A stretch of 64,000 nucleotides of DNA from Candidatus Bathyarchaeota archaeon (GTDB lineage: Archaea > Thermoproteota > Bathyarchaeia > Bathyarchaeales > Bathycorpusculaceae): contig JAOZHV010000026.1 of assembly GCA_026014725.1 (NCBI GenBank), forward strand, positions 248,001 through 312,000. The letters run 5' to 3'. The notes beneath the pieces were generated by a model. The model saw nothing but the letters and a program-made list of their open reading frames with translations. It was not told the origin of the DNA and did no database searches. Positions 1-64,000 of this stretch are shown here, one piece after another. The stretch's first letter is position 1. The number at the start of each line of letters is the position of its first letter. Both the position numbers and the translations under genes were made by a program.

Positions 1-570
1 TACGATTTCTTGGTAGACTTTAGCAATACTGACTTTTCCTTCCCGTAACTTTTGCTTATCTGTCTCACTTGCCTTTTCAATGATTTTCTTGCCCCGCTCA
101 AACGTTCGAGTTGAAAGCCCAGCTTTTTTTGCCACAATTTCGGTTGCTTTTGCCTTAACCGCTGGGGCAGGCTCAGCGTCATCTGGCGCTAACCCCAATT
201 GCAAGTTTCGTCCGCTCTTGCCACCTGCGGATTGGCGCTTTTTCGCGAGCGCTTTTTCAATTTCGAGCAATGGAACTGCTAGTTCTACGAGTTGGAAGTT
301 ATTTAAGTGGCGGCGTCTCAGGTTTGCTTCTATAACAAATTTTTTTTCGAGTAGTTTATCTTCAAATTTGCGTACTTCAAAATCTGGCTCGATTCCAAGT
401 TCAATGCAAGCTCGAAATCTGTGGTGACCATCTAGTACTTCTAGGTCTTCATTGACAATTATAGGGTAATGCTGGCCCTCTGACTGTATGGATGCCTTGA
501 GTTCGTTGAATTCTTGTTCAGACATTTGCGGAAGCAGTTTTTCATATAGAGGGTTTAAGCGAAGGCTCAT
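1..570 (-). CDS. ParB/Srx-domain protein, 3' end cut by the window edge
   Basis: An open frame of 190 codons runs from an ATG at 570-568 to base 1 without a stop, so the C-terminus lies outside the window. The N-terminal half has the ParB-like nucleotide-binding fold signature: a QHYPIIVN strand followed by LDGHHR (about residues 33-52), then a basic helix-rich part containing NLRRRHLN. The rest is Lys/Ala-rich, with a helix-turn-helix-like stretch near KKAGLSTRTFERGKKI. Family members act in DNA partition or as DNA-binding regulators; in a chromosomal archaeal setting a ParB-like regulator is the safest reading. It is divergent from dnaG across a 447-bp hairpin-rich spacer. No parA is visible in the window. 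Confidence 0.75.
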   Translation of the reverse strand, partial: MSLRLNPLYEKLLPQMSEQEFNELKASIQSEGQHYPIIVNEDLEVLDGHHRFRACIELGIEPDFEVRKFEDKLLEKKFVIEANLRRRHLNNFQLVELAVPLLEIEKALAKKRQSAGGKSGRNLQLGLAPDDAEPAPAVKAKATEIVAKKAGLSTRTFERGKKIIEKASETDKQKLREGKVSIAKVYQEIV

Positions 571-1017
571 TTACACCGCTTCCTTTTTTGTGATTATTAT
601 TATTTAAGTTAAGAGGTAATCATCACCTCATGATAACCTATTTTGTAGACTGTTGGCTTCATAGCACAGTCACATATTCTTTTATTTTTTCTTTGGTACA
701 ATTAATGTGCGTGTGAAACCCGCGTAGCATCGTTTGGCGGAACAACGATTGATCAAAATGCGGTTGGATTCCCCTCTCTCTCCTGAATTTACTTTTTAGT
801 TCCGCATGGCGATCAAAGCTTGTTGCTCCGCTAAACCTCCTTTTCGGTTATCTTTTCCGTTACTTTGTAGTGGAAGATAACACCACAAATATTATTAGAC
901 TGCACGTTACCTACTTTAGTGATAAATTAAAATCTCATCATTGCGAGAATGTCTCGCTTTATGTGATTAACATAATATAAACATAATCAAATAAAATATA
1001 ACTCACATAGGAGTTGC
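571..1017. other. 447-bp spacer with four hairpins between parB-like and dnaG
   Basis: No convincing ORF is present. Four inverted repeats can be read: GAGGT/ACCTC at 613-629; a long imperfect pair at 732-763 and 802-836; GTTATCTTTTCC/GGAAGATAAC at 847-881; and GCGAGA-ATG-TCTCGC at 943-957. The density of hairpins exceeds what most other spacers here show and could mark a structured RNA or regulatory region. No RNA family was recognised. Confidence 0.4.
732..836. repeat. Long imperfect inverted repeat, arms of 32-35 bp, 38-bp spacer
   Basis: The left arm (732-763) reads GTTTGGCGGAACAACGATTG and continues to GATCAAAATGCGG. The right arm (802-836), reverse complemented, reads GTTTAGCGGAGCAACAAGCT and continues to TTGATCGCCATGCGG. 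Most positions match, with one 2-nt insertion and a 3-nt internal mismatch. Such a pair could fold into a long hairpin RNA or be the remnant of a small inverted-repeat element. No transposase gene or target-site duplication is visible. Confidence 0.6.
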
Positions 1018-2193
1018 ACGCTTACGGGAACATCCCAAACATTTACGATAAAGTACGTTGTACACGCTAGATTTGAAATCGAAGGTGTAGTTGAGAAACC
1101 TGATGTTATTGGAGCAGTTTTCGGTCAAACTGAAGGTCTTTTTGGACCAGAGCTTGATCTGCGAGAGCTCCAAAAAACGGGGCGCATCGGCAGAATAGAA
1201 ATTGATTTACATTCTAAGAATGATAGAACATCAGGTTCAATAACTATACCCACAAGCCTTGACCGTGTTTCTACAGCACTTATTGCTGCAAGCATAGAAA
1301 GCATCAATCGGGTCGGTCCATGCTCAGCAAAAGTAACCCTTGATAAAATCGAAGATATCCGCGAAGCACGCCGCAAAGTTATCATTGACCGCGCAAAAGA
1401 AATTCTCCATAAATGGAACGTTGAGTCAATGCCGAGCGTTGATGAGGTTTACAAAGAAATCTCTGAAACTATGAAGGTCGGCAAGGTTGAAAAGTATGGA
1501 CCAGAAGATTTACCAGCAGGACCAACACTGGAAACTTCCAAGGAGATTATTGTTGTTGAAGGTCGCGCAGATGTTATTAATCTGATGCGCTGTGGAATTT
1601 TCAATACTGTTGCACTTGAGGGCGCAAAAGTTCCTGAATCCATTAAGAAGTTAACAAAAGAGAAACCTGCCACAGCATTACTTGACGGCGACAGAGGCGG
1701 CGACTTAATCCTCAAAGAGCTATTGCAGGTAACAAACGTAAAGTACGTTGGACGTGCACCCCGAGGCAAAGAAATCGAAGAATGCAGCTGCAAGGAAATC
1801 GCTGAAGCCTTAGAAGGCAAAGTCCCAGTCAGCGAACTCATAGGCAAACATCCGCCAGCAGCCAAGAAGGCACCGCCACCTGAACGCAAAGTTGAAGTAC
1901 CAGAACCACTGAGCCAAGCAGCAAAGGCTTTGGTTGGAACGCTTGAAGCTGTCCTATTCAATGATAAACTTGAACTAATCGAAAAGTTACCGGTTAGCCA
2001 ACTTGCAGAAAAACTTCAGCAAACAGCAGGCGTTGACACAGTAGTTTTCGACGGCATCATCACACAAAGAATTGTTGATATCGCAGGCGAAAAGAACATC
2101 AGGCGCATAGTTGCCTCACGCGTTTCGGAAGCGGTTAAACCTGTGTTGAATGTTGAATTGGTAACTTTCCGTGACGCTATCGGTCAAACCTAA
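1018..2193 (+). CDS. dnaG: Archaeal DnaG-type primase (TOPRIM), non-canonical start
   Basis: The archaeal DnaG homologue is a TOPRIM-domain protein, with primase activity reported and exosome association known in archaea. The open frame has no stop from 976 onward. The family's N-terminal block (KYVVHARFEIEG, EKPDVIGAVFGQTEGL, LRELQKTGRIGRIE) starts at 1051, well upstream of the first ATG at 1429. The TOPRIM motifs are VVEGRAD (Glu about residue 181) and LLDGDRGGD (Asp about 223 and 225). No ATG, GTG or TTG exists in frame before 1429. An AGGAG at 1009-1013 lies four bases before an ACG at 1018, which I took as the start. Length would be 391 residues, close to the family norm. Its stop overlaps the convergent polB stop by four bases. 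Confidence 0.88.
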   Translation, partial: TLTGTSQTFTIKYVVHARFEIEGVVEKPDVIGAVFGQTEGLFGPELDLRELQKTGRIGRIEIDLHSKNDRTSGSITIPTSLDRVSTALIAASIESINRVGPCSAKVTLDKIEDIREARRKVIIDRAKEILHKWNVESMPSVDEVYKEISETMKVGKVEKYGPEDLPAGPTLETSKEIIVVEGRADVINLMRCGIFNTVALEGAKVPESIKKLTKEKPATALLDGDRGGDLILKELLQVTNVKYVGRAPRGKEIEECSCKEIAEALEGKVPVSELIGKHPPAAKKAPPPERKVEVPEPLSQAAKALVGTLEAVLFNDKLELIEKLPVSQLAEKLQQTAGVDTVVFDGIITQRIVDIAGEKNIRRIVASRVSEAVKPVLNVELVTFRDAIGQT

Positions 2194-4562
2194 AAGTAAT
2201 CTGTTAAGCTTTTAGTTTCTTCTTTTTCTTTCGTTCCGCTAAGCAGTTCTGCCACGGTTACATTAAAGAATGCAAGAACTCGCGCTGCCGCTGGCAAAAC
2301 CTGATTAGTAACATAATATTCAACGTCCACTTCTTCGTATTTTGCAAAAACGTAAGGTTTTACGCGGTTGTAGAGCCGCCCCTTGCCCGTTAAAATTACA
2401 TAGCCTACTTTGTCGCCGCCTGTTAATCTCCAGCCCTTTTCCTTGAGTATTTTAGACGCTTCCACATGCGGCGCTCTTACGGCGTACTGTTCGGGTGGTT
2501 TCGTTAGAGTTTTCCAGATGATGAGGTCGCGTAATGGCACCTTTCTTTGCTTGAGCGCTTTAATGGTGGCGTGCACGTATTCGATTGCTCTCTTAGGTGA
2601 CTGCTCCCTGAGAATTATCTCAAGCACGCGCTCCTGTACTTCTTTGGCAACTTCTGCCCAGTCTCCACGAATCACTTCTAAGCCCACAATGTCTATGCTA
2701 CCATCTTGCCGTAAGCCTGCGTAGCGTTTTTTGGCTTCAGTGAAAAAAATGCGTTTATACACCTCGTCGATTTCCACATCAAGCTTGAGCTCTCGCTTAA
2801 TGTCCTGTTGCAACTGTAGTGTTTTGGTTTCATCATAATTTACAAACAAGCTATCAGTATCACCATAAACTACGCCTATCCCAGCTTTCTCAGCCATCTG
2901 TGTCGCTGTCAAAATAATGTGCCTACCCCACGCTGATGCTGATTCAGCGACTGGCTTAATGTACCATCTTGCGCCAATCCAGCCAGCGTAACCATAAGCA
3001 GCGTTCGTTATGATTTTGACTGCTTTTTGCCTTGCATCTAACACTCGATATTCAACAGTGCTTGCGCTTAGATTTTTCATTTGGTTACGTATAGCGTTTC
3101 GTACTTCAATTAGGTATGTTAGTGCTTCTTTGTAGAATCCAGGTGGTGCTTTACGAAAGCGATGCTTCACTTCGGGTGCAATGTAGACTCCGTCGGCTGG
3201 TTCTGGTGCATCTGGTGCGATGTAGGTGTCGGGTGAGAGATTGTAGGTCAACATTATGTTTGGGTACATTGACTTGAAATCCAAGACGGCGATGTTTTCA
3301 TGTAAGCCCGCTTTAGGTGAAAGAACAAGCCCCCCAGCATAAGGCAAGTAAGGTTGCTCGATGCGTTTAGGAACAAGTTCGCCTATTTTCTGGGCTCTTT
3401 TTATTAAAAACCACTCTACACGGAAGCCTACAGCCGCGGTCATTACATGGTCTAAAGGCAGGCTTGTTAGGCTTGCGAGTTGTAGGGCTAAATCTAAAAG
3501 CAACTGTGCCGTGTCATAAACTCTGTGGGCGTTATCTAACCCAAATCGTAATAGCTCAGCGCGTTTTTGTTTTTCATCCCAGTAATCCGCAAAAAATACG
3601 TCGTCAATGCTCTTTTGCTTGTTTGTTACTCCCAAGTGATCAGCGAAATTCCAAAGCGTTTTAACTTTAACTTCTGGAAAGATATCTAAAAAGTCAAGCA
3701 TGTCGATGTTAGCAATTCCCGTAGTTGAAACATGACCATAAACACTAGTGTGCGGTTCAAGATGTGCTCTATCTAAGTTTAATTTGAATCCAAGCTGGCG
3801 GCTTCTGCTTTTAAGATAAGTCCAATCGACGGTGTTGGCGCCGTAACTTAGTATGATGTCAGGGTCAAATTCACAAACATAATTAATGAAGCTCTCAATT
3901 ACGGACTTATCATCTTTATCCTCGCCTGCAACAAACTGCTTTTCTTCACCATTGCTGGCTACCGTTGACAACATCAAAACAGGATTTCTATCAGGTTTTG
4001 GAGACCCCTCACGGCTATAACAAATCATCGAAAAACTCAAAAGTCTTAGCGGTGGCACTGAGGCATCTTCCAATTGTTTGGGCGGGGACATTAGAGCATA
4101 AACTTTGTCAGCTCTAGCACCTCCGATGTTCTCTTCTTCTGTTGCCTCAGCCTCATGCCATCCACACGGAACTATGTCGTTATCGATTAGGTAGCGCATG
4201 GCAGCGCGAATGTCATCTTCGAGGCAGTCTTTTACCTCTTCGAGACTTCGAAGTTTCATGGCAAGCTTGCCTGTTTCGGTTGCGTTTTTGCAGTAGATTT
4301 TTATTGCTTGCACAGGCTTGCCGAAAAAGCGGCGTTGAACAACTTCTACTTCCACAATTGAGTCAGCGTAAACATTCTTGATTTGTTTAACAGTTTTCGC
4401 TGGGTCAAAGCCTTCGTTGAGCACAGCGTAAAAGTAGGCAGTAAAAGTCCTGTCAATAACAAGCACTCGACTGCCAGCTTTGTTGATTCCCCAGAGCCAC
4501 AGCTCAATTGTGTCTTTATCAATCTTGGGATTAATATCCAGCAGCCAGAAAGCTATTTTCAT
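2190..4562 (-). CDS. polB: B-family DNA polymerase with degenerate 3'-5' exonuclease motifs
   Basis: The polymerase motifs are intact: motif A DFKSMYPNI (Asp about 428), motif B around KIITNAAYGYAGW and motif C VVYGDTDS (about 566-571), plus a PYAGG motif before motif A. The C-terminus ends in KSLTDYF, a likely PCNA-interacting tail. The exonuclease domain aligns but its catalytic residues are changed. Exo I reads FSMI where FDIE is expected, Exo II keeps only the Asp of SYGANTVD, and Exo III reads FGLDN where YxxxD is expected. Proofreading is therefore probably lost; this is inference from motif comparison. I chose the ATG at 4562 (MKIAFWLLDI) because the family begins there; an upstream start at 4619 would add 19 residues. 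Confidence 0.92.
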   Translation of the reverse strand: MKIAFWLLDINPKIDKDTIELWLWGINKAGSRVLVIDRTFTAYFYAVLNEGFDPAKTVKQIKNVYADSIVEVEVVQRRFFGKPVQAIKIYCKNATETGKLAMKLRSLEEVKDCLEDDIRAAMRYLIDNDIVPCGWHEAEATEEENIGGARADKVYALMSPPKQLEDASVPPLRLLSFSMICYSREGSPKPDRNPVLMLSTVASNGEEKQFVAGEDKDDKSVIESFINYVCEFDPDIILSYGANTVDWTYLKSRSRQLGFKLNLDRAHLEPHTSVYGHVSTTGIANIDMLDFLDIFPEVKVKTLWNFADHLGVTNKQKSIDDVFFADYWDEKQKRAELLRFGLDNAHRVYDTAQLLLDLALQLASLTSLPLDHVMTAAVGFRVEWFLIKRAQKIGELVPKRIEQPYLPYAGGLVLSPKAGLHENIAVLDFKSMYPNIMLTYNLSPDTYIAPDAPEPADGVYIAPEVKHRFRKAPPGFYKEALTYLIEVRNAIRNQMKNLSASTVEYRVLDARQKAVKIITNAAYGYAGWIGARWYIKPVAESASAWGRHIILTATQMAEKAGIGVVYGDTDSLFVNYDETKTLQLQQDIKRELKLDVEIDEVYKRIFFTEAKKRYAGLRQDGSIDIVGLEVIRGDWAEVAKEVQERVLEIILREQSPKRAIEYVHATIKALKQRKVPLRDLIIWKTLTKPPEQYAVRAPHVEASKILKEKGWRLTGGDKVGYVILTGKGRLYNRVKPYVFAKYEEVDVEYYVTNQVLPAAARVLAFFNVTVAELLSGTKEKEETKSLTDYF

Positions 4563-4636
4563 GCGCAAGCGCCATTCTAAGAATAGGCGTAGCTGCCTTA
4601 AAAGTTGTACAGAACTCAACGAGAACGCAAAATGCT

Positions 4637-6073
4637 CTATACTGCAGATTGATTTGTTTGTTTAGCTTTAGAAAGTTCTTCTTTGAGTTTTTTAACCGCT
4701 ACAGCAATTTCTTCTGCCAAAGCTATTGCTTTCTCGCTTTCAGCCTCAACTTTTTTGAAAACCTCAGTTACTTGTTGAGCACCTTGAGCTTGTTCAGTAA
4801 CAGTTACAGCGGATTCTTCTGAGGCAGACGCGGATTCTTGAGAGACGCTGGCAACTTGCTGGATAGCATCGTTTACTTGGTTTAGTGACTGCATGCTTTT
4901 CTGCAAGTTTTCTCTTAACGTACCAGTTATTGTCAATATTGAACCCATCGAGCCTGCTACTTGATGAGAACTTTCAACGGCTTTGTTTACAAGTGTACTG
5001 CCTTCTTTTGCCGCTTTCTCTGCAGACTGGGTCATCTGCATAGCTTTATTTCCTGACTTGGTAATTTCATCTATTGTTTTCACTGCCGTTTCAGCTGAAG
5101 CGCGGGTTCTCCCTGCGAGTTGTTTAACTGCGTCCGCAACAACTGCAAAACCTCTTCCTGCTTGACCAGCACGTGCTGCTTCTATGGCCGCGTTCAACGC
5201 CAACATGTTAACTTGTCCTGCAATTTCCGAGATGTCACCAGCTAACCCTGCTACATTCTTAATTGAAGTGTTTACGTCAGTGATTGTATTGTCAGCTTTT
5301 CCCAACGAATTACCGATATTGCCAAATGCATTAAGCGTTATTTTTCCGTCTTCTTGAAGTTTCACTGCTAACTTATTTGAGTCATTAACCAGAGCGTTTA
5401 CTTCATCCGTGTTCTTATTAACAGCGTCCATTAAGGCAACCAGATTATCAACGGTTTTAGCGGTTGTCTGAGAAAGCTCTGAGAGGCTTTGAGCACCTTT
5501 GGAAACATTCTGGCTGGCAATTTCTAATTGGCTCATGTTACTTTGGAGTTTTTCGCAGGTCTCCACCGCTTGAATTCCCATTTCGCCAACGTTTCGTGAT
5601 GTCATCAAAATGTTGTTGGATAAGGTTTCAACTTGCTCTGACACGAGTGTAGCAGACTTGATTATTTTATCCATTTCATCCATAGTTTGCTTGAGTTGCG
5701 TTATATCGGTGATAACGTTGATTGCACCGATTATGGACGTTCTTTGTTCATCATACAAAGGCGAACAAGTATACTGAATCGGCAAATCACCGCCAACTAA
5801 GCTTGCAACCGTTTGTCCTGTCTCAGGTTTTGATGAATCAAACATTTTGGAGCAGGCACACTTGTCAGTTCTGCAATCTCCTGTTTTGAAAAGGTCATAA
5901 CATTTTTTGCCTTTAATGGTGCTTTTCTTTTCACCGACTAATTTTCTGCCAAACTGGTTCATATATACAATGTTAAAGTCTTTATCGATCACCATCACAG
6001 GGCTTTGAATGCCTTTTAAATAGATGGCATACTTATTTTGCACTACTGCTTCGTTGCCAGCATTCTCTTGCAT
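4637..6073 (-). CDS. Soluble methyl-accepting chemotaxis protein with a PAS domain
   Basis: The protein has an N-terminal PAS domain (about residues 15-135) followed by a long coiled coil and the conserved MCP signalling tip, with [17 protein letters not shown] and [15 protein letters not shown]. No transmembrane segment or HAMP domain is evident, so it should be a cytoplasmic receptor signalling to CheA. The PAS domain carries four cysteines within 17 residues (about 58, 67, 72 and 74), which could bind metal or report redox state. The TTG at 6097 would add eight residues; I prefer the ATG at 6073. No che genes lie in the window, so partners must be elsewhere. Confidence 0.88.
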
Positions 6074-6300
6074 AGACACCAACACTTTAACGACCAAAGA
6101 TTTAGTGGCTACACTTAATAGTACTTATGAAGCTAAAATCTATATCAAAATTAACAAAATTTTAAAAAATTTGAATTAAAAAATAAGGTTTAATATCGCA
6201 TGAAAAAGGAATTGGATTGTGCAAAGTAACTTGTGTGTGAACCTACAGTATGCTTTTAAATAACGTGACTATAAATTAAAAATACCAGAAGTGTGACAAC

Positions 6301-6537
6301 ATGCGGATAGGTGTTTGCGGCATCGCTTGCGAGAAATGCCCAAAAATGCAGAAAGGCACTTGCCCAAATGGTAATGTTGGATGCGTGGCACGCGAGAACA
6401 AGTTTTGCAAGATTTGTAACTGCGCCTTCAATAAAGGAGTTAAATTATGCTTTGAATGCAAAGATTTTCCCTGTGAAACCACCAAAGAAGGACCAATAAG
6501 TTTTGGTTACTGCATGTACATTTCAGGAAAGCAGTAA
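6301..6537 (+). CDS. Cysteine-rich DUF3795-type protein, 78 residues
   Basis: A small protein with about twelve cysteines arranged as GVCGIACEKCP, a GCVARENKFCKICNC block and LCFECKDFPC. This matches the DUF3795 pattern (Cys-Gly-x2-Cys-x2-Cys at the start and Cys-x2-Cys-x3-Pro-Cys near the end). The family is presumed to bind zinc or an iron-sulphur cluster; its function is not known. The ATG start is preceded by an AT-rich promoter-like stretch (CTATAAATTAAAA near 6268). It precedes the ABC exporter by 46 bp but need not belong to it. Confidence 0.7.
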   Translation: MRIGVCGIACEKCPKMQKGTCPNGNVGCVARENKFCKICNCAFNKGVKLCFECKDFPCETTKEGPISFGYCMYISGKQ

Positions 6538-6583
6538 ATGGGTAGTTTTAAGTTCCCGGATTAAAATCTAGGTTTGACCATTT

Positions 6584-7510
6584 ATGGGTTCTAAAGAAGT
6601 TCTCATTGAAGCACAAGAGCTAACAAAGAAATTTGACGGTTTAACCGCCGTTGATCACATTGACTTCCAAGTTTACAAGGGTGAATGTGTAGGCTTTTTG
6701 GGTCCAAACGGTGCTGGAAAAACAACTACTGTTCGAATGATATACTGCTTTCTACCTCCAACCTCGGGAGAACTCAAAGTTGCAGGATTCAGCGTACACA
6801 CGCAATGCAGAGAAATAAAATCTTTAGTTGGCGTAGCTCCGCAAGAGGACAATTTAGACCCTGACTTCACCGTCTTAAAGAACCTAACTGTTTACGCACG
6901 ATATTTTGACATCCCAAAAGAAGAAGCCCTCAAACGAGCTAACGAGCAACTAAAATTCTTTCAACTAGAAGAAAAGAAAGATGTACAAATAATGGCGTTG
7001 TCAACAGGCATGAAACGCCGACTTATTTTTGCAAGAGCGCTCATAAACAAGCCACAAATTCTCCTCTTAGATGAACCTACAACAGGTTTAGATCCACAGG
7101 CAAGGCACCTTGTTTGGGATGAAGTGCGCCACCTAAAGAAAAAGCAAGTTACCATAATTTTAACAACTCATTATATGGATGAAGCTCAAATTCTATGCGA
7201 CCGAATTCTAATAGTGGATAAAGGCAAAATAATCGAAGATGGCAATCCGCTTGAACTTATCAAGAAGCATGTTGGCGAAGAAGTGTTAGAGCTAGATTAT
7301 GATGAGAATATGTTGTCAACTATCAAAAAAATCTTTCCTGATGCACGAATTGAAAAAATCGGCGACCGCGTGCAAATCTTCACTGACAAACCTCATGGAG
7401 TCTTTGAAGGCTTCTTAAAAGAATATCAAATCAAAAACGTGACTATACGTAATGCCAATCTTGAGGATGTTTTTCTTAAACTTACAGGGCGGGGATTAAG
7501 AGGGGAATGA
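6584..7510 (+). CDS. ABC-2 type exporter ATPase (DrrA-like)
   Basis: The ATP-binding subunit of a two-gene ABC exporter. Walker A is GPNGAGKTT (about residues 39-47), the signature region is LSTGMKRRL (a degenerate LSGGQ), Walker B is ILLLDEPTTGLD, and the switch histidine lies in TTHYMDEA. After the nucleotide-binding domain comes a C-terminal extension of roughly 90 residues ending NANLEDVFLKLTG, typical of the DrrA/CcmA group that drives drug or lipid efflux. The stop overlaps the start of the permease gene (ATGA), which indicates translational coupling. The substrate cannot be told from sequence. Confidence 0.9.
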   Translation: MGSKEVLIEAQELTKKFDGLTAVDHIDFQVYKGECVGFLGPNGAGKTTTVRMIYCFLPPTSGELKVAGFSVHTQCREIKSLVGVAPQEDNLDPDFTVLKNLTVYARYFDIPKEEALKRANEQLKFFQLEEKKDVQIMALSTGMKRRLIFARALINKPQILLLDEPTTGLDPQARHLVWDEVRHLKKKQVTIILTTHYMDEAQILCDRILIVDKGKIIEDGNPLELIKKHVGEEVLELDYDENMLSTIKKIFPDARIEKIGDRVQIFTDKPHGVFEGFLKEYQIKNVTIRNANLEDVFLKLTGRGLRGE

Positions 7511-8340
7511 CTCAACCGAATCTTCGTAAGTCGCCAGCACGTTTCTCAATTCCTCGCCTTAGTTATAGGGTTTGGAAGGTTTGGCGTCGAAACACAGATG
7601 TATTCTTGAAAACTATTAAAGTTAACTTTTTGCCTTCGCTTTTGGAGCCTGTGCTTTACTTGTTGGCTTTCGGCTTTGGACTTGGAGGGTTTGTCCAAAA
7701 CATCAACGGTCAACCATATGTAAACTTTATTGCGCCTGCGTTGGTAGCGATTGCCATCATGAATGGGTCCTTTTTTGAATGCACCTTTGCCTCGTTCGTG
7801 CGCATGTACTTCCAAAAAACCTTCGACGCCATTGTTGCTACACCTGTGAGCGTTGAAGAAGTTGTTGCTGGAGAACTTTTGTGGGGTGCAACACGCTCAA
7901 CCATCAATGCCACCATCGTTTTAGGTGTGATTGCGGTTTTCGGGTTAATCTCAAGCCCACTGTTTTTGTTGGTGCCTTTAATAGCTTTTTTCGGCGGGTT
8001 AATGTTTGCGGCTATAGCCATGTGCTTCACCGCCGTTGCGCCTACAATTGACTTTTTTAATTATCCTTCTTTTCTGTTTTTGACACCGATGTTCTTCTTG
8101 AGCGGAACTTTCTTCCCGTTGACCTCTTTGCCTTCTGCTGCTCAAGGTATTGCTTTGGCTGTTTTGCCTCTTACGCATGTTGTTAATGTTGTTCGAGTTG
8201 CAGTTTCTACTAATTTGGAGCCGATTTTAGGTTTGAGCCCTCAGATGCTTCTGCCCATAAGCATAGCATGGTTAGTTATAGTCACTGTTTTCTTCTTTAT
8301 TTTGAGCATTAACTTGATGAAGAAACGCTTAACAAGCTAA
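7507..8340 (+). CDS. ABC-2 type transporter permease
   Basis: A membrane partner of the preceding ATPase, 277 residues with about six hydrophobic segments. The ABC-2 permease signature occurs near the C-terminus (FLTPMFFLSGTFFPLTSLP followed by an LPLTHVVNVVR loop). The N-terminal amphipathic stretch SYRVWKVWRRN is typical of the family. The start ATG overlaps the ATPase stop by four bases. The most similar layout in this window is the pair at 57343-59093, which probably exports a different or related substrate. Confidence 0.9.
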   Translation: MTQPNLRKSPARFSIPRLSYRVWKVWRRNTDVFLKTIKVNFLPSLLEPVLYLLAFGFGLGGFVQNINGQPYVNFIAPALVAIAIMNGSFFECTFASFVRMYFQKTFDAIVATPVSVEEVVAGELLWGATRSTINATIVLGVIAVFGLISSPLFLLVPLIAFFGGLMFAAIAMCFTAVAPTIDFFNYPSFLFLTPMFFLSGTFFPLTSLPSAAQGIALAVLPLTHVVNVVRVAVSTNLEPILGLSPQMLLPISIAWLVIVTVFFFILSINLMKKRLTS

Positions 8341-8445
8341 CCAGAAGACCATAGGCACCAGCGTAACTAAAGCACTGTTTTCGTTTTTTAGTGATTAAAG
8401 ATTTTTAACCTTTGAAGACATAACAAGGCACTGAGAGGCAAGAAC

Positions 8446-9120
8446 ATGCGCATTGTTGTGCGAATTGGCGGTTCAGTTGTCGCTTCACCAATCAATACCG
8501 AGTTACTTGGAAAGTACGCCAAAATCATCAGAGCCATCAGAGAACAGCGACACGAGGTTGCAGTTGTTTTAGGTGGAGGCGCGTTGGCAAGAGAATTCAT
8601 CGGTATCGCTAAAAATTTGGGGTTGGATATGGATGCGCAAGATGAGGTTGCGATTTCTTGTTCCCGCCTGTTTGCTCAGCTTTTCCTCAAAAAACTCGGC
8701 GATGTAGCTTGTGAGAAGGTTGCTGTTACTCTTGATGATGCGGCAGAATGCCTTGATAGAGGCAAAGTTGTGGTTATGGGTGGGTTAAAGCCTGGAATTA
8801 CCACCGACACGGTTGCGACATTGTTAGCTGAGCGGGTTGGTGCAGATTTGTTGCTCAAGGGCACCGATCAAGATGGCATTTATAATAAAGATCCAAGAAA
8901 GCATCCTGACGCTGTTAAGCTTGATCGTTTGTCGTTTGAGGAGTTGGCGGGTGTTTTTGAGCAGAATGAGCATAAAGCTGGTATTCATCAGGTGATTGAT
9001 CCTGAGGCGATTAAAGTTCTCAAACGTAATCGTGTAAAAACGGTTGTTGTTAGCGGGTTTGTGCCTGAGAACATGTTGGCAGCTGTTCGGGGCGAAAATG
9101 TCGGGACAGTCATAAGCTAA
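8446..9120 (+). CDS. pyrH: UMP kinase (archaeal PyrH)
   Basis: An amino-acid-kinase fold enzyme that phosphorylates UMP to UDP in pyrimidine synthesis. Seen motifs are the N-terminal VVRIGGSVV, the glycine-rich AVVLGGGALAREFI, GGLKPGITTDTVA and the nucleotide-site LLKGTDQDGIYNKDPRKHP. At 224 residues it has the length of the short archaeal PyrH. The ATG start follows a GGCAAGAAC stretch without a strong Shine-Dalgarno sequence. It stands alone, followed by a 660-bp non-coding region. Confidence 0.93.
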   Translation: MRIVVRIGGSVVASPINTELLGKYAKIIRAIREQRHEVAVVLGGGALAREFIGIAKNLGLDMDAQDEVAISCSRLFAQLFLKKLGDVACEKVAVTLDDAAECLDRGKVVVMGGLKPGITTDTVATLLAERVGADLLLKGTDQDGIYNKDPRKHPDAVKLDRLSFEELAGVFEQNEHKAGIHQVIDPEAIKVLKRNRVKTVVVSGFVPENMLAAVRGENVGTVIS

Positions 9121-9183
9121 ACTTTAGCTGCGTTTTTTCTTATGCCCCTTTATAGGCGGTTTAACGATGTGCTGCGAATTCTG

Positions 9184-9242
9184 TTGCTCTGCGGTAGACC
9201 CTATCCCCCTATAAAAAGCAAGGGATTTTTAACATGCTTTTG
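9184..9242. repeat. Dispersed repeat, module 1 (promoter-like), copy A
   Basis: This stretch starts with TTGCTCTGC, then CTATCCCCCTATAAAAAG, then GGGATTTTTAACATGCTTTTG. It matches 32773-32830 over about 58 bp with few differences. The C-run followed by TATAAA resembles an archaeal promoter core. Both copies lie upstream of a copy of the hairpin module. Confidence 0.6.
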
Positions 9243-9332
9243 GAGTGTTTTTGCGCCAATACGATAGACCCCTCTTAGAGAATTTTTGGCGCGTGCCATT
9301 GATTGCGTTTGTCGCACTGTTTTGCCGCGCCG

Positions 9333-9390
9333 CTACCTACCCCCTACAGGTTTGTGCATGCCACTGATATTTGCATCCTAATATGTTCGC
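9333..9390. repeat. Dispersed repeat, hairpin module, copy A
   Basis: ACCT (9335-9338) pairs with AGGT (9348-9351) around a C-rich loop, followed by TTTGTGCATG and a TCCTAATATG box. It is the most divergent of four copies; the others are at 15919, 32849 and 59489. Confidence 0.55.
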
Positions 9391-9780
9391 AAAAAACGCA
9401 CCACAAGACAGGGATTGCGTGGCGCCTGTTGCGTTTTCGGCACTGAACAGCAAACGGGAAAGGTGAACAGCAAAGTGCAGTCGAGCATTAAGTGCTTTAA
9501 TATGTGTTAAAGCCCGTAGCTCTAGAGGTAATTTTTGTTGCTAATTTCATCTCTTGGTTCCATTATACCTATTGAGGTGTGGATTAATGTTGAAAAACTA
9601 TAAACAATTTTTAGCCATGACAGATTTGAAAACAAAAAGGGTTTGGGAAACTTTTTTTACTTTGGTTATTGTTTGGTTTACTGCGAATTAGATGTTTGGT
9701 TCTCAATAGTTGCATTTGAGAACCGAAGATTTTATTTGTTCGTTTGGTGATAGTTGGCGAAATCAAGGAGGAGATAGCAA

Positions 9781-10803
9781 ATGTCCGAAGCAGTATTCAC
9801 TCAATTCATCGTTGACATAATAGTTATTGCTGTCTCCTTTGTGTTCTTAAATTGGACAAGCAATATTGTAATTTCTAATGCGCTTAAAGTATCCGCGATA
9901 AGCAAACTTGGCAAAACATCTGTTGGTTTCACGTTAATTTCTCTTTCAACCACTCTGCCTGAGTTGACAGTTGCTTTTATTGCGGCATTAAGTGGTGGAG
10001 TCGCCCTTTCTGTTGGAAACGTGTTAGGTTCAAATATTTTCAATATTAGCGTAGTTATCGGTTTAGGCGTTGTTCTTCTTGCTTTAACGAAAATTATTAA
10101 GAGAAATAATAATGTAAATGGAACTAACATAATTTCATTTCCTAAGTCACAGCTTAGCAGTTTAGAATTCGGTCTTTTCGTGTCCTCGATTATTCCGTTA
10201 ATTTTAATCTATGTTTCCACAGGAGCGGCTTGGTTGGTAGGTTTAATCCTGTTAGTGATATTTTTTGCCTACATGTATAAACTATCAAAGATGAGAATAT
10301 CTGATGATGAAGAAGAAGACGCCGTAACATACGACAAATCCAAACTAAAACGATATGTAATTTACACCATAGCAGGTGCGTTGGGTATTGTAATTTCTGC
10401 AAACTTTCTCGTAGATTCGGCGATTAATATAGCGACATCAGCAGGGGTTTCCCAGCAAGTAATCGGTGCTACAATCATTGCCTTTGGCACTAGTTTGCCA
10501 GAGATGACCATAGGAGTAAAATCCATTCTTAAGGGTCATCCGAATCTTGCATTGGGCAACATAATAGGCGCTAGCTTCTTTAACACTACTTTAATTTTAG
10601 GAATAACTTTTTTTGTACCTGTACTTGTAGGGAGCCCAATAACCCTTAACATGAGCGTTTTCCAAAACTTGGTTGTCTTCTCAATCATTATAAACCTCTT
10701 TTTCTGGTATTTCATATCAAGAAGGGAACTAAGCTGGAAAGAAGGCGTAATCTTCTTGTTTATGTATATCCTATTCGTGGTTACAACCGTAAGTGCACTT
10801 TGA
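9781..10803 (+). CDS. CaCA-family Na+/Ca2+ exchanger (YrbG-like)
   Basis: An inner-membrane cation/calcium exchanger of 340 residues with about ten transmembrane segments. Two inverted-topology repeats are visible. The first carries FTLISLSTTLPELTVA plus GNVLGSNIFNI. The second carries IIAFGTSLPEMTIG plus GNIIGASFFNT. These alpha-repeats hold the ion-binding glutamates (in TLPE and SLPE). An acidic loop (DDEEEDAV) lies between the halves. A strong AAGGAGGAG precedes the ATG by seven bases. It opens a group of osmotic and ion-homeostasis genes (9781-15327). Confidence 0.92.
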   Translation: MSEAVFTQFIVDIIVIAVSFVFLNWTSNIVISNALKVSAISKLGKTSVGFTLISLSTTLPELTVAFIAALSGGVALSVGNVLGSNIFNISVVIGLGVVLLALTKIIKRNNNVNGTNIISFPKSQLSSLEFGLFVSSIIPLILIYVSTGAAWLVGLILLVIFFAYMYKLSKMRISDDEEEDAVTYDKSKLKRYVIYTIAGALGIVISANFLVDSAINIATSAGVSQQVIGATIIAFGTSLPEMTIGVKSILKGHPNLALGNIIGASFFNTTLILGITFFVPVLVGSPITLNMSVFQNLVVFSIIINLFFWYFISRRELSWKEGVIFLFMYILFVVTTVSAL

Positions 10804-10875
10804 TTGAGCATGTGAGCAAAAGGAACCAAAAAGGTTGACCTCAAAGTCCTTGTGAACTGTTTCAATAACCAATTT

Positions 10876-11646
10876 TTATTGTGTTTTAACGGCAGATATG
10901 ATTGTATTCCATACATTCTGCAGGTTTGCAACATCTTTAACAAAAAAGGGTTTATCCACTAGACTTAGCATGGACAAATCGTTTGGGCCATCACCTACCC
11001 CGAAAGCTTGCAATGAACCAAACTCTTCAATAAAATACTCTTTCAATATTGCGACTGCTTTTCCTTTGTCATGTTTCCCCATTAAATGGTAGTACCTTCC
11101 GCCTTTGGTGTAACTCAAGTTTTCCTTTTCGATATATCTGTGGAGTGTCTTTTCGTCTCCATGTTTTAAGATGAATGGTTCACTGTATTCCCTTTGCTTA
11201 GCCAGTAAAGCAAGCTCTATCGGTAACCCGCTGTCTTTTGCTATTTCTTTCACGGTCATGTCACCGAAACCAACGATGCTAAGGGCACTCTTTTTTCTTA
11301 TGCGTTTAAGTTTACGCCTAATTTCATTGTAAGGCACGCCTAACTCGATAACATCAAAATTGCCCTTTTGTATTTTATAATTATGACTAAGTGTGAAGTA
11401 GCCTTTTGGAATAAAAATTGCCGCCCCGTTTTCCGACGCAAAAGGGTCGTGGATTCCTAGTTTTTCTCTATAATATTGGATTTCTGCTCTAGTCTTGCTA
11501 CTACACAAGACTAACTTAGCGTTTAAGTCGATGAGTCTTTGAACTATGGGTTGTGAATGCTTGTAGCAATACTTCTCATCTATGAGCGTTCCGTCAATGT
11601 CGCTAAAAACCACTTTTTTGGTTGCTTTACCGTTCAATTGACGCAT
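10876..11646 (-). CDS. mpgP: Mannosyl-3-phosphoglycerate phosphatase (HAD IIB)
   Basis: Removes phosphate from mannosyl-3-phosphoglycerate to give the compatible solute mannosylglycerate. HAD motif I is FSDIDGTL (about residues 15-22), motif II is VLCSSKT, a conserved Lys lies in the HDKGKAV region, and motif IV is GVGDGPNDLSML. The FASENGAAIFIP block is typical of the MPGP subfamily. The length of 256 residues fits. The start overlaps the end of the synthase gene by 20 bp, so the two are co-translated. Upstream synthase context makes the substrate assignment strong. Confidence 0.92.
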   Translation of the reverse strand: MRQLNGKATKKVVFSDIDGTLIDEKYCYKHSQPIVQRLIDLNAKLVLCSSKTRAEIQYYREKLGIHDPFASENGAAIFIPKGYFTLSHNYKIQKGNFDVIELGVPYNEIRRKLKRIRKKSALSIVGFGDMTVKEIAKDSGLPIELALLAKQREYSEPFILKHGDEKTLHRYIEKENLSYTKGGRYYHLMGKHDKGKAVAILKEYFIEEFGSLQAFGVGDGPNDLSMLSLVDKPFFVKDVANLQNVWNTIISAVKTQ

Positions 11647-12823
11647 CTCTTAATTTCTCTCTAGCATCAGACATCGCAGAGATGGTTCGCAACCAATCGG
11701 GCATCTGCGCACTCGTAGGTTTACTTAGGTATCGTTTTCCAGCATGGATAATTACTTCTGATAAGGTATCTACACTTGTTTCTTCTTCATGCCTATCGTA
11801 ATCTAACCCGTTGCAGAGAGCATCAGCATTATATTGCCTGACTCTGTCTTGCGCGAATCGTCGATATGTTACTTGCAAGCTCAAAAGGAAGGCGTCAGAC
11901 ACATCGATTCCCTCCGTTTCTGTTAATGTTCGTAGTAATGTTATGAAACTTTCCTCCGCGGTTTTTAGAAGTGAATCTAACTTCATTTCTTTGTGTTTGT
12001 GGTCAAAAAATCCTAGGTCCACTTCGCATATGCGTTTGTTTGAGACATTTCGGTAAAGCTCTGCAAGAATTCCCATCTCTAAGCCCCAGTTGCTGGGAAG
12101 TCGCAGGTTAAGTGCTAAATCACTGTAAATCGCCATTTCACCAGAAAGCGTATATCTGAAAGATTGTAAGTAGCGAATGAATGTGGATGTATGCGCTAGC
12201 TTCTTCTGCAGGGCAGCCAGAACTGGGTTTATGAATAATCGGTATATTCTGCCGTACATCTTTTTCTTTTCAAGATTAACACGTGCGTAGTAACCTTTTG
12301 AGAACCAAAAATCTAACCTTGGCTCAACTACGGAATAAAGCAGTTTAGTAGGCAACAAACCCGAATACCCCACTATGTCCGCGTCATGTATACACATTGC
12401 ATAGATTTCAAGAGAAGCAATACCTATCGAAATCCACAGGTCTTTACCTTTCCCCGACAACCCTGTAACATCAAGCCCCTTATGCTTCAACGTGTTCAGA
12501 ATGTTGTTTACTTCTGGTTTATTGCACCATATGACATCGCATGGAATTTCTATTTTGGAAGAAATCTTGAGCGCTTTTTCGTAATCAGCATCAGTTACTG
12601 TGGAAAGAGCAAGGTATACTTTTTTTAAGTAGTCACATTCGTTTAGACCGCTAATGATTTTGTGCATCTCGGGGTTTTCAAGGTCATCACCCATTACTGG
12701 AATTATTATACCTGAAGGAAACTTTGAGCTTGTTTCTTTCATTCGCGCCTTTAAGGTATCAAAATTAATCGAAAAGTCATGTATTCTGCTTATTCTTCCC
12801 TGTTCAATATCCAAATACTTCAC
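11627..12823 (-). CDS. mpgS: Mannosyl-3-phosphoglycerate synthase
   Basis: Transfers mannose from GDP-mannose to 3-phosphoglycerate, the first step of mannosylglycerate synthesis in archaea and some bacteria. The family signatures are an N-terminal IIPVMGDDLENPEMHKIISG, CIHDADIVGYS with the metal-binding Asp pair, and LPSNWGLEMGILAE further on. At 398 residues it matches the archaeal enzymes (glycosyltransferase family GT55). The gene precedes the phosphatase with a 20-bp overlap. A divergent promoter region (12842-12923) with an ATTTATAAG TATA box separates it from the MscS gene, fitting shared osmotic control, which is inference. Confidence 0.92.
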   Translation of the reverse strand: MKYLDIEQGRISRIHDFSINFDTLKARMKETSSKFPSGIIIPVMGDDLENPEMHKIISGLNECDYLKKVYLALSTVTDADYEKALKISSKIEIPCDVIWCNKPEVNNILNTLKHKGLDVTGLSGKGKDLWISIGIASLEIYAMCIHDADIVGYSGLLPTKLLYSVVEPRLDFWFSKGYYARVNLEKKKMYGRIYRLFINPVLAALQKKLAHTSTFIRYLQSFRYTLSGEMAIYSDLALNLRLPSNWGLEMGILAELYRNVSNKRICEVDLGFFDHKHKEMKLDSLLKTAEESFITLLRTLTETEGIDVSDAFLLSLQVTYRRFAQDRVRQYNADALCNGLDYDRHEEETSVDTLSEVIIHAGKRYLSKPTSAQMPDWLRTISAMSDAREKLRDASIER

Positions 12824-12846
12824 TCCCTTAAAAGAACCCTGAAATA

Positions 12847-12858
12847 ATATTTATAAGT
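12847..12858 (+). promoter_or_regulatory. TATA box for the MscS gene
   Basis: ATATTTATAAGT matches the archaeal TATA consensus. It would place transcription start near 12880, about 44 bases before the ATG at 12924. Confidence 0.45.
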
Positions 12859-12923
12859 ATTCGATATTATTGGTGTGCCATTATTTAATCCAGCTATTGG
12901 CAAACTGGAGTTATAAAAGCAAG

Positions 12924-13985
12924 ATGGCAAACATAACTGAAATAATACAGAGCATATTGCAAACAGACCAGCTGACAAGCGAAATTATAGCTTCAGCCAT
13001 AATTTTTTCCATCATAGCAGTTGTTGGTTGGACAGTATATTTCGTTTTTAGCAGATACTTAGTTGCATGGGCAGGAAAAACAAAATCGACACTCGATGAT
13101 GACATACTAAAAAATGTCAAACCGATAACAATCCTTATTGTATTGATCGCAGGGTTCTATTATTCCCTAAGCTCTCTGTCTAGCCTGCAACCTTACACGG
13201 TTCAGTTATCAAAAATTTTCAGCGTTTTAGGAATTTTGATAGGCGCTTTTATGGTAACCAAAATAGCAAGCATCCTCATTAACTGGTATGGAAGCCGCAT
13301 TTCTCGAAAAAACGTAAATAACAACCACATCCTTTTTCTTTTGAAGAAAATTGTCCAATTAATCGTTTACATACTGGCTTTTTTGATTATATTGTGGGTT
13401 TTAGGCATTGATTTATCTGGCGTTGTTGTTGGCTTAGGTGTCGGCGGTATTGCCATAGCATTCGCACTCCAAAGCACGCTAAGTGACTTCTTTAGCGCTT
13501 TCTCCATATACTTTGACCGACCATTCGAGATTGGCGATTTCATTGTCGTCGGAGACCACAGCGGAACCGTGACGAACATCGGCATAAAATCAACAAGAAT
13601 CCAACTCTTGCAGGGTGAAGAACTTGTGGTCCCAAACAAAGAGCTTACTTCTACTAATGTTAGGAACTTTAAAAAATTAAAAAGAAGGCGCATAACATTC
13701 ACCATCGGAGTCAGATACAACACACCTGTCGATAAACTCAAGAAAATTCCCCAGATAATCACTAACATTATCGAAAACATTGAACTAGCCGAGTTATTTT
13801 TAGTTCGCTTCACTGAATTCGGAGAGTTCAGCCTCCGATTCACGATAATCTATTACGTAAAAGTAGCTGATTACACCAAATACTTAGAAACACAAGAAAA
13901 AATAAACTTTGCAATTAAAGAAGCATTCGAAAAAGAAGGCATAGAATTTGCATTCCCAACAAAAACAGTCTATCTACAAAAATAA
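12924..13985 (+). CDS. Small-conductance mechanosensitive channel (MscS family)
   Basis: A membrane channel that releases solutes on hypo-osmotic shock. Four or so hydrophobic segments precede the pore helix VVVGLGVGGIAIAFALQ, the MscS glycine/alanine-packed TM3. Next comes the beta domain with FDRPFEIGDFIVVGDHSG, GTVTNIGIKSTRI and VVPNKELTS. The C-terminal alpha/beta domain is complete. I chose ATG 12924 (MANITEIIQS); a TTG at 12870 in the same frame is possible but lacks a binding site. Lying divergent from mannosylglycerate synthesis, it would complement solute accumulation with solute release. Confidence 0.92.
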   Translation: MANITEIIQSILQTDQLTSEIIASAIIFSIIAVVGWTVYFVFSRYLVAWAGKTKSTLDDDILKNVKPITILIVLIAGFYYSLSSLSSLQPYTVQLSKIFSVLGILIGAFMVTKIASILINWYGSRISRKNVNNNHILFLLKKIVQLIVYILAFLIILWVLGIDLSGVVVGLGVGGIAIAFALQSTLSDFFSAFSIYFDRPFEIGDFIVVGDHSGTVTNIGIKSTRIQLLQGEELVVPNKELTSTNVRNFKKLKRRRITFTIGVRYNTPVDKLKKIPQIITNIIENIELAELFLVRFTEFGEFSLRFTIIYYVKVADYTKYLETQEKINFAIKEAFEKEGIEFAFPTKTVYLQK

Positions 13986-14094
13986 CCATTTACTACATTT
14001 TGAGTTTGTACTCTTGGTAAAGTTAGTGCGCATAAGAAAATTTTCTGGCAAATTATAAAAAGGCCCGCTGAATCATATCTTTTTCTGATGGCGC

Positions 14095-15327
14095 TTGGTT
14101 GACTCCGTTTCGATAGCTTTGATTATAAGTGCATTAATAGTCTTGATAGGTTTTTTAGCCAACATCCTCTTTGACCGAACAGGCGTGCCAGACATGCTGA
14201 TTCTCATTTTTTTGGGCGCAATTTTTGGTCCAATATTTGGAGTATTTGACCCAGAAGCAATCAAAAGTTTTGCTCCTTTCATTGCCGCTTTGGCATTAGC
14301 CTATATATTGTTTGATGGCGGCATGGGCTTGAACATCAAGCGAGTCCTAATTAACAGCCCGAGAGCTGTCCTGCTTGCTTTCTTAACGTTCATCTTTAGC
14401 GTCTTGGGCGTTGGATTATTCATGACAATTGTTTTTCAAATGCCTATAATCTATGGCTTGCTGTTTGGCAGCATGCTTGGCGGCAGTAGTTCAGTTATAG
14501 TGGTTTCTCTTGCTTCTAAAATTAAGATGAATGAAAAAGGCGCCATCGTATTAATTTTGGAGTCTGCACTTACCGACATCTTCTGCATAGTAATTAGCTT
14601 ATCATTAATTGATATCATTATCACTGGACAAGCCAACGTTAGTACAATCGCTTTAGGCATCGCAGGTAAATTCCTAATAGGCACGCTGATAGGTTTACTT
14701 TTAGGTTTCACATGGTTATTTGCCCTGCGCAAAGTAGCCTTGGTGCCTTTCTCTTACATGCTAACCATTGGAATCGTGCTGCTAGGTTATGCTGTATCCG
14801 AAAGTGTAGGCGGAAGCGGTGCCTTAAGCGCTTTGATTTTTGGCTTGATTTTGGGTAACGAAAGAGACATCCGAAACTTGCTTAAGCAGAATAACATTTC
14901 ATACCAGCCTAATGGAAAGGTTTGTTTATCGGTAAGTAAGGGTTTGAAAAGGTTTGAGGCTGAAGTTGCATTCTTAATTAGAACATTCTTCTTTGTTTTT
15001 TTAGGCATTATTTTCACGTGCTCGAGTATTATGTTCTTAATTGGGGGAATTGCGGTTTCATGCATCCTTATTCTAACTCGGCTGGGTGGCGTTTGGCTAG
15101 TAACCCTGAAAAGTACCCTCAAAAAAGAACGAGAAATAATGACTGTTCTTTTGACCAGAGGGTTGGCAGCAGCGGTTCTGGCAACTTTGCCTGCTCAATA
15201 CGGCCTTGAATATTCTGATTTATTCGTTTCAATAGCAGTAGTGGTCATCGTGACAACGGCTATTGTGGCCACAGTAGGGTCACTGCTTATATCGCGCCAG
15301 AGAAAACGTACAGTGGAAGAAAATTAA
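14095..15327 (+). CDS. Monovalent cation/proton antiporter (CPA family, NhaP/KefB-like)
   Basis: A sodium or potassium/proton antiporter of 410 residues with about twelve membrane segments. Recognisable parts are TGVPDMLILIFLGAIFGPIFG (the first two helices), YILFDGGMGLNI, and the GGSSSVIVVSLASK region, with TDIFCIV in the unwound-helix position where CPA antiporters place the ion-binding aspartate. It starts with TTG: the in-frame codon just upstream is a stop, and an overlapping ATG at 14088 is in another frame. TTATAAAAAGG at 14053-14063 may be its TATA element. It closes the osmotic/ionic group. Confidence 0.9.
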   Translation: MVDSVSIALIISALIVLIGFLANILFDRTGVPDMLILIFLGAIFGPIFGVFDPEAIKSFAPFIAALALAYILFDGGMGLNIKRVLINSPRAVLLAFLTFIFSVLGVGLFMTIVFQMPIIYGLLFGSMLGGSSSVIVVSLASKIKMNEKGAIVLILESALTDIFCIVISLSLIDIIITGQANVSTIALGIAGKFLIGTLIGLLLGFTWLFALRKVALVPFSYMLTIGIVLLGYAVSESVGGSGALSALIFGLILGNERDIRNLLKQNNISYQPNGKVCLSVSKGLKRFEAEVAFLIRTFFFVFLGIIFTCSSIMFLIGGIAVSCILILTRLGGVWLVTLKSTLKKEREIMTVLLTRGLAAAVLATLPAQYGLEYSDLFVSIAVVVIVTTAIVATVGSLLISRQRKRTVEEN

Positions 15328-15335
15328 TCGATGCT

Positions 15336-15830
15336 TTATGTTTGCTGTTGGTAACGCCAAAAAGCCTTGTAGGGTGCTTCTAAATCCATCTGCCAGAGTG
15401 CCGCTGATAATTCGCCATAGTGAATCATGTCTTCGAAAACCATGTGTGTTAACACCTTCTCAATTCTGACGCGCGTGTCGGGCTTGTCGCCCCAAGGAAC
15501 AACTATTTCACGGTTTAACTCTTCCAACGAAAGCTTCTCCAAATAGTGAAGGGTTCTGCTCTCCACATCGCGCACATATTTCTTCAATGAATCCAAATCT
15601 TTAAACATGTTAAAGTCTGGGTCAACCCACCGACTAAAACAGCCTGGGATGATGTAGTTTACCCATCTGTCCTCAACGAGGGTTAAATGCAAAAACACGT
15701 TGCGTATCGAATCAAAACTCAAGCCCTTTGGTTTAACAACAACCGCCCAAGGCAACTTGCTAATTGCTTCAAAGTAGAGTCTGCGAACCTCGTGATTGTA
15801 CCTGATTAATTCTTTAACGTCCATAGGCAT
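15336..15830 (-). CDS. DinB-family four-helix protein
   Basis: A 164-residue protein with the DinB/YfiT four-helix bundle pattern. The putative metal ligands are histidines in FLHLTLVEDRW (helix 2), LTHMVFEDMIHYGEL (helix 4) and nearby. Members include thiol-dependent metal enzymes, but most archaeal ones have no known substrate. Two starts are close together (MPMDV); either gives the same domain. It lies convergent to the antiporter gene with eight bases between stops. Confidence 0.82.
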   Translation of the reverse strand: MPMDVKELIRYNHEVRRLYFEAISKLPWAVVVKPKGLSFDSIRNVFLHLTLVEDRWVNYIIPGCFSRWVDPDFNMFKDLDSLKKYVRDVESRTLHYLEKLSLEELNREIVVPWGDKPDTRVRIEKVLTHMVFEDMIHYGELSAALWQMDLEAPYKAFWRYQQQT

Positions 15831-16162
15831 TGCTTGCGCATTAGGGGTATTTAACGCTTGGCAACCACGTTTGGGCTTAACTTTTTACATTATGTTTTTG
15901 GCTGAAAAAGCGCTAATGGTGACCTACCCCCTATAGGTTTCTGCAATGAGTTTCTAATAGGCGGCAAATATGTTGGTGAGCACTTGTTTTACTACGTACA
16001 TGGCTTGCGGCAGGTTTACCACGTACATTAAGGGTCTTGGTTGTACGCAGTAACAAGCAGCATTTGGACGCACGTAGTAAATCAACGGTAACAGGTCCCT
16101 CCCTCTCTATGTTTTCTGCATTGATTGAAATATTAGAATGCACAGGGTTTCTGTTTGGGGGT
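15831..16162. other. 332-bp spacer with a dispersed repeat and a TTTACYACGTACAT pair
   Basis: No gene is seen. It contains hairpin-repeat copy B (15919-15975). TTTACTACGTACAT and TTTACCACGTACAT occur 27 bp apart (15988 and 16015), with an inverted partial copy near 16070. Confidence 0.45.
15919..15975. repeat. Dispersed repeat, hairpin module, copy B
   Basis: ACCTA (15922-15926) and TAGGT (15934-15938) flank a C-rich loop. They are followed by TTCTGCAATGAGTTTCTAAT and GG. The 28 bases 15934-15961 are identical to 32864-32891. Confidence 0.65.
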
Positions 16163-16732
16163 TTACATGTGCTGGCTAATCAAGCGTGCCATGTCGATGA
16201 CTGTTAGGTCGTATTTGCAGTTGGGGCAGGTTTTTTGGATTGGGTGGTTTGCACCGACTTTGAGCGCTGCTCCGCAGTGGCAACAAAAATATGTCAGTGA
16301 CTGCCCCCTCTCAGCCAACTGGCTAATAGCTTCGTCAACGCTACTTTGGCGAACAGGCTTATCCCTAACTTTCTTTCGGGCTTCCTCCGCTTTCTCCTTC
16401 ATGCCCAGTTTCTCGTATTCCTCAGCCGCTTTGTCAAAGCGTCCTGTTAACTCGAATTTTTTGATCCGCGCCTTTGCCATGCTCGTCGGGTCAGGGTCTG
16501 TGCTGAAGTAATCGCAGTTCTTGTTTTGCACGTAGGGCTCTTCTAGGTCGGTGCCGAAGAGTTCACAGGAACCCATATTAAAGAACACGCAAGCGATGCA
16601 ACTATTCTTCTTGTACTCCTCATCTAGCTTTTTGAAGCATACTGGGCAAGCCTCAACCTGCTTACCATCCTTAACCGTGATGAGCGGGATGCCTTTGAAG
16701 GTTGCACCGCAAACCTGACAATTAGACTTCAT
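16163..16732 (-). CDS. Archaeal zinc-finger protein, function unknown
   Basis: A 189-residue soluble protein with three cysteine clusters: CQVCGATF with a later CPVCFKKL (N-terminal ribbon), CIACVFFNMGSC in the middle, and YFCCHCGAALK with TCPNCKYDL at the C-terminus. A charged helical stretch (about residues 85-140) separates them. The last pair forms a classic zinc ribbon. I do not recognise a named family. It may bind nucleic acid or act as an adaptor, which is only a guess from the ribbons. It is divergent from the Imm-5-like gene. Confidence 0.75.
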   Translation of the reverse strand: MKSNCQVCGATFKGIPLITVKDGKQVEACPVCFKKLDEEYKKNSCIACVFFNMGSCELFGTDLEEPYVQNKNCDYFSTDPDPTSMAKARIKKFELTGRFDKAAEEYEKLGMKEKAEEARKKVRDKPVRQSSVDEAISQLAERGQSLTYFCCHCGAALKVGANHPIQKTCPNCKYDLTVIDMARLISQHM

Positions 16733-16834
16733 GTAAATCTAAAAAGCAATCGTCAAAGTCAGTTATTTGTGTTTCCTAATATTTAGATTTATCAACTTGT
16801 TATATGTCTCTTGAAGGTATAATTATTATTTAAA

Positions 16835-17392
16835 ATGAGGGGTAACGTGAACACTTCGCGTATAAACAAAGATGCCTGTGAAAAATTGAAATTGCCTACA
16901 TTGGTTTCTGTGGTACGGAAGTCAGTTGTAGAAGTCTTAAGCAGACCTGCTTCTGAACTTGAGGGGCATCAAGCTTTCAAGAGTCACCACAAGCTACTGG
17001 CGCTTTGGGCTACAGACTGCGCTGAACACGTACTTTCGTATTTCGAGGAAAAATATCCCAATGATGGTAGACCTCGAAAAGCCATAGAAGTTTGTCGAAC
17101 TTGGGTAGCTACAGGCGAGTTCAAAATGGCTGTCATACGTGGGGCTTCACTTAACGCCCATGCGGCTGCCCGAGAAGCACAAGATGCTGCAGCGCGTTAT
17201 GCTGCGCGTTCAGCGGGTCAAGCGGTGGCAACAGCTCATGTTCCCACTCACTCGATTGGCGCTGCAGTGTACGCTATCAAAGCCGCCGCTGCTTACTCGG
17301 GAAATCTTGATGATGGCTTAGTTAATGAACGTAACTGGCAACTGCAACGACTGATAGAATACACAAAGCAAGGCACCATGCAACTTTTTTGA
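16835..17392 (+). CDS. Imm-5-like domain protein (putative immunity-type)
   Basis: A 185-residue helical, alanine-rich protein resembling the 'putative immunity protein' (Imm-5-like) family. Its recognisable block runs from YPNDGRPRKAIEVCRTWVA to an Ala/His-rich core (HAAAREAQDAAARYAARSAG, then QAVATAHVPTHSIGAAVYA). In bacteria the domain name comes from polymorphic toxin loci. However, it is widespread as an orphan gene and no toxin lies beside it here. Its role is therefore open. The ATG follows an AT-rich promoter directly. Confidence 0.7.
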   Translation: MRGNVNTSRINKDACEKLKLPTLVSVVRKSVVEVLSRPASELEGHQAFKSHHKLLALWATDCAEHVLSYFEEKYPNDGRPRKAIEVCRTWVATGEFKMAVIRGASLNAHAAAREAQDAAARYAARSAGQAVATAHVPTHSIGAAVYAIKAAAAYSGNLDDGLVNERNWQLQRLIEYTKQGTMQLF

Positions 17393-17425
17393 TTTTCAGG
17401 CACAAAAGTACGTAAAAATGAATGT

Positions 17426-18280
17426 TTATTTTGCGTAAGCTCCGATGAGATCGCGCGCTGTAATTATGCCTACAACTTTTTTGCCTCTAACAACAGGTAA
17501 TCGCCTAATGTGCTTCAACGCCATTACCGCAGCTGCTCTGTGAACACTTATACCAGCGGGAATAGTAACCAGCGGCGATGAACACTCAGGCCCCACTTTA
17601 GTAAACATCTTTCTGCCAACAGCCAAGAAACCTGCGATTAGATCTCGTTCAGTAAAAATTCCAAACGGTTCCCCCTTGCGAGCAATGATGACACTTCCGA
17701 TACGATTCCGCTTCAACATTTCAGCTATAGCGTTCACGTGCATTTCTTCATCCGCCAAAACGACCGCTTTAGTCATGAATTCATCAACACGCGCCTTAGT
17801 CTCGCTGACATCGGGCAAAGTCTTGACCAAATCCGAAGCTGTTATGATTCCCGCAAGTGTTCCGCCGTCAAATACTCCAAGTCTACTACTCTTCATAGTA
17901 ATCATCACTTGTGCAACTTCTTTTACCTTAGCCGAAACAGAAACAGATGGTAGCGGGCAGGTCATGTTTTTTTCAACTGTCTCTTCTTTTTGGAACTGCC
18001 CAGGCACCAAGACTCTGTTTATCAAATCACCTTCTGTAATTATTCCCAGAGGTGTTGCGTACTTCATTACGATTAGGCTTCCAATATGCTTCTCACCCAT
18101 CAATTGCGCAACCTCCTGCAGGGAAGCCTCTGGCGCTATTATGACAACGTTTTTACTCATCAAATCTGACGCTGTTCGGAAACGTGATGCGCTGCGTTTG
18201 TACTGCTTAAAAGTGATGTCAACCTCGCGTGATAATTTGCTTTTTCTTGGTTTTTGCGGTGTCTTCAAAGAATCCACCAA
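17426..18280 (-). CDS. Protein with four CBS domains
   Basis: A cytosolic 284-residue protein made of two CBS pairs after a 30-residue basic N-terminus. Domain starts are recognisable at DLMSKNVVIIAPEASLQEV, KNMTCPLPSVSVSAKVKEV, EFMTKAVVLADEEMHVNAI and VGPECSSPLVTIPAGISVHR. Each ends in a GIIT(E/A)xDL or GIFTERDL box. CBS pairs bind adenine nucleotides or other adenosyl ligands and regulate partners. With no catalytic domain it is likely a stand-alone sensor. No operon partner is apparent. Confidence 0.9.
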   Translation of the reverse strand: MVDSLKTPQKPRKSKLSREVDITFKQYKRSASRFRTASDLMSKNVVIIAPEASLQEVAQLMGEKHIGSLIVMKYATPLGIITEGDLINRVLVPGQFQKEETVEKNMTCPLPSVSVSAKVKEVAQVMITMKSSRLGVFDGGTLAGIITASDLVKTLPDVSETKARVDEFMTKAVVLADEEMHVNAIAEMLKRNRIGSVIIARKGEPFGIFTERDLIAGFLAVGRKMFTKVGPECSSPLVTIPAGISVHRAAAVMALKHIRRLPVVRGKKVVGIITARDLIGAYAK

Positions 18281-18503
18281 TCTACTATTAGTTGATACGT
18301 TTAATTAACTTTCGACACACCGCTTGTTACACACAAATAAACCCATAATATTATTTGGGTCTTGATTTACTTGAATTTCTTTTAATAACTCAACCCAAAG
18401 ATAACCTATAATAGCAACTATGCTCGAAATTTATACGTGGTTTTTAATGATAAAAGAAACGTTGCAAGTAGAGTTTAGAGAGGTAGGCACTACTGGAGTA
18501 TTC

Positions 18504-18917
18504 ATGGCTCACACACAAGCCAATCAAGAAAACTCAATGCAGTTACTACAACAGAACGGCTTTAGGGCACTAACAACTCAAGAAGCACTTAACAAAATAG
18601 ACCAGAACCAAGAATTAAAGGAGCAGCTGAAAGGCAGATGGCTATATCTGGACGAAAAAGGCTCTGAATTGTCAGGATTTTACATGTTCAACGAGAAGGG
18701 AGAACTTGCAAAAATCGCAGGACCAGCCATGCTAAAAAAAGGAAAAGGAGATTTAGAGAAGATTGTTTTTGTTTTGAAAGGTTCTGAGCCGTTGTCACTT
18801 CTTGTACAAACTGACGACTTCGCCCGTTACGGCGGGTTCCGTTTCGACATCTATGCAACCTACGGTCATTCTGATGTTGCTGGAGTGGTAGTTGGGGTTA
18901 GAGTTGACCACGCCTGA
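18504..18917 (+). CDS. Conserved-looking hypothetical protein, 137 residues
   Basis: A soluble alpha/beta protein. The first part (MAHTQANQENSMQLLQQNGF) is helical; later strands include GRWLYLDEKGSELSGFYMFN and GGFRFDIYATY. I do not recognise a family. I chose the ATG at 18504 because GGAG (18495-18498) lies five bases upstream. An in-frame ATG at 18420 would add 28 residues but has no binding site. It lies 131 bp before the GYD-domain gene. Confidence 0.6.
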   Translation: MAHTQANQENSMQLLQQNGFRALTTQEALNKIDQNQELKEQLKGRWLYLDEKGSELSGFYMFNEKGELAKIAGPAMLKKGKGDLEKIVFVLKGSEPLSLLVQTDDFARYGGFRFDIYATYGHSDVAGVVVGVRVDHA

Positions 18918-19048
18918 AATTGAGGTATCAGAAGCATTCAAGAGAACCCCAGTATGTGAATATGTAGCAGTTATTGAGCAGTCACAACTATTTTTATTGA
19001 CACAGAACAGCAATTACTTGTTTATTTCCTTGAGGAGGTGGATGTTGC

Positions 19049-19312
19049 TTGATTTTTGTTAATCTAGGAAAATTCCGTAAGACACCTGACAAGAGAGAAA
19101 TTGGTGACACAGCCAAGATTGTAGCGGATTGGAAGACAAAGGGCATCAACATACTAAGCTGGTATTGGACGCTGGGACGCTACGATACAGTAGTTGTTTT
19201 TGAGGCCGCAAGTGAGAAAGATGCAATGAAAATGTCAATTAATATCTCGGAGTGGGTTATCACAGAAACTCTTGTGGCAATACCAAGACAAGAAGCAATA
19301 GAACTCATTTAA
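19049..19312 (+). CDS. GYD-domain protein, 87 residues
   Basis: A small ferredoxin-like-fold protein of the GYD family. The features are an N-terminal strand, LSWYWTLGRYDTVVVFEAAS, which is the GYD signature in the form GRYD, and a C-terminal helix with a last strand ending VAIPRQEA. Family members are small and their function is unknown. The start is TTG at 19049: GAGGAGGTG at 19032-19040 is a strong ribosome-binding site at proper distance. The nearby ATG at 19042 is in another frame. Confidence 0.8.
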   Translation: MIFVNLGKFRKTPDKREIGDTAKIVADWKTKGINILSWYWTLGRYDTVVVFEAASEKDAMKMSINISEWVITETLVAIPRQEAIELI

Positions 19313-19430
19313 TAATCGCTACTTATGATATTAGCGCCAATTCTTCTTGCCAAGTTCTTCCCCATTAAATTTCCATTTTTTCTTCTTTAAACCCAAGGCT
19401 TTTTAGTCGGGGACGATGCATTTTTCATCG

Positions 19431-19494
19431 GGGGATGATGTCGCCGTCCCAGTCTGATCGGGAAAGATGAAGAATTCGACAATTGACAGACCCC
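19431..19494 (+). ncRNA. Candidate C/D-box sRNA (23S rRNA 2'-O-methylation guide)
   Basis: Boxes occur in the right order and spacing: C-like ATGATGT (19435-19441), D' CTGA (19454-19457), C'-like AAGATGA (19464-19470) and D-like TTGA (19483-19486). Both guides are exactly 12 nt (19442-19453 and 19471-19482), the spacer between D' and C' is 6 nt, and GGGG/CCCC (19431-19434 and 19491-19494) can close the ends. The D' guide complements ACUGGGRCGG. From memory this is the 23S P-loop sequence, and the fifth-nucleotide rule would then place methylation on G2251 (E. coli numbering). Boxes C, C' and D each deviate by one base from consensus. Confidence 0.55.
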
Positions 19495-19507
19495 ACACAT
19501 GTAAACG

Positions 19508-19657
19508 GTGCCAATATTGCGTTGTCCAAAATGTGGTTCGCCAAGAGTAGAGCGGCAGAAAAATCAGGAAGTCCGCTGCCTAGCTTGTGGCATGGTATTC
19601 TATTTTGTTACTCCCAACACGGGTTCAGGAACGGACTTAGACCGATACAGCCTGTGA
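19508..19657 (+). CDS. 49-residue zinc-ribbon protein
   Basis: A GTG-initiated frame encodes MPILRCPKCGSPRVERQ, then a second knuckle VRCLACGMVFYF and an uncharged tail ending DLDRYSL. The two CxxC pairs (Cys 6, 9, 24 and 27) are spaced as in a rubredoxin-type zinc ribbon. Archaea have many such mini-proteins, often linked to transcription or translation, but this one has no assignable role. It lies 14 bp after the candidate C/D-box RNA, and it may share a transcript with it. Confidence 0.6.
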   Translation: MPILRCPKCGSPRVERQKNQEVRCLACGMVFYFVTPNTGSGTDLDRYSL

Positions 19658-19668
19658 GCACCAGCAAC

Positions 19669-20136
19669 TTATGTTGCTAACCAGTCAACCGCTTTCTTTG
19701 AGGTAACCCTCACAATCCTGAGTACACAAAAGAAACATAAAACAAGCACCAAGACCAAAACGATGCCACCAAATGCTGGATGAAAATTAAGCAAGAAAGG
19801 CAAATACAGCAAATACAGAACTACCAGCGAAACAACGTAGAGAAGTTGCCTTGAAACAACTAAAGATTCAGAGTAATCAAGACCCTTCTTCATGAAGAAC
19901 TTGCGCGCTGGAACAATCGAAAAGGCATCAAGCAACCGTTTCACATTAGGATACATCCGCAAAATCAAAACAGTGAAAGTACCAAACATAATGAAGGTAA
20001 CAATCACACGTGTCTGCCAATTCACTGAAGACGCAATTGGAATAAACACCAAGTTAGCAAAAAGCCAAACTAAAAAAACAAAAAGAACCAAATGCGTCGT
20101 GCTGGCGAAACTCTTCAAACTTTCCTTTAATTCCAC
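19669..20136 (-). CDS. Four-helix membrane protein, paralogue of the next gene
   Basis: A 155-residue protein with about four hydrophobic segments. Blocks LVWLFANLVFIPIASSVN and LLYVVSLVVLYLLYLPF line up with similar blocks in the protein encoded at 20206-20838 (LLWFVGRLIFIPIAEGVS and VLYVILVSLTYLLFFDY). The pair appear to be tandem duplicates in one operon, 69 bp apart. No known family was recognised; a role in the membrane is all that can be said. Confidence 0.7.
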   Translation of the reverse strand: MELKESLKSFASTTHLVLFVFLVWLFANLVFIPIASSVNWQTRVIVTFIMFGTFTVLILRMYPNVKRLLDAFSIVPARKFFMKKGLDYSESLVVSRQLLYVVSLVVLYLLYLPFLLNFHPAFGGIVLVLVLVLCFFCVLRIVRVTSKKAVDWLAT

Positions 20137-20205
20137 GATATCATTTTTTTCAGTTATGTCATATCCACCCTTTACATGCTTTTTACTTAGATGCTTTTAA
20201 ATTTT

Positions 20206-20838
20206 TCAAGAAGGCACTTGCCTCTTTTTAGCAGCCTTCTCATCAAGCATATCAGCTATCTTCGAGGTATACCTATCAATGACGTTAGCAATTGCACGTG
20301 TGCTCTGCCAAAGCGCATAGATCGCCCAAACCACGATAAGCACTAGCAACACTGCGGGAATTTCTGAGTGAATATAGGCTAAATAATCAAAGAATAACAA
20401 ATACGTCAAAGACACGAGAATCACATACAAAACCCCATCTAAAGCAGTCCTGTAATTGCTAATCTCCTCTGCCCTTAACTCACCAGTAGCTTTCCCAAAA
20501 TGGTACGCAGCAATCCCAGCCAAGCCACCGCTTAACCTGTGAACATCAATAAACACAGCGACGGTTATAATTGCCAAAGCTACAGCAATAAGCGCACTAA
20601 CAACCGTAGTCAACGGATAACCAAAAATAAGCACAGAAACCCCTTCAGCAATCGGAATAAAAATCAAACGACCAACAAACCAAAGCAAAACAGCGCCAAA
20701 AACAGAAAAAGCCACGCGCACCCCCACCTGACGAAGCAACAAAGCAGAATCCGCATACACCTTCTTGCCAAACTCGTCAATATCACGGCTTACCGCAACA
20801 TCGTCGACACTTGCTGCTGATTCCTCAAGCTTAGCCAA
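20206..20838 (-). CDS. Four-helix membrane protein, function unknown
   Basis: A 210-residue protein with a hydrophilic N-terminus (MAKLEESAASVDDVAVSRDI), four predicted membrane segments and a charged C-terminal tail ending DEKAAKKRQVPS. It precedes and resembles the smaller protein at 19669-20136. The stretch between the second and third segments (HLSGG-like DVHRLSGGLAGIAAYHFGK) may be a cytoplasmic loop. No enzymatic motif is visible. Confidence 0.75.
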   Translation of the reverse strand: MAKLEESAASVDDVAVSRDIDEFGKKVYADSALLLRQVGVRVAFSVFGAVLLWFVGRLIFIPIAEGVSVLIFGYPLTTVVSALIAVALAIITVAVFIDVHRLSGGLAGIAAYHFGKATGELRAEEISNYRTALDGVLYVILVSLTYLLFFDYLAYIHSEIPAVLLVLIVVWAIYALWQSTRAIANVIDRYTSKIADMLDEKAAKKRQVPS

Positions 20839-20947
20839 TTTTATCCCTCTCTAAACAGCCAACTATGTTAGAAATTATTATAAAGATTTCCGATTTGTCC
20901 GCTAAACCCATTAAACCAGATCAACGTTTTATTAAAAAATGATTACG

Positions 20948-21025
20948 TGGTGGGCCGGACCGGATTCGGACCGGCGACCTTCTGCACGTCAAGCAGATGT
21001 CCTAACCAGGCTAGACGACCGGCCC
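20948..21025 (-). tRNA. tRNA-Val (GAC), CCA encoded
   Basis: On the minus strand GGGCCGG (5', 21025-21019) pairs with CCGGCCC, followed by discriminator A and an encoded CCA (20950-20948). The D-arm GTCTAGCCTGGTTAGGAC, anticodon stem TCTGC/GCAGA with loop TTGACGT (anticodon GAC) and T-arm CCGGTCCGAATCCGG are all well formed. No intron is present. Confidence 0.95.
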
Positions 21026-21194
21026 ACGTGTTCGCGCATCTTTTTTATGTTGTTTTCCTATATAGGCGCTTCGTCTGTGATGCGTTGCTTTATTTGATTT
21101 TTCTGCAACTATTAAACCATTTCCTAAATGCTAGCTTGCTACAACAGCAGTTTTAAGGCACATAATACACATTATACCATCTGGGTAAGAGGTC

Positions 21195-22451
21195 ATGGAT
21201 GCAACTGATGAAGTGATGTCCCTATTAGTAGAATTCATCAATAAAAATTCAAACGTACCTGATATCCAATGGGACAGGCGCATGAGCCCACGATTGCTCT
21301 TTAATCCCTACTCAGACAAGTATGAAGACAGAAAAATAATCGCCCACTACTTTTTGCTCGCCGCATCCATACTCGATGATAACATAGTCGGCTACCCAGA
21401 GAACGCCCGCATGCTAATCGCCTACCTTCACACTGCCTTTGGTAACAGCCTCTTTGAAATAAAAAAACCACATATTTTTGAGGAAGAAATTGTAAAATCC
21501 GACTTCTACCATGACCTTGGTCCAAACAAGCAAGCAGCATCCGAAATCCTAGCATCAGTCAACATGTTTGTCAGAATGAAAGCAGAAAGAAACCTTCTTA
21601 AATACGCCCAAAAGTTCACTAAACCAAGCAATTTCATCGAAGACATAGCACAAAACATTCCGGCACTTGATGGACCGCACAAGGACAGAACGTGGATTTA
21701 CATGCGCTGGATGGTTAGACCGCAACCTGACCTACAAATCTACGACCACCTTCTCCCTGAAGACCTCCAAGTACCTCTAACAAGAGAAAACGCCAACGTC
21801 GCCACAAGCCTAGGCATAATAAACACTGCATCACTTTCCCTCTGGAAAGACGATAAAACAGCAACCGAAGCCAGACAAAAATTAACCGACTTCGCCAAAC
21901 ACCTCTTTCCCCAAGACCCCGCAAAAGTAGACTACCCATTCTTCCTCTTAGGTAGATGGCTAAAACAAAAGACTCTAAACCGCTACACGCTAAAAACGGC
22001 GTTGGATTTTCTGGACCGAATGCAAAAAATCACAGGTCAATCTCAAGCCTACTATCAGAAAATGAGCCGCTACAAAAGCGGATGGGAGAAAAAAACCGCC
22101 CTCACACTTCTTAAAATGCACATCCCATATGGATACGAAACCATCAGTTTTCCGCTTCCAAACGCTAACGAAGTTTACACACCCGACTTCATTTTGGAAA
22201 AAACTGTTCAAGGTAGAAAAATTATTCTAGAGCCACATTTTGAAATGACTAAAAGGCAAGCAAAAAAATACTCCCTCTTCAAACGTACGTACGGGCACAA
22301 ATTTCTGCTAATACTATTGCTCAAGAACGATTTAATCCCCATGTACCATCAACGCAAAATTCTAACAGACGACGTTTGCGATGACGTTTGGCCGATAGAA
22401 TTCATCCATCTGCTAGTTGAGAAAATCAGAACAGGAACATATGGCACGTAG
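21195..22451 (+). CDS. DUF2400-like protein fused to a PD-(D/E)xK-like nuclease domain
   Basis: The N-terminal part (about residues 33-255) resembles DUF2400 (TIGR02757). It has YSDKYEDRKIIAHYFLLAAS, then WIYMRWMVRPQPDL, VPLTRENANVATSLGI and DPAKVDYPFFLLGRW; this family is related in appearance to helix-hairpin-helix DNA glycosylases. The C-terminal part (about 295-385) looks like a restriction-type nuclease core: a helix, a YTPDFIL strand (Asp 331), then RKIILEPHFE (Glu 346, with His where Lys is usual), and a conserved hydrophobic strand KFLLILLL. The fusion suggests base- or lesion-recognition plus cleavage, which is inference. It is 170 bp from tRNA-Val. Confidence 0.6.
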   Translation: MDATDEVMSLLVEFINKNSNVPDIQWDRRMSPRLLFNPYSDKYEDRKIIAHYFLLAASILDDNIVGYPENARMLIAYLHTAFGNSLFEIKKPHIFEEEIVKSDFYHDLGPNKQAASEILASVNMFVRMKAERNLLKYAQKFTKPSNFIEDIAQNIPALDGPHKDRTWIYMRWMVRPQPDLQIYDHLLPEDLQVPLTRENANVATSLGIINTASLSLWKDDKTATEARQKLTDFAKHLFPQDPAKVDYPFFLLGRWLKQKTLNRYTLKTALDFLDRMQKITGQSQAYYQKMSRYKSGWEKKTALTLLKMHIPYGYETISFPLPNANEVYTPDFILEKTVQGRKIILEPHFEMTKRQAKKYSLFKRTYGHKFLLILLLKNDLIPMYHQRKILTDDVCDDVWPIEFIHLLVEKIRTGTYGT

Positions 22452-22513
22452 CCACAAAAAATTTGCCCCAAAGGATTTTATATTCAACGAATATATCAAG
22501 CTCCGTACCCGAA

Positions 22514-23307
22514 ATGTTGACCACGGCAACTCGAGTCTACGATAAAATCAGAATACAAATGGAAGATATTATTTGGCAGAAGAGCCTCCGAAAAACTGCA
22601 ACGATTGTTTTAAACGTGATTTACCGCAGAGGTTTTCCGATGCCTACAGCAGTATATGAGCATTTCACAAAGTCAGACGAAATAAAAGAAGATGATTTTG
22701 GTGATGAAAGTTTTCTCACCAAGTACATGGTTCCTGAAGCGGGGAAATGCCTTGTTGACGTTGGAGCAAGTATCGGCTTGTGGACAATATACGTTGCAAA
22801 GCAGGGGCGGCAGGTTTACTGTTTTGAACCAAGCCCCAAAGCGTATGCTATCTTGAAAAGCAGAACACAGGCGTACCCGAATGTTCATGCTTACCCTTAC
22901 GCTTTAGGCGACAAAGACAGGGTAGGGCGACTGGGGTTAGCAGCTTTCTCTTTAAGCGGTTCCATGGATGCAGAACTTAAGGGGCTCCATAAAGGGGGAA
23001 CCATCGATATAGCTGTGCGTTCGCTGGATAGCCTAGCCATCCCTGACATAGGCATAATAAAAATCGATACGGAAGGGTATGAAACACCCATACTTGAGGG
23101 CGCTAAAGGCACCATTCAAAAAATAGACCACGCCTAATCATAGAAGTGCATAAAGCAACAGGCAAAGCAGCTAAAACCTTTGCAGAAGAACTGGAAAATA
23201 TAAAGAGTATTCTACGGACTTACGGTTATACGTGGGTTGTGCATGGTAGACAGATTAGTTTGCGAGAAGTGCAACCGCACTTAATCGCTGAACCAAAAGG
23301 AAGATAG
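22514..23307 (+). pseudogene. FkbM-family methyltransferase interrupted by a frameshift
   Basis: A SAM-dependent methyltransferase of the FkbM type: motif I is LVDVGASIGLWTIYVA, then QVYCFEPSPKAYAIL, with IIKIDTEGYETPILEGAKG near the end. The reading frame stops at 23135, but the family continuation (PRLIIEVHKATGKAAKTFAE) is present in the +2 frame and runs to the stop at 23305. The shift lies at an A6 run (23118-23123); one extra A would restore a full protein of about 264 residues. This may be a real mutation, an assembly error or a slippage site. A TTTTATAT box near 22475 and ATG 22514 fit a near-leaderless transcript. Confidence 0.8.
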
Positions 23308-23345
23308 ATTTCTATAAATGCTAGTAAATCTTTTCTCTTGGTTTA

Positions 23346-23690
23346 ATGGCTCAGGATAAATTCAAACAAGCAGTTGTATGGCTTATACTTAGTGGACGAA
23401 CAGAAGAAGCACTGACTTTGTTGTCAAACAATTATAAGGTAAGAGCACCGAAATTAAAAGTTGGCTTACCTAAAAAGCACAAGATAAAAGCATTCGGCTG
23501 TTACACAGCAAAAAACGAGACCATCTCTGTTTTAAACAGCGATGCGCTCATTAATCCTTTCGTCATAATCCACGAATTCTATCATCACTTACGGTGTAAA
23601 TCGGTGGATAAGATGCACAGGGGCACGGAGAAAAACGCTAACCAATTCGCCATGGAGTACATCGAAGCCTACAAAGCTGCATGCAAATAG
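23346..23690 (+). CDS. Small HExxH metallopeptidase-like protein (minigluzincin type)
   Basis: A 114-residue single-domain protein with the zinc motif HEFYH (residues 76-80) in NPFVIIHEFYHHLRCKS. A downstream glutamate in GTEKNANQFAMEYI is a possible third ligand. The size and layout fit minigluzincins or SprT-like fragments. No signal peptide or membrane segment is seen, so it acts inside the cell if active. A CTATAAATG box (23311-23319) lies about 30 bases before the ATG, suggesting a leaderless message. It is convergent with the JAMM gene, with one base between stops. Confidence 0.65.
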   Translation: MAQDKFKQAVVWLILSGRTEEALTLLSNNYKVRAPKLKVGLPKKHKIKAFGCYTAKNETISVLNSDALINPFVIIHEFYHHLRCKSVDKMHRGTEKNANQFAMEYIEAYKAACK

Positions 23691-23691
23691 T

Positions 23692-24084
23692 TTATTTATC
23701 AGTGATTTCTATTGGAATTTTTTCTCCACGTGCATTGTAAGCCACAACATCCTGTGGGGTAGCGTAGGGGTAGCCGACTATCATCATGATTCTGCCGAAG
23801 AAATGGTTAAAATCCACGTCTGACGGCGTTTTGTTACCTGACGGATGCGAGTGCACTGTGCCGACCAGCGAGAAATCCATCGGCAAAAGATGCAGAGGGT
23901 AGTTGGCAAAGCCATGCCCATAAGTTGCTAGGGGAGGAATCACAAGGTCAACTATGCGGATGGTGTCTTTTTTCTTTTTGCCACGTAGCAACAGAATGGT
24001 TTCTTTTGGGTAAAGGTGCCTTGCGCCTTCAAAGATTGCCTCAAGCAGTTCAGCGCTCATGGAAACTGTAATATTGTTCGCCAT
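23692..24084 (-). CDS. JAMM/MPN metalloprotease-domain protein
   Basis: A stand-alone JAB/MPN domain of 130 residues. The JAMM motif is complete: Glu 28 in YPKETILLL, then TVHSHPSGNKTPSDVD with His 78, His 80 and Asp 91. Archaeal JAMM proteins remove SAMP or ubiquitin-like modifiers or process sulphur-carrier proteins; which applies here is unknown. In-frame upstream starts at 24090 (ATG) and 24096 (TTG) add two to four residues. It sits back-to-tail with the HExxH gene. Confidence 0.85.
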   Translation of the reverse strand: MANNITVSMSAELLEAIFEGARHLYPKETILLLRGKKKKDTIRIVDLVIPPLATYGHGFANYPLHLLPMDFSLVGTVHSHPSGNKTPSDVDFNHFFGRIMMIVGYPYATPQDVVAYNARGEKIPIEITDK

Positions 24085-24180
24085 AGGCATCCGCAATGTT
24101 CAAAGCACCTTATTACCTTTACCAAACCTTGACTTGTGCAAAAACAGAAATAAACAAGAACCCCAATTACACTCAAAAGA

Positions 24181-24265
24181 GCCGGGATGGCAGAGTGGTT
24201 AACGCGCGGGCCTTGAGAGCCCGTGGACCTTCTGGTCCGCATGGGTTCGAATCCCATTCCCGGCG
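24181..24265 (+). tRNA. tRNA-Ser (TGA)
   Basis: GCCGGGA (24181-24187) pairs with TCCCGGC (24258-24264); the discriminator is G as expected for serine. The anticodon arm CGGGC-CTTGAGA-GCCCG gives anticodon TGA. A long variable arm (GGACCTTCTGGTCC) and a T-arm with GGTTCGAATCC are present. CCA is not encoded. Confidence 0.95.
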
Positions 24266-24311
24266 CTTCTTTTTAATATCTTGAATGTTTGTTCACTAAG
24301 AAGAAAAAGGG

Positions 24312-24947
24312 TTAGTAGTAGTATCTGATGGTTGCGTTAACACTGTTAGACTCTGCTTGGTTTATGTTGCCGATTTTGATTTGCACTGTTCCGGGCAGTA
24401 CTGGGAATATGGCGGTTCCGCTGGTGCCTATTGTTTGGTTATAGTTAAAGTTGGTTTCGCCCATAACGAATAGTATTTCTGCGTAGGTTGTGTTTGCGGT
24501 TGCTTGTGCTGCGATTGTAATGTAGCCAGCAGTCTCTACTATATTAGTCCACACTTCTGTGGTTGTATTAGCGTTTTGGGTAAAAGAGTCATCGAATAAA
24601 AGTGCAGTTAGCTCCAAATTCAAGGCACGTTGCATAGAAACAATACTCGCATATGCACTCGTCAATGTATCATTCAGTATTGTAATTTGTTGATTTAGGC
24701 TTGTAATTTGTGCTTGGTATGTTGTTGCGTTAGGTGCTTGCGCAAGCTGATATTGAAGCGACCCAATCTGCGCCTGTAAGGAACTGATGAGGGCATCCTT
24801 CTCAGCTAATTCTTCCTGCAGAATAGTTGGTTGATAAACTGCGATTACACCGATTAAACTAGCGGCAAGGATTATGCAAATTATCGCTAAGGCTATGACC
24901 GTTTTGTTCCTTTTTTTAGCTATTGGTTCTTGTGTCATATCCTTCAT
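24312..24947 (-). CDS. Membrane-anchored coiled-coil protein, exterior beta domain
   Basis: A 211-residue protein with a short basic cytoplasmic start, one membrane segment (TVIALAIICIILAASLIGVI), a coiled coil (LAEKDALISSLQAQIGSLQY and the following ITSLNQQITILNDTL), and a C-terminal beta-rich domain outside the cell. The pattern suggests a surface protein; no family is recognised. An ATTTATATAAAC promoter element on the minus strand (24973-24984) lies about 30 bases before the ATG. It is downstream of the membrane protein and regulator genes but probably has its own promoter. Confidence 0.65.
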   Translation of the reverse strand: MKDMTQEPIAKKRNKTVIALAIICIILAASLIGVIAVYQPTILQEELAEKDALISSLQAQIGSLQYQLAQAPNATTYQAQITSLNQQITILNDTLTSAYASIVSMQRALNLELTALLFDDSFTQNANTTTEVWTNIVETAGYITIAAQATANTTYAEILFVMGETNFNYNQTIGTSGTAIFPVLPGTVQIKIGNINQAESNSVNATIRYYY

Positions 24948-25055
24948 CCGTTTTGTTTTACGTTTAGAAACTGTTTATATAAATAGCTATTTCCAAATCG
25001 AACCCAAACGCAACCTGAACGAGCGAAAACAGAATTACGCCCGGTGTTGATTTGC

Positions 25056-25505
25056 TTAGTACTTTATGCTCAAGTACAGTAAGACAGATAATGCAGCAAG
25101 CTCGAACATGCCTGGAAGGAAAACAAATGGCCCAAGTCCGAATGCTCTAAAGTTGAAGAGTCCCGTTACAAATGGGCTGGCTGCTACATCTTTCATCAAG
25201 AATGCTGCTGCAAAAATGATTAATCCAATTGTGAAGGGGGAGCGGGTTTTCATGTAAATGTTGAGGTACGTTACTAGTAACATTATGAGCATAGCTATGT
25301 TTATTGTCGAAATGATTGTTGATGTAAAGTAGAAGAATTCTAGGTCGCCAGGTACGTAGCTTCCCGGTGGAAGGGGACGAAGTGGAAATGTCGTATTTTC
25401 AAGTTTTACTGTTACCCAGTAGGCTGCCAGAAAAGCAACCGCTATTAATATTGAAGCCACTAAGCCGAATTTTAATCGATTTTCGCTTTTCATTTCTTTT
25501 TCCAT
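25056..25505 (-). CDS. Four-helix membrane protein in an operon with a regulator
   Basis: A 149-residue protein with four hydrophobic segments (about 14-32, 52-82, 92-108 and 120-145) and no catalytic motif. It follows the ArsR-like regulator by 20 bp, and such regulator-membrane pairs are frequent in Bathyarchaeia and other archaea. It may be a sensor or a partner of the neighbouring transporter, but that is conjecture. Confidence 0.65.
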   Translation of the reverse strand: MEKEMKSENRLKFGLVASILIAVAFLAAYWVTVKLENTTFPLRPLPPGSYVPGDLEFFYFTSTIISTINIAMLIMLLVTYLNIYMKTRSPFTIGLIIFAAAFLMKDVAASPFVTGLFNFRAFGLGPFVFLPGMFELAALSVLLYLSIKY

Positions 25506-25525
25506 CTTAGTTTTATCTCCTTTTT

Positions 25526-25828
25526 CTACTTTTTCCCGATTTTACCCGCAATCTCCTCAAACAGAGCATAGTTCTCTTCCATTGTTTGCGACAGAAAATA
25601 TGTTGCGCCGTACCTGTCACCGATAGAGGTGATGATTTTGTTTTTCTCCAAAACGTCAAGGTGATGCCGCATCGTTTTATAATCCATCTTCAGCAGTGTT
25701 GCCAGTTGGTTCGCATTGAGCGGAGTTTCTTTTAACGCCTCAATTATTTTCGCGCGGGTCGGTCCACCTCTGGTACCTGTGATTAGCCAGCCAAGAAGGT
25801 ACTTTAGTGAACGCGCGTTTATCGACAT
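25526..25828 (-). CDS. ArsR-like winged-helix transcriptional regulator
   Basis: A 100-residue DNA-binding protein. The helix-turn-helix is ALKETPLNANQLATLLKMDY followed by the recognition helix KTMRHHLDVLEKNKIITSIG and a wing (DRYGATYFLS). No metal-binding cysteines are seen, so it is not a metal sensor of the classic type. It heads a two-gene operon and is divergent from the MacB/FtsX-type ABC operon, whose promoter region carries a 17-bp inverted repeat it could control (inference). Confidence 0.82.
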   Translation of the reverse strand: MSINARSLKYLLGWLITGTRGGPTRAKIIEALKETPLNANQLATLLKMDYKTMRHHLDVLEKNKIITSIGDRYGATYFLSQTMEENYALFEEIAGKIGKK

Positions 25829-26000
25829 GAGTTACCGCTCCGTGAATGAGGGATTCTACGTCACTCTGTTATTTTAAATCAAGTTATAAAGGTGACCTTT
25901 TGAAACTTGACAAAAATTTGACCAGACAAACCTAATTGGGGTTGAATTTGGGTAAGATTTTGAAAAATCGTTTAATAACCTATCATCGATAGGCAGGACA

Positions 26001-26099
26001 AGGTAACCAAAAAGGAGTTTGAAAATGAGTATAAGCCCAAATGCCCAAAAACTGTCCAAATTAGAACACCCCTTTTGTTTGGCTCCTTTTTGGTTGCCT
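26001..26099. repeat. 17-bp inverted repeat with 65-bp spacer before the FtsX operon
   Basis: AGGTAACCAAAAAGGAG (26001-26017) and CTCCTTTTTGGTTGCCT (26083-26099) are complementary at 16 of 17 positions. As RNA the hairpin would pair the AGGAG ribosome-binding site of the small ORF at 26025 with CUCCU. As DNA it could be a paired operator for the divergent regulator. Confidence 0.6.
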
Positions 26100-26138
26100 A
26101 TTTTTATCTGCCAAGGTGTAATAAATGGGAATAATTAA
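26025..26138 (+). CDS. Candidate 37-residue leader peptide overlapping the permease start
   Basis: ATG at 26025 has AGGAG (26013-26017) seven bases upstream. The frame encodes a short peptide with a hydrophobic centre (LEHPFCLAPFWLPIFICQGV) and ends at TAA 26136-26138, fourteen bases past the permease ATG. Its ribosome-binding site is inside one arm of the inverted repeat. It may be a regulatory upstream ORF that couples translation to the permease; it may also be chance. Confidence 0.35.
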   Translation: MSISPNAQKLSKLEHPFCLAPFWLPIFICQGVINGNN

Positions 26139-27573
26139 TAGAGCTATAAGGAATATTTCAAGGAGAAAAATTCGTGCGTTACTGGTTATTATTGCGTTAG
26201 GATTTTCCATGTCAATTATGATTTCAATTCCAGCGGGAGTTTTGGCCAATCAGGAAAGCGCAAATAGATTGGCTTCGGAATTGAGCAATACTATAAGCCA
26301 AACTGAGCAATCAATCAATGAAACATTAACTCAAATAGACTGCAGTTTGGCGTCAGAATTTGCAGGCTTTGGTTTTCAAGCGCCCAATAGGACGGGCTCT
26401 ACTCAGCAACAATCACCTAATATGGGGAGCGTTCCACAAGGTGGTGGCGGCTTTGATCCTAGTCAATTTGGCGGTGGCACCATGCCGGGGCGGTTTGGCG
26501 GTGGCTCGTTTGGTGGTGGACAAGCGAATCCAATGAATGAAAGTCTTTATGTGGATATTTCCGAAATCAACGGTGTTGTTGCTGTTGCACCTATTTTGAT
26601 TGCGACGCAGGGTGATAATGTTACAAGGGAATTCATGGGCAGAACCTTTTCAGTTATTGAAGAAGACTATGTTATTGAAGGTATTCCCTTAACATCAGAG
26701 CTTATTAATTACAACATTCTTCCGACAAACATTACGGCAGGCAGAAACCTGCAAGCAGGCGACAGCGGCGTCGTCGTGTTAAGCGAAAATAACACTATCT
26801 GTTTTGGCGCTGGAGTAGGCGATACAATAACAATTTTAGGCGAATCTTTTACGGTAGTAGGCATTCATGGCACGTCAGGCATTTCAAACATAAACACATT
26901 ATACATGAATTTATCTGATGCACAAACGGTAACTAACAACACTGGATACATTACGAGCCTAAGAGTTTTTGCAGCTGACAGCGCCATTGTTTCGCAAGTT
27001 GCCAGCGACATCAGGACATTACATTCGGAACTCACTGTCAGTACTGCTCAAGATACACTAGAGAGGTTGCAGACCACACAAGCAACCTATGAAACTGCTT
27101 TGGCTAATGCGGAAGCATCACTTGCTCAAACTCAAGCTACAGCGACCCAAGAAATTATTGTTGTTGTGGCAGCAACAAGCCTCATAGTGCTGTTCGTAAT
27201 GCTCTACACTGTTAAGGAGCGCACCAAAGAGATTGGTACACTCAAAGCAATTGGATTTAGCAACGCAAACGTGATGGGGCAATTCATGCTTGAAGGCGTT
27301 CTGTTGAGCCTAATAGCTGGTGCAGTCGGCATTGCAATAGGCGTTGTTGCTGCACCAACGCTTTCGTCTCTTCTGCTTCCAAGCGTAAACCTATTTGGCA
27401 CTTCGGGCGGATTAGCGAGAACTGCCGCAGTGCAAGCGGCGGCGGTTTCCATTAATCTGGAGCTGATTTTGTTAGCTTTCGGAGCAGCCGTGGTGCTTGG
27501 GGCATTGGGCAGTTTGTATCCTGCTTGGAGAGCAGCAAAAATCAGACCTGCGGAGGCAATGAGATATGAGTAA
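26125..27573 (+). CDS. MacB/FtsX-type ABC transporter permease
   Basis: A 482-residue permease of the MacB/LolC type: one N-terminal membrane helix (LLVIIALGFSMSIMISIPAG), a large extracellular MacB-PCD domain (about 50-340), then three C-terminal helices with the FtsX signature TKEIGTLKAIGFSNANVMGQ and SLYPAWRAAKIRPAEAMRYE at the end. The outer domain includes a glycine-rich run (residues about 100-133, GGGGFDPSQFGGG). Such systems are mechanotransmitters or export lipids, peptides or drugs. It overlaps the ATPase gene by eight bases. AAGGTG at 26112-26117 is its ribosome-binding site. Confidence 0.9.
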   Translation: MGIINRAIRNISRRKIRALLVIIALGFSMSIMISIPAGVLANQESANRLASELSNTISQTEQSINETLTQIDCSLASEFAGFGFQAPNRTGSTQQQSPNMGSVPQGGGGFDPSQFGGGTMPGRFGGGSFGGGQANPMNESLYVDISEINGVVAVAPILIATQGDNVTREFMGRTFSVIEEDYVIEGIPLTSELINYNILPTNITAGRNLQAGDSGVVVLSENNTICFGAGVGDTITILGESFTVVGIHGTSGISNINTLYMNLSDAQTVTNNTGYITSLRVFAADSAIVSQVASDIRTLHSELTVSTAQDTLERLQTTQATYETALANAEASLAQTQATATQEIIVVVAATSLIVLFVMLYTVKERTKEIGTLKAIGFSNANVMGQFMLEGVLLSLIAGAVGIAIGVVAAPTLSSLLLPSVNLFGTSGGLARTAAVQAAAVSINLELILLAFGAAVVLGALGSLYPAWRAAKIRPAEAMRYE

Positions 27574-28375
27574 ACCTGTACTTCAGATTGAAAACCTAAA
27601 CAAGATCTACATGCTTGGAAAACGACCCTTTGCCGCCTTAACAAACTTAAACCTTGAAGTGAATGCTGGCGAGTTTATTGCAATCATGGGTCCATCAGGT
27701 TCAGGCAAAACCACACTGCTTAACGTTATCGGATGCATCGACAAACCCACTAGCGGACAAGTAATCTTAGACGGCATAAATGTTGGCGACATGCCAGAGA
27801 GCCAACTCTACAAAATTAGACGCGACAAGATGGGCTTTATCTTCCAAACGTTCAATCTGCTACCGTACTTAAACGCTAGAGAAAACGTTGAGTTGCCGAT
27901 GGAAGGCAGAATTAAATCAAAGAGCGAGAGGAAGAAACGTGCAAGCGAACTTTTAGCAACAGTGGGGTTATCAGGGCGTGAGGCGCATCGTCCACAGCGT
28001 CTAAGCGCAGGAGAACAGCAACGGGTCGCTATTGCCCGTGCCTTGGCTAATAATCCAGCTATCATTTTAGCTGATGAGCCGACTGGCAATTTAGATACAC
28101 AAAACAAGCAAGAAATAATCAAACTTCTGGCAAGCCTTAACATAACGCAAGGCACCACCATAATCATGGTTACACATGATAGTCAAGCGGCGCATCATAC
28201 TGAACGAATGCTTCTGCTCAAAGATGGAAAAATCAGCAAAGAAAAGGAAGGACTACATTTAGCTAAGAAAAGAAGTAAGTGCCCACAATGCGGAGGTATC
28301 ATCAAAATAACTGATGATGTTTGCCCAAACTGCCAAAAAGAACTATATTCAAATGAAGATTTATTCTCAACTTAA
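27566..28375 (+). CDS. MacB/LolD-type ABC ATPase with a C-terminal zinc ribbon
   Basis: The ATPase partner of the FtsX-type permease. Walker A is GPSGSGKTTL, the signature is RLSAGEQQRV (Ala replacing the first Gly of LSGGQ), Walker B is IILADEPTGNLD, and the switch His is in MVTHDSQAAHH. The distinctive feature is a tail with two CxxC knuckles (KCPQCGGIIKI and VCPNCQKEL), a zinc ribbon rarely found on LolD-type ATPases in bacteria. It is followed after 20 bp by the HtrA gene, probably in the same operon. Confidence 0.9.
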   Translation: MSKPVLQIENLNKIYMLGKRPFAALTNLNLEVNAGEFIAIMGPSGSGKTTLLNVIGCIDKPTSGQVILDGINVGDMPESQLYKIRRDKMGFIFQTFNLLPYLNARENVELPMEGRIKSKSERKKRASELLATVGLSGREAHRPQRLSAGEQQRVAIARALANNPAIILADEPTGNLDTQNKQEIIKLLASLNITQGTTIIMVTHDSQAAHHTERMLLLKDGKISKEKEGLHLAKKRSKCPQCGGIIKITDDVCPNCQKELYSNEDLFST

Positions 28376-28395
28376 ACTAAGAAGGGAAAAACAAT

Positions 28396-29622
28396 ATGGA
28401 ACCAAATGTAGAACCACAATTATCTCCTGTAATTCCTCCACCACCCCCTAAAAGGCGGCGGTTCACGATTCGTGTTGTTCTTGCCCTTGTACTAATCGGG
28501 CTCTTGTGCGGTGGTTTCATTGGTTATGCAGTAACTTACGCGGACTTCAATGCTAAACTCAACAGTTTGCAGAGTCAAATGGGGCACTATCAAAGCTCTA
28601 CCAGCGGCAGTTCAACAAATACATGTTTGTTGAGTGATAATGCGAACGTGTCGCTTGCTAATCTTTATGCGCAGGTTAAAAATTCAGTTGTTGTCATCAA
28701 AGACCTTATTCCCCAATACGGTTTCTTCGGCGGTCTTATGGGATACAGCATACAGCAGGGGTCAGGCTTCGTAGTAAAGGTTAACAACCAACTCGTTGTG
28801 GTGACAAATAACCATGTGATTGAAGATTCCATAAACGTGACCGTAACATTTGCAAACGGCGACAGCTTACCCGCCACAGTACTAGGCTCAGACTCTAAAG
28901 CTGACCTTGCAATCCTCTCTGTTTCTTCGATGCCAAGCTATGCGGTTGCTTTGACGCTTGTGAGTTCTGCAACGTTACAAGTTGGTGACCCAGTGGTAGC
29001 AGTTGGTTCGCCATATGGCTTGTCAGGCACGTTGACCACAGGTGTAATCAGTGCTTTAGGCAGAACAATAACCGTGTCAGATTCAGGCACAAACAGTCAA
29101 ACAATTCCTGATATGATTCAAACAAGCACTGCCATAAACTCAGGCAACTCAGGAGGACCACTAATCAACTATGCAGGCGAAGTGGTAGGTATAACCACCG
29201 CGGCTGTCAGCAACTCAGAAGGCTTAGGCTTTGCGGTGCCATCAAGCACAATCATCCGCGAAATAAACTCGCTGGTAACTACTGGCTCCTACGACCAGCA
29301 CCCCTCCATAAACGCTCAGGGAACAGACATGAACTACCAAATCGCCCAAGCAATGAACGCTCCAGTAACTTACGGCTGGCTAGTTGAAAGTGTCTCCACA
29401 CAAAACGGACTCAAAGGCGGCGACACACAAAAATCAATCATGGGCTCACGCGTAATCATCGGCGGAGACATCATCACCGCAATAAACGGCCAGAGGATTA
29501 CTAACGGCGATGACTTACTATCATACCTTGAACGAAACGCACTGCCAGGTCAAACAATGAATTTCACTGTCATCAGAGATGGACAAACACAAACGGTTCA
29601 AGTAACCATAGGAAAAGCATAG
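28396..29622 (+). CDS. Membrane-anchored HtrA/DegP-like serine protease with a PDZ domain
   Basis: A 408-residue quality-control protease facing the cell exterior: a proline/arginine-rich start (PPPPPKRRR), one membrane helix (about 24-46), a trypsin-like domain and a C-terminal PDZ domain (about 320-408). The catalytic triad is complete: His 140 in TNNHVIEDS, Asp 170 in SKADLAIL and Ser 252 in NSGNSGGPL. Its operon position after the MacB/FtsX genes suggests a joint role in envelope stress or export, which is inference. A GAAGGG ribosome-binding site precedes the ATG. Confidence 0.93.
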   Translation: MEPNVEPQLSPVIPPPPPKRRRFTIRVVLALVLIGLLCGGFIGYAVTYADFNAKLNSLQSQMGHYQSSTSGSSTNTCLLSDNANVSLANLYAQVKNSVVVIKDLIPQYGFFGGLMGYSIQQGSGFVVKVNNQLVVVTNNHVIEDSINVTVTFANGDSLPATVLGSDSKADLAILSVSSMPSYAVALTLVSSATLQVGDPVVAVGSPYGLSGTLTTGVISALGRTITVSDSGTNSQTIPDMIQTSTAINSGNSGGPLINYAGEVVGITTAAVSNSEGLGFAVPSSTIIREINSLVTTGSYDQHPSINAQGTDMNYQIAQAMNAPVTYGWLVESVSTQNGLKGGDTQKSIMGSRVIIGGDIITAINGQRITNGDDLLSYLERNALPGQTMNFTVIRDGQTQTVQVTIGKA

Positions 29623-29922
29623 TGAATTACGCCAGTTAGTCAAATAAAAGCACGCAAACGCGACAGTCCACGCCTTCAAGAACTATTTACTCTTTTCAAA
29701 TCCTCGTGCCTAACGCTTTTATTTTGTTCAACTGCTTGTAACCATTACACAACCAGCAAGCAACCCAAAATAAACCCAAAAACCAAAACACTCCAATTCA
29801 AACAATCCGCTGCTTGATGTTGTAAGAGTGGATGGGGCTCACATACAACAACTAAAGAAAAAACAAACAAGCCAAACACCGTTACGCTATTTTTATAAGC
29901 CAAACGCTTACAGTAAAGAATC
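29623..29922. other. 300-bp A-rich spacer with promoter of the MTAP gene
   Basis: No gene or clear structure is seen. TTTTTATAAGCC at 29890-29901 is a good TATA box 24-30 bases before the ATG of the MTA phosphorylase gene, implying a leaderless transcript. Confidence 0.45.
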
Positions 29923-30714
29923 ATGCAAGCAGAATTTGGAGTAATCGGCGGAACAGGACTCTACGACCCCAAACTTCTAAAAAACGTCCAAGAAATAACG
30001 ATAGACACGCCATACGGTAAAGCCTCAGACGCCATAACCATCGGCGAATTAAGCGGCAAATCAGTAGCGTTTTTAGCACGACACGGAAAACTACACACCA
30101 TACGCCCAACTGACATCAATGTAAGAGCCAACATATTCGCCCTAAAACGACTCGGAGTAAAACGCATATTAGCGGCTTCAACCGTAGGCTCACTACGCGA
30201 AGACTACGCACCCGGCGACATAGTTTTCACAGACCAATTCATCGACCGAACAACACGCCGTGAACAATCCTTCTATACAATAACAGAAGCTAAAGTGTGC
30301 CACATCTCCGTCGCAGAACCCATGTGCCCACAACTACGTAAAACACTAATCGACGTAGCCAAAGACCTGAAAATCAAAATGCATCAAACAGGCACATACG
30401 TCTGCATCGAAGGCCCACGCTTCTCAACCAAAGCCGAATCAAAAATGTACCGCCAATGGGGCGCAGACATTGTCGGCATGACAATGGTCCCCGAAGTCGT
30501 GTTGGCGCGTGAAGCCGAAATCTGCTATGCAAACATTTCAACAGTCACAGATTATGACTGCTGGAAGGAACATGCGGTATGCGTAGATGATATTGTAACT
30601 ACAATGAGAACCAACATTGAGAAGTTAAAGCGCATAATCGCTGAAACCATCGCAAAAACACCCAGCGAATTCAGCTGTAAATGTAATAGCGCATTAACAG
30701 GCGCTTTCGTGTAA
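29923..30714 (+). CDS. mtnP: S-methyl-5'-thioadenosine phosphorylase
   Basis: Splits methylthioadenosine with phosphate to adenine and methylthioribose 1-phosphate, for purine and methionine salvage. Seen motifs are the N-terminal GVIGGTGLYD, FLARHGKLHTIRPTDINVRA, AASTVGSLREDYAPGDIV, CIEGPRFSTKAES and the base-site STVTDYDCW. The final Asp of TDYD favours aminopurine substrates. At 263 residues the size is normal. It is followed after 16 bp by a phosphoribosyltransferase that can reuse the adenine. Confidence 0.92.
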   Translation: MQAEFGVIGGTGLYDPKLLKNVQEITIDTPYGKASDAITIGELSGKSVAFLARHGKLHTIRPTDINVRANIFALKRLGVKRILAASTVGSLREDYAPGDIVFTDQFIDRTTRREQSFYTITEAKVCHISVAEPMCPQLRKTLIDVAKDLKIKMHQTGTYVCIEGPRFSTKAESKMYRQWGADIVGMTMVPEVVLAREAEICYANISTVTDYDCWKEHAVCVDDIVTTMRTNIEKLKRIIAETIAKTPSEFSCKCNSALTGAFV

Positions 30715-30730
30715 CAGGAGAAAAACTGAA

Positions 30731-31276
30731 ATGAACAAAACTGACAAACAAATCGATTTAAAAAGCAAAGTTCGAAGAATCCCTGAGTTCAAAGGCGTGG
30801 TTTTCTGGGATATAACCCCACTTTTAAAAGATAAAGAATGCTTCAAACAAACCATCAAACAACTGGCAGACCACTACCGAGGCAAACCCATCGACGTAAT
30901 TGTTTCTAACGAGGCAAGAGGCTTCATCGTCGGCGCCGCTTTAGCTTACGAATTAGGGGTTGGTTTTGTGCCTGTGCGTAAAAAAGGCAAACTGCCCTAC
31001 AAATGCATAGATTTAACTTACAAAAAAGAGTATGAATGCGACACGATTGAAATTCATCAAGACGCCATCGAGAAAGGGCAGAACGTTTTGCTCATTGATG
31101 ACTTGCTAGCTACGGGCGGAACAGTAAAAGCCAATATTGATTTGGTTGAAAAATTAGGCGGCAAAGTAGTCGGCATCGGCTTCCTCATCGAGTTAGGCTA
31201 TCTGAATGGAAGAAAAGCACTCGGCAACAAATATGACATATACTCACTAATCGAGCTAAAAACTCCAAACGGGTAA
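30731..31276 (+). CDS. apt: Adenine phosphoribosyltransferase-like protein
   Basis: A 181-residue type I phosphoribosyltransferase. The PRPP loop is NVLLIDDLLATGGTVKAN. N-terminal VRRIPEFKGVVFWDITPLL resembles the APT start (xRxxPDFPxxGIxFxDITPLL), and SNEARGFIVGAALAYELGV, VPVRKKGKLPY complete the pattern. It would convert adenine and PRPP to AMP, matching the MTA phosphorylase upstream in the same operon (GGAG in AACAGGAGAAAAACTGAA before the ATG). Archaeal members may also accept other purines. Confidence 0.9.
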   Translation: MNKTDKQIDLKSKVRRIPEFKGVVFWDITPLLKDKECFKQTIKQLADHYRGKPIDVIVSNEARGFIVGAALAYELGVGFVPVRKKGKLPYKCIDLTYKKEYECDTIEIHQDAIEKGQNVLLIDDLLATGGTVKANIDLVEKLGGKVVGIGFLIELGYLNGRKALGNKYDIYSLIELKTPNG

Positions 31277-31292
31277 ACCCAACTTAAATTTA

Positions 31293-31430
31293 GGCTTGGC
31301 GGATAGAAAGCACAAGGCAAGCATCCATTCCTACTCCTACTTCCTTCCTCCCCGATGGCGAAAAACGTCAATGAATGGGCACATAGCTTTTCCTTGCGCT
31401 TTCGAAGCAAAAGCCAGTTTTCGCCAAGCC
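31293..31430. ncRNA. Candidate structured RNA with four nested helices
   Basis: A closing helix GGCTTGGCG/CGCCAAGCC (31293-31301 with 31422-31430) encloses GAAAGC-a-CAAGG/CCTTG-c-GCTTTC (31306-31317 with 31392-31403), CCATTC/GAATGG (31325-31330 with 31373-31378) and TGGCG/CGTCA (31356-31370). A pyrimidine-rich single strand (31331-31355) lies inside. On the minus strand a TTTATACA box (31466-31459) sits about 28 bases before the first helix. On the plus strand a T5 run follows at 31436-31440. Strand and family are undecided. Confidence 0.5.
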
Positions 31431-31558
31431 CCAGCTTTTTACAGCTGCCACTAAAAAGTGTATAAACGGAATTTTATAATGCTTTGTTGTTGCAACCTGA
31501 CAGCAACTCAGCTTTAATAGTGATTTTAAGCACACTTAAGTCAGTTGAGGTAAAAAGT

Positions 31559-31861
31559 ATGGAAAATGTTTTTGAAGAGTCCCACGCGGTCATAACAACG
31601 TCCTCTGTGGCAGATGCTATTCTTGAGAAACCTAAGAGGAGCGCTTTTGTTTTTATCACCGCTGAATCAGAGGCAAGCCAAGTGGCCCTTCATGATTTGG
31701 AGCTGATTGATGAAGTAGAAGAAGTGTACCTTGCCAGAGGTGCTTATGATATTGTAGCTAAAGTTAGTGGAGAATCCTTTGATCACGTACGAGAAATTAT
31801 TTGGAAGCGGATAAGGAGCCTTAGCAGTATTAAGGCAACATTAACCTTGACGATGATTTAA
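31559..31861 (+). CDS. Lrp/AsnC ligand-binding (RAM) domain protein
   Basis: A 100-residue protein consisting of a RAM domain without a DNA-binding part. Signature segments are AFVFITAESEASQVALHDLE, VEEVYLARGAYDIVAKVSG and a last strand SSIKATLTLTMI. Single RAM proteins bind amino acids or modulate Lrp-type regulators. I chose the ATG at 31559 with TGAGGT (31546-31551) upstream. An in-frame start at 31484 would add 25 residues of unlikely sequence. Confidence 0.8.
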   Translation: MENVFEESHAVITTSSVADAILEKPKRSAFVFITAESEASQVALHDLELIDEVEEVYLARGAYDIVAKVSGESFDHVREIIWKRIRSLSSIKATLTLTMI

Positions 31862-32171
31862 TTTAGTTCTCAATTTCCCCTTTTTGATTTAAAAATGGTT
31901 TTAATTACGAGAAAAGAAATTTTATTAACTGTTTGCGATGCTGACAACAGCCAAATTGTTTTGGTTTAGAGCGACCGTTGGGTCGTCTTGTTTCCTTTTC
32001 CGCATGCATTCATGCATGTGCCTCCAAAGCATGTAGCGTGTCCTGAACGCTGGTGCTTTGCAAAATGGGCATCTAAATACTAGTTGCATCACTATTTACC
32101 CACCTTATTTTATTTACGGCTCTTCTGTGCGATATATTGGTATGTGACTGCCGCAAACCTACAACACAGGG
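31862..32171. other. 310-bp spacer with four successive hairpins
   Basis: Inverted repeats are at 31940-31951 (GCTG/CAGC), 31972-31985 (CGACC/GGTCG), 32002-32019 (GCATGCAT/ATGCATGT) and 32025-32060 (CAAAGCA and AGCGT paired with ACGCT and TGCTTTG). No ORF is convincing. The series may be an untranslated structured RNA of about 120 nt; no family is recognised. Confidence 0.4.
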
Positions 32172-32642
32172 TCATAACCGCCTTAGGATGATGCTTCTAA
32201 TGCGGCTGTGTTTTTTCAGCAACTGAACAATTTTTTGGCTGATTTTAACTATCGGTTTATCAGCAATCCTTGACAGGGCTAACGAAACAAAGAACACGAC
32301 AATGCCAATTAAAACTAAGATAGGGAAGTCGGTCACCCTTAAAATACTGATTATAATAAAAGTGAGTAATCCAGTGATTCCACCCATAATTGATGAGCGG
32401 ACAATGAAATATAGTCGTTGCAAACTAACTGAGTTAGCGATAATATTCATTATTACGCTTTTCCGTTGCTGGCATTCGCTGTTTAATTCTTTTTGGTCTT
32501 CCTTTTGCGTAACGCTTACGTTTTCGTAGACAGCGTCACATACCTCTTTACTTACAACCTCATTTAATTCGAGTTCAATTGCAACCATTAGTTCATCTTC
32601 AGAATCTGCCTCTTTTACTATCACTGGTCTCTCCTCAACCAA
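32172..32642 (-). CDS. Membrane protein with two helices, function unknown
   Basis: A 156-residue protein with an acidic soluble N-terminus (about residues 1-60), two hydrophobic segments (IMGGITGLLTFIIISIL and FPILVLIGIVVFFVSLAL) and a very basic C-terminal tail ending KKHSRIRSIILRRL. No family is recognised. Charge separation suggests a membrane anchor with cytosolic ends. It stands alone between two non-coding regions. Confidence 0.6.
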   Translation of the reverse strand: MVEERPVIVKEADSEDELMVAIELELNEVVSKEVCDAVYENVSVTQKEDQKELNSECQQRKSVIMNIIANSVSLQRLYFIVRSSIMGGITGLLTFIIISILRVTDFPILVLIGIVVFFVSLALSRIADKPIVKISQKIVQLLKKHSRIRSIILRRL

Positions 32643-32772
32643 GTTTCCAGTTTAATTGCCAAAACTATTTACACTTGAGTATTCACATGCAACAAGTTAA
32701 ATTTTAGCACGCTAAACCAGCAATCATGTAGCCAATTGGGAAAGCGAGTCCCTTGTGTTGTGTTAACATCTT

Positions 32773-32830
32773 TTGCTCTGCAACTACCCCTATCCCCCTA
32801 TATAAAGGCGGGATTTTAAACATACTTTTG
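32773..32830. repeat. Dispersed repeat, module 1 (promoter-like), copy C
   Basis: TTGCTCTGC, then CTATCCCCCTATATAAAG, then GGGATTTTAAACATACTTTTG. It matches 9184-9242 closely, and CTATATAAAG would serve as a TATA box about 25 bases before the hairpin module. Confidence 0.6.
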
Positions 32831-32848
32831 AACCAAAAAGCTGCGATA

Positions 32849-32905
32849 GCACCCTACCCTCCTTAGGTTTCTGCAATGAGTTTCTAATAGGGCGCAAATA
32901 GGTTA
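32849..32905. repeat. Dispersed repeat, hairpin module, copy C
   Basis: CCTA (32853-32856) and TAGG (32864-32867) flank a CCCTCCT loop; 32864-32891 is identical to 15934-15961. Confidence 0.65.
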
Positions 32906-33030
32906 GAGATTTAGAATGCAGATGTGTCTGCATGAACATAATAAGTATGATTAAGAAAAACTATTTACCAACTTGTAATTATTTAAAAGGTTAACAAGTA
33001 TCAAATAAGTAGATGTTGGGTTGATGAATC

Positions 33031-33291
33031 ATGAAACCTCAAGTTAGAAAGCCAAGCGAAAAAGAAAAACAAGAGGCGGAAAAATGGCCAATTTGGGAAA
33101 AAGAAAAATCGGCTTTCCCATGGGAATACGATGAGCAAGAAACTTGCCTAATCCTGAAAGGCAAAGCTGTTGTTGAGTGCCCTGAGGGTAGCGTGGAGTT
33201 TGGCGCTGGAGATTATGTTGTTTTTCCTCAAGGGCTCAAGTGCAGATGGGAAATTAAAGACAAAATTAAAAAGCACTACAAGTTTGGTTGA
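33031..33291 (+). CDS. Cupin-domain protein (DUF861 type), 86 residues
   Basis: A small single cupin barrel. The pattern is FPWEYDEQETCLILKGKAVV, then VEFGAGDYVVFPQGLKCRWEI and a short last strand ending HYKFG. It resembles Cupin_3/DUF861 proteins, which bind small molecules or a metal; metal ligands are incomplete (Glu/Cys rather than the usual His pair), so catalysis is doubtful. It is convergent to the Pelota gene with seven bases between stops. Confidence 0.78.
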   Translation: MKPQVRKPSEKEKQEAEKWPIWEKEKSAFPWEYDEQETCLILKGKAVVECPEGSVEFGAGDYVVFPQGLKCRWEIKDKIKKHYKFG

Positions 33292-33298
33292 GATCTGC

Positions 33299-34387
33299 TT
33301 AAGACGCTGTATCTCTGTATTGAGGAAAACGTAAGAGCGCAGCAATTCCGCCCAGTGAGAGAAGTTTTGAACCTGCTTCATGTTCAGTGCTTACAACAGT
33401 TATAGCGGCATTACGTTTTTCTACTTGACGCATTAGCTCCTCAAGTTTGAGGCGTTGTGTTTCATCTGCCTCGCGGAGCGTTGTGTCTGCAACAATGAGC
33501 TTTTCCACTGCGCCCAGCATGATGGCGTTTTCTACTGCATCCAACCCATAAGTAACAGTGCCTTCGCCCTTGCCTAGCCGTTTCATGACTTCTTCCATTG
33601 TTTCTGTTTCTTCAACAATGCGCAGTTGATGCGCTGCCTTTAATAAAACGCCTGAACGTAAAGCTTCATCAATTCCTGCTGTGCCACCGTTGTTAACGCT
33701 TTTAACATCAACAACAGATTTTGACATCTCTTTTGACTCGTCACCAAGATAGCTTACAAAGTCGTTTTTTACGTAGCCAGCGCCAATTATAACGATAGGA
33801 TTGTGATTTTGAGCCCACAATTTGTTTAGGCTATTTAGTGCAAGCTTGAAATATGCTTTAGTAGCTTCGACACGTTTATCAGCTTCCTTTTTGCCTGGCA
33901 ACCGCATGCGCTGCTCAACTCTTGTTTCATAGCCGTACTGCTTAGTTTCAGCTATAGCAAACCCTTCATCGTCAATAGAGATTATCAGCAACGGTTTTTC
34001 GGTTTCGCTTGCTTTTACGAGGCGATCAAGCAGGTGTTTTGGCCACTCTTTCTTCACTATTGTCATGGGCTGATGCAACGAAATGTTTAGTGTATGATGA
34101 GCACCAGTGGGCATTATGTCTGGCGCATGACAAATCAGCCCGTGAACACGAAGTTTGCCAAGGAACTTGTCCCAGCTAACGGATTCCACTTTTACGCCCA
34201 TGAATGCTGAAACGCGTTCAGCGCTTTTGGGGCGTGACGCTTCCGTATCGTTTTTTACGGCTCGGGAACTGTAAGCGTAAACCTCATCGCCCTTGTATAC
34301 AACATTGTATAGGTGCCAGAGGTCATCAGGCGAATCAGGCACAACCTTAAGGAAGCCTTGCCTCAGATTTTTTTCTATTATTTTCAA
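33299..34387 (-). CDS. pelA: mRNA surveillance protein Pelota (Dom34)
   Basis: Recognises stalled ribosomes with aEF1A/Hbs1-like GTPase and promotes their rescue with ABCE1. The protein has the usual three domains in 362 residues: an Sm-like N-terminal domain (MKIIEKNLRQGFLKVVPDSP, then VYAYSSRAVKND), a central domain with IISIDDEGFAIAE and PIVIIGAGYVKNDF, and a C-terminal eL30-like domain (TVTYGLDAVENAIMLGAVEK). The GGQ motif of release factors is absent, as expected for Pelota. It appears monocistronic. Confidence 0.95.
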   Translation of the reverse strand: MKIIEKNLRQGFLKVVPDSPDDLWHLYNVVYKGDEVYAYSSRAVKNDTEASRPKSAERVSAFMGVKVESVSWDKFLGKLRVHGLICHAPDIMPTGAHHTLNISLHQPMTIVKKEWPKHLLDRLVKASETEKPLLIISIDDEGFAIAETKQYGYETRVEQRMRLPGKKEADKRVEATKAYFKLALNSLNKLWAQNHNPIVIIGAGYVKNDFVSYLGDESKEMSKSVVDVKSVNNGGTAGIDEALRSGVLLKAAHQLRIVEETETMEEVMKRLGKGEGTVTYGLDAVENAIMLGAVEKLIVADTTLREADETQRLKLEELMRQVEKRNAAITVVSTEHEAGSKLLSLGGIAALLRFPQYRDTAS

Positions 34388-34476
34388 TTTCTTGTGTCCC
34401 GCAGTAGTTGTTATTGCTAGATAGATAAAAATGTACTATGACAAATTATAATTACTCTTTTTCTTCGGTTGGTTGA

Positions 34477-35004
34477 TTATTTTGCTGGTGCTTTTTCTAC
34501 GTGTTTCTTCCAATACCAAAACAACCCAATTACGCATGCGATTCTTAAGTATATTGATAGTGCCATCATCCACGAATATACATGGAGTTGTGTGAAACCT
34601 AAGTTTAAGGTGAATAAGCGGTTGTTTTGAGGTATAAGCCAAAGGCTATAGTAGCGATTTAGGTCATACGTTAAACCTGTTGTCAGATATTTTACAGAGC
34701 CGTAGAATACATCGTTCATAAGCGATGCTAAAAGTCCCAACCCAGTTGTGAGCGTCCAGTTTTTTAGGCTGAGCATAGAAAGGCTTGCAAACGGCAAGAA
34801 ATACATCAAAACCAGCCACAGGTGGTAGCCATAGTTTAACCCCGATGACGCGATATCGATGTAATTGATAAACACTAAGCCGTATATAACTGCGAAAGCA
34901 ATCAAGAAAGGCAGTTTGCCCACGAGAACGCCAGCAAATCCTAAGGAAACTCTTTGTTTAGCAGTTATAGACTGCTGGCTGGAAGCCTTTCTCTGTTGCA
35001 ACAT
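34477..35004 (-). CDS. Polytopic membrane protein, function unknown
   Basis: A protein of about 175 residues with four to five hydrophobic segments (VGKLPFLIAFAVIYGLVFI, YHLWLVLMYFLPFASLSML, LTTGLGLLASLMND and a last one near SIYLRIACVIGLFWYW). A polar loop with many tyrosines lies between the third and fourth. No family is recognised. The start is uncertain: the ATG at 35004 gives MLQQRKASSQQS, and an upstream start at 35025 adds seven residues. Confidence 0.6.
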   Translation of the reverse strand: MLQQRKASSQQSITAKQRVSLGFAGVLVGKLPFLIAFAVIYGLVFINYIDIASSGLNYGYHLWLVLMYFLPFASLSMLSLKNWTLTTGLGLLASLMNDVFYGSVKYLTTGLTYDLNRYYSLWLIPQNNRLFTLNLGFTQLHVYSWMMALSIYLRIACVIGLFWYWKKHVEKAPAK

Positions 35005-35151
35005 TACTCCTCGAAGCACACACACGACGCTTTGGTATGATTATAAACGTTGTTTCGAAAAGCTGTATATTTCAAAAAATTATGCTTTGGTTGCATTTAA
35101 AAGCAAGATGAACATATCACAAATAGTCTGCACAGTTCAAGTGATAAAGCT

Positions 35152-36288
35152 ATGCCTCAAAGATTAGTAGTCGTAAAGGTTGGAACAAGCGGCATAACCA
35201 CAAGTGATGGGAAACTAGACGAGCGTGAAATGATAAAGCTGACTAGCCAAATCGCCACAGCCACCAAACAAGGCGACAAAATTGTTCTTGTAACTTCAGG
35301 CGCAGTGGCAGCAGGCATAGCAGAGTTGGGAATTCCCCCTAAACCCAAAGACGTAGCTTTCCAGCAAGCAGCCGCAGCGACTGGACAGAGCGTTCTCATG
35401 GCAAAATACCGAGAACTCTTCAAAAAACATGACTTAAAAGTTGCCCAAATTCTACTTACAGCTGAGGACCTTTCAAACAGAGCATCCTACGTGCATACCT
35501 GTGACGTGTTGGGCTTGCTTCTAAAAATTGGTGTTGTTCCAATAATTAACGAGAATGACGTGACATCCGTTGATGAACTCATGCGAACTGAAGGTTACAA
35601 GGTTAATTTCAGCGATAACGACATCTTATCAGTTCTGGTTGCTGGAGCACTCTGCGCCGACTTAGTCATTATACTTTCTGATGTGGATGGGCTCTACACT
35701 GCTGACCCTTCTCAAGTTGGTGCAAAACTGATAAAAACAGTCGATGAAATTACTGCTGAACTCAAAACTTCGCTTAACGGCAAAAGCAAGCTTGGCAGAG
35801 GAGGCATTCAAAGCAAAATTAAAGCAGCGGAAATCGCAACTTCCTGCGGCATTCCCGTGGTTATAGCTAACAGTAGACGGGAAAATGTTGTTTTGGACAT
35901 TTTAGCTGGGAAAGACGTGGGGACTTACTTTAAGCCTCAGAGTCGTATGCCTGCAGTTAAGCGTTGGATAGCTTATGGTGCAGCAGTAAAAGGCACAATT
36001 CAGGTTAACGAAGGCGCGAAAAAAGCGATTTTAAAAGGCTCAAGCCTTTTGCCTGTAGGGGTCACAAAGGTTAAAGGCATTTTTGATGTTGGAGACGTCG
36101 TTAGCCTTGAAGACGAGAACAACATTGAGTTTGCTAGGGGTAACCCCAATTACAACAGTACCCAGTTGAATCTGATTAAAGGGTTAAAAGTCTCTGATGT
36201 TAAGAAAAAGTTAGGTTCCGATAAGCCTAAAGAAGTCATCGAACATAGAAACATACACTTAATTGGGGAAGAAAAAAATGATGCTTGA
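35152..36288 (+). CDS. proB: Glutamate 5-kinase with PUA domain
   Basis: Catalyses the first step of proline synthesis, ATP-dependent phosphorylation of glutamate. The amino-acid-kinase domain has VVVKVGTSGITTSDGKL, VTSGAVAAGIAELGI, PIINENDVTSVDEL, NDILSVLVAG and LSDVDGLYTADPSQ, with GRGGIQSKIKAAEIA later. A C-terminal PUA domain (about residues 275-355) is present, as in bacterial ProB. The stop overlaps proA. Archaea often lack this pathway, so the bacterial-style proBA pair may have been acquired by transfer (inference). Confidence 0.95.
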   Translation: MPQRLVVVKVGTSGITTSDGKLDEREMIKLTSQIATATKQGDKIVLVTSGAVAAGIAELGIPPKPKDVAFQQAAAATGQSVLMAKYRELFKKHDLKVAQILLTAEDLSNRASYVHTCDVLGLLLKIGVVPIINENDVTSVDELMRTEGYKVNFSDNDILSVLVAGALCADLVIILSDVDGLYTADPSQVGAKLIKTVDEITAELKTSLNGKSKLGRGGIQSKIKAAEIATSCGIPVVIANSRRENVVLDILAGKDVGTYFKPQSRMPAVKRWIAYGAAVKGTIQVNEGAKKAILKGSSLLPVGVTKVKGIFDVGDVVSLEDENNIEFARGNPNYNSTQLNLIKGLKVSDVKKKLGSDKPKEVIEHRNIHLIGEEKNDA

Positions 36289-37519
36289 AATATGCAAAAA
36301 AGCAAAAGTTGCTTCGTTTGAAATGGCAAAGCTCACAACAGAAGCAAAAAACGTTGCGCTCTGCAGAATGGCAAATGCTCTAGAAGCCAATGTAGAGAAA
36401 ATTTTAGCCGCAAACAAGCTGGACGTGGAAGCCGCAAAAGCCAGAGGTCTTAAGGCATCGTTACTTGACCGTTTGTCACTGGATCAAAAGAAAATTCAAA
36501 ATATGGCGAAAGAGCTCAGGGAAGTTTCTGCTTTGCCTGATCCTATTGGCTCAATTTTGAGTACTTGGACAAGAGAGAACGGTTTGATAATCAGTCAAGT
36601 GCGTGTGCCCATGGGTGTAGTTGGCGTAATTTACGAATCGCGTCCTAATGTTACTTCTGATTCTGCGGGAATCTGCATCAAATCAGGGAACGCTGTGATT
36701 TTGCGCGGTGGTTCTGACGCGTTGAATTCTAACGTTGCCATCGGGGAGGTTTTACGGGATGCACTATCGGGGACAAACGTGCCTGTTGATGCCATACAGA
36801 TTGTTAATTCTCCTGACCGCAAAGTTGCAGAGGAGATGATGGGCATGCGGCGATACATCGATGTTCTTGTTCCTCGCGGAGGAGCTGACTTAATAAAAAC
36901 AGTCGTTGAGAAATCGCGCATCCCAGTCATCGAGACAGGAACTGGTAACTGCCATATTTACGTTGAGGAAGATGCTGATTTAGAGAAGGCAACTCCGATT
37001 GTTATTAACGCTAAAGTTCAGCGTCCTGGAGTCTGCAATGCCGCAGAAAAGCTGATTGTGCACCGTAAAATTGCTGGTAAGTACTTGCCTGTTATTATTG
37101 CTGAGTTGCGCAAGAACGGCGTGGAAGTTCGAGGCGATGAGGAAACACGCAAAATCGTGTCTGACGTGAAAGCGGCAACTGAAGAGGATTGGTACACTGA
37201 ATACTTGGACCTAATAATAGGCGTTAAAGTCGTCAATAGCTTGGACGAAGCAATAGCGCATATCAACAAGTATGGTACGCATCATTCAGACAGCATTGTC
37301 ACAAGCGACTTTGATAAAGCCATGAAGTTCCTAAAAGAGGTTGATTCAGCTGCAGTTTACTGGAATGCATCCACGCGGTTTACGGATGGGAACCAGTTTG
37401 GTTTAGGCGCAGAAATCGGCATCAGCACGCAGAAGCTTCATGCAAGAGGACCCATGAGTGTTCAGCACTTGACAACGACGAAGTATGTTGTTTTGGGCAG
37501 TGGACAAATTAGGAAATAG
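36278..37519 (+). CDS. proA: Gamma-glutamyl phosphate reductase
   Basis: Reduces glutamyl 5-phosphate to glutamate semialdehyde with NADPH. It is an aldehyde-dehydrogenase-fold protein of 413 residues. Seen motifs are VPMGVVGVIYESRPNVTSD, SGNAVILRGGSDALNSN, the catalytic-cysteine region VQRPGVCNAAEKL, and VYWNASTRFTDG with FGLGAEIGISTQKLHARGPM at the end. I chose the ATG at 36278, preceded by GGGGAAG; a TTG at 36263 is possible. It overlaps proB by eleven bases. proC is not in the window. A T-rich stretch (37526-37533) may end the transcript. Confidence 0.95.
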   Translation: MMLEICKKAKVASFEMAKLTTEAKNVALCRMANALEANVEKILAANKLDVEAAKARGLKASLLDRLSLDQKKIQNMAKELREVSALPDPIGSILSTWTRENGLIISQVRVPMGVVGVIYESRPNVTSDSAGICIKSGNAVILRGGSDALNSNVAIGEVLRDALSGTNVPVDAIQIVNSPDRKVAEEMMGMRRYIDVLVPRGGADLIKTVVEKSRIPVIETGTGNCHIYVEEDADLEKATPIVINAKVQRPGVCNAAEKLIVHRKIAGKYLPVIIAELRKNGVEVRGDEETRKIVSDVKAATEEDWYTEYLDLIIGVKVVNSLDEAIAHINKYGTHHSDSIVTSDFDKAMKFLKEVDSAAVYWNASTRFTDGNQFGLGAEIGISTQKLHARGPMSVQHLTTTKYVVLGSGQIRK

Positions 37520-37674
37520 TTGCAATTTTTTTCTATACCCCCATATTTATACTCTTAAAATTTGTTTATCGTGAAACTGCGAATTTTGAGCAGCCATTGA
37601 TTGCTTGCTAACTTTTAGTGCACGTGTTAGGGGTTAGCTTGGTGTTCCAGTCACTTGCAAGCGCGTACTTGTTG

Positions 37675-39180
37675 TTAGAGTGTTAGTGTAATGAAGGGCA
37701 ACTGGTCTACTACCGGATCTACTAGATGGAAGACGATGTCTGGGTACAAGCCTAACACTATGATTGCGGCAACCAGCATGAAGATTGGCACAAGCAACCG
37801 TTTGGGCTCTTTAATTTTTGTTTCATCTTTTGGTTTTTTTGCATACATGTAATTGACGAGTCTAAATATGTACGCAGTTTGCAATACACTTGTTAAAACA
37901 CCTATGACTGCCAGCCAACTCAGGTTAGCCTCGATGGCTGCTGTGAATACTAAGTACTTAGCCAAGAACCCTCCAAAGGGCGGAACGCCAGCAAACGACA
38001 TCCCAGCCATCACTAAAGCTAAGCAGACCATTGGCATTTTCCAGCCTAACCCTGAGAAGTCTTCAAGCGTGTGGAACCCATGCCTGTTAATGATGCCTAC
38101 TACCATGAACGCAAGCGCTGTAGTTATGCCTCCAATAAGGAAGAAGTACATATTACCAATGATGCCCAGCGAAGTGAAACTTGTGATTGCCACCAAGTTG
38201 TAGCCGACATCAGCGACACATATGTTAGCAATTAACCGTTTCACGTTGTCCTGAATTAGAGCAAACAGGTTGCCAACAATCATGGTCAGTGCAGCCATTA
38301 TGGCTAGCATGAAAGTCCAGTTCAACGCTCCAGTAGGCGTTATAATAAACACGAGCACTCGAATCAAGATGTAGTAGCTACCTTGGTCAACAAGTGCTGA
38401 GAGAAAGGCGGCGGATGTTGATGGCGCAGCAGTGTAAGCGTCAGGAAGCCAGAAGTGGAAGGGTACGATTGCTGACTCTATTGCGTAGCCAGTGGCAATG
38501 AATATGAAAGCAATGACTAGGAGGGTTTTATCACTTAAAGTCATCAGTGCTTGCTGTACAGCCACAAAGTTAAGACTGCCCGTTATGCCATAAACAAGTG
38601 AAAGCCCGAAAACCACGAAGGCAGAAGCGATTATTATCATAACTAAATATTTTAAGGTGGAGTTCAATGTTAGCGCGCTCTTTTTGTAGAGCATCATAAA
38701 TCCTGCGCCTGCAGCGGCAGCTTCCCAGAAAATGAAGAGCGTTAGCAAATCGCCTGAGAGGACAGCGCCCATTAAAGAGGCAGTGAGCAGAAGCATAATC
38801 GCGAAATACCGCTCAGATGGTCGAGCACTTGAATTAACAAACAATACGGTGTAGAGCGTGATGACGGCGCTTAGTGCAATTATGATTACTGTCATGTAAA
38901 TAGAAATTGCGTCAATCATAAGCGCACTCGAGAAAACTGAAAGCGCACTATTAGTCAACGATAAATTTACAACAGGAGGCGGAGAAGTACTATAGTACGT
39001 TATCACCAAGTTGGTTACAGCTAAACCAGCAGCGGTAAAAACCGCAATGAACCAGCCCAATGTCAAGGCAGTTTGATGCTTAGCTTTTCTAATTACTTTA
39101 AAGGCTGGAATAGTCAGTATTGCTGAAATAACTAAAGCAATAATCGGTAATACTGCATCGATAATTTGAACCTCAACCAT
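37675..39180 (-). CDS. NuoN-like antiporter-type subunit of a membrane hydrogenase/complex I
   Basis: The last gene of the eleven-gene cluster, a 501-residue protein with about fourteen membrane helices and a proton-translocation domain. Typical elements are LFIFWEAAAAGAGFMMLYKK (with the conserved helix-5 glutamate), a lysine-bearing NSTLKYLVMI, VPFHFWLPDAYTAAPSTSAA and a broken helix further on. It is one of three antiporter-like subunits (with 39199 and 40746) that should pump ions across the membrane using redox energy from the peripheral arm. Eighteen bases separate it from the M-like gene. Confidence 0.88.
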   Translation of the reverse strand: MVEVQIIDAVLPIIALVISAILTIPAFKVIRKAKHQTALTLGWFIAVFTAAGLAVTNLVITYYSTSPPPVVNLSLTNSALSVFSSALMIDAISIYMTVIIIALSAVITLYTVLFVNSSARPSERYFAIMLLLTASLMGAVLSGDLLTLFIFWEAAAAGAGFMMLYKKSALTLNSTLKYLVMIIIASAFVVFGLSLVYGITGSLNFVAVQQALMTLSDKTLLVIAFIFIATGYAIESAIVPFHFWLPDAYTAAPSTSAAFLSALVDQGSYYILIRVLVFIITPTGALNWTFMLAIMAALTMIVGNLFALIQDNVKRLIANICVADVGYNLVAITSFTSLGIIGNMYFFLIGGITTALAFMVVGIINRHGFHTLEDFSGLGWKMPMVCLALVMAGMSFAGVPPFGGFLAKYLVFTAAIEANLSWLAVIGVLTSVLQTAYIFRLVNYMYAKKPKDETKIKEPKRLLVPIFMLVAAIIVLGLYPDIVFHLVDPVVDQLPFITLTL

Positions 39181-39198
39181 TAGCCTTTCACCGTTTAT

Positions 39199-40740
39199 CT
39201 AACCGAATACTCCAAATTGCACCGTCTGAATCAATTGAATGAAGAATGTCGGGTACACCCCAACCAGAATCACTAAGATTACAAGTACACCTAAGGCGAA
39301 TTTCATGTAGTTTGGAACATCCACAAGTTTATGCTCCTTTTCTCCGCCGTTCTGGTCCTTATATTGACCTAAGAAAACTTTTGAACTGAACCGCAACGTG
39401 TAAGCCAACGAGAACACCGTTGCTATAAGCATAAAGGCGGTTGGGAACAGGTAAAAACTATCAACGCTAATTATCTCAAATGCACCAACGAATATCAGGA
39501 ACTCACTGATGAAGCACGCAAAGGGAGGCGCTCCAGCAATACTCAAAGCAGCAGTTATACCCGAGACAGCTGTAAACGGCATTTTACCCGCTAATCCACC
39601 CATCTCGCGAATGTCTCGTTTTTCAGTCTGGTGCATAACCGCTCCTGCCGAAAGGAAGAACAACCCTTTGCTAACCGCATGACTGATAATGTGAAGCACT
39701 GTTCCCGTTATCGCTGTTGCTGATGCTAAAATTACCGCTGACCCCGCCAATATAGATGTTGGAAACAGCGAGAGCCCAAACATTATGTAACCCATATGGG
39801 CAATGCTTGAGTAAGCAATTAACCGTTTGATATCAGTTTCCACCAGTGCTATCAAGGAGCCGAAGAACGCAGAGATTATGCCAAAGACTGCTAAACCATG
39901 CAGGAAGTTAACGCCAAACGCTTCACCTACTGAAGGGAAAACCACGCCTAAAGATAAACGCAAAATTGCATAAGCTCCAGCGCTAATGATAACTCCACTA
40001 AGGAGCGCAGACATGGTGGCGGGTGCTTCCGAGTGCGCGTCAGGTAGCCACATGTGAACAGGAACAATTGCCATTTTTACTGCGAACCCAGCGGTTAATG
40101 CTATGAGAATCCAACGTACAATATCTGTGCTGGCATTCATCAATGCTGCTTGAACTTGGAACATGTCAGTGTAGCCTGTAACCATGTACATTGCGCCTAT
40201 GCCTAACAGTACGAACACGGCTCCAGCATGTGTGAATATGAACAGCTTGAAGGCCGCCTTGTACGAGTCTCTATAGCCCCAACTGCCCACGATGAAGTAA
40301 GCTGGAACAAGCATTAGCTCCCAACAGAAATAAAACAGCAAAAGGTCAGATGTAATGAAGACTCCGACAAGACCAACAGACAGCAAGCATAACAGAGCAT
40401 AATAAGCAGGCAGATTCTTTTTTCCAGCCATATAATTTATTGAGAAAATCGAAGCTGCGAATATTAACGCAAGGCTTATGATAGCTATAGAAGCACTGAT
40501 TCCGTCAACAAATAACGTAAATGAAGCGTTAATAATGGGAATCCATGCGTAGGTTTCGATGTAATGATGCGTTGGGTCGTTGAGAACCGTGGGAACAGTG
40601 GATAAAATTAGGGCTAAATTAACCAGCGCTATTGCTGCAACAAAAAGCGCCGCGGCTTTAGGGGATTTTTTTCCAGCTAAGTAAACGAATGGTACACTCA
40701 GCGTGGGGATAGCGAATATTGCAAGTAGAGCGAATGGCAT
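39199..40740 (-). CDS. NuoM-like antiporter-type subunit
   Basis: A 513-residue protein with about fourteen membrane helices. The NuoM signature includes LFYFCWELMLVPAYFIVGSWG (conserved glutamate), KAAFKLFIFTHAGAVFVLLG, KMAIVPVHMWLPDAHSEAPA and YSSIAHMGYIMFGLSLFP. It pumps protons or sodium with its N- and L-like neighbours. Its gene lies six bases downstream of the L-like gene. An AGGAG precedes the ATG. Confidence 0.92.
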   Translation of the reverse strand: MPFALLAIFAIPTLSVPFVYLAGKKSPKAAALFVAAIALVNLALILSTVPTVLNDPTHHYIETYAWIPIINASFTLFVDGISASIAIISLALIFAASIFSINYMAGKKNLPAYYALLCLLSVGLVGVFITSDLLLFYFCWELMLVPAYFIVGSWGYRDSYKAAFKLFIFTHAGAVFVLLGIGAMYMVTGYTDMFQVQAALMNASTDIVRWILIALTAGFAVKMAIVPVHMWLPDAHSEAPATMSALLSGVIISAGAYAILRLSLGVVFPSVGEAFGVNFLHGLAVFGIISAFFGSLIALVETDIKRLIAYSSIAHMGYIMFGLSLFPTSILAGSAVILASATAITGTVLHIISHAVSKGLFFLSAGAVMHQTEKRDIREMGGLAGKMPFTAVSGITAALSIAGAPPFACFISEFLIFVGAFEIISVDSFYLFPTAFMLIATVFSLAYTLRFSSKVFLGQYKDQNGGEKEHKLVDVPNYMKFALGVLVILVILVGVYPTFFIQLIQTVQFGVFG

Positions 40741-40745
40741 TTTTT

Positions 40746-42767
40746 TTACACTCCTAAGGTTAATATTATCAATATCACGATTAAGATGAAACCTATCACT
40801 GCCGCAGCAATGTAGTGCTGAAGCGATGTAGAGGGGGTTTTCTTTATTTGTTTGGCGCCGCTGAGCGTTTTATTTCCCAGTGCGCTTAAGAATTTATCCA
40901 GTAAAACGTCGAATTTCTGGATTCCTGTTGCACCTTTCAGGGACCTGTTTGCTACGACATTTAAGAATTGATCAACCAGCACATCAAAGTAAGTGTGGAC
41001 TCCGCCTGCAAAGCGCATTACGCCACTGGCTAAGTTTTGTGGGAAGAGGTTGATAGTATCTTCAAAGCGCCCGAGAGCACTTGAGAATTTGGATATACCC
41101 CTTGCTACTGCACCGTAGAAGTCGTCGAAGAAGTAGCCATGGCTTAGAAGTGACGATATTGGATTTTTGCTGCTGCCTATGCCCCTCATAGTTTGATTAT
41201 TCTTAAAGTAAGTTAAATATATAATTAAGCCAGTTGGCACTAAAAGTGCAAAGAAAATCAGCGTCTCCAAATTCAAAAAAGCACCTACAAGAGTAGTTTC
41301 CAGCTCAAAATGCATAAAGCTGGCAACTAGCGGCTCAGCTAAACCCCAAATCACACATAAGACACCTAGAATCATGGCTGGGTACAGCATAATTTTTGGC
41401 GCTTCATGAGGATGTTGCTTGGTTAGATACTCAGATTCTTTTCCCATAAACACTAAACTAAGGAACCTGAGACTGTAAGCAAACGTAATTGCTGTTGTTG
41501 CAAATATCAGAATAGTTTGTAGTAGGCTACCTGAAGTCATTACACTTTCAATGATTAAGCCTTTACTAAAGAAAGCCGCGAAAGGAGGCAAACCACTGGT
41601 TGTAATAACCATAAGCACAGATAAACCAAAAGTGATTGGCATAGCTTTCTTTAAGCCACCCATCAAACGCATGTCACGAGTACCCAGCGCGTGTATGATG
41701 CCTCCTGCAAGCAAGAATCCTAAACCTTCAAAGAAAGCGTGGCTTATCATGTGGAATAGACTTCCAAACCAGCCTGTCGCTTCGGCTGATGTTGCAGTGC
41801 CCAGCGCCGCCATCATGAAGCCAAGTTGGCTGATTGTGGAGTAAGCGAGAACTCCCTTTATGTCAGTAGTATGCAACGCTAATGTGGCACCTACAACCGC
41901 TGTTAAAACGCCTATCCAAGCTACCGTAGGCAACCAGTAAGGAAGCAAAACAGCTAACGGACCAATGATTAGGATGAATCGTGCAATAAGGTAGACACCT
42001 GCCTTAACCATTGTAGCCGCATGCAAGAGCGCGCTAACTGAAGTGGGTGCCTCCATAGCGCTGTAGAGCCAAGTATGCATAGGGAGCTGGGCTGATTTTG
42101 CTATTGCACCGCCAAGAGTTAAGAATGCAATAATTGTCAAAGTGGGAATCGGCACATTTCCTATGTTTGCAATTATTTCTCTAAAGCTAAACGTGCCTAA
42201 GCTTGCATAGAAAAGCGCTATTGCGCCCAATAGAGCGACATCGCCAATGCGAGTCATTATGAAAACTTTGACGCCTGCTCGGATAGATTCAGGCCGTTTG
42301 TACCAGAAAGAGATTAGAGAGAAAGAGCATAAGCCGACCATTTCCCAGAAAATAAACATCTGAAGCATGTTGTCTGAAATAACCAGACCAATCATGGAGC
42401 CAATGAAAAGTAACATTAAGAAGTAGTACCGTGTTAAGCCTTCCTCGCCCTTCATGTAGCCTAAGGAGTAGATAGTGATTATTAACCCAAAGAAAGCAAC
42501 CAGAGTTGTAAATAACACACTCAGAGGATCAATAAATACGCCTGCACTAATGCTTTCAAACCAAGTCACTGACGTGCCTGTGGCGACACCGCCGCCGGAA
42601 AACACGCCAGGCACCAGTGACAAGGCCAAGCCTACAGTTATAGTTGAAACTGCAACTACAAAGTAGTCTCTCGCTTTATCGCTAATCTTTGCAATTAAAG
42701 GTACAAATAGGCAAGAAACGAGCGGTAGAACCCAAACAAGCCATGAAGCGATATCGTCAAGCAGCAT
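40746..42767 (-). CDS. NuoL-like antiporter-type subunit with C-terminal lateral helix
   Basis: A 673-residue protein, the longest of the three antiporter-like subunits. The core has IFWEMVGLCSFSLISFWYKR, TRIGDVALLGAIALFY, QLPMHTWLYSAMEAPTSVSA and YSTISQLGFMMAALG. After the fourteen-helix core, about 200 residues include an amphipathic stretch and a final anchor helix (IAAAVIGFILIVILIILTLG). That fits the lateral helix that ties L to M and N in complex I. The start codon overlaps the stop of the K-like gene (TAATG). Confidence 0.92.
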   Translation of the reverse strand: MLLDDIASWLVWVLPLVSCLFVPLIAKISDKARDYFVVAVSTITVGLALSLVPGVFSGGGVATGTSVTWFESISAGVFIDPLSVLFTTLVAFFGLIITIYSLGYMKGEEGLTRYYFLMLLFIGSMIGLVISDNMLQMFIFWEMVGLCSFSLISFWYKRPESIRAGVKVFIMTRIGDVALLGAIALFYASLGTFSFREIIANIGNVPIPTLTIIAFLTLGGAIAKSAQLPMHTWLYSAMEAPTSVSALLHAATMVKAGVYLIARFILIIGPLAVLLPYWLPTVAWIGVLTAVVGATLALHTTDIKGVLAYSTISQLGFMMAALGTATSAEATGWFGSLFHMISHAFFEGLGFLLAGGIIHALGTRDMRLMGGLKKAMPITFGLSVLMVITTSGLPPFAAFFSKGLIIESVMTSGSLLQTILIFATTAITFAYSLRFLSLVFMGKESEYLTKQHPHEAPKIMLYPAMILGVLCVIWGLAEPLVASFMHFELETTLVGAFLNLETLIFFALLVPTGLIIYLTYFKNNQTMRGIGSSKNPISSLLSHGYFFDDFYGAVARGISKFSSALGRFEDTINLFPQNLASGVMRFAGGVHTYFDVLVDQFLNVVANRSLKGATGIQKFDVLLDKFLSALGNKTLSGAKQIKKTPSTSLQHYIAAAVIGFILIVILIILTLGV

Positions 42768-43081
42768 TAAATTTCAACCTCGCTTTCACTTTCATCTTGC
42801 TTGCTCAGTATTTCACTGATATCGCTTGTTCCGAACCTTTTAGATACGATAACAAGCAATCCTAAAATGACTGCACTTATGGCAGTGTCAGTTGAAAACG
42901 CTAAAATCAAAAACGCTTCACCCAGTTCCTTGCCCATAGCGGAAGCAAGTGTAATAAAATTCAACGTGGCACCTGTGGCTATTAGCTCCACTGATATGAA
43001 TACTTTCAGCAGGTGCCGCTTCGTAAGCAAACCGTAAATTCCAATGAATAGCATGATAAGTGAAACAATGACGAAATCCAT
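42767..43081 (-). CDS. NuoK-like membrane subunit
   Basis: A 104-residue, three-helix subunit. The conserved glutamate lies in LKVFISVELIATGATLNFIT (helix 2) and a second acidic residue in FSTDTAISAVILGLLVIV. NuoK-type subunits form part of the central proton path and are shared with MrpC-type antiporters. The short acidic tail (SKQDESESEVEI) is unusual but harmless. The gene overlaps its neighbours on both sides. Confidence 0.9.
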   Translation of the reverse strand: MDFVIVSLIMLFIGIYGLLTKRHLLKVFISVELIATGATLNFITLASAMGKELGEAFLILAFSTDTAISAVILGLLVIVSKRFGTSDISEILSKQDESESEVEI

Positions 43082-43542
43082 TATTTCTTCCCCTTCTTTT
43101 CATACAGGACAATGGCTATGCCTGATGCCACAATCAAAATGACTAAACCTTGCAGAGCAACATCAAAAGCTCTCAGATTCCACAGTGCTTCACCAAAAGA
43201 AACACCAGCAGTTGTTGCCGTGCTGGGACTGGAAACTGAAAAGAAAATGGCGGGCAAAGATAAAACAATACTTGCACCTATTAATGCTGCGAAACTTTTA
43301 GGCGAGGTTTTCTTTGTAGGCTTATCACTCAACATTTCACCTGACAAGAACAAGATGGCTAATGTTCCCACGCCTACAGCAAACTGGAAAATGGCGACAT
43401 AAATAGCCCCGTTTAAGAGGTAAACAAAAGCTACGCAGAAGAATGTTCCAGCTAGAGCGGCAACGGAGTAAACGGCCTCATCGAGAAACAGGGCAAGACA
43501 AGCGGAAACAATCATGCCTACTGCAAGTATCTCCAATATCAT
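43081..43542 (-). CDS. NuoJ-like membrane subunit
   Basis: A 153-residue protein with five hydrophobic segments. Conserved elements are DEAVYSVAALAGTFFCVAFVY and YVAIFQFAVGVGTLAILFLS, matching the NuoJ helix-3 region that carries the pi-bulge in complex I. It lies between the I- and K-like genes with overlaps, as in nuo and fpo operons. Confidence 0.85.
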   Translation of the reverse strand: MILEILAVGMIVSACLALFLDEAVYSVAALAGTFFCVAFVYLLNGAIYVAIFQFAVGVGTLAILFLSGEMLSDKPTKKTSPKSFAALIGASIVLSLPAIFFSVSSPSTATTAGVSFGEALWNLRAFDVALQGLVILIVASGIAIVLYEKKGKK

Positions 43543-43922
43543 TGTCCTTCACTCTTTTGCATGCTTGCTTGAGGCTTTATGACTAATGAAGATTTATCAG
43601 TTGTGGCTAACTCATAAAAAACAGAGCTCTTAATTGCGTTTCTCGGGCAACTTTCTGCGCACTGATAGCAGAAGATACATTGGTCAAGCTTGAATTGAGG
43701 TCGCCTTTTTCCGTTAACCTCAACCATCTCTATGGCTTTAGCGGGACAATCGCGACTACACAGACCGCAACTAACGCAAAGAGTTATGTCAAATACCTGT
43801 TGCCCTCGAAAGTCATCAGGCAAGGTAGGCTTCTCGAACGGGTACTTAGTTGTCGCTGGCTTAGTAAAGATGTGTGATACAGCCCTTTTAAGCATCGGAG
43901 AGATATGTGATTTTTTCGCCAT
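43539..43922 (-). CDS. NuoI-like 2x[4Fe-4S] ferredoxin subunit
   Basis: A 127-residue electron-transfer subunit. Two clusters are held by CVSCGLCSRDCPAKAIEM and CIFCYQCAESCPRNAIKSS (CxxCxxCxxxCP twice). It should link the electron input module to the small subunit's proximal cluster. It is similar in both complex I and group 4 hydrogenases, so it does not decide between them. The gene follows the H-like gene by three bases and overlaps the J-like gene. Confidence 0.92.
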   Translation of the reverse strand: MAKKSHISPMLKRAVSHIFTKPATTKYPFEKPTLPDDFRGQQVFDITLCVSCGLCSRDCPAKAIEMVEVNGKRRPQFKLDQCIFCYQCAESCPRNAIKSSVFYELATTDKSSLVIKPQASMQKSEGQ

Positions 43923-43925
43923 CTT

Positions 43926-44924
43926 TTACACCACCATAGGATAAACCCATTTAACCATTGCAACCGTTAATAATAGCGACAACACCGCCGCTGGTAAAAG
44001 AAACTTCCAGTTGGCAGACAAAACTTGGTCAATGCGTAAACGTGCAAAAACACATGTGATATACTCGCTAATCACTATCACTGCCAAAACCTTGAGCACA
44101 AACCAAAGTGTATACCAGAACCAAGGAGCACCAAAGAACACAGGACCGTAAGGACCACCCAAGAACAATTGAGTCACCAAAGCCGCGCCAAAAACAATCT
44201 GCACATCCCGTGTCAGGTGCAGGAAGGCTAATTTGCCGCCAGTGTATTCAGTTTCTAATCCGCCGACTACCTCGCTTTCAGCATGCGGGATGTCAAACGG
44301 GTCTTTTTCCAATTCAGCCTGCAAAGTGATTACAAATAATACGAAAGCCCACGGTGCTAAAATAATGAAAGGAAGCAACTGAGTTGCTTGAACTGCAGCT
44401 ATCTGCGCAATGCTTAAACTGCCAGCGATGAAAGCGGGTGTCAAGGCTAACAAGAAAAGCGGAATATCGTATCCAAGAAACTGGGTCAACACTCTCGCTG
44501 AGCCGATAGCGCCGTAAGGGTTAGACGATGCCCATCCAGAGAGGAACAACAAAAAGTTTGCAATGGTAACAAATGCTAAAATCACAACCAAATCGCCGGG
44601 GAAACCGCTTACAGAGAGCACGCTTGCGCCATCAATAGGCAAAAAGCACATTGCAAAAACCATAATCGTGAAAGCCACTAAAGGCGCAAACCTGAAAATG
44701 TACTTTTTAGCGTCTCTTGGCTCAATATCCTCTTTCGTCAACAGCTTGATGAAGTCGGCAAGCGGCTGAAGGATGCCATGAGGACCCGCAACCATTGGCC
44801 CAACACGGTTTTGTATGCGGGCTTCTATTTTTCTCTCAACCCAATCAGCGAAAAGCGTTAAGAGCAGTATGAAGCTAAAGCCGGGAAAGACCAGAATGCG
44901 GAAGATAAGCATAAAGTCAATCAC
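43926..44924 (-). CDS. NuoH-like membrane anchor subunit
   Basis: A 332-residue subunit with about eight helices that couples the peripheral arm to the membrane arm. Signature blocks are VERKIEARIQNRVGPMVAGP, LQPLADFIKLLTKEDIEP and DIPHAESEVVGGLETEYTGG, the last being the acidic loop near the quinone or hydrogenase interface. It is related to HycD/EchB in hydrogenases and NuoH in complex I. Seven bases separate it from the CD-like gene. Confidence 0.93.
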   Translation of the reverse strand: MIDFMLIFRILVFPGFSFILLLTLFADWVERKIEARIQNRVGPMVAGPHGILQPLADFIKLLTKEDIEPRDAKKYIFRFAPLVAFTIMVFAMCFLPIDGASVLSVSGFPGDLVVILAFVTIANFLLFLSGWASSNPYGAIGSARVLTQFLGYDIPLFLLALTPAFIAGSLSIAQIAAVQATQLLPFIILAPWAFVLFVITLQAELEKDPFDIPHAESEVVGGLETEYTGGKLAFLHLTRDVQIVFGAALVTQLFLGGPYGPVFFGAPWFWYTLWFVLKVLAVIVISEYITCVFARLRIDQVLSANWKFLLPAAVLSLLLTVAMVKWVYPMVV

Positions 44925-44931
44925 TCATAGG

Positions 44932-46506
44932 TCACCTGTCTGTGCATGAGAAGCATGGGTCTAAGCTGACAAAGTTCGCTGGAACATCAGCTATGCTCTC
45001 ACCTATAGCTGTTTTAAGGAATGCTGGAATGTTAGCGAACGTTGGCGTGCGAACTTTAACACGTTCAGGCATGGCTGTACCGTTACTTTTAACGTAATAG
45101 AAGAGTTCGCCTCTTGGAGCTTCAACACGGTTCACCGCTTCGCCAGGAGGCACAACACGGGGCGCTTTAACACGGAAGGGACCAGCGGGCAAATTGTCAA
45201 TTGCGTACTCGATGATGTTGATGCTTTCTTCAACCTCATCCATGCGGACATTCATTCTTGCCCACGTATCGCCAGCAGTGTAAACTATTTCTTTAAACGG
45301 AATTTCACCATACGCCTCGTAAGGCTCATCCTTACGCACATCAATATCATACCCTGAACCTCGTGCCACTGGACCCACAACCGAGAGCTTTATTGCGTCT
45401 TCCCGTTTGAGGACACCAACGTTTTGCATACGCATCTTAATTGACGGCTCATCCTCGTAAACTTGCCTGTAAAACGGCACTTTCTTTCTCAAATCAGCTA
45501 AGGTTGCCTTGATTTTTGGGATATCGCTTTCTTTCAAGTCTCGTCTTACACCGCCTACAGTCATAAGTGAGGAGTAAACACGGTTGCCGCTGGTTAACTC
45601 GATTAAGTCCATGATTGGTTCGCGGTCACGCCAGAAATACTGGAAGAGCGTTTCGTAACCGATTTCTAAACCTGCGTGCCCCAAGGTTAGCAAGTGGCTG
45701 TGTAGCCTGTTGAGTTCCAAAGCAATCACGCGAAGATACTTGGCTCTTGGCGGGACTTCAGTTTTTAGTATTTTTTCAACTGTTTCAACGAAGCTGCAAG
45801 CATGGATACTGTTGCAGATACCGCAAATGCGCTCGACCAAGTACACATCTTGCAGGTAAGTGCGTGATTCAGAGGCTTTCTCTATGCCACGGTGCACGTA
45901 ACCAATTCTTGGCTCAACTTTAGTCACTGTTTCTCCGTCAACGGTTACGGCGAATTTTTCTGGCTCCAAAAGGGCAGGGTGCTGTGGACCGATAATGATC
46001 TTGACAAGTTTTTCGCCCTCTTCCAGCTTAACCTCTTCTGGAGGCGACGGGTCTAACTGTACTGCACCAGCATCAACATCCTTTCTCAGCGGGTAAACAC
46101 CTTTTGGCCAATTATCTGTCAAGACTAGCCGTCCAGGGCAGGGATGCCCCTCGAAAACCGCCCCCAATAAGTCAGACACTTCCATTTCATGAAAAACTGC
46201 ACCTAGAAGTATGTCAGTTACGGTTTGAATGTTGGGTTTTTCTTTAGGCACTTCGGCTTTTACTGTTACAAAAGCGTTTGTGGTGCGTATGTGGTAGTAG
46301 ATGCCTAGGTTCGCGCCTAGGTCTAGGCCAGTTATTGCTGTTATAGCTGTTTTTTCATCTGCGTCAACCATTGCTTGCATAACGTCTCGGTGCAAGCCGT
46401 TGTTGGCAATTATTGTGCCTGTGCTGAGTAGCCCTGCTTCAATCTGTACTTTCTTTTTAAGTTTAGATTGAACTACACTGAGTATGTCTATGTTACTGCT
46501 TGACAC
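44932..46506 (-). CDS. Group 4 [NiFe]-hydrogenase-type large subunit fused to a NuoC-like domain
   Basis: Residues 1-140 form a 30-kDa NuoC-like domain (HEMEVSDLLGAVFEGHPCPG). The remainder is the catalytic subunit, starting at IGPQHPALLEPEKF. Both nickel-binding motifs are present: RICGICNSIH (Cys 228 and 231, His 235) and DPCFSCTDR at the very end (Cys 518 and 521). Complex I NuoD proteins lack these cysteines. The ORF stops directly after the final Arg, so no cleavable maturation peptide is seen. I chose GTG 46506 because GAGGAG lies ten bases upstream; a TTG at 46524 overlaps that site. Overall it resembles HycE/HyfG-type fusions. Confidence 0.92.
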   Translation of the reverse strand: MSSSNIDILSVVQSKLKKKVQIEAGLLSTGTIIANNGLHRDVMQAMVDADEKTAITAITGLDLGANLGIYYHIRTTNAFVTVKAEVPKEKPNIQTVTDILLGAVFHEMEVSDLLGAVFEGHPCPGRLVLTDNWPKGVYPLRKDVDAGAVQLDPSPPEEVKLEEGEKLVKIIIGPQHPALLEPEKFAVTVDGETVTKVEPRIGYVHRGIEKASESRTYLQDVYLVERICGICNSIHACSFVETVEKILKTEVPPRAKYLRVIALELNRLHSHLLTLGHAGLEIGYETLFQYFWRDREPIMDLIELTSGNRVYSSLMTVGGVRRDLKESDIPKIKATLADLRKKVPFYRQVYEDEPSIKMRMQNVGVLKREDAIKLSVVGPVARGSGYDIDVRKDEPYEAYGEIPFKEIVYTAGDTWARMNVRMDEVEESINIIEYAIDNLPAGPFRVKAPRVVPPGEAVNRVEAPRGELFYYVKSNGTAMPERVKVRTPTFANIPAFLKTAIGESIADVPANFVSLDPCFSCTDR

Positions 46507-47029
46507 TTGTCTGGGTCTCCTCAACTTTTAGTTTTTCTTCTTGTGGCTTCTCCGCTTTTTTTGGCTGTTCAACTTGTTTTTCCGTCTTTGGCTGTTTCTT
46601 TGGTTTAGGCGGGTTCAGAGCGTTTAGAAGCTTAACTACGCCATCCATGATTGCTTCTGGACGCGGTGGGCATCCAGGTATGTAAGCGGTAACTGGTATG
46701 ACTTTGTCTACTCCTCCGAGTACGTTGTAGCATCCAGCGAAGACTCCGCCGCTGCAGGCGCAGGCTCCGATGGCTACGACAAATTTTGGTTGCGGCATTT
46801 GGTCGTAGATTCGTTTGAGTCTTTCTGCACATTGTTTTGTGACACCGCCAGTGACCAGCAAAACATCTGCATGTCTCGGTGAGGGCTCAAGTTTTACGCC
46901 GAAGCGTTCAACGTCATATTTTGGAGTGAGTAGCGCCACGATTTCTATGTCGCATCCGTTGCAGGCTCCTGAGTTAAAGTGTAACACCCAAGGCGATTTT
47001 ACTCGTGCCCACGTTACAGTGCTAGTCAT
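46493..47029 (-). CDS. Group 4 [NiFe]-hydrogenase-type small subunit (NuoB-like)
   Basis: A 178-residue subunit carrying one [4Fe-4S] cluster that passes electrons to the catalytic site. Ligands lie in FNSGACNGCDIEIVALL (CxxC), GACACSGGVFAGC and IPGCPPRPEAI. The CNGC spacing is that of group 4 hydrogenases; complex I NuoB has adjacent cysteines. The last 40 residues are a Lys/Glu/Pro-rich tail (about 138-178), rare in this family. GGAGG precedes the ATG, which overlaps the NuoA-like stop. Confidence 0.92.
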   Translation of the reverse strand: MTSTVTWARVKSPWVLHFNSGACNGCDIEIVALLTPKYDVERFGVKLEPSPRHADVLLVTGGVTKQCAERLKRIYDQMPQPKFVVAIGACACSGGVFAGCYNVLGGVDKVIPVTAYIPGCPPRPEAIMDGVVKLLNALNPPKPKKQPKTEKQVEQPKKAEKPQEEKLKVEETQTSVKQ

Positions 47030-47358
47030 TTTTCTTTTCCTCCTTCTAAGAGAACTAACCCAGCAGCTAAAAGTATGCCAAGGTAGAGAACTAATAGAAG
47101 CGGATTTGCACTCGCTATCGAGAAAGAAGCAAATGCCAGCAACAGCACTGAAGAATCGAAGATTACAAAGTAAATCAGGTACTTGTACAGCGAAACGTTT
47201 ACTTTAAGTCCACTAAACGACACTTTTTCGCCACACGCGTACGATGCTTGCTCGTTTTCGTTTATAACGGTTTTGGGTGCTGACCGCTTACCTAAAATGT
47301 AAATTGCGAACGTTGATATGAATATCAGTATGAACGCAATGGCGGCTTCTTCAATCAT
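47026..47358 (-). CDS. NuoA-like membrane subunit
   Basis: A 110-residue three-helix protein. YACGEKVSFSG corresponds to the NuoA loop (YECG), and LIYFVIFDSSVLLLAFASF corresponds to the second helix with a conserved Asp; the usual Glu after it is replaced by Ser. NuoA-type subunits are a hallmark of complex I and Fpo and are not typical of simple Ech hydrogenases. The start overlaps the preceding 75-residue ORF (ATGA). Confidence 0.82.
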   Translation of the reverse strand: MIEEAAIAFILIFISTFAIYILGKRSAPKTVINENEQASYACGEKVSFSGLKVNVSLYKYLIYFVIFDSSVLLLAFASFSIASANPLLLVLYLGILLAAGLVLLEGGKEK

Positions 47359-47582
47359 GCGTTTTCTTCTCCATTTGGTTGTATGGATATTTTAGCTGAG
47401 TTGCCAAATTTACATTTGTCATAGCTAAAAGCGATGTTATGAACGCATTTAAGCTTATCTACAGTAAAACTGTACAAAAGCCCATCATTTCCTATAAATG
47501 CTAAATAATTGTCTTGCAACAAACCGACGAAGCCATTTTCATCGGCGACAATGCCCTCACGTATTACACTATTATCTCCCAT
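47355..47582 (-). CDS. 75-residue unknown protein at the head of the hydrogenase cluster
   Basis: A small soluble protein overlapping the NuoA-like gene by four bases, so it is very likely translated with the cluster. It looks beta-rich (GIVADENGFVGLLQDNYLAF, then GLLYSFTVDKL) and holds two cysteines. No family is recognised. It may be an assembly or regulatory factor of the complex, as inferred from position alone. Confidence 0.6.
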   Translation of the reverse strand: MGDNSVIREGIVADENGFVGLLQDNYLAFIGNDGLLYSFTVDKLKCVHNIAFSYDKCKFGNSAKISIQPNGEENA

Positions 47583-47692
47583 ACTACCCCGAGCTGGTTC
47601 TCTATAAAATATGGCACTTGAATTTAAATATTAATAACTAAAAAAGTGAAAATCCTCATAACAAGTAAATTAAAGAGTAACTTGGAAAAGCG

Positions 47693-48169
47693 TTACTCTG
47701 TTTCTGCTGCCCCGTGCCATCTTCTTTCCAAGTAAAGTATCAAGCTGAAGAGGCCTCGGCTGATGATAACCAAGATCAGCAGTGTGAATTCTTCATAAGT
47801 TCTAACAACAACGGTTTTTATGATTTCTGCTCCAATAAAAAATTCTAGTGCCAAGGTTAAGTATCCTGAAAGAAAGCGCGTTACGCAGGATGGTTTGTAA
47901 GGGTCTTGGAGTTTGCATTGTATGAATCGTATGGTTACTACTAGAACACCAAAGAGAAGTATGCCGCCGCCTACAAGGTAAATTAAATCGGTAGTTATCG
48001 TTAGCAAGGTATCGATGACACTTTCTAGGCTTGGAATAAACAACTTGCTAAATGGTGTAATAAGAACCCCAAAAATTGCGCAAACTACTACTACAAGTAT
48101 TAATTCAATAGTTAAACGGCTAGATGATTTTTTAGCAGGTACACTACATTCAGTCATGCAATTAAGCAA
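47693..48169 (-). CDS. DUF1622-family membrane protein
   Basis: A 158-residue protein with three to four membrane helices. The family pattern is visible: LIYLVGGGILLFGVLVVTIR, then FLSGYLTLALEFFIGAEIIK and ILVIISRGLFSLILYLERRW. DUF1622 proteins have no known function. Here it lies between the FrhB-CBS gene (52 bp) and the hydrogenase cluster (110 bp), all on one strand, so a link to energy metabolism is possible but unproved. Confidence 0.8.
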   Translation of the reverse strand: MLNCMTECSVPAKKSSSRLTIELILVVVVCAIFGVLITPFSKLFIPSLESVIDTLLTITTDLIYLVGGGILLFGVLVVTIRFIQCKLQDPYKPSCVTRFLSGYLTLALEFFIGAEIIKTVVVRTYEEFTLLILVIISRGLFSLILYLERRWHGAAETE

Positions 48170-48221
48170 CCGAAATTTCTAGTTACTATTAGAGCGTTTA
48201 CCTAATAAATATAACCAATAA

Positions 48222-49727
48222 TCAAGATTGAGCTGCCAAAGCATGCATCAAATCAGTTTTGGTTACAACGCCGACAATTTTATTCGGGTTAGCCCTGTCG
48301 AATACTATCACTCTGCCTGTCTCGTTTTCACTCATTCGTTTGAAGATATCCAAAGCAGTTTCATCTGGATATGCCCTAACAAGTTTATGCTTGGCTATTT
48401 GACCCACTAATGTTGTATTTCTCTTAGACTTGTCAACACTTGAAGCTTCCTCTATGGTTATCCAGCCTATCGGTTCTTGTTTTTCATTCACCAAGGGATA
48501 CCCTATGTGGTGATATTTAGCTACCAAACCTAAGAATTGGCTCACAGTTATGTTTTCTGGCACAGTCCGCACATTAGTACCCATTATATCGGCAATCTTT
48601 ATTCGAGCAAGTTCACCCGTTTCCCTGAGCAAAAGCGGTGGAAGATAACCGGTAGTTTTCTCCATTTCAGCAGCGTTCTCAAGCCCTGCCTTTCGTTTCT
48701 GCATAGCAGCAACAATCACTCGTTCTAAGACGACAGGCTCTTCTTCCATGACCCAAGTGTTAATTACGCCATCTTCAACTGCCTTGTAGAAGAAATCTTC
48801 ACCAGCTTTAGTGCGAATAATTACCGTTGACCAATCCTTAAGGGGGTAAGCGCTTCCAATGGATATATCAGCTAACTCAGAAGTGAAATCAGTGCATTTA
48901 CGGCAACTCGGCAATATATGCTTCGAAACTTCAGACATGGGAAGTCGGATTTCGCCCTTACTTGTTTGCACAACAAAGTTGGATGATAAACGTATAAGCT
49001 TGATATCTGAAGGTTCGATATTATACTTCTTTTTTAAGTAATTAACTAACGTATTGAGCGATAACGTTCCAAAACAGAACAAACCGATTCTTATTTTAAG
49101 ATTCCCGCTGATTTTATGTTGCCATGCTTCTAGTTTACGAAGCGCTAGTATATGACAAGGAACCCCAACGAAGGCAATGTTAGATTTTCCGTAGCCATAA
49201 ACTGCACTGCCATATGCCTTGGCAACCGAAGAGGGGAAAAATTTGCTCCCTATCGCTGAAAGAATGTCATCAGGAACTGTAGCGACTGAAGCCCTCGGTT
49301 TAGCAGGGTTTTCAGGCTCAACCTGAGAAACAATCGCGCTATCAAAAATTTTGTTTTCAATACCATATTTAAGCAGTGAAGTAACGACTCCGCCGCCATT
49401 GCTTAATTCCCTTATTTTAGGGTCAACCGCCTGAACCAGCAACACCTTACGGTAATAACCTAACGCCTCATTCTTAACTGGTGTCTTTGAAACAAAACTC
49501 AGGCTTCTTAGCAAAAGAGCCTCTGAATGCGGGCAAATTTCATAGCAAATAGGACATAAATCCATGTCTTTAGAGCAATCATACACATGCTTTACGCTCT
49601 CACCTTCGACATGTAACGCGCTAACAGGGCATGCTGCTTCACAAGCGCCACATTGTGTGCAAAATCCAGAATCGATAATCTTCTTCTTCAAAATATTATA
49701 TGCGATAAGCGAATCAGGTTGTCCCAT
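48222..49727 (-). CDS. F420-type FrhB/FpoF protein with 2x[4Fe-4S] and CBS domains
   Basis: A 501-residue fusion. The N-terminus carries two [4Fe-4S] motifs (Cys 23, 26, 29 and 33; Cys 51, 58, 61 and 65). The middle is the coenzyme F420 hydrogenase/dehydrogenase beta domain, with ELSNGGGVVTSLLKYGIE, FVGVPCHILALRKLE and LPSCRKCTDFTSELADISIG. The C-terminal 125 residues form a CBS pair starting KIADIMGTNVRTVPENITVS. Related proteins oxidise F420H2 or reduce F420 with FAD. The CBS pair suggests control by an adenine nucleotide. Its position upstream of the Nuo-like cluster suggests it is the electron input or output module (inference). Confidence 0.88.
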   Translation of the reverse strand: MGQPDSLIAYNILKKKIIDSGFCTQCGACEAACPVSALHVEGESVKHVYDCSKDMDLCPICYEICPHSEALLLRSLSFVSKTPVKNEALGYYRKVLLVQAVDPKIRELSNGGGVVTSLLKYGIENKIFDSAIVSQVEPENPAKPRASVATVPDDILSAIGSKFFPSSVAKAYGSAVYGYGKSNIAFVGVPCHILALRKLEAWQHKISGNLKIRIGLFCFGTLSLNTLVNYLKKKYNIEPSDIKLIRLSSNFVVQTSKGEIRLPMSEVSKHILPSCRKCTDFTSELADISIGSAYPLKDWSTVIIRTKAGEDFFYKAVEDGVINTWVMEEEPVVLERVIVAAMQKRKAGLENAAEMEKTTGYLPPLLLRETGELARIKIADIMGTNVRTVPENITVSQFLGLVAKYHHIGYPLVNEKQEPIGWITIEEASSVDKSKRNTTLVGQIAKHKLVRAYPDETALDIFKRMSENETGRVIVFDRANPNKIVGVVTKTDLMHALAAQS

Positions 49728-49822
49728 AATGTTGGATTAACATACAATGCTTAAAAAGTTAATTGAAAAAATACATAATTTAACCATGAAAAACATAGAG
49801 AAGAAACGATAAAAGCTGAACA

Positions 49823-50923
49823 TTAGACGGCCGTTTCTTCAGTTAGACCCGCTTCAGGATAAGCGAACAAATGCGCTTTTTCTAGAGGGTATGTAATTGT
49901 AACCTCTTCTCCGATGTTAATCCACGTCTCGGTTAGCGATGGTCTGTTGATGATGAAGTGGTCGCCGTTTTCTAGCCTGATTTCATAGCGAATAACAGTT
50001 CCCTCAAATGTGGTTTTTGTGACTTTGCCAAACAAGCCGTTTTCTGATTTTATGTGCCCTTTTTTTATATCACAGGTTTCAGGTCTTATCGCCAAGACAA
50101 CTCGTTCCTCTTGCTTGATGCCTGGGTTTACAGCCATTATCTTTAACCCCTCGCGCAACTCTATTTCTGAGAACTTGCCGTTCGCTTTGGTTATGTAGCC
50201 TTCCAAAAAGTTTGATTCACCAATAAAGTGAGCAACAAACAAACTGTTAGGGTGCATATAGAGTTCCTGTGGTGACCCAATCTGGACGATTTTGCCTTTC
50301 TTCATAACTGCAATTCTATCAGAAATTGACATTGCCTCTGCTTGGTCATGTGTAACATGAATTGCGGTCAACTTGAGGTCTTTAGCCATTCTACGAATAT
50401 CATACCTAATTTCGTTGCGTACCTTAGCGTCTAATTGCCCCAGAGGTTCATCCAAAAGCAGAATCTTGGCGCCAGCAGCCAATGCACGAGCCACAGCAAT
50501 TCTTTGCATCATACCCCCACTAAGTTCGCTTGGATAGGCATCTAAACGTTCGTTAAGTTTAACGAGTTCAAGCACTTCATGCCCAATTGTTTCAGCTTGT
50601 TTTTCATCATAATTCTTTACCTTAGGTCCATAGAGAACGTTGCTCCAAGCATTCATGTGGGGAAATAACGCGAACGTTTGAAAAACAAAACCAATGTCGC
50701 GGTCTTCAGGTGGGTCCTTATCCACTCTTCGACCATTTATGTAAATTTCACCACTATCAGGCTCAATTAGCCCAGCGATTAGCCGAAGCAGTGTTGTTTT
50801 GCCGCAACCACTAGGCCCCAGCAGCGAGAAGTATTCTTGATCGCGAATGGTTAAACTTACGTTGTCTAATGCGTAGATTTTTCCATATTTTTTGGTTACG
50901 TTTACGACTTTTACTTCAGGCAT
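49823..50923 (-). CDS. ABC importer ATPase (CysA/ModC/FbpC-like) with TOBE domain
   Basis: A 366-residue ATPase. Walker A is GPSGCGKTTL, the signature is ELSGGMMQRIA, Walker B is ILLLDEPLGQLD, and the switch His lies in VTHDQAEAMS. The C-terminal 120 residues have a TOBE-like beta domain (LAIRPETCDIK). This group imports sulphate, molybdate/tungstate, iron(III) or phosphonate-type solutes. It follows a fused double permease, the arrangement of the FbpB/ThiP group, on the same strand. Confidence 0.9.
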   Translation of the reverse strand: MPEVKVVNVTKKYGKIYALDNVSLTIRDQEYFSLLGPSGCGKTTLLRLIAGLIEPDSGEIYINGRRVDKDPPEDRDIGFVFQTFALFPHMNAWSNVLYGPKVKNYDEKQAETIGHEVLELVKLNERLDAYPSELSGGMMQRIAVARALAAGAKILLLDEPLGQLDAKVRNEIRYDIRRMAKDLKLTAIHVTHDQAEAMSISDRIAVMKKGKIVQIGSPQELYMHPNSLFVAHFIGESNFLEGYITKANGKFSEIELREGLKIMAVNPGIKQEERVVLAIRPETCDIKKGHIKSENGLFGKVTKTTFEGTVIRYEIRLENGDHFIINRPSLTETWINIGEEVTITYPLEKAHLFAYPEAGLTEETAV

Positions 50924-50974
50924 GACTTCTCTCTCTTTTGTGAGTGATTTTTGATGTTTTTATTACTTTTCATC

Positions 50975-52660
50975 CTAAACCTGTCCTTTTCTAGTAAAGA
51001 GCCTCAAAACTAAAAGAATAATGAAGCTCAGCAGTATCAAGATGCCACAAGCTAAACCTACCGTAAGCGCATTAACGCCTTCGATGGGTGCGATGACACC
51101 GCGCAAGGAATTAACCCAGTTAACTACCAGCACAGGAGCCGTTTGCAAGGTGGGAGTCACCGCTAATGTTGCACCTGTTTCACTTACACTTCTTGTGAAG
51201 ACGATGATGGCACCTGAAAGAATCGAGTATTTGCTAAGTGGAAGCACAATTGTTTTGAAAACAGTGAAGGGTTTAGCGCCCAGAGTTTTTGCTGCTTCTT
51301 CCATGTCTATGTTTATTCGCTCAAGTGCCGCCGACATAGACCTGACAAAGTACGGATAAGTAATTGCCAAATGTGCAAACACCAACAGCAGAAAATCAGG
51401 TATGCCAGGGATGCCTTGCCAGAAGAACCGCAGTGAGACGCCCAATGCAATTGAAGGCACAATTATTGGAATATTTATGAGTGAATCCAAAATGTCTGAA
51501 GGAAGCTTGCCAAACGTTCTTCTTGAAATCAATATCGCCATGGGTATACCAAGTATTATTCCTAAAACTGTGACCACTGCTCCTAGACCGTATGAGAGAA
51601 AAATGCTTTGCCAATAACTTGTCCATATGCCTGATCCAGTGAATACATCTGTCAAAGTTGTTCCAGTGACCACTGCTTGGAAAGCTGGCAACGCAACGAA
51701 AAGTGAAGGAATCAGAACTATAATTATGAAAACTGCCAACGTCGCAGTATTGCGTGTCCAAGCAGCTTTTTTATAACTCAATTTCTTTTCAAAAACTGGC
51801 AAACCATGTCCAAACGGTAACTTTATTCTTTGCCCTAAAAGTCTAATCAAAGCAAAAATAACCAGAGAAACTGCGATTAATATAATACTGGCAAAAACTG
51901 TTGCCCCTTCATAGCTAGCTTGACTTATCGTACCAGCCCTGAATTGATTACTGATGTTTTGCAGAAAGACTGGCCCATTAAGAAACGCTCCTGCAACAAT
52001 GAACGTTGCGCCTGTTTCGGATAAAGACCTTGCAAAGGCAAGGCTAAACGCTGCAACCAAAGAGGGTTTAATTATGGGAAATGTTACAGTTCGCGCTGCA
52101 CTCAATGGAGGAGCACCCAGAGTTCTTGAGGCACGCTCGTATTCCATCTTATAATCAAGCAGTGCACCAACGATAACTCTAACAACTACTGGAAATGAAA
52201 ATGTGAAATGTAAAAGCATAACTAAAAGCCAACCAGGAGAAACCAGTGTACTTCCAAAAAGTCCTGATAGCCCTCCGCTTGAATTCCAAAACAGCAACAG
52301 TGAATAGCCTAAAGCGGCTGTCGGCACAGCGAAGGGTATATCAGCTAAGGTGTCAAGTACGCTGAGCCACTTGGATTTGCCGCGGGTAATCAGCCAAGCT
52401 AAGGGTATTCCAGCGATGAGGTCTAAGGCGGAAACAATTAGTCCGATGGTGAAGGAGTTTGATATGGCGCCAAGAGCAGTGTTCATTAGTTCAGGCTGCT
52501 CAAATAAGCTTTGTATTGATCCAGCTTTTATCAGGATGCCAATTATTGGTGGAACAAGGATTATGGCGAAGAAAATAATGACCGCGAAGAGGTAGAGGGT
52601 GTACTTTAAGGCTTTTTTTGATGACAGAGCATTGAGCGTGTTCCAGAGTTTGCTAAGCAA
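50975..52660 (-). CDS. Double-domain ABC importer permease (FbpB/ThiP type)
   Basis: A 561-residue protein with two permease domains of about six helices each. The EAA loops are EYERASRTLGAPPLSAARTV (first half) and MEEAAKTLGAKPFTVFKTIV (second half). Such fused permeases serve iron(III), thiamine or aminoethylphosphonate importers. It is followed after 51 bp by its ATPase. No gene for a substrate-binding lipoprotein lies next to it, so the solute is undetermined. Confidence 0.9.
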   Translation of the reverse strand: MLSKLWNTLNALSSKKALKYTLYLFAVIIFFAIILVPPIIGILIKAGSIQSLFEQPELMNTALGAISNSFTIGLIVSALDLIAGIPLAWLITRGKSKWLSVLDTLADIPFAVPTAALGYSLLLFWNSSGGLSGLFGSTLVSPGWLLVMLLHFTFSFPVVVRVIVGALLDYKMEYERASRTLGAPPLSAARTVTFPIIKPSLVAAFSLAFARSLSETGATFIVAGAFLNGPVFLQNISNQFRAGTISQASYEGATVFASIILIAVSLVIFALIRLLGQRIKLPFGHGLPVFEKKLSYKKAAWTRNTATLAVFIIIVLIPSLFVALPAFQAVVTGTTLTDVFTGSGIWTSYWQSIFLSYGLGAVVTVLGIILGIPMAILISRRTFGKLPSDILDSLINIPIIVPSIALGVSLRFFWQGIPGIPDFLLLVFAHLAITYPYFVRSMSAALERINIDMEEAAKTLGAKPFTVFKTIVLPLSKYSILSGAIIVFTRSVSETGATLAVTPTLQTAPVLVVNWVNSLRGVIAPIEGVNALTVGLACGILILLSFIILLVLRLFTRKGQV

Positions 52661-52892
52661 GGTACCGCTCCTGTTTTCAGGTAATTTTTTGCCTAAAGTC
52701 TGGTTTTTAATTAAATGTTCAGGTATATAGCTGTTACATAAGAGATAGGTTTCTTTTTAGGTACTCACTGGAATATATAGCTAAACGCTTTTTTGTATCA
52801 AGAAGGAAGCTTGCGTGCTGTTAAATGCTTATCAACACAAATCAAACGTTGAAATAGATTTTAATCTATAACAATATCATGACAGCTGAATT

Positions 52893-53084
52893 CTATTCTT
52901 CCCATTTCTCAACGATAAGTTTGTTGTCGTTGGGAGAAAAACTAACCTTAACAGGCATCGAACCTTCACATTTTAGTGGAAACATGCTGTCATCAACTAC
53001 ACGGACAGGCAAGTACAATAGGTACCTATCATCTTTTCGCTTAAAAATTGTACCTTTTCCTTCATTGCACATTTTGCAAGTCAC
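52893..53084 (-). CDS. Small CxxC protein, 63 residues
   Basis: The protein begins MTCKMCNEGKGTIFKRKDD, continues with a beta-rich YLLYLPVRVVDDSMFPLKCEG and ends VEKWEE. The CxxC plus a later Cys suggest a metal site. The reading on this strand has balanced composition, whereas the overlapping plus-strand frame is Ser/Leu-rich and unlikely. No function is known. It lies on its own between two ABC systems. Confidence 0.55.
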   Translation of the reverse strand: MTCKMCNEGKGTIFKRKDDRYLLYLPVRVVDDSMFPLKCEGSMPVKVSFSPNDNKLIVEKWEE

Positions 53085-53172
53085 CGTGTTAACGTTAACT
53101 AGTTTGCTTTTTAAATTTACTGTCTGTTTTACGTAAAAGATATGATGAAAAGGAATAAATCATACTGGTTTA

Positions 53173-54864
53173 TCACATTTCGGCTTTTCTCAAAAGGTCT
53201 GCTGCGCTATTAAGGTTGATTCGATAGAAAATAGTTGTGATGACTATTGATATGATGCCACTGATTATAATTGAAATGGCAAGGTTCAGAATGCTGGCTG
53301 AAACCCCCAAGAAGGATGGAACGAACATTGAGATAATATATGGTGCTAAAGGTGCCAGTACCCCGCCGCCTGCAAGCGTACAAACAATTAAGCTTATCAA
53401 TGACCACTCTTGACGAATCATTCGTTTTCGACGTGTTTCAGTGAAGTCAGCGCCTTTAAAGCCGATTGCAAGCGAAATCGTGCCAACAGCAGGTATTAAA
53501 AAGACCGCTTCTACACCAGCCACAGTTAGCAATTTCAAGGAAGGTTGAAATATAATTGCCCCGACTATAATGCCGATGACTAAAATAATCAGTGAAAAGA
53601 ACATCAAGAAAAATAATTTGCTTTTCACCAAGTTTTTAGCTGAAACTGGCGAAGCATAAATTCTCCACACCGCTTGACCTTCTTCACCCACTAAAATGTT
53701 ACCTACAATCATCGCCATTATTGATGGCGGAAACAGAAAAATCATAGCCTGAAAAATAAAATCAACTTCTGCTGGTGCGCCATTGTTGGTTAGACCAATT
53801 GATTGCATAATTGGCACCACCATGAAAATAATCGGTACAATAAAAATGGAAATCAGTTCTCTGCGTCTTGTAAACGCCTTTAAATCCTTATGAATTATGG
53901 CTGATTCAACAGTTGAGAAGCCGAGTTTTCCTAAAAATCCCGCTTTCGGAGCGTAGATGCCGCTCTTTTGAACCCTGATTGCTGGCGGTTCATAGAGTCC
54001 AAACCTTTGGTTTAATGCAACAGCAAGATAGTATAAGCCTGCGATAAGCACCGCAGATAAGCCGGCGAACAATAAACCCTGCAAAACTACACCATTAAGC
54101 AAGTAAGAAAGCATTATAGCTAGCCATGCATATGGAATAAACCACACACTCGTCTGGATTGCAGACAAGCTTTGGAAGAACTCTCCAAACCCAGAAGTTA
54201 TGTAGAAGTAAATAACGTAAAAGATTAAAAAGAACATTAAAGACCCAATAAATCGTACCCAAACAGCTGCTCTGCCGCTTGACTTGTAAACAGCACCTAT
54301 AAAGCGCACTTGTAGGATTCTCAGAATCTCGGTTGTGGCACTAGCCATAAAGGCTGCGGCGAAGACAGCGAGTACAGTTAAAATGGCAGGTAAAATCAGC
54401 CCGTTTAGAGCTGAGAACACTAACGTTCCTGACGAGAAAGCTATCACTATTCCCAGAGGATACCCAAACAAATTAGCCAAGATGGAGGCAAAGGTGTGCT
54501 CCTGCCACGTTACAGGCAACCAATACATAACTTGTGTTGATGCTTTGATTCCGCTGAGTTGGATTTGCTGGAGTAAAGTTAGCACTAAACTGAAGATTAA
54601 AACAAGCGTCGGTAAAGACACGAAAACCATGAATGCTGTTTCAGGCAGAGGCGCTATTCCTGGGATTTCGCTTGGGTTTTGGTAAATTAATGTTGCGATA
54701 AAATTGAAAAGCAAACCACCGAGTATTCCTACCACTAAGGCAAGCCAGTAAGGCCAATACGCTAGAAACTTGTTTTCTTTGTACCTTGTAGTTTTTGCTC
54801 CCCTGATTAGCCTGCCTGATTTGCGTTCCACCTGCATCAGATAGATAACGTGTTTCCAATTCAT
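53173..54864 (-). CDS. Large ABC-2 type exporter permease
   Basis: A 563-residue membrane protein with about twelve to fourteen helices, roughly double an ordinary ABC-2 permease. A cytosolic basic start (MNWKHVIYLMQVERKSGRLI) precedes the first helix. A region near KAFTRRRELISIFIVPIIFM and NILVGEEGQAVWRIYASPVS resembles bacterial ABC exporters of the YthQ/ABC-2 type with many unknown substrates. The start overlaps the ATPase stop (ATGA). The promoter of the pair carries three 20-bp tandem repeats. Confidence 0.8.
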   Translation of the reverse strand: MNWKHVIYLMQVERKSGRLIRGAKTTRYKENKFLAYWPYWLALVVGILGGLLFNFIATLIYQNPSEIPGIAPLPETAFMVFVSLPTLVLIFSLVLTLLQQIQLSGIKASTQVMYWLPVTWQEHTFASILANLFGYPLGIVIAFSSGTLVFSALNGLILPAILTVLAVFAAAFMASATTEILRILQVRFIGAVYKSSGRAAVWVRFIGSLMFFLIFYVIYFYITSGFGEFFQSLSAIQTSVWFIPYAWLAIMLSYLLNGVVLQGLLFAGLSAVLIAGLYYLAVALNQRFGLYEPPAIRVQKSGIYAPKAGFLGKLGFSTVESAIIHKDLKAFTRRRELISIFIVPIIFMVVPIMQSIGLTNNGAPAEVDFIFQAMIFLFPPSIMAMIVGNILVGEEGQAVWRIYASPVSAKNLVKSKLFFLMFFSLIILVIGIIVGAIIFQPSLKLLTVAGVEAVFLIPAVGTISLAIGFKGADFTETRRKRMIRQEWSLISLIVCTLAGGGVLAPLAPYIISMFVPSFLGVSASILNLAISIIISGIISIVITTIFYRINLNSAADLLRKAEM

Positions 54865-55634
54865 TTGATGAGTTCCTCAACGACAGCTCTCAAATCTTCA
54901 GTTCCAGTTAACTTCAAGAATATATCTTCCAAAGCTGACCCTGGCAAACTTGCCCGCTGTCTGAGTTCTTCCATGTTGCCTAAAGCTAAGATTTCGCCTT
55001 GGTACATAATGGCTATGCGGTCGCATATTGCTTGAGCAATCTCAAGAACATGCGTGGACATTATGGTTGTTACACCTTGCAGTTTTAGCTCATAGAGAAA
55101 GTCTTTAACAATTCTTGCGCTTCTAGGGTCTAAAGCGTTGAGCGGTTCGTCAAGAAGCAAGAGTTTAGGTTTATGTAAGAAGGCGGAGATTAAGCTGATT
55201 TTCTTTTTCATGCCATCAGAGTAGCTGTTAATCATGTCGCCTTCTCGTCCTTCAAGTTGCATCGCTTTGAGGTACTCGGTGATGCGTTGCTTCTTTTCTG
55301 CTGTTGGTACACTGTAAATGTCAGCAATGAAATCAAGGAACTCGATTCCTGTTAAGAACTCGTAAATCTGCGGAGACTCAGGAACGTAACCAACGAGCTG
55401 CTTAACTGTAACTGGGTCTTTTTGCACGTTTATCCCTAAAACGTTGACTTCGCCAGCAGTAGGCTGAACCAAACCTAAGAGCATCTTTAGCGTGGTGGAT
55501 TTTCCTGAACCGTTAGGTCCAAGTAAAGCAAAAATTTCCCCAGTGTTAATAGTTAAGTTAACGTTGTTTACTGCAACTAATTCATTGTAGCGTTTAGTGA
55601 CGTTTTGTAGTTCTACTGCATGTTGGTTGTTCAT
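54861..55634 (-). CDS. ABC-2 type exporter ATPase
   Basis: A 257-residue ATPase. Walker A is GPNGSGKSTT, the signature region is YSDGMKKKISL (a variant of LSGGQ), Walker B is LLLLDEPLNALD, and the switch His is in MSTHVLEIAQ. It ends EDIFLKLTGTEDLRAVVEEL. It forms an exporter with the following large permease. The 292-bp upstream region with tandem repeats at 55691-55765 suggests specific regulation. Confidence 0.9.
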   Translation of the reverse strand: MNNQHAVELQNVTKRYNELVAVNNVNLTINTGEIFALLGPNGSGKSTTLKMLLGLVQPTAGEVNVLGINVQKDPVTVKQLVGYVPESPQIYEFLTGIEFLDFIADIYSVPTAEKKQRITEYLKAMQLEGREGDMINSYSDGMKKKISLISAFLHKPKLLLLDEPLNALDPRSARIVKDFLYELKLQGVTTIMSTHVLEIAQAICDRIAIMYQGEILALGNMEELRQRASLPGSALEDIFLKLTGTEDLRAVVEELIK

Positions 55635-55690
55635 GATTTATTCTCCTTTTGTTTGCAAAATAGAGACCGTCCACATTTAAACTTAGACAG

Positions 55691-55765
55691 TCATCTATCT
55701 TTATTGAACGTTATCTATGCTTATTTAACACTATCTATAGTCATTTGTATTTAAAGATAGTGCAA
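55691..55765. promoter_or_regulatory. Three exact-period 20-bp tandem repeats plus an inverted copy
   Basis: 55691 TCATCTATCTTTATTGAACG, 55711 TTATCTATGCTTATTTAACA and 55731 CTATCTATAGTCATTTGTAT share YATCTAT and YATT in register. An inverted copy (ACTATCTTTAAA on the minus strand) follows at 55750-55762. A 20-bp period is two helical turns, so proteins would bind on one face. Position upstream of the exporter gene suggests an operator. Confidence 0.6.
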
Positions 55766-55926
55766 AATCACATCAAATAAACCGTTAAAGAAGCAAATAG
55801 GAACGCGCTAAACAAAACTGATCGGCTTGCAAACTTTATTTTGGATACACTTTCAGAATTAAACATCCTTATAAGGGAAGGATTCAAACATTGGAAACAA
55901 GGTTGCTAAGCCGATAGAGGGCCTGC

Positions 55927-57303
55927 ATGTTTGGTGCACTCCAGTCACTTCGATTAAACGCCGAGCAGAACGAAAACTACCGTAAATTTTTTCTAGATGC
56001 GGACATAAATCGTGCAAAATTAACCATGCTCTTCTTTGTCATCCCCGTAATAGGCTTTGCTTTTAATGATTACTGTTTCTATGGCTGGTCAACGGAATTT
56101 TTCACCCTAATATCAGTAAGGTCAGTTTTACTGCTCATACTTGCTGTTTTCTTCATTGCTGTTGGTAGAGTAAAGACTTACCGCTCTTACGACGTGCTTG
56201 TTTTTTCAGCAATTTTTGCAATAATGGTGGGCGGGGGAATCATCAATCTGTTTAGACCTCAAGACTTTATCTTTCAAGCAATTATAACCATCGTTTCATT
56301 GTTCATTATTTACTTGGTCATTCCATTCAGATTCTTATACCAAGGAATTTTGGCCACCATCGCAACAGTCGGGGAAGCAGCAATAATATTGATGGTGGTG
56401 CAACCATCTGAATCTGTCGTATTATATACAATGCTGTTTAACCTTTTTATCTCGCACCTGATTGCCGCATTCAGTTCTTGGCAGTTGCACTCCTACCGTT
56501 TGAGAACCTACCAAGAGTTTGTGAAACGAAAAGAAGCGCAGGATAAACTTGAAGAACACACCAAGGATTTAGAAAAACTGGTTGCGGAACGTACGGAAAA
56601 ACTAAAAAATGCTGAACGGTTCGCCGCAATTGGTGAAACCGCAGGGATGGTTGGGCATGACCTGCGTAATCCGCTAACTGGAATTGCAAACGCAGCGTAC
56701 TATTTGAAGAAGAAATATTTTAAAAAAATAGATAAGACTGGAAAAGAGATGCTGACTATTATCGAAACAAACATAGAATACTCAAACAAAATCATCAATG
56801 ACCTACTTGACTACTCAAAAAACGTCAACCTTGATGCATTAACAAGGACTACACCCAAAGCCATAACCAGCGAAGCATTAGCAATGATTACTCTGCCACC
56901 AAACATACAAGTAACTAACCAAACACAAGCCACCCCTGAAATCAACGTTGACTTCGTAAAAGTAAAAAGAGTCCTCATAAACATAATAAAAAACTCAATT
57001 GATGCAATGCCTGAAGGAGGCAGCCTTACTCTTCAAAGCGAGCAAAAAGATAACATCACAAAAATAATTTTAGCTGACACTGGTCCAGGCATTTCTGAAG
57101 AGAACCAAAAAAATCTTTTCAAGCCGCTTTTCACAACTAAAGCGAAGGGAATGGGTTTTGGGTTAGCGATTTGCCAAAGAATCATTGAGGCACACAAAGG
57201 CAAAATTGTGGTAGAGAGCACGCCTAGCAAAGGCACAAAAGTTGTTATAGAGTTGCCTTCGGACATACAAAACGGATCACGAAGATTTGAAAATAAACCT
57301 TAA
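55927..57303 (+). CDS. Membrane sensor histidine kinase
   Basis: A 458-residue kinase. About six N-terminal helices (residues 30-185) form a membrane sensor, followed by a coiled coil (about 200-235, with VAERTEKLKNAERFAAIGE). Next comes a HisKA-type phosphoacceptor site at His 244 in GMVGHDLRNPLTGIAN. The ATPase domain has NIIKNSIDAMP (N box), LADTGPGIS (G1) and KGMGFGLAICQRII (G2). No response regulator lies next to it, and archaeal kinases often act with unlinked partners. It is divergent from the exporter genes whose operator-like repeats it might influence (inference). Confidence 0.93.
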   Translation: MFGALQSLRLNAEQNENYRKFFLDADINRAKLTMLFFVIPVIGFAFNDYCFYGWSTEFFTLISVRSVLLLILAVFFIAVGRVKTYRSYDVLVFSAIFAIMVGGGIINLFRPQDFIFQAIITIVSLFIIYLVIPFRFLYQGILATIATVGEAAIILMVVQPSESVVLYTMLFNLFISHLIAAFSSWQLHSYRLRTYQEFVKRKEAQDKLEEHTKDLEKLVAERTEKLKNAERFAAIGETAGMVGHDLRNPLTGIANAAYYLKKKYFKKIDKTGKEMLTIIETNIEYSNKIINDLLDYSKNVNLDALTRTTPKAITSEALAMITLPPNIQVTNQTQATPEINVDFVKVKRVLINIIKNSIDAMPEGGSLTLQSEQKDNITKIILADTGPGISEENQKNLFKPLFTTKAKGMGFGLAICQRIIEAHKGKIVVESTPSKGTKVVIELPSDIQNGSRRFENKP

Positions 57304-57342
57304 ATCCGCGGATTGTTTCAATTGCTGAAAGCGAAGTAATAA

Positions 57343-58335
57343 TTGATGCCGCATATTATTGAAACACATAATCTAACAAAAATTTACAATTCGGTAAAAG
57401 CCGTAGATCAGCTCGATATTACCGTGGAATCAGGCGAAATCTTCGGACTTTTAGGTCCAAATGGAGCTGGAAAAACAACAACGGTCTCAATGCTATGCAC
57501 GATTCTTAAGCCAACTTTGGGTACTGCAACGGTGAACGGTTTTGATATTGTTCGGCAAGCAAGTGATGTTCGAAAATCCATAGGTATTGTTTTCCAAGAT
57601 CCAAGCGTTGACGACAGGTTGACAGGCAGAGAAAACCTCTACATGCATGCTAATCTTTATGGTGTGCCAACATCTGAGCAGAGAGAAAGAATAAGCCGAA
57701 TACTAAAGTTAATTGAGCTTGAAGACAGAGCAGACGATTTACTACGTACATACTCAGGCGGCATGCGGCGAAGGCTTGAGTTGGGCAGAGGCTTAATTCA
57801 TTATCCAAAAGTATTGTTTTTAGATGAACCAACAGTTGGTTTAGACCCTCAGACTAGAGACCATATTTGGCGGTACATTAAGGAGTTAAAGCAAGCGCAT
57901 GACATAACCGTTGTTTTGACTACTCATTATATGGATGAGGCTGACAGGCTTTCAGATCGGATAGCCATTATGGATCACGGCAAAATAGTTGTCTTAGACT
58001 CGCCGCAGAAGCTTAAAGATACCTTAGAAGGCGACGTGATAGTGGTAAAAGCCAACAAGTTGGACGCTTTATCAGAGTTAGTAGGTAAATGGTTTGGTCT
58101 AAATAAGAGGCGCATTGTTGAGGGTACGCTTGAAATCACGGTTCCCAATGGCAAGATAATCATGCCTAGAATTATTGAGCTGGCAACGCAAAACAACATT
58201 TACGTGGATTCTCTGGTTTTGCGTGAACCCAACCTTGAAGATGTCTTCTTGCATTATACGGGCAGAACGATACGTGAAGACACAACTAAAGAATTACACG
58301 GCATTTCAGCTATCCATAGGAGGGCTATTCGGTGA
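57343..58335 (+). CDS. ABC-2 type exporter ATPase (DrrA-like)
   Basis: A 330-residue ATPase. Walker A is GPNGAGKTTTVS, the signature is TYSGGMRRRLE, Walker B is VLFLDEPTVGLD and the switch His lies in TTHYMDEADR. The C-terminal DrrA-type extension is present (VLREPNLEDVFLHYTGR). It resembles the ATPase at 6584-7510. The stop overlaps the permease start (GTGA). It follows the histidine kinase by 39 bp and could be part of its operon. Confidence 0.92.
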   Translation: MMPHIIETHNLTKIYNSVKAVDQLDITVESGEIFGLLGPNGAGKTTTVSMLCTILKPTLGTATVNGFDIVRQASDVRKSIGIVFQDPSVDDRLTGRENLYMHANLYGVPTSEQRERISRILKLIELEDRADDLLRTYSGGMRRRLELGRGLIHYPKVLFLDEPTVGLDPQTRDHIWRYIKELKQAHDITVVLTTHYMDEADRLSDRIAIMDHGKIVVLDSPQKLKDTLEGDVIVVKANKLDALSELVGKWFGLNKRRIVEGTLEITVPNGKIIMPRIIELATQNNIYVDSLVLREPNLEDVFLHYTGRTIREDTTKELHGISAIHRRAIR

Positions 58336-59093
58336 GTGAATTCCGTGGACTCTACACGCTCTGGCTAAGAGAAGTTAAACGCTTCATGCGTGACAAGGCG
58401 AGGGTTGTTATAAGTTTTGTTCAACCGCTCCTTTGGCTGGTGATTTTTGCGGGTGGTTTTGGCGCGCGTATTCTTATACCAGGTACAAATTATCAGCAAT
58501 ATCTTTTCCCAGGTATTATAGGGCAAACGTTGCTGTTTACGGCTATGTTTATGGGGATTAGTGTTATTTGGGATAAAGAGTTTGGTTTTATGAAGGAAAT
58601 TTTGGTTTCACCAGTTTCAAGGTTTACCATTTTTATTGGGAAAATGCTTGGTGATAGCACTGCTACTTTGCTTCAGGGGGTTATCGTTTTTGTCTTTGGT
58701 TTTATTTTGGGTATACCTTTTGACCCGTTAACTTTGGTTGTTGCTTTGCCAATTATGTTGCTTATTGTGATTGGTTTGGTGAGTGTGGGTTTGATAATTG
58801 CTAGTTTTATAGGCAGTTTAGAAAATTTTGGGGCCATTCAAACTTTCATTAACCTTCCATTGTTCTTTTTGAGCGGTGCACTCTTTCCGATTTCAGGTGT
58901 TGGAACGCCTGAGTGGTTGCGTGTTGCTTCAATATTTGATCCGTTAACGTATGGGATTGATGCGTTGCGGACGGTGATTTTGGGTTCGGCATGGACGCCG
59001 ATTCAGCCGCTGTACATTAACCTTGCTGTGGTAGGTGTTTTTGATGTGGTTATGGTTGTGGTTGGTACGTGGGCTTTTAGTAGAATGAAATAG
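58332..59093 (+). CDS. ABC-2 type transporter permease
   Basis: A 253-residue permease with six helices. The ABC-2 signature is NLPLFFLSGALFPISGVGTP followed by FDPLTYGIDALRTV. The start is GTG at 58332, overlapping the ATPase stop, with AGGAGG at 58319-58324 as ribosome-binding site. Together with the ATPase it forms a DrrAB-like exporter of unknown substrate. Confidence 0.92.
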   Translation: MSEFRGLYTLWLREVKRFMRDKARVVISFVQPLLWLVIFAGGFGARILIPGTNYQQYLFPGIIGQTLLFTAMFMGISVIWDKEFGFMKEILVSPVSRFTIFIGKMLGDSTATLLQGVIVFVFGFILGIPFDPLTLVVALPIMLLIVIGLVSVGLIIASFIGSLENFGAIQTFINLPLFFLSGALFPISGVGTPEWLRVASIFDPLTYGIDALRTVILGSAWTPIQPLYINLAVVGVFDVVMVVVGTWAFSRMK

Positions 59094-59171
59094 AATATTA
59101 AGAAAGCCTCTATATGTAGGTACAGAAAACAATATCTGCTTGTTTCTTTTTCAATTATTATTGTGTATTTT

Positions 59172-59468
59172 ATGGAAAATGTTTTAAATGACTACAGCGC
59201 CTTTCCAAAGCAGGGGAACATACGCTTGGATAGGCAGAAGGCAGTAGATTTATTACGCGAGATTTTAGAAGCTACCAAAAAAACCGATATTACTGCAATC
59301 TCTATAAATCCTGACGGCGCAGGAGATTTTACCTTAAGGATTAATTGCAGCGTAGATGAACAAATAATAAAGTCTATCCAGCCCATTATTTCAAGAGACA
59401 AGTTGGCGATGAAGCAAGACCGCGGTTTTCTCACCATTTATTCGCCAAAAACATTAAAACGCATTTAA
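59172..59468 (+). CDS. Hypothetical protein, 98 residues
   Basis: A soluble alpha/beta protein: a helix (DRQKAVDLLREILEATKKTD), strands AISINPDGAGDFTLRINC and a second helix and strand pair ending LTIYSPKTLKRI. No family is recognised. The ATG at 59172 is preferred over a GTG at 59163. It stands alone between the ABC exporter and the RNase P RNA gene. Confidence 0.65.
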   Translation: MENVLNDYSAFPKQGNIRLDRQKAVDLLREILEATKKTDITAISINPDGAGDFTLRINCSVDEQIIKSIQPIISRDKLAMKQDRGFLTIYSPKTLKRI

Positions 59469-59488
59469 TTTTGCCGCAAAAATTGCCG

Positions 59489-59545
59489 ACGGTACCTACC
59501 CCTATAGGTTTCTGCATAGATATCCTAATAGGATACAAATATGCC
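59489..59545. repeat. Dispersed repeat, hairpin module, copy D
   Basis: ACCTA (59494-59498) and TAGGT (59505-59509) flank a C-rich loop, followed by TTCTGCATAGATATCCTAAT and AGGATACAAATATG. It lies 65 bp before the RNase P RNA gene. Confidence 0.6.
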
Positions 59546-59611
59546 GACTGAACCTGTCCCTTTAAGCTTTTTTGCGATGTATTTATTGGCTTCGACTACA
59601 CAATTGTTAGT

Positions 59612-59926
59612 GGGCTGGCGTGTTGGTGTGTGGCTTCCGAGCCCAAAATTGCGGGCTTGAGGAAACTCCGCCCACATGTAGAATTGCAGTCCCTTAAGCG
59701 GACAAGTCGAGAGGCTTGGCAACGGAGCAGAAACGAAACGTCCAACTGGACTTGGCTATGATGCGTTTGTGACGCTGAGTGTGCCGGACTGGAAGCGGTG
59801 AAACGGCCGTCCTGCAAGTGGAAAGGGCAAACAGTCGCCGATGAAGACTCTACCGGAAGGCGCAGGTAGCCCGATTAGCCGAATGCCACAGCAACAAAAG
59901 GCGGGTTACGTCCAACACACCAGCCC
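59612..59926 (+). ncRNA. rnpB: RNase P RNA (archaeal type A)
   Basis: The catalytic RNA that trims tRNA 5' ends. P1 is a 15-bp helix: GGGCTGGCGTGTTGG (59612-59626) with CCAACACACCAGCCC (59912-59926). The universally conserved P4/CR-I core occurs as GAGGAAACTCCGCCCACA near 59659, and the matching distal P4 region near ACAGCAACAAAAGGCGGGTT (59889-59906). A central GAAGCGGTGAAACGGCC stem and a GAAGACTCTACCGG block are also typical. A CTTTAAGC element at about 59561 may be its promoter. Confidence 0.92.
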
Positions 59927-60006
59927 AAAAAATGCAAATAGTTATGCAAAAAAACACAAGAAATGATTGTTTTTGAGTGTTTATTTGACTTTGCAATTAA
60001 GTCCTG

Positions 60007-60465
60007 TTATGGAAGCACAACAGAGCCGCCGCACCCAAATACGTCGCCCATGACATGAATGTTTATTGTTGTTCCTGAATCGAGGTTAGCACAGGGAAAC
60101 ACGAGGTTTACTTGAAGGCTATCGCCCCGTTGTAGGTTACAACTAATAGGGTCTGTTGCGCCCACAGCTGTGCCGTTTAGATACGCAGTTGGGTTAATGT
60201 CGTTTTCGTGATTGCTTGAATTGATGATGACTATACCGTTTAATTTTTCATTGTAGGTTACGTTTGAGAATGCTAAAGAAATGTTGTAGTAGCCATCATT
60301 TTTTGTGATACTTTCAAAAGAAGGGTTATTTGATGTCCAGCCGGATTTGTTGTTGGAAAAAGCTCCGTTAACTCCAGCGATTACTATGAAAGTCCAGCTG
60401 ATTAGTGCAATTGATGTAATAATGAAGGCTGTGGATAGAATTTTTGATTTTTTCACTTTATTCAT
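60007..60465 (-). CDS. Membrane-anchored exported protein, function unknown
   Basis: A 152-residue protein with a basic start (MNKVKKSK), one hydrophobic segment (ILSTAFIITSIALISWTFIVIA) and an exterior beta-rich domain. Several N-glycosylation-like Asn-x-Ser/Thr sites and four cysteines (NLQRGDSLQVNLVFPCANLD and GCGGSVV) are visible. No class III pilin cleavage site is evident. No family is recognised. Confidence 0.6.
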   Translation of the reverse strand: MNKVKKSKILSTAFIITSIALISWTFIVIAGVNGAFSNNKSGWTSNNPSFESITKNDGYYNISLAFSNVTYNEKLNGIVIINSSNHENDINPTAYLNGTAVGATDPISCNLQRGDSLQVNLVFPCANLDSGTTINIHVMGDVFGCGGSVVLP

Positions 60466-60690
60466 CTAAAAAAAGTTTCTGATTCTTTGTTATTGCCGTA
60501 TGTGCGTCCTTTTAGGTACGAACAACAACATACAGATTCAAAGTGTACCGCACATTTTTAACCCTTAAATTCACTTTTACCTATCTTAGAGAATACAAGA
60601 AATTAAGGCGAAGCTTTTGCCCTACGCGCATGTTTCTGAGACTCAGTAAAAATTTATAACATTAAAAGTAAACTCTTTTGAGTGATTGCC

Positions 60691-61839
60691 ATGAGTAAAG
60701 AAAAATTCACGGCAGCACTCACTATAACATTAATTCTCGCTGCGTCCGTAGCTACAGTTTACGCCTTTGAAATAACTGGCACCATAGTTTTGGAGCGGCA
60801 CGGCGGCTACTACGGCATAGCTTACGATTCAGGTAAAGGCGAAATCTACCTAACTAATGGGGATTTCCATTTAGTCTATGTAGTATCAGACAGCAATGAC
60901 AGCGTGATTACAACTATACCCGTGGGAGACACGCCTTCAGGAATTACTTACGACCCAGCAAAAGGCGAACTATTCGTAACCAACTTTAGATCAAATTCGG
61001 TCTCAGTCATATCCGACAGCGATCACTCAGTAGTGGAAACAATAGCCGTTGGGCAAAACCCCATGGGAATAGTCTACGATTCAACTAAAGGAGAAATCTA
61101 CGTAGCCAACTATGGCTCTGATTCAGTGACGGTCATCTCTGACAGTGACAATACGATAGTTGCTACCATACCGGTAGGAATTAGACCTTCCGCCTTAGCA
61201 TATGATTCTGCCAGAGGAGAAATATACGTTGGTCACGCTGGCTGCAATGACATCATCGTGATATCCGACAAAACCCACAAAATCGTAGCAAACATAACCG
61301 TGGAAAACCAGCCAATAAGCCTAGTTTACAATTCTGGCAAAGAACAAATTTACGCAACCAATTACGGCTCCGACACGGTATCAGTAATATCATGCAACAA
61401 CTATACGGTAGCCGCAACTATACCAGTAGGAAACCAGCCAATGGGAATAGACTACGACCCAGTCAACGGTTACCTCTACGTAGCCAACTTTAAATCAAGA
61501 TCAATGTCAGTAATATGTGACAGCAACAACACAGTAGTTACAGATGTTTCCCTTAAGGGCGAACCCCAAGCAATAGGCTACGATTCTGGCAAAGGAAAAA
61601 TTTATGTTGCTTACTCTGAAAGCCACAGAGTCTCGGTCATATCGGTTCCCGTTCAACCTGACCCTACCTCACAACCAGAAGTTACCCCTTCGCCATCATC
61701 CACACCCTCGGCACCAGAGTACTCTCTACGCACAGTTTTCTCAATAGTAATGGTTATTGCAGTAGTCATGGTAACGATATCACTTGTAGCAGTATTCTTC
61801 AGAAACAGAAAAATCAAAATACACATAAACTGCAACTAA
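60691..61839 (+). CDS. Secreted YVTN/NHL beta-propeller with a C-terminal membrane anchor
   Basis: A 382-residue surface protein with a signal peptide (about 1-27). About seven repeats of 42-43 residues follow, each with a PxGIxYDxxKGEIYVAN block and an SVISDSxNxxVATIPVG block, the YVTN-type propeller. A Pro/Ser/Thr-rich linker leads to APEYSLRTVF, a membrane helix and a basic tail (FRNRKIKIHIN). Such proteins line archaeal cell surfaces and may bind ligands or S-layer partners. I chose the ATG at 60691; GTG 60682 is possible. Confidence 0.88.
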   Translation: MSKEKFTAALTITLILAASVATVYAFEITGTIVLERHGGYYGIAYDSGKGEIYLTNGDFHLVYVVSDSNDSVITTIPVGDTPSGITYDPAKGELFVTNFRSNSVSVISDSDHSVVETIAVGQNPMGIVYDSTKGEIYVANYGSDSVTVISDSDNTIVATIPVGIRPSALAYDSARGEIYVGHAGCNDIIVISDKTHKIVANITVENQPISLVYNSGKEQIYATNYGSDTVSVISCNNYTVAATIPVGNQPMGIDYDPVNGYLYVANFKSRSMSVICDSNNTVVTDVSLKGEPQAIGYDSGKGKIYVAYSESHRVSVISVPVQPDPTSQPEVTPSPSSTPSAPEYSLRTVFSIVMVIAVVMVTISLVAVFFRNRKIKIHINCN

Positions 61840-61906
61840 ACAAGCAATTCATTAACTAAGCCCCTAACGTATTTCCATACCTTGACGTTACCAACATAAC
61901 TATTGA

Positions 61907-62796
61907 TCAAATATCCACGTTAATATTTAACAGCGTTTTTCCAATTTTTCTCTTAAATGCTGTCATCAACGTAACAACGCTGAAAGCAAAAATCAAAAAG
62001 ACAATTATACAAACTGGACCGAAAACATCAGCTTTAAAATCCAGCTGTAAGTAACCGTATTTACTCCCGAAAAACAACCCAAATGCGGCAAAGGTTGAAA
62101 ACAGAAAAAACGCCAAAACTGAAAGCCCTGCAATCCTGTACCAATTCATGATTTTTAGAAGCTTAATCAACTGTTCTCTTGTCTTGGGGTCAATGTCTTG
62201 CTTTTTCTTGAGCATTTTAATAAAAATGTTCGCGTACCCAATGTATGCATAAGAGGAGCCGATTTGTCCCCAAAAGTTAGACGGGTCTTTTGAGGCAACA
62301 TCACTCAAGAAATAGTTGAAACGTTCAGTATGGTCAGGATTTGGTTGCGTCCAATACTTAAACCCAAAATAAGAAGAAAAAACGCCTACGTTGTTGGCGT
62401 TCTCAAACTTACTAAAGTAATAACCGCTTGTGATGCCGACGGCGGGAATGGCTGGCAAAAACGCAAAGACGCCGATGGGTAAAACTCTGAACCGCCAAAG
62501 AACATTACCGTCAAGAACAGCGGTATTCCAAACAAAGCAAACGCAAAGGGTACTATCTGCCAAATCATCGCTTCGCTTTTTTCTGATAATTCCCGAATCA
62601 CCAGCCTAGTCTCAACTACTGCTAAAATGACGCCGGCAAAAACACCGAACAAGAGGTAAAATTGGCGAGTCAGCGTGAACCATCCCAGGTTTGTTGCCGC
62701 TAAATAAAGCAAAAAGCCAATAGGAAACGCTACGATGATGGAACTGAATAGTCGGGTTTTGCCTATGGGAAACGGAACACGCTGGTAGAGGTTCAT
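61907..62796 (-). pseudogene. Polytopic membrane protein split by a frameshift
   Basis: The N-terminal part (ATG 62796, MNLYQRVPFPIGKTR) reads through several helices to FFGGSEF. The continuation LPIGVFAFLPAIPAVGITSG is in another frame and runs to the stop at 61907. The shift maps to an A4/T4 run (62481-62484); one extra base there would join the halves into about 296 residues. No family is recognised; FSKFENANNVGVFSSY and the YIGYANIFIKMLKKKQ part are exposed loops. Real mutation or assembly error cannot be told apart here. Confidence 0.7.
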
Positions 62797-62915
62797 GGGG
62801 AAGCGATTATCAGTTTGGTATCTAAATAAGTTTCGACAAAAAAGACTTTGAAGCGTTAACATTTGACTCTGAGAAAAGGAAAAAGAAGAGGAAATGGATG
62901 GTTTGCCGCGACTGC

Positions 62916-63677
62916 TTACTTGTGAGTTAAGAATGCAAGGTTTGTTGATTTTGTTCGTTTACTTAAGACAAAGGCTCCAGCTATGACTGCAGTTGACAGT
63001 AGTGCAACAACTCCGAAATTCAAGCTTTCTGGAATAGTCGCCTCAGGACCCCCTATGACTCCCCAGCTGTTTGGGTTAGTTTCAGTAGAAGTTGGTGGCC
63101 ACACTACCCAAGTTTGAGTGCTTGCATCATACATTGCAACTCTCAGACCGTGTGGGGGCATATTTTGACCCCATGTACCTAGCTCGCCCTTGTTTGCTTG
63201 TATTTCCACGAGATAGTGGCCTGTTGTCGCGTTGTCTTTCCATGTTACTCCAGTGGTTGCCATCTCTGCCCAGCCTGATGCAGATCCTTTATACACCTTT
63301 AGTGTTGTGTGTCCTGTAATCTCAATTTTGTGGTCATTGTCGCTATCTATAGTGGTACCCCCATTATTTGAGCCGTCTATGCATATTTGCCATTTATCGC
63401 CCGCATCATTAGTGGCATCGACAAATTCTATGAACCAAGACATCAGATATGCCCCAGTATTAGAGTCCATCTTATATCCAAACTTATTTGTAGGCCCGCC
63501 TAAGTATTCGATCCAGGCGTCATTCCATTCAGTGGTACCTCGAACACCGTCAAGAGTTACTGCTGACGTTTGGTAAGCCTCAATTATGGTGTAGGCTGCA
63601 TTGCCTGCTGTAGCTGTCCCTATTAGTGCACTGCACAGCAAAAGTATACTTATTGCTACTGGTAGAGTTTTTTTCAA
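62916..63677 (-). CDS. Secreted CBM9/DOMON-like protein with a C-terminal sorting-like tail
   Basis: A 253-residue exported protein with a signal peptide (MKKTLPVAISILLLCSALIG, cleavage near ATAGNA). A beta-sandwich resembling family 9 carbohydrate-binding modules follows: TLDGVRGTTEWNDAWIEYLG, WQICIDGSNNGGTTIDSDND and YLVEIQANKGELGTWGQNMP. A C-terminal ATIPESLNFGVVALLSTAVI plus a basic KRTKS tail forms a membrane anchor resembling archaeosortase-type signals. Sugar or heme binding is unproved. Confidence 0.8.
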   Translation of the reverse strand: MKKTLPVAISILLLCSALIGTATAGNAAYTIIEAYQTSAVTLDGVRGTTEWNDAWIEYLGGPTNKFGYKMDSNTGAYLMSWFIEFVDATNDAGDKWQICIDGSNNGGTTIDSDNDHKIEITGHTTLKVYKGSASGWAEMATTGVTWKDNATTGHYLVEIQANKGELGTWGQNMPPHGLRVAMYDASTQTWVVWPPTSTETNPNSWGVIGGPEATIPESLNFGVVALLSTAVIAGAFVLSKRTKSTNLAFLTHK

Positions 63678-63900
63678 ATCAATTATTTCTCCTTTTGTTT
63701 GGTAGAATGCTTATTTGGTTGATTCTGCTTAAGAATTTTTTCATCCCTAGCATGCCAGCATGGTAAACAACCATGCAAACTGGACACCCCTATTTATAAA
63801 AGAAAAAAGGGGAGTTGAGCAAAATCAAAGAAAACAACGCACATCTCTAGAGTAAGAGGCTATATAGTCAATCGTGCATGGTGTAAGCAGGTGCAGATAG

Positions 63901-64000
63901 TTGGCAAACAAAACGCTCATAATCGTTGTTGCTGTAGTTTTCATGGTTATCGTTGCTGGCAGCGTCGCTTGGGTATGCAATGACCCCAACTTTAACCCAG
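63901..64000 (+). CDS. Start of an exported protein, cut by the window end
   Basis: TTG at 63901 (after AGGTG at 63889-63893) opens a frame with a signal-like sequence (NKTLIIVVAVVFMVIVAGSV) and then WVCNDPNFNP before the window ends. It is probably a secreted or membrane protein; nothing more can be said. Confidence 0.5.
   Translation, partial: MANKTLIIVVAVVFMVIVAGSVAWVCNDPNFNP

Follow-up and report, generated by a model that had tools for sequence, protein, structure and literature searches.

What lies in the gap between apt and an AsnC-type gene in this Candidatus Bathyarchaeota archaeon, and from which strand is it read? Coordinates refer to the window, by which we mean the whole 64,000-nucleotide stretch of DNA that was analyzed. 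The gap is flanked on one side by apt (30731 to 31276; Pfam Pribosyltran match) and on the other by a plus-strand ORF that starts with the ATG at 31559 and encodes an AsnC ligand-binding domain; no match to a DNA-binding domain was found in this ORF, and the ligand domain stands alone. A preliminary description of the DNA proposed a candidate structured RNA here, possibly a new noncoding RNA (ncRNA), a proposal that is now backed by homologs, by covariation, and by the absence of an Rfam match. Our analysis points to a structured ncRNA of ∼160 to 190 bases, encoded on the minus strand in Bathyarchaeota, that looks like a small regulatory RNA. No coding frame across the element is open throughout in every copy (open stretches reach up to 57 amino acids). 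Its features are as follows.

31258 to 31448, minus strand: predicted ncRNA transcript, from the covariance-model match, TATA spacing, and T-run; the predicted 5′ end is at ∼31448 and the predicted 3′ end lies between ∼31290 and the T-run at 31258 to 31262
31471 to 31480, minus strand: TATA-like box of the ncRNA, from its spacing to the 5′ hairpin
31432 to 31447, minus strand: 5′ hairpin (helix 1), CAGCU...AGCUG, in 11 of 12 copies; absent from L048 (genome G017)
31423 to 31431, minus strand: closing helix P1, 5′ strand, from the alignment
31292 to 31300, minus strand: closing helix P1, 3′ strand, from the alignment (9 pairs)
31392 to 31403, minus strand: helix P2, 5′ strand, from the alignment
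31306 to 31317, minus strand: helix P2, 3′ strand (9 modeled pairs)
31386 to 31389, minus strand: helix P3, 5′ strand, from the alignment
31319 to 31322, minus strand: helix P3, 3′ strand (4 pairs)
31373 to 31378, minus strand: helix P4, 5′ strand, from the alignment
31325 to 31330, minus strand: helix P4, 3′ strand (6 pairs)
31357 to 31365, minus strand: apical-loop segment UUUUUCGCC, with its complement GGCGAAAA at 31418 to 31425; possible pseudoknot or alternative to P1
31331 to 31353, minus strand: purine-rich apical strand, with GGAGGAAG in 10 of 12 copies; absent from L047 and L048
31258 to 31262, minus strand: T5 run, candidate termination site within the apt 3′ end, from T-run conservation

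All four nested helices of the preliminary description are present. The closing stem is perfect over 9 bp (31293 to 31301 with 31422 to 31430; GGCTTGGCG/CGCCAAGCC), the third stem pairs AAGC (31319 to 31322) with GCTT (31386 to 31389), and the fourth pairs CCATTC (31325 to 31330) with GAATGG (31373 to 31378). The second stem (31306 to 31317 with 31392 to 31403), previously given as 11 bp with a single mismatched pair, does span 12 positions with an A-C mismatch on the plus strand; on the minus strand, the supposed mismatch is a G-U pair. The biased single strand reported inside the fold is also there (CTTCCTTCCTCCCC at 31340 to 31353). The extent of 138 bases was too short, having missed a fifth helix (31432 to 31436 with 31443 to 31447), and the RNA is therefore longer. 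In the conserved fold, which sequence comparison supports, a 5′ hairpin precedes a single long, irregular arm (P1-P2-P3-P4) that is capped by a large apical loop. Folding of the single sequence is only moderately unusual: 31286 to 31440 reaches -57.7 kcal/mol on the minus strand (z -3.10; 2 of 200 shuffles as low) and -44.4 kcal/mol on the plus strand (z -2.40; 5 of 200 shuffles as low). The comparative evidence is stronger.

Homology of the copies rests on DNA searches and on their common position beside apt. The DNA search, at E <= 0.001, recovered this place from 15 of 41 genomes; in some, the match covered the AsnC leader or the apt end only. A covariance model (R1) was built from 12 minus-strand sequences, and a search of the genus gave strong matches in 12 of 32 genomes (82 to 168 bits; E-values 1e-36 to 2e-16), scores that are high by construction because the same 12 carriers built the model; no carrier was added. 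The match in the present genome lies on the minus strand at G000:C26:279290-279459, which is 31290 to 31459 of the window. Each carrier genome has one strong copy, located between apt and the gene for the AsnC-type ligand domain; in G005, one further weak match (L049, E 0.1) is taken as chance. Wider scans with R1 used stricter filters, by which weak matches can be lost. Over the order (162 genomes) they returned the 12 genus matches and one weak match, in G152 (E 0.0035), which is about chance level over 162 genomes and aligns over the 5′-hairpin and P1 part only; this match was set aside. Over the class (256 genomes) there were 12 matches and over a phylum sample (398 genomes) there were 6, none of them outside the genus. 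Viral contigs held 0 exact matches to the element pattern. Among the eight records matched by the DNA pattern, six are Candidatus Bathyarchaeota and one is Crenarchaeota; Lachnospiraceae record L055, matched by the DNA pattern only and not by the model, is attributed to chance or binning. Across the genomes searched, the element thus appears limited to one genus.

The covariation check proposed earlier, run on the 12 homologs, finds compensatory changes above column-shuffle controls. Paired cells make up 97.1% (shuffled 95.2%; 0 of 500 as high), although cell counts overstate independent events because the 12 sequences are related. Changes on both sides occur in 7 pairs, most of them in P2, against a shuffled mean of 2.9 (2 of 500 as high), and the covariation score is 0.204 against 0.167 (0 of 500 as high); further pair types are less striking (23 against 20.6; 31 of 500 as high). 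Slid structures are at most 45.4% paired. By helix, P1 on the minus strand has 100% of cells paired, with G-U in 5 cells and a single change from C-G to U-A; P2 has 96.3% paired and both-sided changes in 5 of its 9 modeled pairs; P3 has 93.8% and P4 has 94.4%, with both-sided changes in 0 of 4 and 1 of 6 pairs, respectively. The complementarity of UUUUUCGCC and GGCGAAAA is seen in most copies. A pseudoknot between GGCGAAAA and UUUUCGCC was rejected; its covariation is within the range of the shuffles (59 of 500 score as high), and 81.3% of its cells are paired compared with 80.5% after shuffling.

The strand follows from the kind of variation that the helices tolerate. Read on the minus strand, a fixed 32-pair structure (379 cells) contains 336 Watson-Crick pairs, 32 G-U pairs, and 11 non-pairs; read on the plus strand, it contains 336 Watson-Crick pairs, 1 G-U pair, and 42 non-pairs, the underlying alignment having been fitted to the minus-derived model. 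RNAalifold gives the same trend (minus alignment, 35 pairs and -27.1 kcal/mol; plus alignment, 25 pairs and -19.4 kcal/mol). All five helices contain G-U cells. With 6 of the 32 in a single 5′-hairpin column, and with related sequences throughout, independent changes are fewer than 32. Sequence comparison thus supports encoding on the minus strand, a call that rests on the G-U bias, and we regard a structured minus-strand ncRNA as very probable.

The preliminary description was also right that a TATA-like box (ATTATAAAAT, plus-strand positions 31471 to 31480) lies on the minus strand at a plausible distance. Its center is 26 to 28 nt upstream of the first G of the hairpin (GCAGCT) in all 11 hairpin-bearing copies, L048 being without the hairpin; this spacing suits archaeal promoters. 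By eye, several of the nine syntenic non-carriers have an AT-rich box at the corresponding position with respect to the AsnC leader, though G024 and G043 do not clearly have one; the box may therefore serve the AsnC gene. At the other end, a T-run of at least 4 lies within 37 nt of the end of the model in 12 of 12 copies, which is not independent evidence because the run overlaps apt codons. A scan for bacterial-type promoters and terminators gave no match. The ncRNA would have its own promoter, be transcribed away from the AsnC-type gene, and stop close to the apt 3′ end or within it, on the antisense side. A riboswitch or cis leader was rejected: a minus-strand transcript would continue into apt in antisense orientation and would not form the 5′ leader of any same-strand gene. 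The palindrome GTTGTTGCAACCTGACAGCAAC (31486 to 31507), kept in carriers and syntenic non-carriers, looks like a shared operator; on one side of it is the minus-strand TATA-like box and on the other TTTAATA, on the plus strand ahead of the AsnC-type gene.

We favor, at a probability of ∼0.55, an independently transcribed, lineage-restricted archaeal sRNA, divergent from the AsnC-type gene and ending close to or within the apt 3′ end, that probably acts through its loop. Minus-strand transcription into apt could instead work in cis, as an antisense RNA or a terminator or roadblock that controls mRNA ends or stability, with the fold mainly stabilizing the RNA. Such an arrangement would suit an element that begins ∼10 to 35 nt after the apt stop, has apt adjacent in 12 of 12 carriers, and has its candidate T-run inside apt; a pure antisense effect, however, would need neither a conserved apical purine stretch nor five helices, and we consider it unlikely. 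The distribution of the two also differs, apt being present in 31 of the 32 genus genomes and the element in 12.

We inspected 30 apt loci by eye (G020 yielded no locus). Twelve carry the element, nine have apt beside the AsnC leader without the full element, and nine do not show the AsnC neighbor, one of them (G010) because the contig ends. Part of the genus can therefore dispense with the element. In one syntenic non-carrier (G001, L079), only the 3′ half of the element survives after apt, as a remnant (local alignment score 49; the best of 500 shuffles scores 26). Carriers group together on the APT tree (3 changes against a shuffled mean of 9.7; 0 of 500), although the support of most forks is weak. 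In G023 (L076, ∼1765 to 1865), another long inverted repeat, AGGCAACCTCCGAAAACC ... GGTTTTCGGAGGTTACCT, lies downstream of apt at the position that the RNA takes in carriers.

If the favored sRNA is a trans-acting regulator, its arm would present the GGAGGAAG purine stretch to pyrimidine-rich sites, either mRNA leaders or the 16S tail; base pairing through the loop is a tentative proposal. The earlier suggestion that the biased strand might pair with anti-Shine-Dalgarno (anti-SD) or SD sequences can be narrowed, the minus-strand apical loop being SD-like and not anti-SD-like; counting against the mechanism, most loops pair with an anti-SD 10-mer at only ∼-10 kcal/mol compared with -15.9 for a full SD. 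The fold does not need GGAGGAAG, since the divergent copies L047 and L048 are without it. By sequence, its GG runs could form a putative two-tier G-quadruplex. The loop might also bind protein: archaeal Lsm proteins bind U-rich RNA, and in 10 of 12 copies the apical loop carries five or more consecutive U residues ahead of the purine stretch (L045 and L048 have 4 U), as would suit a sponge or scaffold within an RNP. The U-run could pair with GGCGAAAA instead, however, and we judge an RNP role rather improbable.

For the favored loop-pairing sRNA, targets were sought with one 14-mer loop complement at <=1 mismatch in 10 of the 12 carriers, G045 and G017 being left out as their loops differ. It occurred at 20 places, 8 of which are the element itself; 11 of the other 12 lie within long reading frames, and one (L096, in G011) lies before an ATG. 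The G011 site matches the 14-mer exactly and the 20-nt loop complement at 19 of 20 positions, lies ∼30 nt ahead of the start codon (ATG) of a gene for a winged-helix regulator, and is partly retained in the sister genome G018. Orthologs or paralogs of this regulator occur in 26 of 32 genus genomes; most of the leaders read are rich in C and U whether or not the genome has the RNA, and CTCCTT often precedes an AAGGAG-like SD in them, which suggests that the leader may mask its own SD. One such gene, L111 (G000:C49:4908-5834), with its relatives L109 to L126, has a CU-rich leader and TATGACGCGTGTCA-type repeats upstream. The loop-leader duplex beats shuffled leaders in G011, G018, G015, and G000 (0 to 2 of 300), is intermediate in G013, G006, and G009 (5 to 21 of 300), and is not beyond shuffles in G022, G005, G017, and G045 (33 to 123 of 300). 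Matched duplexes barely differ from cross-species ones (means -23.7 and -22.3 kcal/mol; 11 of 12 carriers). The winged-helix leader is a lead only, and we are doubtful that a new sRNA family uses an SD-like loop to pair with CU-rich, SD-masking leaders, free the ribosome site, and activate translation.

Two further readings fare worse. A plus-strand 3′-UTR element of apt, offered as an alternative in the preliminary description, would lie directly after its gene, and its folding energy is lower than that of most shuffles (z -2.40); it is disfavored because the variable pairs break on the plus strand, turning A-C (42 non-pairs against 11), whereas the minus strand reads them as G-U, and we hold it very improbable. 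A DNA element without RNA, such as an inverted-repeat operator or mobile-element remnant, is scarcely credible: an operator-like palindrome adjoins the element (31486 to 31507), but there is one strong copy per genome, and G-U type changes suit one strand only and are not expected of a DNA palindrome.

The structured minus-strand ncRNA has no counterpart among the Rfam families searched. The proposed Rfam check covered 4227 families over the window, none of which reaches its gathering threshold at the element; a low-threshold scan of 31150 to 31600 gave two sub-threshold, chance-like matches only, and scans of the 11 other carrier loci gave no match on the element. Archaeal SRP RNA resembles the ncRNA in its long irregular arm and purine-rich apical stretch; its family (RF01857) does not match here, and the SRP RNA of this genome lies elsewhere (G000:C59, 140.1 bits). 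The window also contains an archaeal RNase P RNA (59618 to 59920, 177.6 bits). Searches for Bathyarchaeota noncoding RNA and Bathyarchaeia small RNA returned, by title and the start of the abstract, no article about the element.

A possible parallel is sRNA162 of Methanosarcina mazei, described as pairing through a single-stranded linker with a transcription factor mRNA and as also affecting its cis-encoded neighbor (PMC3510493). Both are archaeal sRNAs, the present one by prediction; here, the exposed strand is purine-rich and lies in an apical loop, and the target is a candidate. Comparative genomics has yielded many candidate structured RNAs described as narrow in range and of unknown function (PMC2864571). 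Like these, the present RNA is recognized by conserved structure and covariation; unlike them, it comes from Bathyarchaeota and has no Rfam model match. The structured minus-strand ncRNA is narrow in range, well supported, and apparently new; if the reading is true, an uncultured archaeal class would gain a new ncRNA family.

Follow-up and report, generated by a model that had tools for sequence, protein, structure and literature searches.

Through which port could electrons enter an energy-converting hydrogenase for which no electron-input module has been described? Hfo, the Fpo-like [NiFe] hydrogenase (4g) of Bathyarchaeia, has been described without an FpoF-type port or F420-binding module (PMC7886697), and Bathyarchaeial fpo clusters are likewise said to be without FpoFO (PMC8407382). 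In the window analyzed here, a 64,000-nucleotide stretch of a Candidatus Bathyarchaeota genome (GCA_026014725.1, contig JAOZHV010000026.1), a Nuo/Fpo-like cluster has beside it a gene for an FrhB-family protein that ends in a pair of CBS domains, which we call FrhB-CBS. The locus thus raises the questions of whether this protein serves the neighboring complex, with which carrier, and what the CBS pair contributes.

Results

FrhB-CBS is a 501-aa protein with an ATG start encoded on the minus strand (48222..49727, −); the plus-strand reading of the same interval has stops throughout. Its N-terminal 2×[4Fe-4S] ferredoxin region (residues 17–68; 49524..49679, −) contains the cysteine sets C23/26/29/33 and C51/58/61/65, with a Pfam match to Fer4 at residues 17–38 and weaker dicluster matches up to residue 70. 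This region precedes an FrhB_FdhB_N domain (residues 98–171; 49215..49436, −; E = 2.3e-15), whose glycine loop matches the FAD pyrophosphate loop of FrhB, and an FrhB_FdhB_C domain (residues 183–325; 48753..49181, −; E = 3.4e-36) with the cluster ligands C191, C218, C275, and C278; PF04422 and PF04432 score 56.9 and 124.8 bits against gathering cut-offs of 22 and 23.3. Beyond a poorly conserved linker lie CBS motif 1 (residues 376–432; 48432..48602, −; G421, T424, E427) and CBS motif 2 (residues 441–498; 48234..48407, −; G486, T489, D492), two stretches detected by Pfam at 1.5e-18 and ending at residue 498. Pfam gave no match to an NAD(P)-binding domain in the protein. In an alignment of 33 relatives, the eight ferredoxin cysteines are invariant, C218, C275, and C278 of the FrhB [4Fe-4S] cluster are present in 33/33, and C191 is present in 29/33, being replaced by histidine in four proteins (G038, G040, G119, and L040). 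Together with the predicted CBS fold described below, the Pfam matches and invariant cysteines bear out the initial annotation, according to which a single ORF combines a pair of [4Fe-4S] motifs with an FrhB domain and ends in a CBS pair. A fold of the whole protein computed with 12 sequences reached a pLDDT of 51 overall with the FrhB half at low confidence, and so no claim about docking or a pocket is drawn from it.

The minus-strand gene order in the window is an ABC cassette, FrhB-CBS, a DUF1622 membrane protein (47693..48169, −), a small ORF, and nuoA-B-CD-H-I-J-K-L-M-N, with about 860 bp and the DUF1622 gene separating FrhB-CBS from nuoA. The DUF1622 gene also adjoins nuoA in some clusters that are without FrhB-CBS. 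The small ORF (approximately 47377-47582, −), which is unannotated and starts MGDNSVIREGIVADENGF, lies immediately before nuoA, and a 563-aa ORF without a Pfam match (53173-54864, −) is located close to the ABC-transporter genes that precede FrhB-CBS. Scans for sigma-70-type promoters and TATA-like elements returned sites no more numerous than in shuffled sequences. The cluster encodes, all on the minus strand, NuoA/FpoA-like (47026..47358), the proximal Fe-S subunit NuoB/FpoB-like (46493..47029), a NuoCD/FpoCD-like large subunit (44932..46524), NuoH/FpoH-like (43926..44924), a NuoI/FpoI-like 2×[4Fe-4S] subunit that would be the docking point (43539..43922), NuoJ/FpoJ-like (43081..43542), NuoK/FpoK-like (42767..43081), and the ion-pumping subunits NuoL/FpoL-like (40746..42767), NuoM/FpoM-like (39199..40740), and NuoN/FpoN-like (37675..39180). 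This is the gene order of an 11-subunit complex without NuoEFG, with C and D fused.

The large subunit contains both [NiFe] motifs, L1 as RICGICNSIH (45802..45831, −) and L2 as DPCFSCTDR at its C terminus (44935..44961, −). Because all four [NiFe]-ligand cysteines are kept in the NuoD part, the cluster can be assigned from its sequence to the Fpo-like energy-converting [NiFe] hydrogenase Hfo, which it matches in the order A-B-CD-H-I-J-K-L-M-N and in having L1 and L2 in the D part (PMC7886697). The same genome encodes the maturation protein HypD. A quinone-reducing Fpo-type assignment was rejected, since both [NiFe] motifs are present. Every linked NuoD that is readable for both motifs retains L1 and L2, except that of a Baldrarchaeote (L040:508-954), which ends in DNCPADHDR and has lost the second L2 cysteine, so that the complex there may not be a hydrogenase.

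Whether the carrier is F420 is, in our estimate, evenly balanced. The QxGG and GTKY loops surround FAD in FrhB (PMC3930138), and they are kept in the aligned FrhBs of the Protein Data Bank (PDB), in the second FrhB of the same genome, and in distant Bathyarchaeial paralogs; in the FrhB-CBS family, the FAD pyrophosphate loop retains its glycines, but the QxGG glutamine and the GTKY loop (Y position) are altered. The clade of the window has near-canonical residues at these places, GGG and GSKF. CofD and CofE of the F420 pathway exceed curated cut-offs in the window's genome, in which CofC, CofG, and CofH were not found. The FO synthase proteins CofG and CofH were above cut-off in none of the 37 and 31 genomes tested, CofC was found in few of the genomes tested, and CofE was found in all 37. 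CofD is absent from 10/31 FrhB-CBS genomes, single-contig ones included, and in all 10 the FrhB-CBS gene is linked to the cluster. Known F420 biosynthesis genes were likewise not found in other Bathyarchaeota (PMC9534799). With CofE in all 37 genomes and FO synthase found in none of those tested, the deazaflavin ring would have to be salvaged or made by a novel enzyme. The second, canonical-loop FrhB of the window's genome (287 aa; L066:9547-10410) adjoins a MetF-like ORF without a Pfam match (L066:10509-11234) and is near CofE (L066:14081-14839), and in another genome (G307), a canonical FrhB has MTHFR and the C-terminal partner of MTHFR nearby (L101).

The F420 electron gate of the initial annotation is therefore upheld in its Fe-S ligands and FAD-loop glycines and weakened in its carrier by the altered QxGG and GTKY loops, the failure to find FO synthase in any genome tested, and the absence of CofD from almost a third of the FrhB-CBS genomes. 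The same altered loops and missing cofactor genes, with the FrhB-CBS gene linked to the cluster in all the CofD-less genomes, agree with a port of Hfo that uses ferredoxin, NAD(P)H, or a deazaflavin-like carrier instead of F420, with the CBS pair regulating it. Among the solved relatives in the FrhB family, 7-hydroxymethyl chlorophyll a reductase (5dqr), which is not known to be an F420 enzyme, fits such a port as well. We nevertheless regard a non-F420 port as unlikely, if the most serious of the alternatives: CofE in 37/37 genomes and CofD in two thirds make an F420-type cofactor from a novel or salvage route possible, the loops of the window's clade are near-canonical, and Pfam detected nothing that would bind NAD(P). 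Somewhat less likely still, in our view, is a switchable port on a complex-I-like hydrogenase in which the FrhB module has drifted to another carrier or to a deazaflavin made independently of FO synthase, and in which the CBS pair gates by adenylate energy charge.

Linkage between FrhB-CBS and the hydrogenase-like cluster, for which the initial annotation had only this one locus, recurs across Bathyarchaeia, and homologs that are always unlinked, which would have refuted that annotation, are clearly not what is seen. The gene is located beside a Nuo/Fpo-like cluster at 28/38 loci (26/36 with three near-identical loci counted once), in different positions: upstream of nuoA at 7 loci, downstream of nuoN at 14 (three near-identical), downstream of nuoI at 6 in which the cluster has C and D split, and beside a NuoD at 1, in the Baldrarchaeote. 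The remaining copies comprise nine freestanding ones and one (G059) that lies at the end of its contig. Downstream of nuoN and nuoI, the measured intergenic distances range from −14 to 131 bp, with the genes on the same strand in 14/14. All genomes with a freestanding copy also carry NuoCD/Hfo elsewhere. Among 61 relatives, a NuoCD match was found in 16/17 with FrhB-CBS vs. 25/44 without (Fisher p = 0.006, for genomes that are not independent), the single FrhB-CBS genome without a match being G059, whose copy is at the contig end. Conversely, many genomes of the same genus have the cluster without FrhB-CBS, several of them with an ABC gene directly upstream of nuoA; Hfo therefore works without the protein, which on this gene content is a module that the cluster may have or lack. 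An aconitase gene follows most of the freestanding copies, which are often near an NUBPL-type Fe-S ATPase and an Alba-like protein (L053, L089-L092); the protein can thus be encoded apart from Hfo.

These freestanding copies bear on a second alternative, that FrhB-CBS is a soluble oxidoreductase (e.g., ferredoxin:F420) apart from Hfo and that the linkage reflects only a joint control of hydrogen metabolism and electron-carrier metabolism. Nine freestanding loci, the separate upstream spacer in the window, and the soluble ferredoxin:F420 activity proposed for FqoF-type proteins (PMC10667645) are in keeping with it. It is, however, difficult to reconcile with the operon-tight gaps after nuoN and nuoI, with linkage in three different positions, and with the restriction of freestanding copies to Hfo-bearing genomes, and we consider it improbable; a functional link of FrhB-CBS to Hfo is likely.

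Folded separately, the CBS half of the protein is confidently predicted to be a CBS pair (pLDDT 90) and matches solved CBS pairs with a TM score of about 0.7–0.85. In the alignment, the CBS2 signature G-x-x-T-x-x-D (G486, T489, D492) is kept in 33/33 sequences, and in CBS1, G421 is kept in 33/33, T424 in 31/33, and an acid at position 427 in 32/33. In CBS pairs, residues at these signature positions touch the ribose of bound adenosine nucleotides, and their conservation supports ligand binding. The CBS pair has thus retained the nucleotide-binding motif G-x-x-T-x-x-[DE] that the adenine-nucleotide sensing first ascribed to it would need, and it probably binds a nucleotide. Nucleotide control of electron flow through FrhB-CBS is plausible, and gating by energy charge would be consistent with the sequence. 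Dimerization is common among CBS pairs, and the pair might instead be a dimerization or docking scaffold that senses no nucleotide. In the carbon monoxide dehydrogenase (CODH) F420-reductase subunit, a C-terminal extension in the equivalent place forms the homodimer interface (PMC11493965), and one FrhB clade is located beside related clusters without any CBS domain (G041, G060, and G307), both of which agree with a scaffold. The near-invariance of the ribose-contact motif in 33 sequences goes beyond what a scaffold needs, and we judge this alternative very improbable.

Many genomes of one Bathyarchaeia order encode full-length relatives of FrhB-CBS, as do a single genome from another class (G119) and one Baldrarchaeote. 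FrhB proteins had been expected to end after the FrhB domain, and this holds within the phylum: across 398 genomes, only 23 matches extend through the CBS part, and nearly all other FrhB matches stop near model position 350-375. Median pairwise identity among the relatives is 46% in the CBS part, 53% in the FrhB part, and 28% in the linker. A chance fusion or assembly artifact is excluded, since dozens of genomes share the four-part domain order and conservation of the CBS part nearly reaches that of the FrhB part. By these comparisons, FrhB-CBS is a conserved family.

The CBS-less FrhBs beside related clusters form a single well-supported group in the gene tree, and the FrhB-CBS copies cluster by genomic position. 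Freestanding copies and copies upstream of nuoA nest within otherwise linked clades, with modest support for the upstream-of-nuoA group (68/82). Because of this grouping and nesting, the tree suggests that the position of FrhB-CBS shifted during evolution with linkage retained and that the linkage was later released in some genomes. A protein with four CBS domains is encoded near a CBS-less sister-group FrhB (L103:11208-11939), and its homolog adjoins a freestanding FrhB-CBS (L048:2-796).

Discussion

The best explanation of these data, although we hold it at a little short of an even chance as a whole, is that FrhB-CBS is an FpoF-like port of Hfo that works with an F420H2-type carrier and has acquired an adenine-nucleotide-sensing CBS pair for control by energy state. 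For docking, carrier, direction, and gating, we infer the following scheme. A soluble two-electron carrier, with F420H2 or a related deazaflavin as the leading candidate, would exchange hydride with the FAD of the FrhB domain. By way of the FrhB [4Fe-4S] cluster and then both ferredoxin clusters, electrons would reach NuoI, NuoB, and finally the [NiFe] site in NuoCD, where H2 would be made or used, and this chemistry would be coupled to ion transport by NuoH/L/M/N. The potential of F420/F420H2 is about −350 mV (PMC10229431); F420/F420H2 and H2/H+ are near in potential, and so the flow could reverse. The energy state, read by the CBS pair as AMP, ADP, or ATP, may then determine whether the port is opened, closed, or docked.

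Among known systems, FpoF/FqoF (NF040616 and NF006808) resembles FrhB-CBS in having two N-terminal [4Fe-4S] clusters, an FrhB domain, and a Nuo/Fpo-like cluster alongside; FrhB-CBS differs in its CBS pair, altered FAD and substrate loops, and a partner complex with [NiFe] motifs. It scores far below both equivalog cut-offs, 104 vs. 475 (NF040616) and 105.4 vs. 444 (NF006808), and the profile scores place it in the FrhB family, as a member with a CBS pair, but outside the FpoF equivalog. FrhB of FrhABG (TIGR03289; PDB 3zfs/4omf, 9r51, and 6qgr), against which FrhB-CBS scores 162 with a cut-off of 331.5, shares the FrhB fold, FAD, one [4Fe-4S] cluster, and a [NiFe] partner. Frh, however, is a soluble group 3 hydrogenase, and its FrhB is without fused ferredoxin or CBS domains and keeps the QDGG and GTKY/GTRY loops that are altered in the FrhB-CBS family.

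The best PDB match of FrhB-CBS (6.8e-44) is the F420-reductase subunit of an ethanotroph CODH (PDB 8riu; PMC11493965), which likewise consists of ferredoxin and F420-reductase domains with a C-terminal extension and is attached to another enzyme. Its host is CODH and its extension is a short dimerization tail, whereas the extension of FrhB-CBS is a CBS pair. In ethane oxidizers, this FrhB-like F420-reductase with its N-terminal ferredoxin domain is a CODH subunit, and a related module is found in Fwd (PMC11493965); these modules are a precedent for FrhB-CBS as a port on another enzyme. The closest sequence match of the CBS pair itself is that of an Archaeoglobus site-2 protease (PDB 5g5r/5g5x; 4.5e-14), of which a nucleotide-bound form has been solved and in which the pair is joined to a protease rather than to a redox module. 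Our literature searches found no paper on a CBS domain together with FrhB and no description of an electron-input module with a fused CBS pair that would put a complex-I relative or energy-converting hydrogenase under nucleotide control. One of the two studies of these Bathyarchaeial clusters (PMC7886697/PMC8407382) leaves the source of F420H2 and the FrhB partner open. With FrhB-CBS encoded in or beside the clusters, the missing port has a concrete candidate, and that question becomes testable.
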